This document shows, piece after piece, positions 1 through 32,917 of a stretch of 32,917 nt of DNA. This DNA is from Myxococcota bacterium. GTDB lineage: Bacteria; Myxococcota_A; Polyangia; HGW-17. Positions within the stretch are counted from its first letter, which is position 1. Each line of letters starts with the position of its first letter. The stretch covers positions 1-32,917 of the forward strand of contig JAHJMN010000204.1 in NCBI GenBank assembly GCA_018821305.1, read 5' to 3'. The position numbers were made by a program, and so were the translations under genes. The notes under the pieces were generated by a model. The model was not told where the DNA came from. It made no database searches and saw only the letters and a list, made by a program, of their open reading frames with translations.

Positions 1-414
1 AGCAAGTTTATGTCCATTAAATTCAGTTACTTTGACAATTCGATCTATTTCTGATTTAAGGGCTCCAAATTCATCATTCAGGAATTTCCTGTCTGAGTTA
101 GTGTATGTACCGTTGGCGCTTTGTACGCTGAGTTCCCTCATACGATCCATAATCCCATGAAGTTCATTCATGGCTCCGTCCGCTGTCTGAATCAGGGAAA
201 TTCCGTCGTTTGCATTTCTTTCTGCCTGATTCAGTGATCTTACCTGCGCTTTCATCTTTTCTGAAATTGCCAGTCCTGCAGCGTCATCAGCTGAACTTCT
301 CACCCTTAGTCCGCTGGATAATTTGGACATGTTTTCTTTTAGAGCTCCCTGTGTTTTATTAAGGGTTCTCTGTGCTCCAAGTGAACTGATATTGGTTCTT
401 AATGATATAGACAT
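1..414 (-). CDS. Flagellin A (partial, C-terminus beyond the window)
   Basis: This is the N-terminal 138 residues of a flagellin, the subunit of the flagellar filament; the reading frame is still open at base 1. It begins MSISLRTNISSL and carries the conserved D0/D1 helix with SADDAAGLAISEKMKAQ and RNANDGISLIQTADGA. The start at 414 follows an AGAAGGA ribosome-binding site. It is the most downstream member of a six-gene array on this strand and follows a small Trp-rich ORF by 57 bp. A GGCCA-TGAA-TGGCC hairpin sits 19 nt ahead of its start. It is very similar to flagellins B to D, so recent duplication is likely. Confidence 0.95.
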   Translation of the reverse strand, partial: MSISLRTNISSLGAQRTLNKTQGALKENMSKLSSGLRVRSSADDAAGLAISEKMKAQVRSLNQAERNANDGISLIQTADGAMNELHGIMDRMRELSVQSANGTYTNSDRKFLNDEFGALKSEIDRIVKVTEFNGHKLA

Positions 415-433
415 GCGTGTCCTTCTACTTTCT

Positions 434-447
434 GGCCATTCATGGCC
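434..447 (-). promoter_or_regulatory. Leader hairpin upstream of flagellin A
   Basis: A perfect inverted repeat reads GGCCA, loop TGAA, TGGCC on the minus strand. It ends 19 nt before the flagellin A start and just 5' of its ribosome-binding site. The other five flagellins have a hairpin of different sequence at almost the same place, which suggests a shared mRNA leader element for stability or translation control. That role is inferred. Confidence 0.5.
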
Positions 448-471
448 TTTTGGTTTTTCTATACTAATTAC

Positions 472-729
472 CTATTTTTTTCTCCATCCAGGAGGTGGAT
501 ACCAACCCTCCCAAGTGGAAAACGTTCCTTCTTCTTCGCCGAAACGAACAAGGTGGTTTATCCAACTGAATCCTACTGGTTTCCACCAATATAATGCTTC
601 AAATTCCCATATAGAATCATCGCTGCTGTAAACTGTTCCAGTATTTTTTTCCTTCCACATTCCTGTTTCAACCAATTCTGGAGGACCGGTTGAGTTAGCG
701 TTTTCTCGTTTTTCTTGTATAGTTTTCAT
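472..729 (-). CDS. Trp-rich 85-aa protein between flagellin genes
   Basis: I do not recognise a family. The start is well supported by AAGGAG six bases upstream of the ATG. The 85-residue product has eight tryptophans (for example YWWKP, TWEGWYPP, PGWRKK), no signal peptide and no membrane helix, so it should be cytoplasmic. It lies in line with the flagellins, 79 bp after the flagellin B stop and 57 bp before the flagellin A start, so cotranscription is likely. An accessory role in flagellin expression, such as a chaperone or regulator, is a guess from position only. The aromatic, proline-rich end suggests a small beta or binding module. Confidence 0.6.
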   Translation of the reverse strand: MKTIQEKRENANSTGPPELVETGMWKEKNTGTVYSSDDSIWEFEALYWWKPVGFSWINHLVRFGEEEGTFSTWEGWYPPPGWRKK

Positions 730-808
730 TTTTAACTCCTTTTTCTAGTTAAATATTTTTTCCTTTCTTTAAAAAAAACTTATATTTTCATAAATCTTTA
801 TTTTTCAT

Positions 809-1645
809 TTACCCAATCAAATTCAATGCAATCTGAGGCATTTGATTTGATTGTGCTAAAACACTTACTCCAGCTTGCATCAGTATATTGTTTCTGGCCA
901 TGTCAGCTGTTTCATTTGCGACATCAACGTCTCTGATCTGACTATTTGCACTGGACAGATTTTCCCTGTAACTAGCTAAATTCGAAGCAGCAACCTGCAA
1001 TCTGTTTTGCACAGCTCCAAGTTTTGATCTTTGTGTCGAAATATCTCCAATTGCATCATCTATCATGGATATTGAATTGAGAGCTTTAGTCACAGTACTA
1101 ACGCTGAGTGCTGAAACCTTTGTAGCACCACCCAGGTTAGAGGTTCCCATTGAAGCCAGTGATACGGAAATCTTATCATTGGCAGAGGAGTTCATACCTA
1201 TTTGAAATGTCAGGCTTGAAGTTGTGCCATCGGCTAGTTTGTGCCCATTAAATTCAGTGACTTTAACTATTCGATCAATTTCGGACTTCAGTGCTCCAAA
1301 CTCGTCATTTAGAAATTTCCTGTCTGCATTTGTATAAGTCCCGTTCGCACTTTGAACACCAAGTTCTCTCATGCGATCCATAATTCCGTGTAGTTCGTTT
1401 AGAGCTCCATCCGCCGTTTGAATGAGAGAAATACCATCATTTGCATTTCTTTCTGCCTGATGAAGTGACCGTATTTGGGCTTTCATTTTCTCTGAAATTG
1501 CAAGTCCGGCCGCATCGTCCGCAGCGCTTCGTACTCGAAATCCACTTGAAAGTTTGGACATATTTTCTTTCAAGGCTGTCTGTGTTTTACCCAGAGTTCT
1601 CTGAGCGTTAAGTGAACTGACATTGGTTCTTAATGAGATGGACAT
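809..1645 (-). CDS. Flagellin B
   Basis: This is a complete 278-aa flagellin with N-terminal and C-terminal D0/D1 helices and almost no variable central domain, so the filament surface would be minimal. Landmarks are SADDAAGLAISEK near residue 40, the RSKLGAVQNRLQ segment and the C-terminal LAQSNQMPQIALNLIG. Two ATGs lie side by side (1648 and 1645). I choose 1645 because it aligns with the MSIS start of its paralogues and gives the same spacing from the GGAAGGGAC ribosome-binding region. It is the fifth gene of the array and is probably exported by the flagellar type III apparatus without a cleaved signal. Confidence 0.96.
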   Translation of the reverse strand: MSISLRTNVSSLNAQRTLGKTQTALKENMSKLSSGFRVRSAADDAAGLAISEKMKAQIRSLHQAERNANDGISLIQTADGALNELHGIMDRMRELGVQSANGTYTNADRKFLNDEFGALKSEIDRIVKVTEFNGHKLADGTTSSLTFQIGMNSSANDKISVSLASMGTSNLGGATKVSALSVSTVTKALNSISMIDDAIGDISTQRSKLGAVQNRLQVAASNLASYRENLSSANSQIRDVDVANETADMARNNILMQAGVSVLAQSNQMPQIALNLIG

Positions 1646-1662
1646 CATCGTCCCTTCCTTTC

Positions 1663-1676
1663 CGTCATCGTAGACG
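1663..1676 (-). promoter_or_regulatory. Leader hairpin upstream of flagellin B
   Basis: The minus strand reads CGTC, loop TACGAT, GACG, a 4-bp stem occupying the same 14-nt span as the hairpins of flagellins A and C. It ends 17 nt before the ATG and is followed by AAAGGAAGGGAC. It is the weakest stem of the set. Confidence 0.4.
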
Positions 1677-1786
1677 CATTTAAATGTTAAAATTACTTCA
1701 TCTTACAGCTTTCCTGTTTAAAAAAATTCTCCATTAAAATTCAGAAGATAATTCCCTTAATTATCTATTTTTGTCAGGCCTTAATT

Positions 1787-1822
1787 TTATGAAGGATATT
1801 TCTTTTCTTTTTTATCCGTCAT
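1787..1822 (-). CDS. Possible 11-residue leader peptide upstream of flagellin B
   Basis: The minus strand has AAAGGAG, a 6-nt spacer, then an ATG opening an ORF that reads MTDKKEKKYPS and stops. The ribosome-binding site is as good as that of any gene here, but the peptide is too short to judge by composition. It could be a leader peptide, the start of a decayed gene, or chance. No terminator/antiterminator pair is evident between it and flagellin B. Confidence 0.25.
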   Translation of the reverse strand: MTDKKEKKYPS

Positions 1823-2176
1823 AAGGTTACTCCTTTAAATTAAAGACCATAATTAACTTCTGAATTCTCTTAGTTTTTTGATATCACATATAATTTTTTC
1901 ACTTTTTATATCCTTTCTTTTTATTTTCGTGTCCTGAAAATCAATTTTTAATAATTGAACATGTTTAAAAAAACATTATATTCAGAATACTCCAATATTT
2001 TTTTGGTCTTCATTCTTAATGTCCTTTGTTAAAATTCTTCTTACTTTTCTGAAAACCAGTATTACTGGACTGTGACTAAGTAATCAGATTCATTTAACAA
2101 TTTATCTTCCTTTTATCATCGGGACCACGTTAGTTCGTAAAATCACGGTGTCCACAAACAGATTCTCTTTTCTCTC

Positions 2177-2204
2177 AAAGGGGTCTTTCTATAAAGACCC
2201 CTTT
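2177..2204. terminator. Intrinsic terminator downstream of flagellin C
   Basis: A perfect 12-bp stem (AAAGGGGTCTTT / AAAGACCCCTTT) with a 4-nt loop lies 12 nt beyond the flagellin C stop. It has a T-rich tail on the plus side and only a short T run on the minus side. Its position suits ending the flagellin C transcript, and it may work in both directions. It is the strongest hairpin in the window. Confidence 0.75.
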
Positions 2205-2216
2205 TCGATTTTTATC

Positions 2217-3053
2217 TTAGCCAATCAGGTTCAGAGCTATCTGCGGCATCTGATTTGACTGAGCCAGAACGCTTACTCCTGCCTGCATAAGGATATTATT
2301 TCTTGCCATATCTGCTGTTTCGCCAGCTACATCAACATCTCTTATCTGACTATTAGCACTGGAAAGATTCTCTCTATAACTTGCTAGATTTGACACACTA
2401 ATTTGAAGTCTGTTTTGAACAGCACCCAGCTTCGACCTTTGAGTAGAAATATCCCCAATAGCATCGTCTATCATAGCAATGGCACTAAGGGATTTTGTTA
2501 CTGTACTAACACTGAGAGCAGATACTTTTGTGGCACCACCAAGATTGGAAGTAGCCATAGATGCAAGAGATACGGTAATTTTATCATTCGCAGTAGCATT
2601 AATTCCAACCTGGAATGTAATATTGGTATTTGTTCCATCGGCGAGTTTGTGTCCGTTGAATTCGGTTACTTTAACAATTCTGTCTATTTCAGACTTAAGA
2701 GCACTGAACTCGTCATGTAAAAATACTCTGTCGGAATTCGTATATGTTCCGTTGGCGCTCTGAACACCAAGTTCTCTCATTCGATCCATGATTCCATGAA
2801 GCTCATTAAGAGCTCCATCAGCTGTTTGAATAAGAGATATTCCATCATTTGCGTTTCTTTCTGCCTGGTGAAGAGACCTTATCTGAGCTTTCATTTTTTC
2901 TGAAATTGCTAGGCCTGCGGCATCATCTGCAGCACTTCGAACGCGATATCCACTCGATAATTTGGACATATTCTCTTTGAGAGCGGACTGGGTTTTACTC
3001 ATAGTTCTTTGAGCGTTGAGTGAACTTACATTGGTTCTGATTGATATGGACAT
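2217..3053 (-). CDS. Flagellin C
   Basis: A complete 278-aa filament subunit, the same length as flagellins B and D, with the conserved N-terminal MSISIRTNVSSLNAQRT and C-terminal MPQIALNLIG. The start at 3053 is preferred over one eight codons upstream because it matches all paralogues, and the AAGGAAGGGAC ribosome-binding region would otherwise fall inside the gene. Differences from B and D concentrate in the middle third, as expected for solvent-facing residues. It follows flagellin D by 126 bp and ends at a strong terminator, so it is probably the last gene of a flagellin D-C transcript. Confidence 0.96.
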   Translation of the reverse strand: MSISIRTNVSSLNAQRTMSKTQSALKENMSKLSSGYRVRSAADDAAGLAISEKMKAQIRSLHQAERNANDGISLIQTADGALNELHGIMDRMRELGVQSANGTYTNSDRVFLHDEFSALKSEIDRIVKVTEFNGHKLADGTNTNITFQVGINATANDKITVSLASMATSNLGGATKVSALSVSTVTKSLSAIAMIDDAIGDISTQRSKLGAVQNRLQISVSNLASYRENLSSANSQIRDVDVAGETADMARNNILMQAGVSVLAQSNQMPQIALNLIG

Positions 3054-3071
3054 CTTGTCCCTTCCTTTTCT

Positions 3072-3085
3072 GTCCAACCATGGAC
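3072..3085 (-). promoter_or_regulatory. Leader hairpin upstream of flagellin C
   Basis: The minus strand reads GTCCA, loop TGGT, TGGAC, a perfect 5-bp stem with a tetraloop, ending 18 nt before the ATG and immediately 5' of AGAAAAGGAAGGGAC. Same size and position as the flagellin A element, with different bases. Confidence 0.5.
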
Positions 3086-3179
3086 GTGTTAAATTTTAAA
3101 TTACTTACAAACTATCATTCATTTTCTCTAATTATTCAGATACGTTAATATTAAATTCCTTTTTTATTATAGTACATCC

Positions 3180-4016
3180 TTACCCTATAAGGTTTAATGC
3201 TACCTGTGGCATTTGATTCGCCTGAGCAAGCACACTTACCCCTGCCTGCATTAAAATATTATTCCTCGCCATATCTGCTGTTTCGCTTGCTACATCAATG
3301 TCTCTTATCTGAGAGTTTGCACTTGAGAGATTTTCTTTGTAACTGGCAAGATTGGCTACGGTTATTTGAAGTCTATTCTGAACGCTTCCTAGTTTTGATC
3401 TCTGAGTGCTTATGTCTGTAATTGCAGCATCAACATTTGAAATCGCACTTAATGCTTTTGTTACAGTAGACACGCTCAGGGCGCTGAGCATTGTTGCCCC
3501 ACCGATTGCTGATGCTCCCATACTGGCCAGCGAAACAGCTATCTTGTCATTTGCAGTGGCATTTATACCAACCTGGAAAGTAATATTGGTCTCACTGCCA
3601 TCTACAAGTTTGTGTCCATTAAATTCTGTAACATCAACTATGCGGTCAACTTCGGACTTCAATGAATTAAATTCATCATTTAAAAACAGTCTGTCCTGAT
3701 TTGTATAAGTTCCGTTCGCACTTTGAATGGAAAGCTCTCTGAGTCTATCCATAATTCCATGAAGTTCGTTTAAAGCTCCATCTGCTGTTTGAATGAGGGA
3801 AATTCCGTCATTTGCATTTCGCTGCGCCTGGTCAAGGGACCTTATCTGCGCTTTCATTTTCTCTGAAATAGCCAACCCAGCTGCATCATCTGCAGCACTA
3901 CGTACTCGATATCCGCTGGATAATTTCGACATATTATCCTTGAGAGCTAACTGTGTTTTTGACAGTGTTCTTTGAGCGTTAAGCGCACTTACGTTGGTTC
4001 TGATTGATATGGACAT
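3180..4016 (-). CDS. Flagellin D
   Basis: A complete 278-aa flagellin with only the D0/D1 helical core. It carries the usual SADDAAGLAISEKMKAQ segment and ends MPQVALNLIG. An ATG ten codons upstream is rejected because the conserved AAGGAAGGGAC ribosome-binding region lies between it and the MSISIRTN start at 4016. It differs from B and C at residues such as LRELSIQSANGTYTNQD. It sits in the middle of the array, with a 481-bp gap upstream that should hold its promoter. Confidence 0.96.
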   Translation of the reverse strand: MSISIRTNVSALNAQRTLSKTQLALKDNMSKLSSGYRVRSAADDAAGLAISEKMKAQIRSLDQAQRNANDGISLIQTADGALNELHGIMDRLRELSIQSANGTYTNQDRLFLNDEFNSLKSEVDRIVDVTEFNGHKLVDGSETNITFQVGINATANDKIAVSLASMGASAIGGATMLSALSVSTVTKALSAISNVDAAITDISTQRSKLGSVQNRLQITVANLASYKENLSSANSQIRDIDVASETADMARNNILMQAGVSVLAQANQMPQVALNLIG

Positions 4017-4497
4017 ACTGTCCCTTCCTTCCTGCTTGAAAATCAAACATTAATATTATTAAAACTTTCGCTATCATTCTCTTTCATCAAACAACCTTCT
4101 TTTATGGTTTAGAGGACGCAGAAATCCTGTTGTGACTAAAGTCATCCTCTATATTCTAAAACATATTTTTTTCTACCAATATGTTTTCTTTACCTTTTTA
4201 CGATCACACTTATATATAATTCTTTCATGTACCTATCATAAAACAGATACTTTCATGTTTCACTAATTTATCAACCTTCCTGTCTCATCACTGAAACAGT
4301 TTGTAGTTGAATACTACACCTTTGGGTTCCTGCATTTCTCAAAGCATGGATTTTTAGAAAATCCTGCAAGGAACCTTTTTTTAATAGAGCACACTCATTT
4401 ATTGTCCTTAACTGAAAATTAGCGAAAACTCTAAAATCAGTTAATTCAGGACAAAAACTTTTGGCTCTCATGGACATCCATTACGGAAGTCGCTTTT
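4017..4497. other. 481-bp gap between flagellins E and D
   Basis: I see no supported gene; a 68-codon frame at 4271-4477 lacks a ribosome-binding site. The gap holds the flagellin D leader hairpin, a perfect TGACTAAAGTCA palindrome at 4133-4144, and an AT-rich inverted repeat, AAAACATATT / AATATGTTTT, at 4158-4187. The palindromes could be operator or 3'-end structures; neither has a proper T-tract. A GAATGATAG sequence lies about 60 nt before both the flagellin C and D starts and may be a shared promoter element. Confidence 0.5.
4034..4048 (-). promoter_or_regulatory. Leader hairpin upstream of flagellin D
   Basis: The minus strand reads GTTTGA, loop TTT, TCAAGC, a 6-bp stem with one G-U pair, ending 17 nt before the ATG and followed by AGGAAGGAAGGGAC. 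Confidence 0.45.
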
Positions 4498-5343
4498 TTA
4501 TCCAATCAGATTAAGAGCTACCTGTTGAATCTGATTGGCTTGAGCTAAAACACTTGTTCCAGCTTGCATCAGTATATTATTTTTAGCCATATCAGCCGTT
4601 TCGCTTGCCACATCAACATCTCTTATCTGAGAGTTAGCACTTGAAAGATTTTCACGGTAACTCGCCAGATTTGAAACAGTTACCTGGAGCCTGTTTTGTG
4701 AAGCGCCAAGTTTTGATCTCTGGGACGAAATAGTACTGATTGCTCCATCCACAACATCGATGGCCTGAAGAGCTTTACTTACAGTACTGACACTTATGGC
4801 ATCAAGATATGTTGAAGCCGAAGCTCCTAGCCTGCTTGCATGCATATCAAGAATTGACACTTTAATTACATCTGTAGGGCTATTATTTATTCCAACCTGG
4901 AAACTAATCCCAGAATTTTTACTTCCGTTGAGAAGTTTATGACTATTGAATTCCGTAACATCAACAATCCGGTTTACTTCATTAATCATTTCTTTAACTT
5001 CGTTATTTATGAACACGCGATCCGAGTCTGTATAAGTACCGTTGGCGCTTTGGATCCCCAACTCTCTCAGTCGGTCCATAATTCCGTGAAGTTCATTGAG
5101 AGCTCCATCTGCTGTTTGAATCAATGAAATGCCGTCATTTGCATTTCTTTCAGCCTGCTGAAGACTTCGTATTTGAGCCTTCATTTTTTCAGATATTGCA
5201 AGTCCAGCTGCATCATCTGCAGCACTTCGTACACGATATCCCGAAGCGAGTTTCGATAGATTTTCCTTAAGAGATCCCTGTGTTTTAGCCAGAGTCCTCT
5301 GAGCATTCATAGACGACAGATTTGTTCTAATTGATAGTGACAT
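4498..5343 (-). CDS. Flagellin E
   Basis: A complete 281-aa flagellin, beginning MSLSIRTNLSSMNAQRT and ending IQQVALNLIG. The start at 5343 follows GGGAGGAATATC and matches the paralogues; the frame continues 38 codons upstream but overlaps another ORF and contains the ribosome-binding site. It differs clearly from A to D in the central segment (for example SRLGASASTYL), so it is an older branch. It follows an unusual Ser/Gly-rich locus by 16 bp, and its leader hairpin lies inside the end of that upstream ORF, which could couple the two translationally. Confidence 0.96.
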   Translation of the reverse strand: MSLSIRTNLSSMNAQRTLAKTQGSLKENLSKLASGYRVRSAADDAAGLAISEKMKAQIRSLQQAERNANDGISLIQTADGALNELHGIMDRLRELGIQSANGTYTDSDRVFINNEVKEMINEVNRIVDVTEFNSHKLLNGSKNSGISFQVGINNSPTDVIKVSILDMHASRLGASASTYLDAISVSTVSKALQAIDVVDGAISTISSQRSKLGASQNRLQVTVSNLASYRENLSSANSQIRDVDVASETADMAKNNILMQAGTSVLAQANQIQQVALNLIG

Positions 5344-5359
5344 GATATTCCTCCCTGGA

Positions 5360-5872
5360 TTACCAATGTACCGATGCAAACGGTACAGGTTTTTCCGCGT
5401 CCATGCGGAACATATTATTATGTCTGCGTGCTTTTGTTTCCATGCAGACTTTTTCATTAACCATAACTACAAAAAGTGAACTGGCTGTGATCATATCCAT
5501 GCGATCACCTTGTCCATAACTGGACATTTCGCTGCCCGATGATGGGGTAAAACCTCCGGAGGAAGATCCTCCTGAATCATTGCTGGAACTACTACTACCA
5601 CTATGTCCATCATCATCTTCATCATCTATTATATTAAACATAACCTGTTGTTCACTTTCAGTATCTTCTTTTTCTCTCATCTTCCATATGAGTTCATTAA
5701 CCGTAATCTTCTCAAGTTTGCTGCGTTTCCCCGTAATGATATCGGGAACCGTTGTCCAGACCGGATTTTCCTGTAAATTTCCGTCGGTCTGCATTTGTAT
5801 ATTTTCAATACCCGGAGAAACTCCGCTTGTTTTATTCGGACTTTCGGTCCTGATTTTGTCCTTCCTGGACAT
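5360..5872 (-). CDS. Ser/Gly/Asp-rich 170-aa protein upstream of flagellin E
   Basis: No family recognised. The product begins MSRKDKIRTESPNK, has an acidic run (DDEDDDG) near residue 85, then a Ser/Gly-rich linker, and ends in a hydrophobic/basic tail with MITASSLFVVMVNEK. The residue mix looks like real coding. However, the ATG at 5872 has only a modest GAGG site and lies inside another frame that starts at 5985 with a much better ribosome-binding site. The likely readings are two overlapping genes, or one roughly 208-aa gene needing a -1 shift near 5875-5890. The last codons contain the flagellin E leader hairpin. Confidence 0.5.
   Translation of the reverse strand: MSRKDKIRTESPNKTSGVSPGIENIQMQTDGNLQENPVWTTVPDIITGKRSKLEKITVNELIWKMREKEDTESEQQVMFNIIDDEDDDGHSGSSSSSNDSGGSSSGGFTPSSGSEMSSYGQGDRMDMITASSLFVVMVNEKVCMETKARRHNNMFRMDAEKPVPFASVHW
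5368..5386 (-). promoter_or_regulatory. Leader hairpin upstream of flagellin E, inside the preceding ORF
   Basis: The minus strand reads GTACCG, loop TTTGCAT, CGGTAC, a perfect 6-bp stem ending 24 nt before the flagellin E ATG. It overlaps the last codons of the 170-aa ORF, so ribosomes finishing that ORF would melt it. Confidence 0.55.
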
Positions 5873-5985
5873 GGCGCATCCTCGCTTTTCTCAGAGTACT
5901 GAGGTTCAGGATTTTCGAAAAACTGCGTCGCTTCAATATAATCAGGCAATTTTTCCTTTTTCTTATCCTGGTATTCACACCACAT
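5677..5985 (-). CDS. Alternative upstream frame of the same locus
   Basis: This frame starts MWCEYQDKKKEKLPDY with AAAAGGAG eight bases before the ATG, the best initiation signal of the locus. Its first 38 or so residues look like protein (acidic/aromatic, EATQFFENPEPQ). After about position 5875 it becomes Arg-rich and looks out of frame, while the overlapping frame takes over. I read it as the true 5' part of one gene continued in the -1 frame, either by programmed slippage (an AAAA run at the ACA-AAA codons is a candidate), by reinitiation at 5872, or because of an indel. No slippery heptamer is clear-cut. Confidence 0.35.
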   Translation of the reverse strand: MWCEYQDKKKEKLPDYIEATQFFENPEPQYSEKSEDAPCPGRTKSGPKVRIKQAEFLRVLKIYKCRPTEIYRKIRSGQRFPISLRGNAANLRRLRLMNSYGR

Positions 5986-6026
5986 TACTCTGTCTCCTTT
6001 TAAGTAGATCCGTATTTAACACTCAT

Positions 6027-6043
6027 CTGCTTTTTCAAAGCAG
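6027..6043. promoter_or_regulatory. Inverted repeat upstream of the split locus
   Basis: CTGCTTT and AAAGCAG form a perfect 7-bp stem with a 3-nt loop, 41 nt before the ATG at 5985. There is no T-tract, so it is more likely a leader or 3'-end structure than a terminator. Confidence 0.4.
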
Positions 6044-6171
6044 GAGAATCAAATCATGGACACACTTCAAAGTATTTGTTAATACAGACACTCGTACTGT
6101 TCAATTCAGACAACAGTGCTGTACTTTTTATTAAGCCACTAATCCGATTACACTTCAGTTATCAACTCAAA

Positions 6172-7017
6172 CTACCCCTGAAGGAGATTGAGAGCTACCT
6201 GAGGCATCTGATTAGCCTGACTTAATACGCTGATACCAGCCTGTTGCAGAATCTGATACCTTGCCATCTCTGCACTTTCCGCAGCAACATCAACGTCTCT
6301 AATCTGACTGTTGGCACTGGAAAGATTTTCAGAGTAACTAGCAAGGTTATTTATTGTGACCTGCAGTCTATTCTGGGTTGCACCAAGTTTGGAACGAATT
6401 TTTGAAATGTCGGTGATCGATGCATCAATAACATCAAGGCTCTGGAGAGCTTTGGTAACGGTAGAGATGCTTGCAGTATTGAGAAAAGATGTACCGGTTC
6501 CAAGAGTAGATGCTCTTACACCGGCTATGGATACGACAAGTCTGTCGTTGGGGTCATTATTGATACCCACCTGGAAACCGAGTCCCGCACTGACACTGCC
6601 ATCAAGCAGATTTGTGGAGTTAAATTCTGTGACCTGAGCAATACGGTCGATTTCAGTGATGAGTTGATTGAATTCATCATTCAGGAAATTACGATCCTGA
6701 TCAACGAGGGTACCGTTAGCGCTCTGGATGGCAAGTTCTCTTAGCCTGTCCATAATACTGTGACACTCGTTGAGAGCACCTTCTGCTGTCTGGATGAGGG
6801 AAATCGCATCATTAGAGTTCCTTCGAGCCTGATCCAGAGAGCGAATTTGAGCTTTCATTTTCTCGGAAATGGCGAGTCCGGCTGCATCATCTGCAGCACT
6901 GCGTACTCGAAGTCCGCTTGAAAGCTTTGAAAGGGTATTTTCAAGTGCTTTTTGGGTTTGTCCCAGAGTCCTCTGGGCGTTCATAGATGGTAGATTGGTT
7001 CTGATTGATATAGCCAT
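6172..7017 (-). CDS. Flagellin F (divergent, first of the array)
   Basis: A complete 281-aa flagellin and the most divergent of the six: it starts MAISIRTNLPSMNAQRT and ends with the more widespread form MARYQILQQAGISVLSQAN then ALNLLQG, where the others have MARNNILMQAG and ALNLIG. The start at 7017 follows GGAGGAAAGAACC; an upstream in-frame ATG at 7134 is rejected because it lies beside the promoter and would put the leader hairpins into coding sequence. A sigma-28-like promoter lies about 120 bp upstream, so it is probably a late flagellar gene and may head the cluster. Confidence 0.97.
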   Translation of the reverse strand: MAISIRTNLPSMNAQRTLGQTQKALENTLSKLSSGLRVRSAADDAAGLAISEKMKAQIRSLDQARRNSNDAISLIQTAEGALNECHSIMDRLRELAIQSANGTLVDQDRNFLNDEFNQLITEIDRIAQVTEFNSTNLLDGSVSAGLGFQVGINNDPNDRLVVSIAGVRASTLGTGTSFLNTASISTVTKALQSLDVIDASITDISKIRSKLGATQNRLQVTINNLASYSENLSSANSQIRDVDVAAESAEMARYQILQQAGISVLSQANQMPQVALNLLQG

Positions 7018-7038
7018 GGTTCTTTCCTCCGTGAAAGT

Positions 7039-7069
7039 CAGCTCAATGAGCTGTGGGCTTACTTGCCCA
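7039..7069 (-). promoter_or_regulatory. Two adjacent leader hairpins upstream of flagellin F
   Basis: On the minus strand the proximal stem is CAGCTC, loop ATT, GAGCTG (7039-7053), ending 21 nt before the ATG. The distal one is TGGGC, loop AAGTAA, GCCCA (7054-7069). Both are perfect and abut one another. The proximal one occupies the position seen in the other five flagellin leaders. Confidence 0.55.
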
Positions 7070-7140
7070 GTGTCGGCTAAACGACGGTTGTTATTAACTT
7101 TTTTTATCTCTGTGTGGAACTTCCTGTCCCACAAACACAG

Positions 7141-7167
7141 TAATCGTTTGGCTTAAGGGAAACTTTA
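7141..7167 (-). promoter_or_regulatory. Sigma-28 (FliA)-like promoter of flagellin F
   Basis: On the minus strand TAAAGTTT, an 11-nt spacer and AACGATTA match the enterobacterial FliA consensus TAAAGTTT-N11-GCCGATAA: the -35 is exact, the spacer is exact and 5 of 8 bases of the -10 agree. Transcription would start about 115 nt before the ATG, leaving a leader that contains both hairpins. No comparable site was found before the other flagellins. Confidence 0.65.
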
Positions 7168-7345
7168 GCCTTTTGATTTCTTTTTTTCATATTTCTTTTA
7201 ATATTTGTTTTTTCTTTAACAATTTCAGTTACTTTTTTTTTGAAAAAATATAGTTGTTACTGAAAATTCGTATTTTTTTATTTATTAAAGTGTTTTTTGC
7301 GGTTTAAACCACCTTAGTATCTGATATTTTATACAGGTTTATTTG

Positions 7346-7367
7346 TGTATTGCTTCTTCGCAATACA
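7346..7367 (+). promoter_or_regulatory. Leader hairpin upstream of the redox fusion gene
   Basis: TGTATTGC, loop TTCTTC, GCAATACA form a perfect 8-bp stem that ends 20 nt before the ATG at 7388, just ahead of the GTGGAG ribosome-binding site. Same geometry as the flagellin leaders on the other strand. Confidence 0.5.
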
Positions 7368-7387
7368 GTACAGTGGAGCTTTAACTT

Positions 7388-10300
7388 ATGGATAAAAAAA
7401 ATCTATCAACCAAAGGCCAGTCTCTTTGTGCTGGTTTTGTTACTTTTTTTTCGCAGTTGGTATTGCTCAGGCAGGTTTTTTCTTTTCTTGACACAAGCGA
7501 GCTAAACGTTGGAATTTTTTATTTTTCCTGGCTTTCGTTCATGGCAACTGGTGCTCTAATATTAAAGAAAGGCTCATCACAACTACTACTTTCCGTACAA
7601 ATCCTTTTTACCTCACTGGCCTTTTTTACTTCCACCTGGTTGTTTGATTTCTTAATGAATTCAGGAAGTAACACTACAAATTTAAGTCAGTTATCAATTT
7701 TTCAATCTATTATTTTAATTATTACAACAATAAGCGTACCTGCGTTCTTTGCAGGAAGTGCCATTGTTTCTATTAAAGATAAACCATTTTCAATTATTTC
7801 TTTTGAAGCTGCTGGAAGTCTACTGGCCGGAATTCTTTTTTCGCTTGGAGGAGCTGCCTTTCTATCAACAAAAACACTTTTGTTGTTTATATTGATACCT
7901 TCCGGTCTGTTTTTTATCCTTCTTTCCACAATAAACATTAAAATCACAAAAATTTCGTTTATATCACTGACTGTACTGTTAAGTGCAGTCGTTTTCATAT
8001 TCTTCCTCAAATCACCACCACACGCTGTTTTCACAGGGAAATCGACTGTAACTTTTAAAAAATCTGCATCCGTTTCTGTTTATAATAATGGCAAATTTTC
8101 TTTCAGATGGCCTGATTCGAGCTATTTACCTCCAGCGGCTCTGGCAGATTATCTATCTTCTGACGGGCAAATCCACACTGCAGGCAATATTCCTATGGCT
8201 TTGGCTATCCATAACTGGCGTAAAAAATCGGTTATTTTATATGTATCAGAAAAAAAGACATCTTCAAAACTGGCTTCTCTTGCAGGTTTAACTACTTTCC
8301 CTGAATTAACCCTGTCTACCCCTTTCAAAATAAAAAAATCATCTCTGGTTATTCTGCCAACAGCACTTCCACTTACAGTTTTCGATAACAGATTTCTTAC
8401 ATCTGAAGCCTTTGATAACTGGAAGAAAATTATTGGTAAAGATGGGACAATAATGATGAGCGTCCCTGTACCGGGAACATGGATTTCAAAACCATGGATC
8501 ATGGCTGTTTCCACTCTTCTTTCTACAGTTAAATTACATTTTAAAAATCATGCATTTATAGATTGCGAGGGCACCTGGCTGGTTGTTTCAAACAGACAGA
8601 ATTTTGATAGTTTTTTGAAAGATGTACTTTCCAGAAATGAACTGAAAGGATATGCAGCCCTCAACACAACACTTGAACCTCAACTTTTACGGGCTCCAGT
8701 TTCAACTCAGGAAACCCCATTTCTTTACATTTATACCCGGGCGGCTTTTGATAACAGTTCTTTTTCGAAATTTATTGCCAGAGCGTCCTCAGGAACAGGA
8801 AAATCTTTCGTTTTTTACAAATCATCTTATTTTTCGTTTGCCATCGCCCTGCTTCTGCTGATTTTCATCTTTGTCGGCAGGAGAAGGAGTCTATCCAGAG
8901 AAAATGCCGAAGATTTTTCCATCGGAACCATGGTTTTTTTCGCATCTTGCTGGGCTATGGCACTTCAGATTGGGCTTCTTATAAATCTGCAGAGAGTCAG
9001 CGGAAATCTCATCGTAGATGCTGGTCTGATATCCGGACTTTTCATGTTATTTTTTGCCCTGGCTGCCCAGTTGGCAAAAAGAACGAGTTTTTCAAATATT
9101 TCAACGCCACTATGGGTCATGGCAATTTCCGGCTTTACCATAGTTATCATGTTTATTTTCAACTCAGCTTCCATCAATCTTTGGATTTCCGCTGCAATTA
9201 GCTCTGCAAGCGGTTTTCTGACAGGAGGCAGCGTTTCTTCTGCCTTAACAATTGACGACAGAAGGGGCACATCTCAGGTGTTCAGTTGGGATAACGCGGG
9301 TGCTGCATTTGGCTCCTTGATTGCAGGAACAATTCTAATCCAGATATCAGGTCCATCCCGGACTGTGTTAATTATGGGGATTCTTGCGGGCATCACAGCG
9401 ATTCCGACTTTCATCTCCTTTTTGGATACTGAAACACATCATCCGTTACGTTCCCGGACCTGGCCATGGCCGAGAACGTCTCTTATTCTGGCATTTGGAA
9501 CGATTTTCATTCTACTTGTCGCAACGGCAGGACGCGCTCCGGCACCAGCAACGGGAAGACAAAGAGCAGGCGAAAACTGGATAACAAAGCCTTTTTTACA
9601 TTGTATCTCAGAAAATAACGGAAATAAGTATCTGACTGTCGATTCAGGAGCATTTCCAGAAACATTGAAACTGAGAGGTTACGCTGGCCCAATCCGCATG
9701 AAACTTACATTTGATGAAAAAGGATCCATCATGGATATTCAGATTGGGGAAAACATTGAGACACCTTCTTTTATAAAAAAAATAACTCCCTGGGTTCAAA
9801 ATTTCAGGGGTAAGGGTCCCAAAGATGATCTTTATTCAAAAGAAACAGGTGTAGATACGGTTTCCGGTGCAACAATGTCCACAAAAACAATACGTGATAC
9901 TGTGGAGATAACCAGAGCAAAAGTTCTTGAATATTTGAACCTTGAGTATTCCGCTAAAAAAATTCAAAATGATAAATTTTCATTCAGAAGTTTATTTATC
10001 ATAGCTGGCCTTTTTACAATTGCTCTTTTCCTTTCGTTTCTCATGCAACATAAGTTACTCAGGCTGGCTTTTCTGGTTATAACCACCCTCACTCTTGGTT
10101 TTATATACAACTGGACAATATCAATAGTGGATGGCGGTTTATTTTTCCTCAATGCTATTCCCGGGCCTCCGGGAAGGCTTCTAATGGTAGGTGCGGCAAT
10201 TGCTATTGCCATTGCTGCGGGACCGCTTTGGTGCGGCATTCTGTGTCCTCTGGGTGCATTTCAAGAGTTAGTGTACACGACGGCTCATGCTTTCGCTCGC

Positions 10301-10729
10301 CTTGTGGGCCTTTACAAGGGACCTATCGTGAGTTCTACAGGTTTAAACAATGTAAAATCAATAATAACTACCCGAGCCTCTTTTCTGAAGTATGTAATCC
10401 TTGCCGCAGGAATAGTAATGCTTGCATTCACAGGAAATCAAAAATTTACAGATTGGGATCCACTCTCCTGGTTTTTCAGTTTTTCACTTACCCCATGGCG
10501 AATCATTGCCTATACTATGATCATAACAAGTTCACTGCTTTTATTTCGCCCTCACTGCCGCTTTATTTGCCCTGTGGGAGCTTTTTTCAGCCTTTTCAAT
10601 CATATTGCCCTGCTCTCTCGAAAACTCGGCATTCGCAAATATCCTGACTGTGATTACGGAGTAAAAGGTCCATCGGATATAACCTGTATCAGATGCCAGA
10701 GATGCTGCATTACAAAACAGAAAAAATAA
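7388..10729 (+). CDS. Membrane fusion: spermidine-synthase-like/MFS + FMN-binding + NosR/NapH-type 4Fe-4S protein
   Basis: A 1113-aa polytopic protein with three modules. Residues 1-700 resemble fused MFS/spermidine-synthase-like proteins: a helical block, a degenerate soluble Rossmann-like section (about 215-470), then more helices including WDNAGAAFGSLIAG. Residues 718-855 form an FMN-binding domain with DTVSGAT, whose Thr829 would carry FMN attached by an ApbE-type transferase. Residues 865-1113 are membrane helices with two CxxxCP motifs (C949/C953, C1057/C1061) and a C-terminal cysteine group (C1088, C1100, C1103, C1106, C1107), as in NosR, NapH and YccM. The role is inferred: electron transfer across the membrane to an outer flavin. 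The last ferredoxin motif looks shortened. The substrate is unknown, and I know of no described protein with this exact fusion. Confidence 0.8.
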   Translation: MDKKNLSTKGQSLCAGFVTFFSQLVLLRQVFSFLDTSELNVGIFYFSWLSFMATGALILKKGSSQLLLSVQILFTSLAFFTSTWLFDFLMNSGSNTTNLSQLSIFQSIILIITTISVPAFFAGSAIVSIKDKPFSIISFEAAGSLLAGILFSLGGAAFLSTKTLLLFILIPSGLFFILLSTINIKITKISFISLTVLLSAVVFIFFLKSPPHAVFTGKSTVTFKKSASVSVYNNGKFSFRWPDSSYLPPAALADYLSSDGQIHTAGNIPMALAIHNWRKKSVILYVSEKKTSSKLASLAGLTTFPELTLSTPFKIKKSSLVILPTALPLTVFDNRFLTSEAFDNWKKIIGKDGTIMMSVPVPGTWISKPWIMAVSTLLSTVKLHFKNHAFIDCEGTWLVVSNRQNFDSFLKDVLSRNELKGYAALNTTLEPQLLRAPVSTQETPFLYIYTRAAFDNSSFSKFIARASSGTGKSFVFYKSSYFSFAIALLLLIFIFVGRRRSLSRENAEDFSIGTMVFFASCWAMALQIGLLINLQRVSGNLIVDAGLISGLFMLFFALAAQLAKRTSFSNISTPLWVMAISGFTIVIMFIFNSASINLWISAAISSASGFLTGGSVSSALTIDDRRGTSQVFSWDNAGAAFGSLIAGTILIQISGPSRTVLIMGILAGITAIPTFISFLDTETHHPLRSRTWPWPRTSLILAFGTIFILLVATAGRAPAPATGRQRAGENWITKPFLHCISENNGNKYLTVDSGAFPETLKLRGYAGPIRMKLTFDEKGSIMDIQIGENIETPSFIKKITPWVQNFRGKGPKDDLYSKETGVDTVSGATMSTKTIRDTVEITRAKVLEYLNLEYSAKKIQNDKFSFRSLFIIAGLFTIALFLSFLMQHKLLRLAFLVITTLTLGFIYNWTISIVDGGLFFLNAIPGPPGRLLMVGAAIAIAIAAGPLWCGILCPLGAFQELVYTTAHAFARLVGLYKGPIVSSTGLNNVKSIITTRASFLKYVILAAGIVMLAFTGNQKFTDWDPLSWFFSFSLTPWRIIAYTMIITSSLLLFRPHCRFICPVGAFFSLFNHIALLSRKLGIRKYPDCDYGVKGPSDITCIRCQRCCITKQKK

Positions 10730-10799
10730 ACAGACCTGAGCATTTTTTGCCAATTTATTCAATTGATATAATATTCTCTCAAAATCCGGAGGGATGAAC

Positions 10800-11369
10800 A
10801 TGACTTTTCTTTTTGCACTAATTCTGGCCGCCAACCCGGTATCAAAACCTGATAACGTATATATTGCCAAATATCAAGGAGTTGCACCTCCGTCCCCTCA
10901 ACTTCCAAAGATTTTACCTGCCCCGGGGGGGACATGCACCCTGTTGTGGCCAGGATTCCAGTCAAAACCTAAAAACGGTCCGAGCAGATTTTTCTTTCTT
11001 TTTACCGGAAAAATTACTCTTCAGTCCCAGTACCTGAAAGACAAAAAAATATCTTATCTTCGTCTCACAGTACCTAACTGTCAGGCATGGAAAAAAAATG
11101 CATGGCGTGATTTGATAACTCACTTTTTCTCTACTCCGGTGGAAAAAGTATCTTTTTTTACAAATGATAAAAAAACTGACCTCATAATTGATATTGAGTT
11201 TAAAAATGGGGCAGTAAAGCCGGAAATAAGCCATACCTTTTTTAACGGATACTATCTGCTTTTAGTCGAATTTCCTGCCATGAAGGACATCATTAAAACT
11301 CAAATTGTAAAAAAGGCACCAGAGCGGGGTAAAAAGACAGTAAAAAAAGCTATTAGAAAGAAAAAATAG
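10800..11369 (+). CDS. Small secreted protein, possible AMIN-like fold
   Basis: A 189-aa protein with an N-terminal signal-like segment (MTFLFALILAANPVSK), a proline-rich stretch, a globular middle rich in aromatic residues and a very basic tail (KKTVKKAIRKKK). I chose the ATG at 10800 because the GGAGGG ribosome-binding site directly abuts the earlier ATG at 10794, which is too close to use. The segment around VSFFTNDKKTDLIIDIEF vaguely resembles the AMIN domain of periplasmic cell-wall proteins; this is weak. It lies between the redox fusion gene and the YjbQ gene on the same strand and is probably cotranscribed with them. Confidence 0.75.
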   Translation: MTFLFALILAANPVSKPDNVYIAKYQGVAPPSPQLPKILPAPGGTCTLLWPGFQSKPKNGPSRFFFLFTGKITLQSQYLKDKKISYLRLTVPNCQAWKKNAWRDLITHFFSTPVEKVSFFTNDKKTDLIIDIEFKNGAVKPEISHTFFNGYYLLLVEFPAMKDIIKTQIVKKAPERGKKTVKKAIRKKK

Positions 11370-11377
11370 ATTTAATT

Positions 11378-11785
11378 ATGATAGTTCACAAAACAGTCAG
11401 CCTTAAGACAAACACAAGGGAAGAACTCGTTAATATTTCGGACAAAATAACATCAGGTATTGCTGACGAAATCGAAAATTCCAGTGGTATTTTATTAATC
11501 TCATCACCTCATACCACAGCGGGTATAACCGTAAATGAAGCTGCGGATCCATCCGTTTGCTATGATATGACAAATAAGTTAAAAGAACTTGTTCCTTTTT
11601 CTCGAGCATTTACACATTCTGAAGGAAACTCCGATAGCCACATTAAAACTGCACTTATCGGGACGTCAGTTCAACTTCCAATAATTGATGGAAAATTGAT
11701 TCTGGGTACCTGGCAGGGTGTCTTTTTCTGCGAATTCGATGGCCCCCGTACGCGAAAATTTCATGTTACATTTATTGGTGAATAA
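11378..11785 (+). CDS. YjbQ family (UPF0047) protein
   Basis: The 135-aa length and sequence fit the YjbQ/UPF0047 family, small trimeric proteins reported to have weak thiamine-phosphate synthase activity; the true role is unsettled. Family landmarks are HTTAGITVNEAAD (His45), the HSEGNSDSH segment and LGTWQGVFFCEFDGPR with clustered conserved residues. It starts 8 bp after the preceding gene, although no strong ribosome-binding site is seen, and converges with recF with only 4 bp between the stop codons. I see no terminator between them. Confidence 0.92.
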   Translation: MIVHKTVSLKTNTREELVNISDKITSGIADEIENSSGILLISSPHTTAGITVNEAADPSVCYDMTNKLKELVPFSRAFTHSEGNSDSHIKTALIGTSVQLPIIDGKLILGTWQGVFFCEFDGPRTRKFHVTFIGE

Positions 11786-11789
11786 TTGT

Positions 11790-12878
11790 TCAGATATCCA
11801 CGGTAGTCAAGGTTCCGGAATCTATACGCCAACAATCAGATCCTGCACTCCATTGCTCGAGAAAACTTCGATCAATAGTTGTAATTATGGTCTGGAAATC
11901 CATTTCATACACACTTCGAACCGTTTTTGAAAGAGTGACGCTATCCAATTCAGAACTGATATCGTCAATAAGCATTACCGGTTTAATATTTTCTTTTGTT
12001 CTACAAAGCTCAGCAAAGGCAAGATTAAAGCAAAAGGAAGCTATTTTTCGCTCACCGTGACTCAGATAATGCCTTGAAAGTTCATTTCCAAAGCGAAAAA
12101 GTATGTCTTCAACGTTAGGGCCAACTCCAGTTCGCCCGGTTCGCCGATCAGTCTCAATATTAGCCATCAACAAATCTGCCATCTGACGAGAACTGGATAC
12201 GTCTCCCTGTCCACCATATGAAATATCCAGTACTTCAAGCTCGGGCTTTATTTTAATCCATTGAGAACGAAAATGAGGTGCAAGCTTATTTATAAATTCA
12301 CGTCTCAAACGGCTTACACGGTAAGCCAGTGGAGCAAAAGAAGCATCAATAGCGCTTACAAGTTTTAAATCACCACCGGTTTTGAGAATAACGTTGCGCT
12401 TTCGCATTGTCAGTTTAAATTCGTTTAGAAGATCATAGTATTCCGGGTAAAGTGAGAAAATAAATCTATCCGTAAGTCGTCGCCTCATTTCCGGAGATTC
12501 CGCAAGTAAAGATGCCTGATCTGGAGAGAAAAAAACAAGGGGATGATTTCTCATGAAGTCTCTGGGAGATACGGCGTTGCGATCCACGGTAAGTTTTCTT
12601 CTGGAACCATCATAAGCCAATAATATATCAGCCTTTTTTCCGTTATCCTCCTCAAGAAGACACCTTATATTAAAAAACTGACTTCCTCGATGAATAAGTG
12701 GCTTAAAATCATTACTTGTCCTCATGGAGCGAAGATGGAAAACCGTATGTATTGCCTCGAGAAGATTTGTTTTACCTTGACCATTGTCTCCAACAATAAT
12801 ATTTCTTCCAGAACCGAGTTCCCACTTCATTCTTGTAATATTTCTAAATGAAATTAGACTCAGTTGCAAAATTCTCAT
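11790..12878 (-). CDS. recF: DNA replication and repair protein RecF
   Basis: RecF is an SMC-like ATPase that binds DNA at gapped replication forks and helps RecO/RecR load RecA. The 362-aa product has the Walker A motif GDNGQGKT (30-37), a signature region reading LSHGERK and Walker B with PVMLIDDISSELD, all in the expected order and at normal length. It begins 20 bp after dnaN, the classical gene order, so the two are cotranscribed. The ribosome-binding site is weak (TGGA), suggesting low expression or coupling to dnaN. dnaA and gyrB, which often flank this pair, are not adjacent. Confidence 0.96.
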   Translation of the reverse strand: MRILQLSLISFRNITRMKWELGSGRNIIVGDNGQGKTNLLEAIHTVFHLRSMRTSNDFKPLIHRGSQFFNIRCLLEEDNGKKADILLAYDGSRRKLTVDRNAVSPRDFMRNHPLVFFSPDQASLLAESPEMRRRLTDRFIFSLYPEYYDLLNEFKLTMRKRNVILKTGGDLKLVSAIDASFAPLAYRVSRLRREFINKLAPHFRSQWIKIKPELEVLDISYGGQGDVSSSRQMADLLMANIETDRRTGRTGVGPNVEDILFRFGNELSRHYLSHGERKIASFCFNLAFAELCRTKENIKPVMLIDDISSELDSVTLSKTVRSVYEMDFQTIITTIDRSFLEQWSAGSDCWRIDSGTLTTVDI

Positions 12879-12898
12879 AAAATATTCCAGGGATTGTT

Positions 12899-14020
12899 TT
12901 AATTGTCAGTAATTCGAAGCGGCATTAAAACGGCGACAAAGGATGTGTTATCAACAGGTTTAATAAGAGCAGCAGCTTTTGAGCCACCCAAGAACATAAT
13001 AAACTCACTTGAATCAATTTTTGTAAGAATCTGTTCAAGAAATTTCATGTTGAAAGCAATCTGTATTTTGTCGCCCTCGTAGCTTACATCCATTTCTTCC
13101 CTGGATTTTCCTTTGAGAGTATCGGTTCCAAACATTTCAAGACGATCCGGAGAAAGACTGAAAATTACACCTGATTCAGCTTTACCTTCGGAAAGAACAT
13201 TGATTCTTTTAAGAGCATGAACAAAAGGATCCAGTGGAATTACAAGTTTATTTGTCTCATATTTGGGAATAACTGCTTCATAGGGAGGATATTTGCTGTC
13301 AACTATTTTCACCGTAAGCGTCGTGCCACCTACTTTTGCTGCAAAAATCTTTCGGTCCTGAATGAATGCCAAACCCATACTTGAAGTTCCAGTATCCGCC
13401 AGTTGTTTGATTTCTGAAGCGCCTTTTTTAGGAATAATTACACCTTGAGGCAAAGAAAACTCACCCTCGTAAGCAAACTCGCTTTTACTGAGTCTATGAC
13501 CATCAGTACTTACGCATCTTGCAATTTTATTGTCACACATGAAAAATACACCCATCAAGTGCGGTTTTGTATCATCAACTGACACACTGAAAATAGTCTT
13601 TTCAATGAGTTCGCTCATAACAACCGGTTCAAATGATTTGAATGTGTCTTCTGAGGGGAATGTAATTTCAGGAAAATCTTCATCACGAAACGCGTTTAGC
13701 TCAAATTCGGAACGACGACACTTTATATATAGTTGATTCTCTTTCTTTTCAATCGAAACTTCATTTCCAGATAGTGTTGAAATAAGCCGATAAAAGGTTT
13801 TTCCGTTAACGGTTGCTGATCCTGGAATTTCAACTTCAGCATTGAAACGACTTATTACACTGGTAAAACTGTCCGTTGCACTGATGCTTACAGTTCCCTG
13901 AACATCAGCAGTAATCAAAACGTTTTCCAGAATGGGATTCAGATTTGAGGTACCTTCTGTTACTTTTTGCGGTATACTCAAACCTGAATAGATGGCATCT
14001 TTTTCAACCTGAAACTTCAT
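12899..14020 (-). CDS. dnaN: DNA polymerase III beta sliding clamp
   Basis: The clamp forms a ring dimer that tethers DNA polymerase III to DNA. The 373-aa protein has the usual length and three-domain layout: it begins MKFQVEKDAIYSGLS, has the domain-2 segment VSVDDTKPHLMGVFF and VSTDGHRLSKSE, and ends LMPLRI, the C-terminal groove motif. The start is supported by CAGGAG seven bases upstream. It heads a dnaN-recF unit. Its upstream region carries a cluster of TGTCGAT motifs and a DnaA-box-like site, so replication-linked control or a nearby origin is possible. Confidence 0.97.
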   Translation of the reverse strand: MKFQVEKDAIYSGLSIPQKVTEGTSNLNPILENVLITADVQGTVSISATDSFTSVISRFNAEVEIPGSATVNGKTFYRLISTLSGNEVSIEKKENQLYIKCRRSEFELNAFRDEDFPEITFPSEDTFKSFEPVVMSELIEKTIFSVSVDDTKPHLMGVFFMCDNKIARCVSTDGHRLSKSEFAYEGEFSLPQGVIIPKKGASEIKQLADTGTSSMGLAFIQDRKIFAAKVGGTTLTVKIVDSKYPPYEAVIPKYETNKLVIPLDPFVHALKRINVLSEGKAESGVIFSLSPDRLEMFGTDTLKGKSREEMDVSYEGDKIQIAFNMKFLEQILTKIDSSEFIMFLGGSKAAALIKPVDNTSFVAVLMPLRITDN

Positions 14021-14395
14021 AATATGCTCCTGAGTAATTAGTTCTAAGTATTCAATAAAAACTTAAACTTTTGAAAATATTGATTTTACTTTGAATTTCT
14101 CAAAAATCCTTTTGTTCACAGAATAATTGAGACCCCCCAAGTTTTACCCGGAATTCCCTTTTTTAGAAACGAAAAAAAGAAAGTAAAATTGTTGTTATTT
14201 TTTATTAAAATAAATTTATCATGATCAGACCTGTCGATCTGTCGATATCTTTATTTAAGTTTTTGATTATCATTAAAGATTCGTATACAATGCCTGTCGA
14301 TAGAATGTCGATAAAAAAACATTCTCAGAGAGAAAATGTCTCGGTGCGGGAAAACTATCGACAGGTTACAAACAAAAATCAAAGGAAATGAACAA
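14021..14395. other. Divergent intergenic region upstream of dnaN, with iteron-like repeats
   Basis: This 375-bp AT-rich region separates dnaN (minus) from the zinc-ribbon/GYF/TPR gene (plus). It contains one DnaA-box-like TTGTTCACA (14112-14120), a long A/T-rich stretch around 14165-14220, and five TGTCGAT motifs between 14230 and 14365. Next to dnaN-recF it is a candidate replication origin or a regulator-binding region. Only one imperfect DnaA box is visible, which argues against a standard oriC. Confidence 0.5.
14230..14365. repeat. Five-copy CCTGTCGATA repeat cluster
   Basis: Copies: CCTGTCGAT at 14230-14238, directly abutting CTGTCGATA at 14239-14247; CCTGTCGATA at 14293-14302; ATGTCGATA at 14305-14313; and one inverted copy, ACTATCGACAGG, at 14354-14365. 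All share TGTCGAT. The inverted copy lies 30 bp before the start codon at 14396. I noticed no comparable cluster elsewhere in the window. Function unknown; likely protein-binding sites. Confidence 0.75.
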
Positions 14396-17300
14396 ATGAA
14401 AATATTATGTCCTCAATGTTCAAAATCTTTCGAAGGAGAACCACCGATAAACTGCCCGGGATGTGGAAAAACTATTTTCTCAGGCGATTTGAAAGGAAAT
14501 TTTTCCCTCGAAGGAGTGGCTCTTTTATATGTAAAAAGAGATAATGGCAAAGAATTTGGACCTTTTCCTGCTGAAAAAATAAAATCTTTAATAAAAATCG
14601 GAAAAATTACTGTTAATGAACTGGTATCTCAGGATAAAAATAAATGGCATAAATTATCTGATATTCCTGAAATTAAGGCAATAATGCCAGATGAAGTATC
14701 TGATAATAACAGTGATTTACCCGGTCTGAAAAGCGGAAGTGATTTACCTGGTCTGAAAAGCGGAAGTGATTTACCTGGTCTGAAAAGCAGCAGTGATTTA
14801 CCGGGTCTGAAAAGCAGCAGTGATTTACCGGGTCTGAAAAGCAGCTCTGGTCTTTCGCTTGATACTTCAGATGTGGAATTACCAGCAATAAAAAGAGCCC
14901 CCTCTTCCGATAATTTTCCCGGAATTAAAAGCAGTTTACCTGGTGTGAAAACAGGGAGTGATCTGCCTGGTGTTAAAAGCAATCTTCCTGGAGCAAAAAA
15001 CAGTGGAGACTTACCCGGAGTAAGATCTGATTTGCCTGGAGTAAATACATCTTTACCCGGAGTAAGATCCGATTTGCCCGGAGTAAATACATCTTTACCC
15101 GGAGTAAGATCTGATTTGCCTGGAGTAAATACATCTCTGGATTTAAACAGTGAAGATGAAAAAGAGAAAGAAAGGTTTACCTCCGGATTTCATATTCCCA
15201 CTGGCGAAAGCATTCAGTTACCTTCACAAGAGCTGGATCTTATTGATGTGGGGCAAACTGGCGAAAATAATGATTTTAGCCTGGATATGGATGAAAATCT
15301 TCTTTCAGATGGAGCAGATAACATACTTTCTTCTCTTGAAGAAATAAACAATGCTGAAAGTAACTCAACACCTGCAAAGTCTTTTTCTGAACAAGTTACT
15401 ATTCCACTCGAACAAGAAGATTCAGCCTCACCAACTTCGAGTTATTCGGAAATTTCCTCTCTGGAGCTGGATACGACATCGGCACCTGAATTTATTAAGA
15501 AGACGCCACTGTCAGAAAGAGAAGAATATTATGAAGAAGAAAAGTCCTCAAAACCCCTGCTTATTGGAGCTGGAATTTTAGGATTACTGATAATTTTCTT
15601 TATAATAGAATGGCTTTTCGGGTTCATCGGTATTTTGGGAACAGGGAAAAAAGAAAACAAAAAGCCACAGGTTGTTCAGAAAAATACTGTGGACAACAAT
15701 AAAAAGCCTGTAAGGAGGCATGCTGATAAATTTTATTTCGAGATGAACTATAAGAAGCTCGGTAATAAAACGAAAACTCCTGGATTACAAGGATGTGAAG
15801 CAGCTCTTCTAAATTTGATACATAACCACGATGACTCAGGATTAAATATATGTGCTCAATTTAAAAATACAACTGTTGAAGCAGCAGATGAACAAACAAT
15901 GCGTGTAAATACGCTGAAATTATTGATTCTGAGTAGTTTTTCTGGTGAAATTCATAAGAAAATTCATACAGAAAAAATAAAAGATCCATTGAAAAAGGCT
16001 GACACTATAATTACTCAGGCAATTTCAAGAAATCGAAAAAGTGCTTTATGGAACTATTATAATGCTCTGAAATTCTATATGGATAATAATTACAAAGATA
16101 TGCGGATATCAATAAATCAGGCCAGATCACAGGAATCTGGAAAGCATAGTGCCCTTGAATTTTATGCGGGTTTACTTGGAGAAAAAGAAGGGATAGAAAA
16201 TCTTTCCAGAATAAAAGGAATGGAGAGATATGCCAAAATACTTCCCAGTCTTTCAGCCTTGATTAAACAACAGATAGAACCTGAATTTTTACCACTCATA
16301 GACAAGAGTAAATTTAAAATATCGGAAATAAAAGAGATCATTAAAGATGATGCTCCTCCAGCCCTCAAAGCCTGGGAGCAGATCGTTGCAGCGTGGGATC
16401 AATGGATGGCGGGAAATCTTAAGAGAACATGGACCCACTGCAATAAAGCTTTGTTAAAAGACAAATTTATGACTCTGTCAGCTGAAATATGTGCCGGAAT
16501 ATGGGCTTGGCATGGGTTTTACGGAGATATTGAAGAAAAAATTTCCAACAATCCGATTCAGTTTAATGATTTTATTAAAATAAAAACATGGTTATCCGAC
16601 GGGAAAAGAGCCGCTGCAATGGCTGTGTGGGAAGAATATTCAAATAAAAAAGGGGAAAAATCACTTCCACTGCGAGCTTTTGTCAAAATAACATCCAGAG
16701 AACACTGGGAGGAAAAACTTGCTTTATCGTTTGAAAAATATGAATCTGCCACATGTAATTATATTCTGGAGGCAGCTCTAAGATATGGAAATACTGCCGG
16801 TGAGATTTCTAAATGGATTCAACAAAATATCAAAAATAAATCGGAAAATGTAAAATTATTGATAAAACTTATGGATATAATATCCGATTATACTTTTAAA
16901 AATATTGATAAACTTGAGCGAATATCAAAAGAATTTAAATTTGAGGTTAAAGGACCACTTATTCCATTTGTTGCAATGTTTGCCCTGTCTGCAAATGATA
17001 AAAGGGAATTGGATGAAAAAAGCATTCTTGATTCTTATGCTCTGAGTTATAAAATTTTAAAATTAACCCACTCTGGACAGCAAGAACAAGCCATAAAAAT
17101 AATTGAAAAAAACGGGAAAAAAATCAAGGATTCTGTATTTTTTGCATCTGCGGTAAGCGTCTGGCTGGATTCTCAGCATAAAGATAGAATTTCGAAAGCA
17201 CGTTTTATTGCTGATAGAGCAATAAGAATTCTTCCGGGAATAATGGATTCACATCCTGTTATCGGAAGACTATTTATTGAAAGTGGACAACATGAAACGG

Positions 17301-17920
17301 GAGAAAAAATATTTGAAAAAGCCGCTAACGCTGGACTTTTGAATGTGGAGGATTTTATGAAGTGGTCTGAATTAGAAATCAGATCAAAAAGGTATAAATC
17401 TGCTCTGGACGCTCTAGATCGTGGTTTGAAAAAATTTAAAGGCAACACAGATCTTCTTTTTGCAAAAGCTACATTATTTGTTGATCAGAGAAACCCGAGA
17501 AAAGCTGTCGAAACCCTGAATGAGATACCTGATAATTCTAAAGTTGCTGGCCTTAAATATATTTATCTTGGGAACAGTTATTTAAAACTTCGTCAAAAAC
17601 GAGAAGCGGAGAAAGCTTTTAGTAAAGCAATAAAACTGGCTCCGGATAGTGCGGAGCTGCATTTTAAATATGCAAAAATTCTGCTTGCAGATAACAAACT
17701 TTCCACGGCAATAAAACACTTTGAAAAAGCAATAAAAATTGCCGGGAAAGAAAATCACTCCTGGCTTTACGAAGCCCACAGGCTTGTGGGAGGGGCTTAT
17801 AAGGAAAAAGGCAATAAAGCAAAAGCTGTTTCTCATATTAAAAAATATGGAGAACTTGTTCCCGATGGTCCACTGAAACAGGAAGCTGTAAGACTTCTGC
17901 AATCTCTGGGTGTTTACTGA
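14396..17920 (+). CDS. Zinc-ribbon/GYF/LPG-repeat/TPR membrane protein
   Basis: A 1174-aa protein. It opens with MKILCPQC, a zinc ribbon using C5, C8, C20 and C23, followed by a GYF_2-type domain (about 41-97, with GPFPAEKIKSLIKIGKI). Residues 106-246 are a low-complexity array of LPG motifs encoded by near-identical DNA repeats, then an acidic linker, one membrane helix (about 387-413) and a long helical TPR-like region whose clearest repeats lie near the C-terminus (SYLKLRQKREAEKAFSKAI). The start at 14396 is preferred because AAAGGA precedes it and the zinc ribbon begins there. Architecture suggests a scaffold linking cytoplasmic recognition to an outer-face TPR surface. It heads the run that includes ksgA and tsaD. 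Confidence 0.85.
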   Translation: MKILCPQCSKSFEGEPPINCPGCGKTIFSGDLKGNFSLEGVALLYVKRDNGKEFGPFPAEKIKSLIKIGKITVNELVSQDKNKWHKLSDIPEIKAIMPDEVSDNNSDLPGLKSGSDLPGLKSGSDLPGLKSSSDLPGLKSSSDLPGLKSSSGLSLDTSDVELPAIKRAPSSDNFPGIKSSLPGVKTGSDLPGVKSNLPGAKNSGDLPGVRSDLPGVNTSLPGVRSDLPGVNTSLPGVRSDLPGVNTSLDLNSEDEKEKERFTSGFHIPTGESIQLPSQELDLIDVGQTGENNDFSLDMDENLLSDGADNILSSLEEINNAESNSTPAKSFSEQVTIPLEQEDSASPTSSYSEISSLELDTTSAPEFIKKTPLSEREEYYEEEKSSKPLLIGAGILGLLIIFFIIEWLFGFIGILGTGKKENKKPQVVQKNTVDNNKKPVRRHADKFYFEMNYKKLGNKTKTPGLQGCEAALLNLIHNHDDSGLNICAQFKNTTVEAADEQTMRVNTLKLLILSSFSGEIHKKIHTEKIKDPLKKADTIITQAISRNRKSALWNYYNALKFYMDNNYKDMRISINQARSQESGKHSALEFYAGLLGEKEGIENLSRIKGMERYAKILPSLSALIKQQIEPEFLPLIDKSKFKISEIKEIIKDDAPPALKAWEQIVAAWDQWMAGNLKRTWTHCNKALLKDKFMTLSAEICAGIWAWHGFYGDIEEKISNNPIQFNDFIKIKTWLSDGKRAAAMAVWEEYSNKKGEKSLPLRAFVKITSREHWEEKLALSFEKYESATCNYILEAALRYGNTAGEISKWIQQNIKNKSENVKLLIKLMDIISDYTFKNIDKLERISKEFKFEVKGPLIPFVAMFALSANDKRELDEKSILDSYALSYKILKLTHSGQQEQAIKIIEKNGKKIKDSVFFASAVSVWLDSQHKDRISKARFIADRAIRILPGIMDSHPVIGRLFIESGQHETGEKIFEKAANAGLLNVEDFMKWSELEIRSKRYKSALDALDRGLKKFKGNTDLLFAKATLFVDQRNPRKAVETLNEIPDNSKVAGLKYIYLGNSYLKLRQKREAEKAFSKAIKLAPDSAELHFKYAKILLADNKLSTAIKHFEKAIKIAGKENHSWLYEAHRLVGGAYKEKGNKAKAVSHIKKYGELVPDGPLKQEAVRLLQSLGVY
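14711..14845 (+). repeat. 27-bp coding tandem repeat, 5 copies
   Basis: Five consecutive 27-bp units encode SDLPGLKSG or SDLPGLKSS. The units differ by a few bases only, implying recent expansion by slippage or recombination. Confidence 0.9.
15011..15136 (+). repeat. 42-bp coding tandem repeat, 3 copies
   Basis: Three units of 42 bp encode alternating LPGVRSD and LPGVNTS. The third is slightly degenerate at its end. It is a second, independent expansion of the same LPG motif in the same protein. Confidence 0.9.
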
Positions 17921-17968
17921 TAACCATTCTGGAATTTGCTTCCTGAATACCTGGAAAACGGAAAAAGT

Positions 17969-18772
17969 ATGTTGGATAAAAATTTTCGTGCGGACAAAAG
18001 TTGGGGACAGAATTATCTCGTCAATCGTGGAATAATTAAAAAAATAGTTGAAGCATGCGAACTTGAAAAACATGACAATATTATTGAAATCGGGGCGGGA
18101 AAAGGTGCTCTAACTTCTGAGATTGCTGAAAAAGGACCATGTTTAACAGCTCTGGAGCCGCATAATCTCAGTTTCGAGTATTTAATAGAAAAATTTAAAG
18201 ATAATCCTACTGTTAAAATAATTCAGGAAGATGCTACAATATTTGATTTTTCAGCAATAATTGATGGAAGTACCGTTATTGTTGGCAACCTTCCTTATAA
18301 TGTTTCTTCAAGAATTTTGAAGAGACTTTTTGAAACAGCTTGTACCTCAGCAAAATGGATTCTGATGTTTCAGAGGGAAATGGCTGAAAGAATTACAGCA
18401 CAAGAAAAAACTTCAGATTATGGGGCTTTAAGTGTAATGACATTTCTGTATACAAAACCGCAATTACTTTTCCATGTGAAGCCAGGGTCCTTTAGTCCAG
18501 CTCCTAAAATCGAAAGTTCCGTTGTGGAATTTGTTCCACATAATAAATATCCGGAAATTAACTCCGACATGTTTGAGTTGTGGTTAAAAAAAATATTTTC
18601 CATGAGAAGAAAGAAGATTGGTGGAATACTTAAAAATTTTCTTCAAGAAGGATATGCTGCGGAAGTACTTTCACGTTCAGGCATTTCCGCAGAAGTAAGA
18701 CCTCAAGATATTTCTCCTGGTGAGTTTTTTATTTTAATTTCCATAATTTTAACTTATACAATACAGAAGTGA
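17969..18772 (+). CDS. rsmA: 16S rRNA dimethyladenosine transferase RsmA/KsgA
   Basis: This SAM-dependent enzyme dimethylates two adjacent adenosines near the 3' end of 16S rRNA (A1518/A1519 in E. coli) late in small-subunit assembly. The 267-aa product has the N-terminal KSWGQNYLVN, the SAM-binding EIGAGKGALTSEI (from residue 40), the acidic LEPHN end of strand 2 and the catalytic NLPYN (107-111). The C-terminal domain is normal in length. I prefer the ATG at 17969 (GGAAAAAG before it); a TTG at 17936 would add 11 residues and cannot be excluded. It lies 48 bp after the TPR gene, in the same run. Confidence 0.95.
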   Translation: MLDKNFRADKSWGQNYLVNRGIIKKIVEACELEKHDNIIEIGAGKGALTSEIAEKGPCLTALEPHNLSFEYLIEKFKDNPTVKIIQEDATIFDFSAIIDGSTVIVGNLPYNVSSRILKRLFETACTSAKWILMFQREMAERITAQEKTSDYGALSVMTFLYTKPQLLFHVKPGSFSPAPKIESSVVEFVPHNKYPEINSDMFELWLKKIFSMRRKKIGGILKNFLQEGYAAEVLSRSGISAEVRPQDISPGEFFILISIILTYTIQK

Positions 18773-18799
18773 ATCAACCGGCCATGGGTGAGGCATACC

Positions 18800-21460
18800 G
18801 TGTCGAATAATCTGATATTAATACTGGATACACAAAACAGATGTAAAACACTTATGGAGTCTCTGATTTCGCTGAATACACGCTGCGAAGTTGTTAATTC
18901 AAGCGGACAGTTGGCACAAAAACTTAACTCCGGATTTACCAATGCAGCTGTTGCAAATATTCATCATAATGATGAGTTTGAACTTCTGGAGCATCTGTCA
19001 AAAATTTCACTTACATATCCGGAAGTTCCTCTTTTTATTCTTGTTCCGGAAACCATCGAAAACACTCTAAAATGGGGTCCCAAGGTTTTTTTATTAACAA
19101 AACCTGTAAGTGCCTATTCTATTTTAAGGAGACTCAGTTTTTTCAACGAAAACAGTTTTCCTTATGAAGGTACAATTAAGGGTCCTATGTTGCTTTCTTT
19201 GCTTGATCATTGCCTTTTTGAGCAAAAAAGTTATGCGATAACTATCAATTATAAAGATATTCATAAAGCGGAACTGATGATTCGCGAAGGCAAATGGGTT
19301 TCCCTGTATATAGACGACAGCCTTAAAAACAACAGGCTTCTACTTCCTTTTTACTGGGAGGAAGTTCAGTACAGAATCAGGAAAACAGAAAACGCAGAAG
19401 TTGGCGAATTTGAAATTGAAAATACTGATTATGATAGATTTAGAAGGGATTTTCATTCCTGGGTGTCTCTTATGGAGCAGATGCCCAAAGCTTCCGATCG
19501 CATAGCTATTGATCATGAAAAGCTTGCTAATCTCAGTGGTTCGATTCCAAAGGATGTAATTCCTCTTATTCGACTCGTTGACGGAAACAACGATATGTTT
19601 TCCATTTTTTTAGCCAGCGAGCAAAATCCCTGGGATACAGCACAGAATCTTGGATATCTTTACTTCTCCGATGTTTTGTTTGTTATAAATTCTGAAGCAT
19701 CAGGAAAACGAATTTATTCATCTGAAAATTCTGACAGTAGAAAATACCGCGTACAGAAAGAAGTTTTTGATCGTTTTGGCGGAACATCTATGATCTCAAG
19801 CAAGCCTCGAAGAAGTAGAGAATTGGCTAACTGGATTATGGATCCTGCTGCTGCCGCAAGAAAACTGGAAGAAAATCTTAAAGATGAAATAAAAAAACAC
19901 CGACAACTTAAACCCGAAGAAAACGAATTCCGTCCCCGACGTAGAACTCAACCGGGTCTTGGAGAGTTGGTTTCTTCCCTTCAGGATGAAATCGAAGGGA
20001 AATTTGAATCTTCCACTTCAGATGCAAAAAGCGGAGAATGGGGAAACATATCTTCCGATAAACAACCTTCATTTTCTGATATTGTCGGTTTTATGACTCA
20101 GGATGAAGACGAAGGCCATACTAAACCAATAGAAAATAAAAAAGAAAGTGATTCTCCTCAGTCAAATGATGGGGCACGCAGTGCTACTCTGGAAATGACT
20201 TCCTTTCCTGACGCCGAAGATGATTTTGAGGAAATTGATGCTCTACCGGGAATCGTAATAGAGGAAGACACGGAAATGCTGGCAGACGAAAGTCAAGCTA
20301 TGCAGAGTGGAACTATCGAATTTGGGAAGAAAAAAGCCTGGGATGAGGATAGTTCTGAGATTATTGTGCAAATTGACGATACAGGAAAACCGGTAAAAGT
20401 TAATACAATTCATGACGATCAGGACGAAGGTCTTCCGGTTGATCTTGTCGAACTTCGAAAACAGGCGGGACACCCACCTGCTTCATCTCTGGATGAACTT
20501 AAAGCTCTTAGAGAAAAACGACGCACCGATGGATACTATCGCAGTGATTCAGTTATTACTAACGGTGATGATGACGAAGACAATGAAGAAGTTGCTGAAC
20601 TAAAAAATATAATTAAAAAAAATCGTTCCGGAGAAAATAATTCTTTCGGCGGTGAGTACAGCGCACTTGAAGAAGAATCTGCAGATTCTGAGAATTTGGA
20701 AGAAAAACCTGATAAAACTTCAGAAAAAAAAGAAAAAAAAGAAATCGATCCATATGCTACTGAACGGATAACTCCTGCTCAACTACGGATGGAAACATTT
20801 CACAAAGACGATTTTAACTCTGGAAGTGGCAAGAAAATAGCATTTATTTTAATAGCATTTGTAGTTGCGGGTATCGCAGTCTGGTTTTTCTTTTTAAGAG
20901 ATAAAAATCAGGATATGAAAATGTCTGACAAGACATCAGATGAATCTGCTAAAAAAATAGATGACAATAATATGAAGTCGGTTAATAAAAAACCGGAAGT
21001 AATGAAACCTGCTGAAATGAAGCCGGAAAAAGTTATTAAGGAAGTAATTAAACCTGTTGAAATGAAACCGGAGAAACTCACTCCGGAAGTAATAAAACCG
21101 GAAAAGGATCCAGTTGTTGAAAAAGAAATACTGGGAATTGAATCTGAATACCGGAAGAATGGAAAAATTAAAGTTGTCGAAGATGGGGCTGCTAAGTATC
21201 CAGAAGCGACAAAACTCCTCGATATTCTTGCCTTTTATTATTATGATAGAGGCAATTTAAAAAAAGCACGCGCCTACGCGGAAAAGGCTGTAAAAACTCC
21301 TGGTGATTCTGCGGAAGGCTGGAGAATTATCGGTCTTATAGAATATGAACTTGGAAATAAAGATAAATATTTGCCTGCTTTTAAAAAATTCTTGTCACTT
21401 CGACCAAATGATCCGAAAGCTCAAAAAATAGTAGACGAACTTGGTATAAAGGTTAAATAA
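18800..21460 (+). CDS. Pseudo-receiver/PATAN (DUF4388)/TPR membrane protein
   Basis: An 886-aa protein. The N-terminal 115 residues fold like a response-regulator receiver (LILILDTQN, then LLTKPVSAYSILRRL) but lack an evident phosphoacceptor Asp. A PATAN/DUF4388 domain follows (GPMLLSLLDHCLFEQKS), then about 400 residues of charged, disordered sequence. A single membrane helix lies near 678-700, next a Lys/Pro-rich linker, then a C-terminal TPR (about 775-886). The GTG start at 18800 is chosen because GAGG lies six bases upstream. This class is common in deltaproteobacterial signalling and gliding proteins; the partner is unknown. It sits 3 bp upstream of tsaD, so the two are surely cotranscribed. 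Confidence 0.85.
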   Translation: MSNNLILILDTQNRCKTLMESLISLNTRCEVVNSSGQLAQKLNSGFTNAAVANIHHNDEFELLEHLSKISLTYPEVPLFILVPETIENTLKWGPKVFLLTKPVSAYSILRRLSFFNENSFPYEGTIKGPMLLSLLDHCLFEQKSYAITINYKDIHKAELMIREGKWVSLYIDDSLKNNRLLLPFYWEEVQYRIRKTENAEVGEFEIENTDYDRFRRDFHSWVSLMEQMPKASDRIAIDHEKLANLSGSIPKDVIPLIRLVDGNNDMFSIFLASEQNPWDTAQNLGYLYFSDVLFVINSEASGKRIYSSENSDSRKYRVQKEVFDRFGGTSMISSKPRRSRELANWIMDPAAAARKLEENLKDEIKKHRQLKPEENEFRPRRRTQPGLGELVSSLQDEIEGKFESSTSDAKSGEWGNISSDKQPSFSDIVGFMTQDEDEGHTKPIENKKESDSPQSNDGARSATLEMTSFPDAEDDFEEIDALPGIVIEEDTEMLADESQAMQSGTIEFGKKKAWDEDSSEIIVQIDDTGKPVKVNTIHDDQDEGLPVDLVELRKQAGHPPASSLDELKALREKRRTDGYYRSDSVITNGDDDEDNEEVAELKNIIKKNRSGENNSFGGEYSALEEESADSENLEEKPDKTSEKKEKKEIDPYATERITPAQLRMETFHKDDFNSGSGKKIAFILIAFVVAGIAVWFFFLRDKNQDMKMSDKTSDESAKKIDDNNMKSVNKKPEVMKPAEMKPEKVIKEVIKPVEMKPEKLTPEVIKPEKDPVVEKEILGIESEYRKNGKIKVVEDGAAKYPEATKLLDILAFYYYDRGNLKKARAYAEKAVKTPGDSAEGWRIIGLIEYELGNKDKYLPAFKKFLSLRPNDPKAQKIVDELGIKVK
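20980..21115 (+). repeat. Degenerate KPEV/MKPE coding repeats in the linker
   Basis: Repeated EVIKP, EMKPEK and EVMKP units alternate over about 45 residues just beyond the membrane helix. The composition is TonB-like, as expected of an extended linker spanning part of the periplasm. Confidence 0.65.
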
Positions 21461-21462
21461 AA

Positions 21463-22506
21463 ATGCGAGTTCTGGGAATAGAATCTTCCTGTGATGAGAC
21501 TGCTGCTTCTGTAGTTTTAGATGGAAGAATCATTGAAAGTAATGTTATATATTCACAAGTAAAAGAACATCGAAAATATGGAGGCGTAGTTCCAGAAATA
21601 GCTTCCCGTCAACACATTAAAGCCATAATTCCCGTACTTGATGAAGCTCTGGAGAATTCTGGTGGAATTGAAAACATCGATGTAATTGCAGTTACAAATG
21701 GCCCTGGTCTTGTGGGGAGTTTGTTGGTTGGGGTTTCCGCTGCGAAAGCCCTGTCTCTTGCCACGGGAAAGCCACTTGTAGCAGTAAACCATCTTGAAGC
21801 TCATCTTAAAGCTCCTTTCTGCGGTTTTCCCGATAATCCTCCACCGGAGCCTGATTTTCCGCATATTTCTCTCCTTGTAAGTGGTGGACATTCAATTCTT
21901 TTTCATGTTACGGAAGAAAAAAGGACCGTTTTAGGAGCGACAAGGGACGATGCTGCAGGAGAAGCCTTTGATAAAGCAGCAAAAATGATGGGATTAGGTT
22001 ATCCTGGAGGCAAAATAATTGATGATTTGGCTCAAAAAGGCGATCCAACCCGATTTCGTCTTCCACGAGGGCTTAAAGGCCGAGGAGAATACGACTACAG
22101 TTTTTCAGGCCTGAAAACAGCTCTAATGAATCTAATCGACTCCATGGAAGATCTCGATTCCGGTACTATCAATGATTTGTGTTACGCTTTTCGGGAAAGT
22201 GTAGTTTTATCTCTCCTTGAAAAGGCAGAAAAAGCAATTTCAACCTTCCCCGTAAAGTCACTTGTTGTTTCCGGCGGGGTAGCTGCAAATTCATACCTTC
22301 GTACTAAATCACAGAAACTGTCTGAAAAATATGGAATAAGATGTGTTCTTCCTCCTAAAATACTGTGTACGGATAATGCTGCCATGGTAGCCAGTTATGG
22401 ATATAATCTCGCTGTAAAAAAACAATGGGCAGATCCTTCTCTTAATGCATTTGCATCCTCCCAGTGGACAAAAAGAGGTGAACTTTCCGGTAATTCAGGA
22501 CGTTAA
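21463..22506 (+). CDS. tsaD: tRNA threonylcarbamoyladenosine transferase TsaD
   Basis: TsaD transfers the threonylcarbamoyl group to A37 of ANN-decoding tRNAs, working with TsaB, TsaE and TsaC. The 347-aa protein starts MRVLGIESSCDETAASVV, the ASKHA-fold opening, and has the metal-binding pair H110/H114 in NHLEAHLKAP and the metal Asp304 in CTDNAAMVASYG, plus the GGVAANSYLR segment. Length is typical. It begins 2 bp after the upstream stop codon and overlaps the next gene by one base (TAATG), so it is tightly cotranscribed. No tsaB or tsaE is in the window. Confidence 0.98.
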   Translation: MRVLGIESSCDETAASVVLDGRIIESNVIYSQVKEHRKYGGVVPEIASRQHIKAIIPVLDEALENSGGIENIDVIAVTNGPGLVGSLLVGVSAAKALSLATGKPLVAVNHLEAHLKAPFCGFPDNPPPEPDFPHISLLVSGGHSILFHVTEEKRTVLGATRDDAAGEAFDKAAKMMGLGYPGGKIIDDLAQKGDPTRFRLPRGLKGRGEYDYSFSGLKTALMNLIDSMEDLDSGTINDLCYAFRESVVLSLLEKAEKAISTFPVKSLVVSGGVAANSYLRTKSQKLSEKYGIRCVLPPKILCTDNAAMVASYGYNLAVKKQWADPSLNAFASSQWTKRGELSGNSGR

Positions 22507-23525
22507 TGGGAATTCTTGTAGTTACTCGAATAATTGAAGCAAGGCGGCTTGTAGATAAGTCCAGGATAGATGATCTTGCTTCTCTTCAGCGCCGACACGC
22601 TGCAATCTGCAAAGAGATAATTGCGATAAGCAGTGGAGAATTACTACATACTGGAACTACAGGAATTGTCTGTAGATTTGAAAATCCAGTTATTGCTGTA
22701 TCGACATCCATAAAGATACTGCATGCACATAAATACTGGAATTCAGGGACAAAGCCACCGGAAATTTCCATAACTGTGAATGAAGGTGATTTTCAATATG
22801 GAGAGGGTATTGTTACTGGGCAAGCCTATGAAAAAGCTTCAAATATACTGACTTCCTCAGGAACCTGGGAGTTACTGATTGATGAAAAAATTCATAAAGA
22901 ATGGGATCAGCGAGGAAACCGGGAAACAGGCGTTCACCGTAGCCTTAACAATACAACAGTATTCTGGACGGTAAAATGGGATGGGCCTTCAGTTCAACCA
23001 AGAGAATTGGTTCATATCAGGAGTATTGGAACCACCGTCGGACTTCTAACTGCTCCACTTCTGGCTATTATCATACTTGTTTTTACCTTTTCAGTTAAAA
23101 AAACAACGGAAACCAGGAAAATTTTATATTGGGGACCCATTACAGATCTGCATACAGAGAAACAATTTGATCCACCTGATAAAGTGTCCAAAAAATATAA
23201 AATAGTACGAGCCTGGAATACAGTTATACCTCAAACCCCTGCAGATAAGGGAGATCTTCAATTTACTGCAAGAGTTAAAAAGAAAAATGGTCATTATCAT
23301 TGGTTTTTTGAAGTGACGGATGTTTTTACAGGTAAAATAATTTCAATTCTCTCGGGATCTGCCCCCCAAACTGACGATTACAGACTGGAAATAAAAAAAA
23401 CTGTTGTTAAATTTCTTCTTGAACTCCCTGAGCCTGATCCAGGAGAGATTCGAAAACTATGTGCAGGTCCTCAGGAAAAGACCTGCTATGAAGATTTTTT
23501 TTCAGGCAGGCGAGAGAAACCATGA
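22506..23525 (+). CDS. Degenerate class III cyclase-like membrane protein
   Basis: The N-terminal 165 residues of this 339-aa protein follow the class III nucleotide-cyclase fold: an SSGELLHTGTTGIVCRFENP segment aligns with the usual gGxxxKxxGDgxxaxF, and GEGIVTGQAYEKASNIL with the later dimer segment. The two metal-binding aspartates are missing (GTTG instead of GDG, and no DIxGFT motif), so it is probably not catalytic. A membrane helix at about 178-200 precedes a 140-residue domain of unknown type, presumably outside the cytoplasm. It overlaps tsaD by 1 bp and the next gene by 4 bp. It could be a signalling adaptor. Confidence 0.7.
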   Translation: MGILVVTRIIEARRLVDKSRIDDLASLQRRHAAICKEIIAISSGELLHTGTTGIVCRFENPVIAVSTSIKILHAHKYWNSGTKPPEISITVNEGDFQYGEGIVTGQAYEKASNILTSSGTWELLIDEKIHKEWDQRGNRETGVHRSLNNTTVFWTVKWDGPSVQPRELVHIRSIGTTVGLLTAPLLAIIILVFTFSVKKTTETRKILYWGPITDLHTEKQFDPPDKVSKKYKIVRAWNTVIPQTPADKGDLQFTARVKKKNGHYHWFFEVTDVFTGKIISILSGSAPQTDDYRLEIKKTVVKFLLELPEPDPGEIRKLCAGPQEKTCYEDFFSGRREKP

Positions 23526-24490
23526 AAACAAAATTTATTGTACTCATATGTATTTTAATAACGCTCACATCTTGTGTTCGCAGAGAAAAGAAACAAAAAA
23601 ACGAACAAACTGTTGATACGCCAAAAGAATATTTTCTTCCAGAAGGAGAATTTGACGGTCTTTTCATGAAGGTTTTTATGTCCCAAGGGGAAAATAATGA
23701 AGAAATACGAATGGATATAAGACTCTCTGAGTATGGGTATGCCTATGTTTTTCCAGCGAAATTTCTTTCAGGTATGGAAATCAGAGATGGTTTGACGGGG
23801 CTTTCTTTTATAGATACTACAACTAATAGAATAGGACGATTCTCAAAAACCAGAAGTGGCGATATTACCGGAAAAACAAGTCACTGGAAGCTTCAGTCCT
23901 ATGCTTTGATAAAATCTGAAAAAAAGAATGATGTGACGGTAAATACCAGAGAGTTACTTTTTAATGATAAAAAAAAGAGTATTTCTGCGATACTTATAAC
24001 TAAGGACTTTTCTGAAAAAATTGATAAAATTCCGCAAAATATTATTTGGAATTTTATTTTTGCTCCCTTTGGAAAAGCTCCAGATAATTTTAAAGAAGAC
24101 AAAATACCTAGAGAATGGACCTGGATTGTAAAAAACACAAATGGAGTGCATAAAATTTCCTTCAGAGTTATTGATTTTTCACATACAAAATTCACAAGGG
24201 AGTTGATTTATCCCTGGATCAAGAATTATAAAACAAGCAGACTTTCAAGTATTATAGAAGGTTATTCGGTTTTAAACGCCTGGTCCAAATCCTCTATTTT
24301 ACTCACCGCAAAGCGTAGAAGTGCTTTAGTTTTTGTAAACGGCAAGTTACAGGAAATGATTGTACCCGGCCTTAAACTTCACGTTCCTGTTGATGAAAAA
24401 GGAGTTAACATCCATATTCAGCAGTTATTTGGCTTTGAAACTCTTTTACACCGCTCATTCACTGCTCCGGCTCACTGGGACATTAACTGA
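23522..24490 (+). CDS. Lipoprotein of unknown function
   Basis: A 322-aa protein beginning with a lysine, a hydrophobic stretch and a lipobox LTSC at residues 15-18, so it should be lipid-anchored after cleavage before Cys18. The rest is soluble, beta-rich in appearance and rich in Lys and aromatic residues; I recognise no domain. It overlaps the pseudo-cyclase gene by ATGA. That gene has a domain predicted to lie outside the membrane, so an envelope complex of the two is plausible (inference). It is the last gene of the long plus-strand run and converges on the LDLa gene. Confidence 0.85.
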   Translation: MKTKFIVLICILITLTSCVRREKKQKNEQTVDTPKEYFLPEGEFDGLFMKVFMSQGENNEEIRMDIRLSEYGYAYVFPAKFLSGMEIRDGLTGLSFIDTTTNRIGRFSKTRSGDITGKTSHWKLQSYALIKSEKKNDVTVNTRELLFNDKKKSISAILITKDFSEKIDKIPQNIIWNFIFAPFGKAPDNFKEDKIPREWTWIVKNTNGVHKISFRVIDFSHTKFTRELIYPWIKNYKTSRLSSIIEGYSVLNAWSKSSILLTAKRRSALVFVNGKLQEMIVPGLKLHVPVDEKGVNIHIQQLFGFETLLHRSFTAPAHWDIN

Positions 24491-24546
24491 AATATTCGTT
24501 TCCTATAATTCAAGACATTGACTGAATAGTAATTATAATAATAACA

Positions 24547-25050
24547 TCAGGTTATGCATATAAGGTTGGCTTGTATCGGGCAGTTCTGTTCATCGGATCC
24601 ATCGGGACAATCAGATTTGCCATCACATTGTGAAGTTAACGGAACTGTAGACCCATCGACACAGTTGAAAACAGGGCATTCCATTTCATCGGATCCATCC
24701 ATGCAATCCTGAAATCCGTCACAGGCAGGATCAGGTACGGTCAATTCTTCTCCGTTTGAACAACTCCAAAGACCCATACATTGAGACAGGCATTCTTTCT
24801 TCCAGTCATCAAGATCTGTTGTGCAGGAATATTGAGTCAATTCGCCGCAACTCAATTTATCTATGCATTCTGCTGTACAGTCCAGGGTTACGTCATCATT
24901 TAAATTCAGACAGAAATCACCTGGCGTAAGCATATTACAAACCCTAAGTTTTGATTCAATTTTTCGGCAACTACTTTGCTTTTCAGCCGTTTCACATCCT
25001 GAAATAAAAATTATCGAGATAACAAGTGCAGATAGAAACCTGATCATCAT
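24547..25050 (-). CDS. Lipoprotein with two LDL-receptor class A repeats
   Basis: A 167-aa lipoprotein with lipobox ISGC (Cys19) and a Cys-rich middle. Its C-terminal third holds two LDL-receptor class A modules, the first around CDGFQDCMDGSDEMEC and the second around CDGKSDCPDGSDEQNC. Each has the six-cysteine spacing and the CDG-DCxDGSDE acidic cluster that binds calcium in animal LDLa modules. Surface or periplasmic ligand binding is inferred. The start is supported by GGAGG six bases before the ATG. Such modules are rare in bacteria but reported from lineages such as Myxococcota. It diverges from tex across a 132-bp gap. Confidence 0.9.
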   Translation of the reverse strand: MMIRFLSALVISIIFISGCETAEKQSSCRKIESKLRVCNMLTPGDFCLNLNDDVTLDCTAECIDKLSCGELTQYSCTTDLDDWKKECLSQCMGLWSCSNGEELTVPDPACDGFQDCMDGSDEMECPVFNCVDGSTVPLTSQCDGKSDCPDGSDEQNCPIQANLICIT

Positions 25051-25146
25051 GTTTTTCCTCCTTTGTTTTTTTAAGTGTAAGTTTTAATTAAAACGGGTGG
25101 AAAAAACGGTTTTAAAAATTTTCCTTTTCTGTGCTATCAATACGCA

Positions 25147-25161
25147 TCCGGTAAAGCCGGA
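25147..25161 (+). promoter_or_regulatory. Small leader hairpin upstream of tex
   Basis: TCCGG, loop TAAAG, CCGGA, a 5-bp stem ending 21 nt before the tex ATG and ahead of the AAGGAG site. Same geometry as the flagellin leaders, but a stem this short could be chance. Confidence 0.3.
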
Positions 25162-25182
25162 ACAAAATTTTAAGGAGAATAT

Positions 25183-27510
25183 ATGTCTTCCAGTGACCTC
25201 ATTACAAAAGAAGAATTAGAAAATCTGCTGGTTCCCATCAATGTTACTCAGATTATTACTTCTGAGACTGGTCTGGGAATTCGTTTTGTCGAAAATACCG
25301 TTAATCTGCTCAAAGAAGGCTCAACAATACCCTTCATTGCGCGTTATCGCAAGGAAATGACCGGAGGAATGGATGAAGTTCAGATTGGACTTGTGCGTGA
25401 TCGCATGACTGCTCTTGAAGAATCTTCGGCTCGCCGGGAAAGCATGCTTTCCTCCATTGCGGAACAGGGAAAATTAACTAAAGTTTTATACAGCATGTTT
25501 ATGGAAACTCTGGACCGCGATGCCCTTGAAGATCTTTATCTTCCTTATAAACGGAAACGCATTACCAGAGCAGAAAAAGCGAGACAAAAAGGTCTTGCTC
25601 CCCTTGCGATGGTGCTTACCGGTGAAGAAAAAACAGAGCTTTCCCTTATTGAATTTGCTTCTGGCTTTATAAATGAAGACAAAGGGGTGGCCTCTGCTGA
25701 AGATGCCCTTGCAGGAGCACGCGACATACTTGCAGAAATAATAAGTGAAAACATAGATGTACGAAATGCCCTGCGCAAGTTGTATATGGAAAGGGGCATA
25801 CTTACGAGTAATATAATAACCGGAAAAGAAGCAGATGGGGCCACATATCGTGATTACTTTGACTTCACGGAAAGGGTAGCAACAGCTGCAGGACATCGTA
25901 TTCTGGCAGTATCAAGAGGTGAAAAAGAAGAAATTCTTCGTGTTCACATAACGATAGATGAAAAAGACGCCGAGAGTAATATCTATCGTTTTGTAAAATC
26001 TCCAATTAATACACCTGAATACAATAAACAATGGGAGCTTACGGTTACGGATGCTTTTAACAGGTTGCTTCATCCGGCCATGGAAACGGAAACACGCAGA
26101 AATCTCAAAGAGAAAGCAGATTTTGAGGCTATTGAAGTTTTCATGTCCAATTTACGGGAGCTTTTAATGGCATCACCTTTAGGTCAGAAAATCGTTCTGG
26201 CGATTGACCCCGGCTTCCGTACCGGTTGTAAAGTTGTAGTAATAAATCGTCAGGGGGACTTTGTTGCTCATCAGAACATTTATCCTCATGAACCCCGGAA
26301 GCAAACGGAACTGTCGCAGAAAATAATCCTGGATCTTGTTAAAAAACATAGTGTTGAAGCAATTTGCATGGGGAACGGCACTGCTTCAAGAGAAACTGAA
26401 ACATTTATCCGCGACATGAAAAAGGCAGGAATGCTCGGCAGTTCGATAATAACTCTCCGGGTTGATGAATCCGGGGCAAGTATATACAGTGCATCGGAAA
26501 TCGCCCGTGATGAATTTCCCGATCTCGATATCACTGTGCGGGGAGCGATATCTATAGGACGTCGCCTTCAGGATCCCCTTGGAGAACTCGTTAAAATAGA
26601 TCCTAAATCGCTTGGAGTTGGCCAGTATCAACATGATGTTGATCAAACTAAATTGAAAAATGGACTGGATGACATTGTTCTCTCCTGCGTTAATAATGTT
26701 GGTGTCGAACTTAACACTGCTTCTTTTGCCCTCCTTAAATACGTGAGTGGTCTTGGGGATAAACTGGCGCGCGGTATTGTGGAATTCCGCGAGAAAAACG
26801 GGCCGTTTAAAAACCGCAAAGAACTTCTGAAGGTTCCGAGGCTCGGGCCAAAAGCTTTCGAACAAAGTGCCGGGTTCCTGCGTATTTTCGGAGCTGAAAA
26901 TCCTCTGGATTCCAGTGCTGTTCATCCAGAAAGTTATGATATTGTTGTAAAAATGGCTAAAGATCTCAATACAAGTCTAAAAGAACTTGTAGGAAATTCT
27001 GCTGCTGTTAGTTCTATAAATCTAAAAAATTACATTACTGAAAAAACAGGTGAATTTACACTTCGTGATATTCTGAATGAGCTTTCAAAACCCGGACGGG
27101 ATCCACGAAATGATTTTGATGCTGTTGAATTCCGGGAGGATGTTTCTGAAATTTCAGATCTTGAGGAGGGAATGATTCTTCAGGGTGTTATTACAAACGT
27201 TACGGCTTTCGGAGCTTTTGTTGATATCGGAGTCCATCAGGACGGACTTGTTCATATAAGTGAACTTTCCGATGAATATGTTTCAGATCCCCTTAAAGTC
27301 GTTAAACGTGGTCAGAAAGTAACTGTCAGAGTTATCAGTGTGGATAGAACTCGAAAACGCATTTCTCTTTCCATGAAGAAAGAAGGTGGCAGTGCTAAGC
27401 CTTCGGGAACAGACAGAAATTTCAGTCCGACAAAATCAAAACAGGATAAAGGACCGCGCAAAAGCACATCAAATGAATCTAATCCATTTGCAACATTACT
27501 GAAAAAGTAA
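25183..27510 (+). CDS. tex: Transcription accessory protein Tex
   Basis: Tex is a conserved RNA/DNA-binding protein that works with RNA polymerase; in several pathogens it affects toxin expression and stress tolerance. The 775-aa product has the N-terminal helical part (STIPFIARYRKEMTGGMDE), a YqgF/RNase H-like domain near residue 338 (VLAIDPGFRTGCKV), helix-hairpin-helix motifs (about 515-570) and a C-terminal S1 domain (about 662-734, GVITNVTAFGAFVDIGVHQDGLVH). Length is typical. AAGGAG is well placed before the ATG. The symporter gene starts at the base after its stop codon, so tex is the first gene of a four-gene unit. Confidence 0.98.
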   Translation: MSSSDLITKEELENLLVPINVTQIITSETGLGIRFVENTVNLLKEGSTIPFIARYRKEMTGGMDEVQIGLVRDRMTALEESSARRESMLSSIAEQGKLTKVLYSMFMETLDRDALEDLYLPYKRKRITRAEKARQKGLAPLAMVLTGEEKTELSLIEFASGFINEDKGVASAEDALAGARDILAEIISENIDVRNALRKLYMERGILTSNIITGKEADGATYRDYFDFTERVATAAGHRILAVSRGEKEEILRVHITIDEKDAESNIYRFVKSPINTPEYNKQWELTVTDAFNRLLHPAMETETRRNLKEKADFEAIEVFMSNLRELLMASPLGQKIVLAIDPGFRTGCKVVVINRQGDFVAHQNIYPHEPRKQTELSQKIILDLVKKHSVEAICMGNGTASRETETFIRDMKKAGMLGSSIITLRVDESGASIYSASEIARDEFPDLDITVRGAISIGRRLQDPLGELVKIDPKSLGVGQYQHDVDQTKLKNGLDDIVLSCVNNVGVELNTASFALLKYVSGLGDKLARGIVEFREKNGPFKNRKELLKVPRLGPKAFEQSAGFLRIFGAENPLDSSAVHPESYDIVVKMAKDLNTSLKELVGNSAAVSSINLKNYITEKTGEFTLRDILNELSKPGRDPRNDFDAVEFREDVSEISDLEEGMILQGVITNVTAFGAFVDIGVHQDGLVHISELSDEYVSDPLKVVKRGQKVTVRVISVDRTRKRISLSMKKEGGSAKPSGTDRNFSPTKSKQDKGPRKSTSNESNPFATLLKK

Positions 27511-29286
27511 ATGAAAACAATAGATTGGAGCATTCTTTTTGGATATATAGTGTTTTCCATTGCTGTGGGCATCTGGGCGGGAAAAAAAGCCAGAAAAGAT
27601 ACCAGATCTTTCTTCACAGCTGATTCAAAAATGTCATGGTGGCTTTTAGGGACATCCATTGCTGCGACAACATTTGCTGCTGATACTCCACTTGCCGTAA
27701 CAGAAATAGTCAGAACTCAGGGCATCGCCGGCAACTGGCTGTGGTGGAACATGGCGATAAGTCATATCCTGCTGGCCGTAGTTTTTGCTCGTTTATGGAG
27801 GAGATCCGGCGTAATTACCGATGCTGAGTTTATTGAAATGCGATACAGCGGTAAGTGGGCTGCAATACTCAGAGCGGTAAAAGCTGGTTATCTTGCCATT
27901 GCCATAAATGCCCTGGCCATGGGCTGGGTGATGCTCGCTATGGCCAAGGTTTTGAAGGCCGTACTTCCACTCTCTTCCTTCGTTTCTCCTGATACAGCGG
28001 CCCTTTTAAGCTCTTTGTGGCCTGATTTTGTGGCTGTGTCATGGGAAGAAGGTTATTTAATCATAATTCTGGCATTTATTGCATATATTTATAGTGCTCT
28101 CAGTGGAATATGGGGCGTAGTAATCACTGATTTTGTACAGTTTATTATAGCTATGGCCGGAAGCATTATGCTCTGCACGATTATGCTTTTTTACGAAGGG
28201 CCCAGACAGGCACTTTTTCAGGCAGTTTCCTCCGGGGCAACTACAGTTTTTCCCTCATCCGGCACATATGCTATTCCCATGGGAATGTTTCTTTCCTGGA
28301 TAGGAATTCAATGGTGGGCTAACAAATATTCCGATGGCGGGGGATATATTGTTCAGCGTGTAGTTGCTGCTCGAAACGAAGAAGAAGCTTCAAAATCCAT
28401 TATGCTGTTCGTAATTCTGCATTATTTCATCAGGCCTTGGCCATGGATTTTAGTTGCTCTCATGAGTATTGGACTTCTTGGTAATCTGACAGATCATCAG
28501 ATGGCCTATCCGATTCTCATGAAAATTTATCTTCCTGCTGGCGCACTTGGTTTAATGGTAACGGCATTTTTTGCAGCTTTCATGTCTACCATTGATACAC
28601 ATATCAATTGGGGATCCAGTTATCTGGTAGAAGATATCTACAGAAGATTTTTAAATCGGGAAAAAAGTGAAAAACATTATATTGCCGCCGCCGCCGTAAG
28701 TGGTCTGTTTATCCTTTTGGGCGGAATAATTGCGGCAATGTTTATGAAAAGCGTGGCATCAGCATGGAAAATTCTGTTCCTTCTTGGTGCTGGCCTGGGT
28801 CCAATTGTATTTTTACGATGGCTTTGGTGGCGAATCAATGCACTTTCGGAACTCTGTGCAATGATTTCATCTGCGATAACGGCCGCAGTTTTGATTTTAA
28901 GCAATTCATCAATGCATTTTGGTTATCGTTTGATGACTATCGCTGGCATATCAACTGTATGTGCCCTGGCGGCCGCGTTTCTCGGTCCGAGGACGGATAT
29001 GAATGTTCTGCGTTCTTTTCATGAAAAAATCAAACCACCGGGCCCCTTCTGGTCTTCAGTATCCAGTGAAAAAAGCGATATCAATCTAGTTCGAGTATTT
29101 ACCTCCTGGATTGCAGGTAGTGCCGGTTTTGTTTTTTTTCTACACGGAATTGTAAATTTTTTAAAAAGCTCCTTTTTTATAGGCTTTATATATACTGTAC
29201 TTACAATTTTAAGTCTTTATATTTTCCTGCGGCAGTATAAACTGATTACCGTTAGATTTACGCCAGACAGTGAGGAAAAAACATGA
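27511..29286 (+). CDS. Sodium:solute symporter family transporter
   Basis: A 591-aa integral membrane protein of the SSS (PutP/SGLT) type, which uses the sodium gradient to import solutes. It starts at DWSILFGYIVFSIAVGIWAG, has the KMSWWLLGTSIAATTFAAD loop characteristic of the family and about 13 to 14 hydrophobic segments. Substrate is not readable from sequence. No gap separates it from the tex stop, and it overlaps the next gene by 4 bp (ATGA), so it belongs functionally with the ATP-grasp ligase and esterase behind it. Its partners suggest a carboxylate, amino acid or peptide-like substrate (inference). Confidence 0.93.
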   Translation: MKTIDWSILFGYIVFSIAVGIWAGKKARKDTRSFFTADSKMSWWLLGTSIAATTFAADTPLAVTEIVRTQGIAGNWLWWNMAISHILLAVVFARLWRRSGVITDAEFIEMRYSGKWAAILRAVKAGYLAIAINALAMGWVMLAMAKVLKAVLPLSSFVSPDTAALLSSLWPDFVAVSWEEGYLIIILAFIAYIYSALSGIWGVVITDFVQFIIAMAGSIMLCTIMLFYEGPRQALFQAVSSGATTVFPSSGTYAIPMGMFLSWIGIQWWANKYSDGGGYIVQRVVAARNEEEASKSIMLFVILHYFIRPWPWILVALMSIGLLGNLTDHQMAYPILMKIYLPAGALGLMVTAFFAAFMSTIDTHINWGSSYLVEDIYRRFLNREKSEKHYIAAAAVSGLFILLGGIIAAMFMKSVASAWKILFLLGAGLGPIVFLRWLWWRINALSELCAMISSAITAAVLILSNSSMHFGYRLMTIAGISTVCALAAAFLGPRTDMNVLRSFHEKIKPPGPFWSSVSSEKSDINLVRVFTSWIAGSAGFVFFLHGIVNFLKSSFFIGFIYTVLTILSLYIFLRQYKLITVRFTPDSEEKT

Positions 29287-30443
29287 ACTTTATTTTTTTG
29301 AGTCCCGATTTTCCCGATAATTTTCAATATTTTGTGAAAAGCCTTAATAAAGCAGGGATAAATGTTCTGGGTATTTCAGACAAACCCTGGGAAAACCTGA
29401 GTTCAGATCTGAAATCCTCCCTGACGGAATATTATCGTGTGTGGAGCCTTGATAATTATGACGAATTACTTAGAGCCTGTGGATTTTTTACACATCGTTA
29501 TGGAAAAATTGATTATATTGAGTCTCTGAATGAACACTGGCTTGCAACGGAAGCTGCTCTGCGTACAGATTTTAACGTAAGCGGTATTAAAAATGACACT
29601 ATTGAACTCATAAAACGAAAAAGTGCCATGAAAGAAGTTTTCAAAACAGCCGGAGCCTCTGTTGCACTTGGATGCAGAGCCGAGACGGAGCAAGATCTTC
29701 GTCATTTCGCCCTGCAGACTGGGTACCCCCTTGTTGCAAAACCTGATTCCGGTGTTGGAGCAACATCTACATATAAAATAAATAATGATGAAGAACTCGA
29801 AAATTTTATAAAAAACAATGATTTAAAACATTATTTTGTGGAGGAATTTGTTGAAGGGCAAATCCATTCCTACGATGGACTTACGGGGGAAAATGGCGAA
29901 ATTGTTTTTGAAACATCACATATTTTTTCCCTTGGCGTCATGGAAACGGTAAATTTCGACCGTGATCTCTACTACTATTCTACCCGGGGGATTGCGTCCG
30001 ATTTGCTGGAAATAGGAAGGGCTGTTGTTAAAGCATTTGGTATTTCAAAAAGATTTTTTCATATTGAGTTTTTCCGCACGCCGGAAAACCGACTTGTAGC
30101 TCTGGAGGTAAATATGAGGCCTCCCGGAGGACTTACAAGCGATATGTTCAATTATGCCAACGATATCAGTATTTATGATATGTACGCTGCGGTGATTGCG
30201 GGGCATGCAACTGAAAAGAAAACGGAATACCCATATCACTGCGTTTATGTTGCCCGTAAAAACGGACGACCTTACCGACATACTCACGAAGAAATAAAAG
30301 ATCGTTTTGGTGAAAATCTGGTTCATTTTCAGCCTATAAGCGGAATTTTCCGCAATGCCCTTGGAGACTGGGGTTATCTTCTGAGATTTGAAGATACAGA
30401 TTCAGTTTTTGAAGGGGCGCACTATATACAGGAGAAAAATTAA
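29283..30443 (+). CDS. ATP-grasp family ligase
   Basis: A 386-aa protein of the ATP-grasp superfamily, enzymes that join a carboxylate to an amine or thiol through an acyl-phosphate. The N-terminal 95 residues form the pre-ATP domain (FLSPDFPDNFQYFV). The ATP-binding core follows, with the phosphate-loop region YPLVAKPDSGVGATSTY, the EEFVEGQIHSYDGL strand and the metal-binding end LEVNMRPPGG. It is not close to carbamoyl-phosphate, biotin or purine enzymes I could name. It overlaps the symporter and, by one base (TAATG), the esterase. A role in making or modifying an amide metabolite is inferred. Confidence 0.88.
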   Translation: MNFIFLSPDFPDNFQYFVKSLNKAGINVLGISDKPWENLSSDLKSSLTEYYRVWSLDNYDELLRACGFFTHRYGKIDYIESLNEHWLATEAALRTDFNVSGIKNDTIELIKRKSAMKEVFKTAGASVALGCRAETEQDLRHFALQTGYPLVAKPDSGVGATSTYKINNDEELENFIKNNDLKHYFVEEFVEGQIHSYDGLTGENGEIVFETSHIFSLGVMETVNFDRDLYYYSTRGIASDLLEIGRAVVKAFGISKRFFHIEFFRTPENRLVALEVNMRPPGGLTSDMFNYANDISIYDMYAAVIAGHATEKKTEYPYHCVYVARKNGRPYRHTHEEIKDRFGENLVHFQPISGIFRNALGDWGYLLRFEDTDSVFEGAHYIQEKN

Positions 30444-31192
30444 TGAATATTGAATATCATAAGTGGCATTCTCATAATATTGGTCGCGATATGGAGATTA
30501 AGGTATACGGCCATGGGGGAAAAGGAATTCTTGTTTTTCCTGCTCAGGGAGGACGCTTTTTTGAGTTTGAAGATTTTTCAATGATTGAAACAGTTTCTTG
30601 GTTTATTAACGAAGGAATCGTTCGATTTTATACCGTGGACAGTGTGGACAATGAAGCCTGGGCCAATTTTCACGTTAGCCCAGGATCCCGCGGACATCGT
30701 CATGAAGAATACGATCGCTATATAATTACTGAAGTTGTTCCTTTTATGCAGTCACAATGCGGTGAAAATTCAAAGTTTTTCACTACCGGTTGTTCAATGG
30801 GAGGGTACCACTCTTCCAATTTCTTTTTCAGGCACCCGGATGTTTTTGACGGTATGATTTCCCTCAGCGGTTTATCAAGTCTTAATCTCTTTGTTGGAGA
30901 TTATGTGGATGAGAGAGTTTATCTTAATTCACCGATGCTTTTTGTGCCAAACCTTCAAGATGACTGGTATCTTGAAAAATACCGCCACAGTCACATAATA
31001 ATCTGCAGCGGTCAGGGCGCCTGGGAAGACGAAATGATTCACGATGCAGTTGCCATGCGAGAGATCCTTCATGCTAAGGGAATTCCCGCCTGGATTGACT
31101 TATGGGGCCAAGATGTAAATCATGACTGGCCGTGGTGGCGAAAACAACTGCCTTATTTCCTCGGCAAACTTCACGAACAGCACGTAATTTAA
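30443..31192 (+). CDS. Alpha/beta-hydrolase esterase
   Basis: A 249-aa hydrolase of the esterase-D/antigen-85-like group. The nucleophile elbow is GCSMGGYH with Ser118; His227 in DVNHDWPWW is the likely catalytic histidine. No signal peptide is visible, so it should be cytoplasmic and act on an intracellular or imported ester. It overlaps the ATP-grasp gene by one base. The pairing of a ligase with a hydrolase suggests building and opening of the same amide or ester product (inference). It is the final gene of the tex unit, with only 3 bp between its stop and the next, convergent gene. Confidence 0.88.
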   Translation: MNIEYHKWHSHNIGRDMEIKVYGHGGKGILVFPAQGGRFFEFEDFSMIETVSWFINEGIVRFYTVDSVDNEAWANFHVSPGSRGHRHEEYDRYIITEVVPFMQSQCGENSKFFTTGCSMGGYHSSNFFFRHPDVFDGMISLSGLSSLNLFVGDYVDERVYLNSPMLFVPNLQDDWYLEKYRHSHIIICSGQGAWEDEMIHDAVAMREILHAKGIPAWIDLWGQDVNHDWPWWRKQLPYFLGKLHEQHVI

Positions 31193-31195
31193 AGT

Positions 31196-31630
31196 TTATA
31201 TTTTATTTTTATCAGGATCGGGAAGGGGCGGATTTTTTGAGGGAGGGTCTAATCTGATATCAGGTTTGAATTCATTTTCTTTATTGAACTGAATAACATC
31301 TGCAGAAATGGTGACTTTTGATATACAGACAAAACCAAGAAATATTTTTAAAGTATAATCTTGTCGCAGGTTTATGAACATTTGATTTTTCTTTAATCCA
31401 GCCTTCTTGTGTAAATCATTCATGAGATCTTTTGTAAGTGTTAGATCTCCCGTGGGGATAATGCACAAAACACTGGTTATACTTTTTTCTGCACTCACAC
31501 CATAAGTTACTATTCTGAAATTTGGTCTGGAAACTTCAACTCTTGTTATTGTGTCCCTTATTAAGCCCCCGGAAAATCCACATCCGGACATAAAAGAAAG
31601 AAAAATAATCGATAAAATTTTGAAATTCAT
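31196..31630 (-). CDS. Small lipoprotein of unknown function (144 aa)
   Basis: A 144-aa protein starting MNFKILSIIFLSFMSGC, a lipoprotein signal with lipobox MSGC. I chose the ATG at 31630 because AAAGGAG lies eight bases upstream and the signal peptide begins there; an ATG 19 codons further up is a poor start. The remainder is a small soluble domain with VTYGVSAEKSITSVLCII and ends DPPSKNPPLPDPDKNKI, a proline-rich tail. No recognised domain. It lies close to the next lipoprotein on the same strand and may be expressed with it. Confidence 0.75.
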   Translation of the reverse strand: MNFKILSIIFLSFMSGCGFSGGLIRDTITRVEVSRPNFRIVTYGVSAEKSITSVLCIIPTGDLTLTKDLMNDLHKKAGLKKNQMFINLRQDYTLKIFLGFVCISKVTISADVIQFNKENEFKPDIRLDPPSKNPPLPDPDKNKI

Positions 31631-31750
31631 ATTTAATTCTCCTTTAAAAATCATCTGAACTATATAACTGATATAAAAAACTATCAAATTTTACAGTGCG
31701 AACAAAGTTTAACATGTTGAAATAATTATGTAATAAAAAACTATGATAAA

Positions 31751-32335
31751 TTAGTTTTGGCGGGATTGCCGACACTGGAGAATTCTTTTAAAATCATCAC
31801 CCAGTCCGTATTTTGCCAGGGTAAGAATCTCATCTTTTATATCAATGGGGTCCAGCGTTTTAATATATTTATTTATGACGCTTACAAGATTGTCTTCATA
31901 TGAAGGTATTATAATAATAGATTTGTCGCCGGCAATTGAATATTTGCCTTCATATTCATATAGAAATACAAGGACTTTATCGTTTACCTTTCCTTTGAAG
32001 GAAGAAAAACAGTCAGACTGAAAAATATTTTGATTCAAGTAGTTAGATTTCTTTGTTTTCCTTAAAAAAAGAATATTTTCAATGGTTATCTGCCCTTTTT
32101 TGCTTATATATAGATTATGGATAGATGGATCTGGCGCATCAATGGATTTCACAGTTCCAGTGAAAATCATTGAGAAATCACCACCGCATAGTCCGGGAAA
32201 CGGACCCGAACCTGACTGCCAGTAAGTATATGAAACTTCAAAAATATCGGAAGAAGGAGTTTTCTTTCTGTTGGCACAGGAAAAAAGTAAAACAGAAAAA
32301 GTTATAAAAGTAAAAATTTTTAAAGGAATACCCAT
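31751..32335 (-). CDS. Lipoprotein of unknown function (194 aa)
   Basis: A 194-aa protein with a hydrophobic N-terminus and lipobox LFSC, followed by a Cys-containing soluble domain and a basic C-terminus. No family recognised. The start lacks a clear ribosome-binding site; the same frame offers no better one, and the signal peptide fits. It lies 120 bp upstream of the 144-aa lipoprotein on the same strand. It diverges from the zinc-finger gene across 97 bp that must hold both promoters. Confidence 0.7.
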   Translation of the reverse strand: MGIPLKIFTFITFSVLLFSCANRKKTPSSDIFEVSYTYWQSGSGPFPGLCGGDFSMIFTGTVKSIDAPDPSIHNLYISKKGQITIENILFLRKTKKSNYLNQNIFQSDCFSSFKGKVNDKVLVFLYEYEGKYSIAGDKSIIIIPSYEDNLVSVINKYIKTLDPIDIKDEILTLAKYGLGDDFKRILQCRQSRQN

Positions 32336-32432
32336 TATTCAAAGATATTTACATAAATCTACAAAACAGCATAAGGTTATCTTTACGATCATTACAGAAA
32401 ATGCTAAAAACCTGCGATTGAAGGAGCTTTCT

Positions 32433-32663
32433 ATGGCTAAAGAAAAATGTTCTATCTGTAATGGTGAAGGAAATCTTAAATGCGATGAGTGCTGGGGTGA
32501 CTGCCACATTGACTGTGAAGATTGTGGAGGCGTAGGAGAAAAGCCTGAAGGTGTAAAGTGCGGTCACTGTGATGGAGCCGGTCAGATTCCATGCCCAAGT
32601 TGCGAAGGACAGGGTACTACGGTGTGTTTTAAATGCAATGGTACCGGTAATATCTGGTCTTGA
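32433..32663 (+). CDS. DnaJ-type CxxC zinc-finger mini-protein
   Basis: A 76-aa protein made almost entirely of CxxC knuckles, in the order C6/C9, C17/C20, C28/C31, C43/C46, C54/C57 and C65/C68, four of them followed by the xGxG of the DnaJ central zinc domain (such as CNGEG and CDGAG), with an extra Cys24. There is no J domain. I chose the ATG at 32433 because AAGGAG lies six bases upstream and coding starts sharply there; an extension to 32271 is AT-rich and unlikely. A zinc-bound chaperone-like or RNA/protein-binding role is inferred. Free-standing DnaJ-type fingers of this size are found in many bacteria, mostly uncharacterised. Confidence 0.85.
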   Translation: MAKEKCSICNGEGNLKCDECWGDCHIDCEDCGGVGEKPEGVKCGHCDGAGQIPCPSCEGQGTTVCFKCNGTGNIWS

Positions 32664-32685
32664 TTAATAAAAACCACATCATATA

Positions 32686-32727
32686 TTAATTACAGGTAAA
32701 TAGGAAGTCAGGAAAACAGGGACAGGA
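32686..32727 (+). repeat. Direct repeat copy 1 (ATTACAGG...AGGAAAACAGGG)
   Basis: A 42-bp AT/CAGG-rich unit that recurs imperfectly about 150 bp further right. Both units share ATTACAGG, AGGAA-TCAGGAAAACAGGG and a final CAGGA. They flank a long inverted repeat, as in a small non-autonomous element. Confidence 0.7.
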
Positions 32728-32749
32728 TTAATAATAAAAACTAATATGG

Positions 32750-32796
32750 CACTGCCGAACAGCATTGGGTCTAAATGCAATGCTGATCGGTTAGTG
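32750..32796. repeat. Imperfect long inverted repeat (hairpin) between the direct repeats
   Basis: CACT, CCGA and CAGCATTG on the left pair with CAATGCTG, TCGG and AGTG on the right, broken by one A/A mismatch and a small bulge; the loop is 10 nt. The stem has 16 paired bases and lies centrally between the direct repeats. Confidence 0.75.
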
Positions 32797-32836
32797 AACT
32801 TCCGAGTGAATTAGTCAATAAATACAATCTTGCATA

Positions 32837-32879
32837 ATAATTACAGGCAGACAGGAATTCAGGAAAACAGGGGTCAGGA
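32837..32879 (+). repeat. Direct repeat copy 2
   Basis: A second, 43-bp copy of the CAGG-rich unit. Here CAGG occurs at short regular intervals (ACAGG, ACAGG, CAGG, CAGG, CAGG), followed by GGGTCAGGAGCAGGG, which resembles the flanks of some REP-type elements. Confidence 0.65.
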
Positions 32880-32917
32880 GCAGGGCGTTTACTTTGAAGG
32901 TGAGTGTTTTTGTGGCA

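Follow-up and report, generated by a model that had tools for sequence, protein, structure and literature searches.

A spermidine-synthase-like membrane protein fused to a NosR/PceC-type flavin and iron-sulfur module, and its linkage to AmrS and an exported Memo-AMMECR1 protein

The fusion gene and its modules

The window analysed here, a 32,917-nucleotide stretch from a Myxococcota bacterium, contains a gene that reads as one uninterrupted frame of 1113 codons and encodes two membrane halves, a Rossmann domain between them, an FMN-binding domain and a membrane iron-sulfur module (Table 1). Several flagellin genes lie in a row upstream (3180-7134, minus strand), as they do in genome G001 (L032). 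The fusion is followed by a 191-aa protein without a Pfam match (10794-11369, plus strand), whose G001 counterpart occupies the same place (L032:3426-3971) and adjoins a UPF0047 gene; further downstream lies a 1194-aa GYF/TPR protein carrying a run of near-identical SDLPGLKS repeats (14336-17920, plus strand).

Table 1. Features of the fusion gene, in window coordinates
Feature	Position	Strand	Basis or remark
Whole fusion gene	7388..10729	+	1113 aa, ATG start; ORF and homologues
N-terminal membrane half, residues 1-208	7388..8011	+	Seven predicted TM helices, PRK03612/MFS-SpdSyn type
Degenerate spermidine-synthase-like Rossmann domain, residues 209-467	8012..8788	+	SpeE profile match, motif table, topology; predicted extracytoplasmic
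Second membrane half, residues 468-714	8789..9529	+	Eight predicted TM helices; PRK03612 match 508-684
FMN_bind domain, residues 764-840	9677..9907	+	Pfam PF04205, RnfG profile match; predicted extracytoplasmic
Candidate ApbE flavinylation motif DTVSGAT, residues 823-829	9854..9874	+	Consensus from PMC12052999
NosR/NapH/PceC-type membrane iron-sulfur module, residues 864-1113	9977..10726	+	Pfam Fer4_5, weak NosR/NapH matches, hydropathy
First CX3CP (CGILCP), residue 949	10232..10249	+	Predicted at cytoplasmic face
Second CX3CP (CRFICP), residue 1057	10556..10573	+	Predicted at cytoplasmic face
C-terminal CX11CX2CX2C, reduced ferredoxin site	10649..10705	+	Four invariant cysteines: C1088, C1100, C1103, C1106

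Pfam recognizes the C-terminal part directly, with FMN_bind (2.6e-11) and Fer4_5 (9.9e-11, in two stretches) all above their cut-offs. The N-terminal ~700 residues, searched alone, gave zero Pfam matches, and in NCBIfam this half reaches only a weak PRK03612 match of 16.6 bits against a cut-off of 472, failing the spermidine synthase model. A leave-one-out HMM, built from distant homologues with the window and its family-level relatives excluded, nevertheless finds it at 85.8 bits (E=4e-28). Similarly, a PDB search with the window protein alone returned just marginal FMN matches, and a family profile then resolved the modules, matching solved structures of spermidine synthases (5e-19) and RnfG (2e-13). 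An AlphaFold model built from nine sequences was of low confidence (mean pLDDT 52), and no claim made here rests on it; Foldseek found nothing below E 1e-3 for this model, the best hits being SAM-methyltransferase and SpeE folds. The N-terminal membrane half (residues 1-208) is drawn from hydropathy over 11 homologues and the leave-one-out HMM, and this model too has seven helices there. Pfam, the leave-one-out HMM and the family profile thus agree with the first-pass annotation, which had read an FMN-attachment motif and CX3CP pairs fused to a spermidine-synthase-like membrane protein.

That the three-part fusion is real is confirmed: the same domain order recurs in several phyla, and the family alignment shows no variation at the cysteines or at many Gly/Ala/Pro positions, which argues against chance. 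An assembly chimera was rejected, since unrelated genomes carry the identical architecture, as was a transcription regulator, the name of the NosR model being historical.

The iron-sulfur module falls far below the curated models of its best-known relatives, scoring 28.5 bits against a cut-off of 1000 bits for NosR (NF046105) and 20.6 bits against 213 bits for NapH/MauN (TIGR02163), and its tail carries four cysteines rather than two 4Fe-4S motifs. As had been proposed from the sequence, the ferredoxin part is cut down relative to NapH: CX11CX2CX2C would be enough for one cluster, compared with two in NosR and NapH. The DTVSGAT motif fits the ApbE consensus Dxx[ST]GA[ST] (PMC12052999), which together with an FMN_bind match over its cut-off marks the protein as a probable flavinylated FMN_bind protein. 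The ApbE gene that the annotation suggested looking for is indeed present in the window's own genome (G000:C158), although this is not specific, as the genome has other FMN_bind matches. The motif, whose absence from homologues would have counted against the fusion reading, is not universal: the planctomycete members L045 and L051 lack the flavinylation Asp, and a single-half protein from Thermodesulfovibrio (L052) lacks the motif.

Predicted topology and loss of the synthase active site

Hydropathy averaged over 11 fusions places seven helices before the Rossmann domain and eight between it and the FMN domain, with the CX3CP helices last. The short even-numbered (cytoplasmic) loops average at least 1.7 K+R and the short odd-numbered (outer) loops at most 1.6, the exception being a 3-residue gap before a doubtful last hydropathy peak. 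This pattern suggests that the Rossmann and FMN domains lie outside and that both CX3CP motifs and the tail cysteines lie inside. Placement of the Rossmann and FMN domains on the same side follows independently of the charge rule, from the even number of helices (eight) between them. The FMN domain is also outside in NosR and PceC, experimentally so for PceC (PMC5928378).

The ordinary membrane SpeE-like (PRK03612-type) proteins of relatives (L307, L308, L310, L311, L313) have seven helices with positive loops on the N-terminal side. A SAM enzyme is expected on the cytoplasmic side, and the charge rule also puts the spermidine synthase domain of these proteins outside, implying either that the rule alone is not decisive or that those proteins are unusual.

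The window copy has AGNIPMA in place of the glycine-rich SAM loop and LPTALP in the catalytic Asp region, and it no longer has the acidic SAM residue. Calling the Rossmann domain degenerate was therefore correct for the window's lineage, in which the SAM and catalytic motifs are lost. Across the family motif table, both catalytic Asp residues are kept only in L045 and most members lack at least one motif residue; a Spermine_synth Pfam match is found in L046, L048 and L045. The loss of these residues implies that aminopropyl transfer is not the conserved function; the invariant cysteines, by contrast, persist throughout.

Gene neighbourhoods, partners and distribution

In six outside genomes (L045, L046, L047, L048, L051, L053), the fusion adjoins the AmmeMemoRadiSam radical-SAM enzyme (AmrS) and an exported Memo-AMMECR1 protein of ~515-547 aa. 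In the four of these clusters that were scanned against NCBIfam, AmrS scores 371-395 bits (cut-off 220); the other protein is recognised both as AmmeMemoRadiSam protein B (Memo) and as protein A (AMMECR1). The two halves of the fusion also occur apart. An FMN/NosR protein lacking the spermidine-synthase-type part adjoins AmrS and Memo-AMMECR1 in Thermodesulfovibrio (L052), and the FMN/NosR half alone adjoins AmrS in L065. A spermidine-synthase-type protein lacking the FMN/NosR half adjoins both partners in planctomycetes (G077, G096, G117, G110, G123, G087) and in G039, from the window's class; in G049, at a contig end, such a gene lies ~200 bp from the AmrS gene. The single halves beside AmrS thus amount to eight further genomes for the spermidine-synthase type and two for FMN/NosR, nearly always with Memo-AMMECR1 also there. 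That each half keeps the same partners when separate is stronger evidence of linkage than the fusion alone, and we regard the linkage of the membrane protein to AmrS and exported Memo-AMMECR1 as well supported. A module boundary in relatives, which the first-pass annotation had named as grounds for refutation, does literally exist, since the halves occur apart and in one genus lie in different frames; because both separate halves keep the same partners, it does not undo the fusion reading.

The window's own genome (G000) holds AmrS, Memo and AMMECR1, with the fusion, AmrS and Memo-AMMECR1 on different contigs (C22, C122 and C209) rather than adjacent. Its cluster-type AmrS (C122, L143:8668-9642; L133 in the AmrS tree) falls in a 24-row clade with 92/88 support that includes all the cluster-linked enzymes. 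Its Memo-AMMECR1 (C209, L197:5688-7241) is a lipoprotein whose N-terminus, MFKNIFFIFIVTLVLAGC, is a lipoprotein signal with the lipobox LAGC. This protein keeps the LRGCIG motif of AMMECR1, and when aligned to human MEMO1 it has His, His and Cys at the positions of H49, H81 and C244, which in MEMO1 bind iron or copper; MEMO1 itself has no known enzymatic activity (PMC11081632). Besides these, the genome encodes another Memo (C3), which is unexported, and another AmrS-like radical-SAM enzyme (G000:C160, L144:2149-3162), whose clade is distinct and is represented across the order.

Each of the 12 order-level relatives searched has some or all of the C-terminal half, with in-frame fusions in G003, G010 and G012, and in G005, where contig ends cut the gene. 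In a scan of named genomes, the three-part protein appears in a Planctomycetota MAG, Phycisphaerales, Sedimentisphaerales, Lentisphaerae, Sedimenticola and a tubeworm endosymbiont; in that collection the order relatives are labelled Deltaproteobacteria or Myxococcota MAGs. The fusion, whose recurrence had been put forward as a check, therefore recurs in Planctomycetota, Lentisphaerae and gammaproteobacterial symbionts as well as across the window's order. In L046, the long N-terminus was set aside as an ORF-calling artefact.

The different frames are found in two species of genus g5, in which the FMN/NosR half is in the -1 frame relative to the spermidine-synthase-type half, with an A10 run at the junction (L041:2714, L040:5044; also L044, L049). 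Neither locus, at 66-68% GC, has any other run of at least 8 A; the flanks of the A10 run have diverged, and the transmembrane anchor of the FMN domain is situated before it. This arrangement suggests programmed transcriptional slippage or -1 frameshifting, which would yield both a short and a fused protein. L037 (G009) also changes frame, downstream of a stretch of N in its contig, and this case was not read as biological.

Co-occurrence extends the linkage beyond adjacency. Among 59 relatives, 15 have both a spermidine-synthase-type protein and exported Memo-AMMECR1, 4 have the former only, 2 the latter only and 38 neither (Fisher p 1.1e-8; this count, like those that follow, is uncorrected for phylogeny). 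The four genomes with only the spermidine-synthase-type protein are at most 84% complete; the two in which that protein was not detected are G016 and G043. In the class of L053 (81 genomes), a long Memo-AMMECR1 is present in 8/8 genomes with the spermidine-synthase-type protein versus at most ~4/73 others, judged in the latter by frame length. Within the window's order, AmrS of the cognate clade is found in 7/9 genomes with the Rossmann part versus 0/4 without it (p 0.02); G001, G004, G006 and G007 lack the Rossmann part, cognate-clade AmrS and the exported partners and retain the FMN/NosR half, as complete genes in G001 and G006 and as partial genes at contig ends in G004 and G007. The N-terminus is hydrophobic in most of the complete fused Memo-AMMECR1 proteins and bears a lipobox in many; this is generally not so for standalone Memo proteins. 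Separate genes encode Memo and AMMECR1 in G010, G008 and G011, and both products start with signal-like segments. AmrS has no evident export signal and is taken as cytoplasmic.

Interpretation and relation to known systems

We think it about an even bet (probability roughly 0.5) that the fusion belongs to an exported AmmeMemoRadiSam variant as its membrane component, acting as electron conduit and scaffold for the exported Memo-AMMECR1 metalloprotein. As to the chemistry and the direction in which electrons flow, our inference is this. Electrons would enter through the iron-sulfur sites on the cytoplasmic side, or be drawn from quinol in the membrane, and would cross to a covalently bound FMN on the outer side, much as they do in NosR and PceC; the FMN would then pass them to Memo-AMMECR1. 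The outward spermidine-synthase-like domain would be a docking or substrate-handling scaffold rather than an aminopropyltransferase. Of the new quinone- or periplasm-linked electron-transfer system originally proposed, trans-membrane electron transfer is supported; a free-standing quinone pathway cannot be read from the fusion alone, the constant partners being the radical-SAM enzyme and exported Memo-AMMECR1. Many spermidine-synthase-type members lack the FMN/NosR half, implying that the system either works at times without electron delivery or receives its electrons from another source. More tentatively, the family could represent an unrecognised envelope redox pathway, with the radical-SAM enzyme inside the cell and a Memo-AMMECR1 metalloenzyme exported to the outside; the membrane protein linking the two would have an outward spermidine-synthase-like domain turned partner-binding module, and a covalent flavin that feeds electrons to the outer enzyme.

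The persistence of the FMN/NosR half in the four order relatives that lack the Rossmann part and the exported partners would fit a NosR/PceC-like protein that supplies electrons to some unrelated reductase in the periplasm, or a metal reductase of the CcoG type, with the spermidine-synthase-type half a mere anchor and the AmmeMemoRadiSam link incidental; FMN_bind/CX3CP proteins elsewhere do serve N2O and halide reductases, and homologues show weak CcoG matches. We consider this unlikely, given that each half separately adjoins AmrS, usually with Memo-AMMECR1, in several phyla, and that no reductase gene common to the neighbourhoods examined was seen. Equally doubtful is a transporter, in which the spermidine-synthase-type half would move a small molecule made with AmrS and the FMN/FeS half would power or complete a step outside: the two homologous multi-helix halves do resemble fused MFS/SpdSyn proteins, and with AmrS cytoplasmic and Memo-AMMECR1 exported something may have to cross, but transport alone leaves the outer Rossmann domain unexplained and the poor AlphaFold model yields no MFS match of weight. 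A working cytoplasmic membrane aminopropyltransferase, fused by happenstance to a redox module, is very improbable despite the Spermine_synth matches and the intact Asp pair of L045, in view of the lost motifs and the even helix spacing that puts the Rossmann domain outside.

Each component has known relatives. The fusion resembles NosR, the electron donor to N2O reductase, in its predicted outer covalent-FMN domain, its membrane helices with two CX3CP motifs and its predicted cytoplasmic cysteine tail, and differs in having one four-Cys set there, in the two spermidine-synthase-type membrane halves and Rossmann domain that precede, and in the lack of nos genes in the neighbourhoods examined. 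PceC/RdhC, the C subunit of reductive dehalogenases, shares the FMN motif and two CX3CP motifs; PceC has no C-terminal Fe-S motifs, whereas the fusion keeps its four-Cys tail, and no dehalogenase was seen. PRK03612 and the fused MFS-spermidine synthase (NF037959) are the family's best NCBIfam matches and likewise have a seven-helix membrane half followed by a spermidine synthase domain, but scores are far under the PRK03612 cut-off, the fusion has an extra membrane half and the redox module, and the window's active site is lost. Finally, the curated AmmeMemoRadiSam models (TIGR04335, TIGR04336, TIGR04337) recognise the AmrS and Memo/AMMECR1 partners above their cut-offs; here, however, Memo and AMMECR1 usually form one fused protein that leaves the cytoplasm as a lipoprotein or secreted protein, a spermidine-synthase-type and FMN/NosR membrane partner is added, and a separate ordinary Memo is often in the same genome.

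Our literature search, from which subscription journals were largely absent, found nothing combining spermidine synthase, FMN-binding and NosR and a single mention of AmmeMemoRadiSam in each of five papers; the main text of two flavinylation surveys and of an ApbE review mentions neither Memo nor spermidine synthase. AmmeMemoRadiSam, NosR/PceC modules and membrane spermidine synthase proteins are each known, and the literature covered here yielded no description of an exported system that brings them together with a dedicated membrane redox partner.

Conservation of Memo extends from prokaryotes to humans, and MEMO1 is studied in cancer, yet we know of no molecular function for Memo or AMMECR1. 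An exported Memo-AMMECR1 with a fixed radical-SAM partner and a built-in electron-transfer protein offers a concrete, testable setting for Memo. The system would add a new client class for ApbE flavinylation, and it suggests that Memo-AMMECR1 chemistry needs electrons and names their donor.
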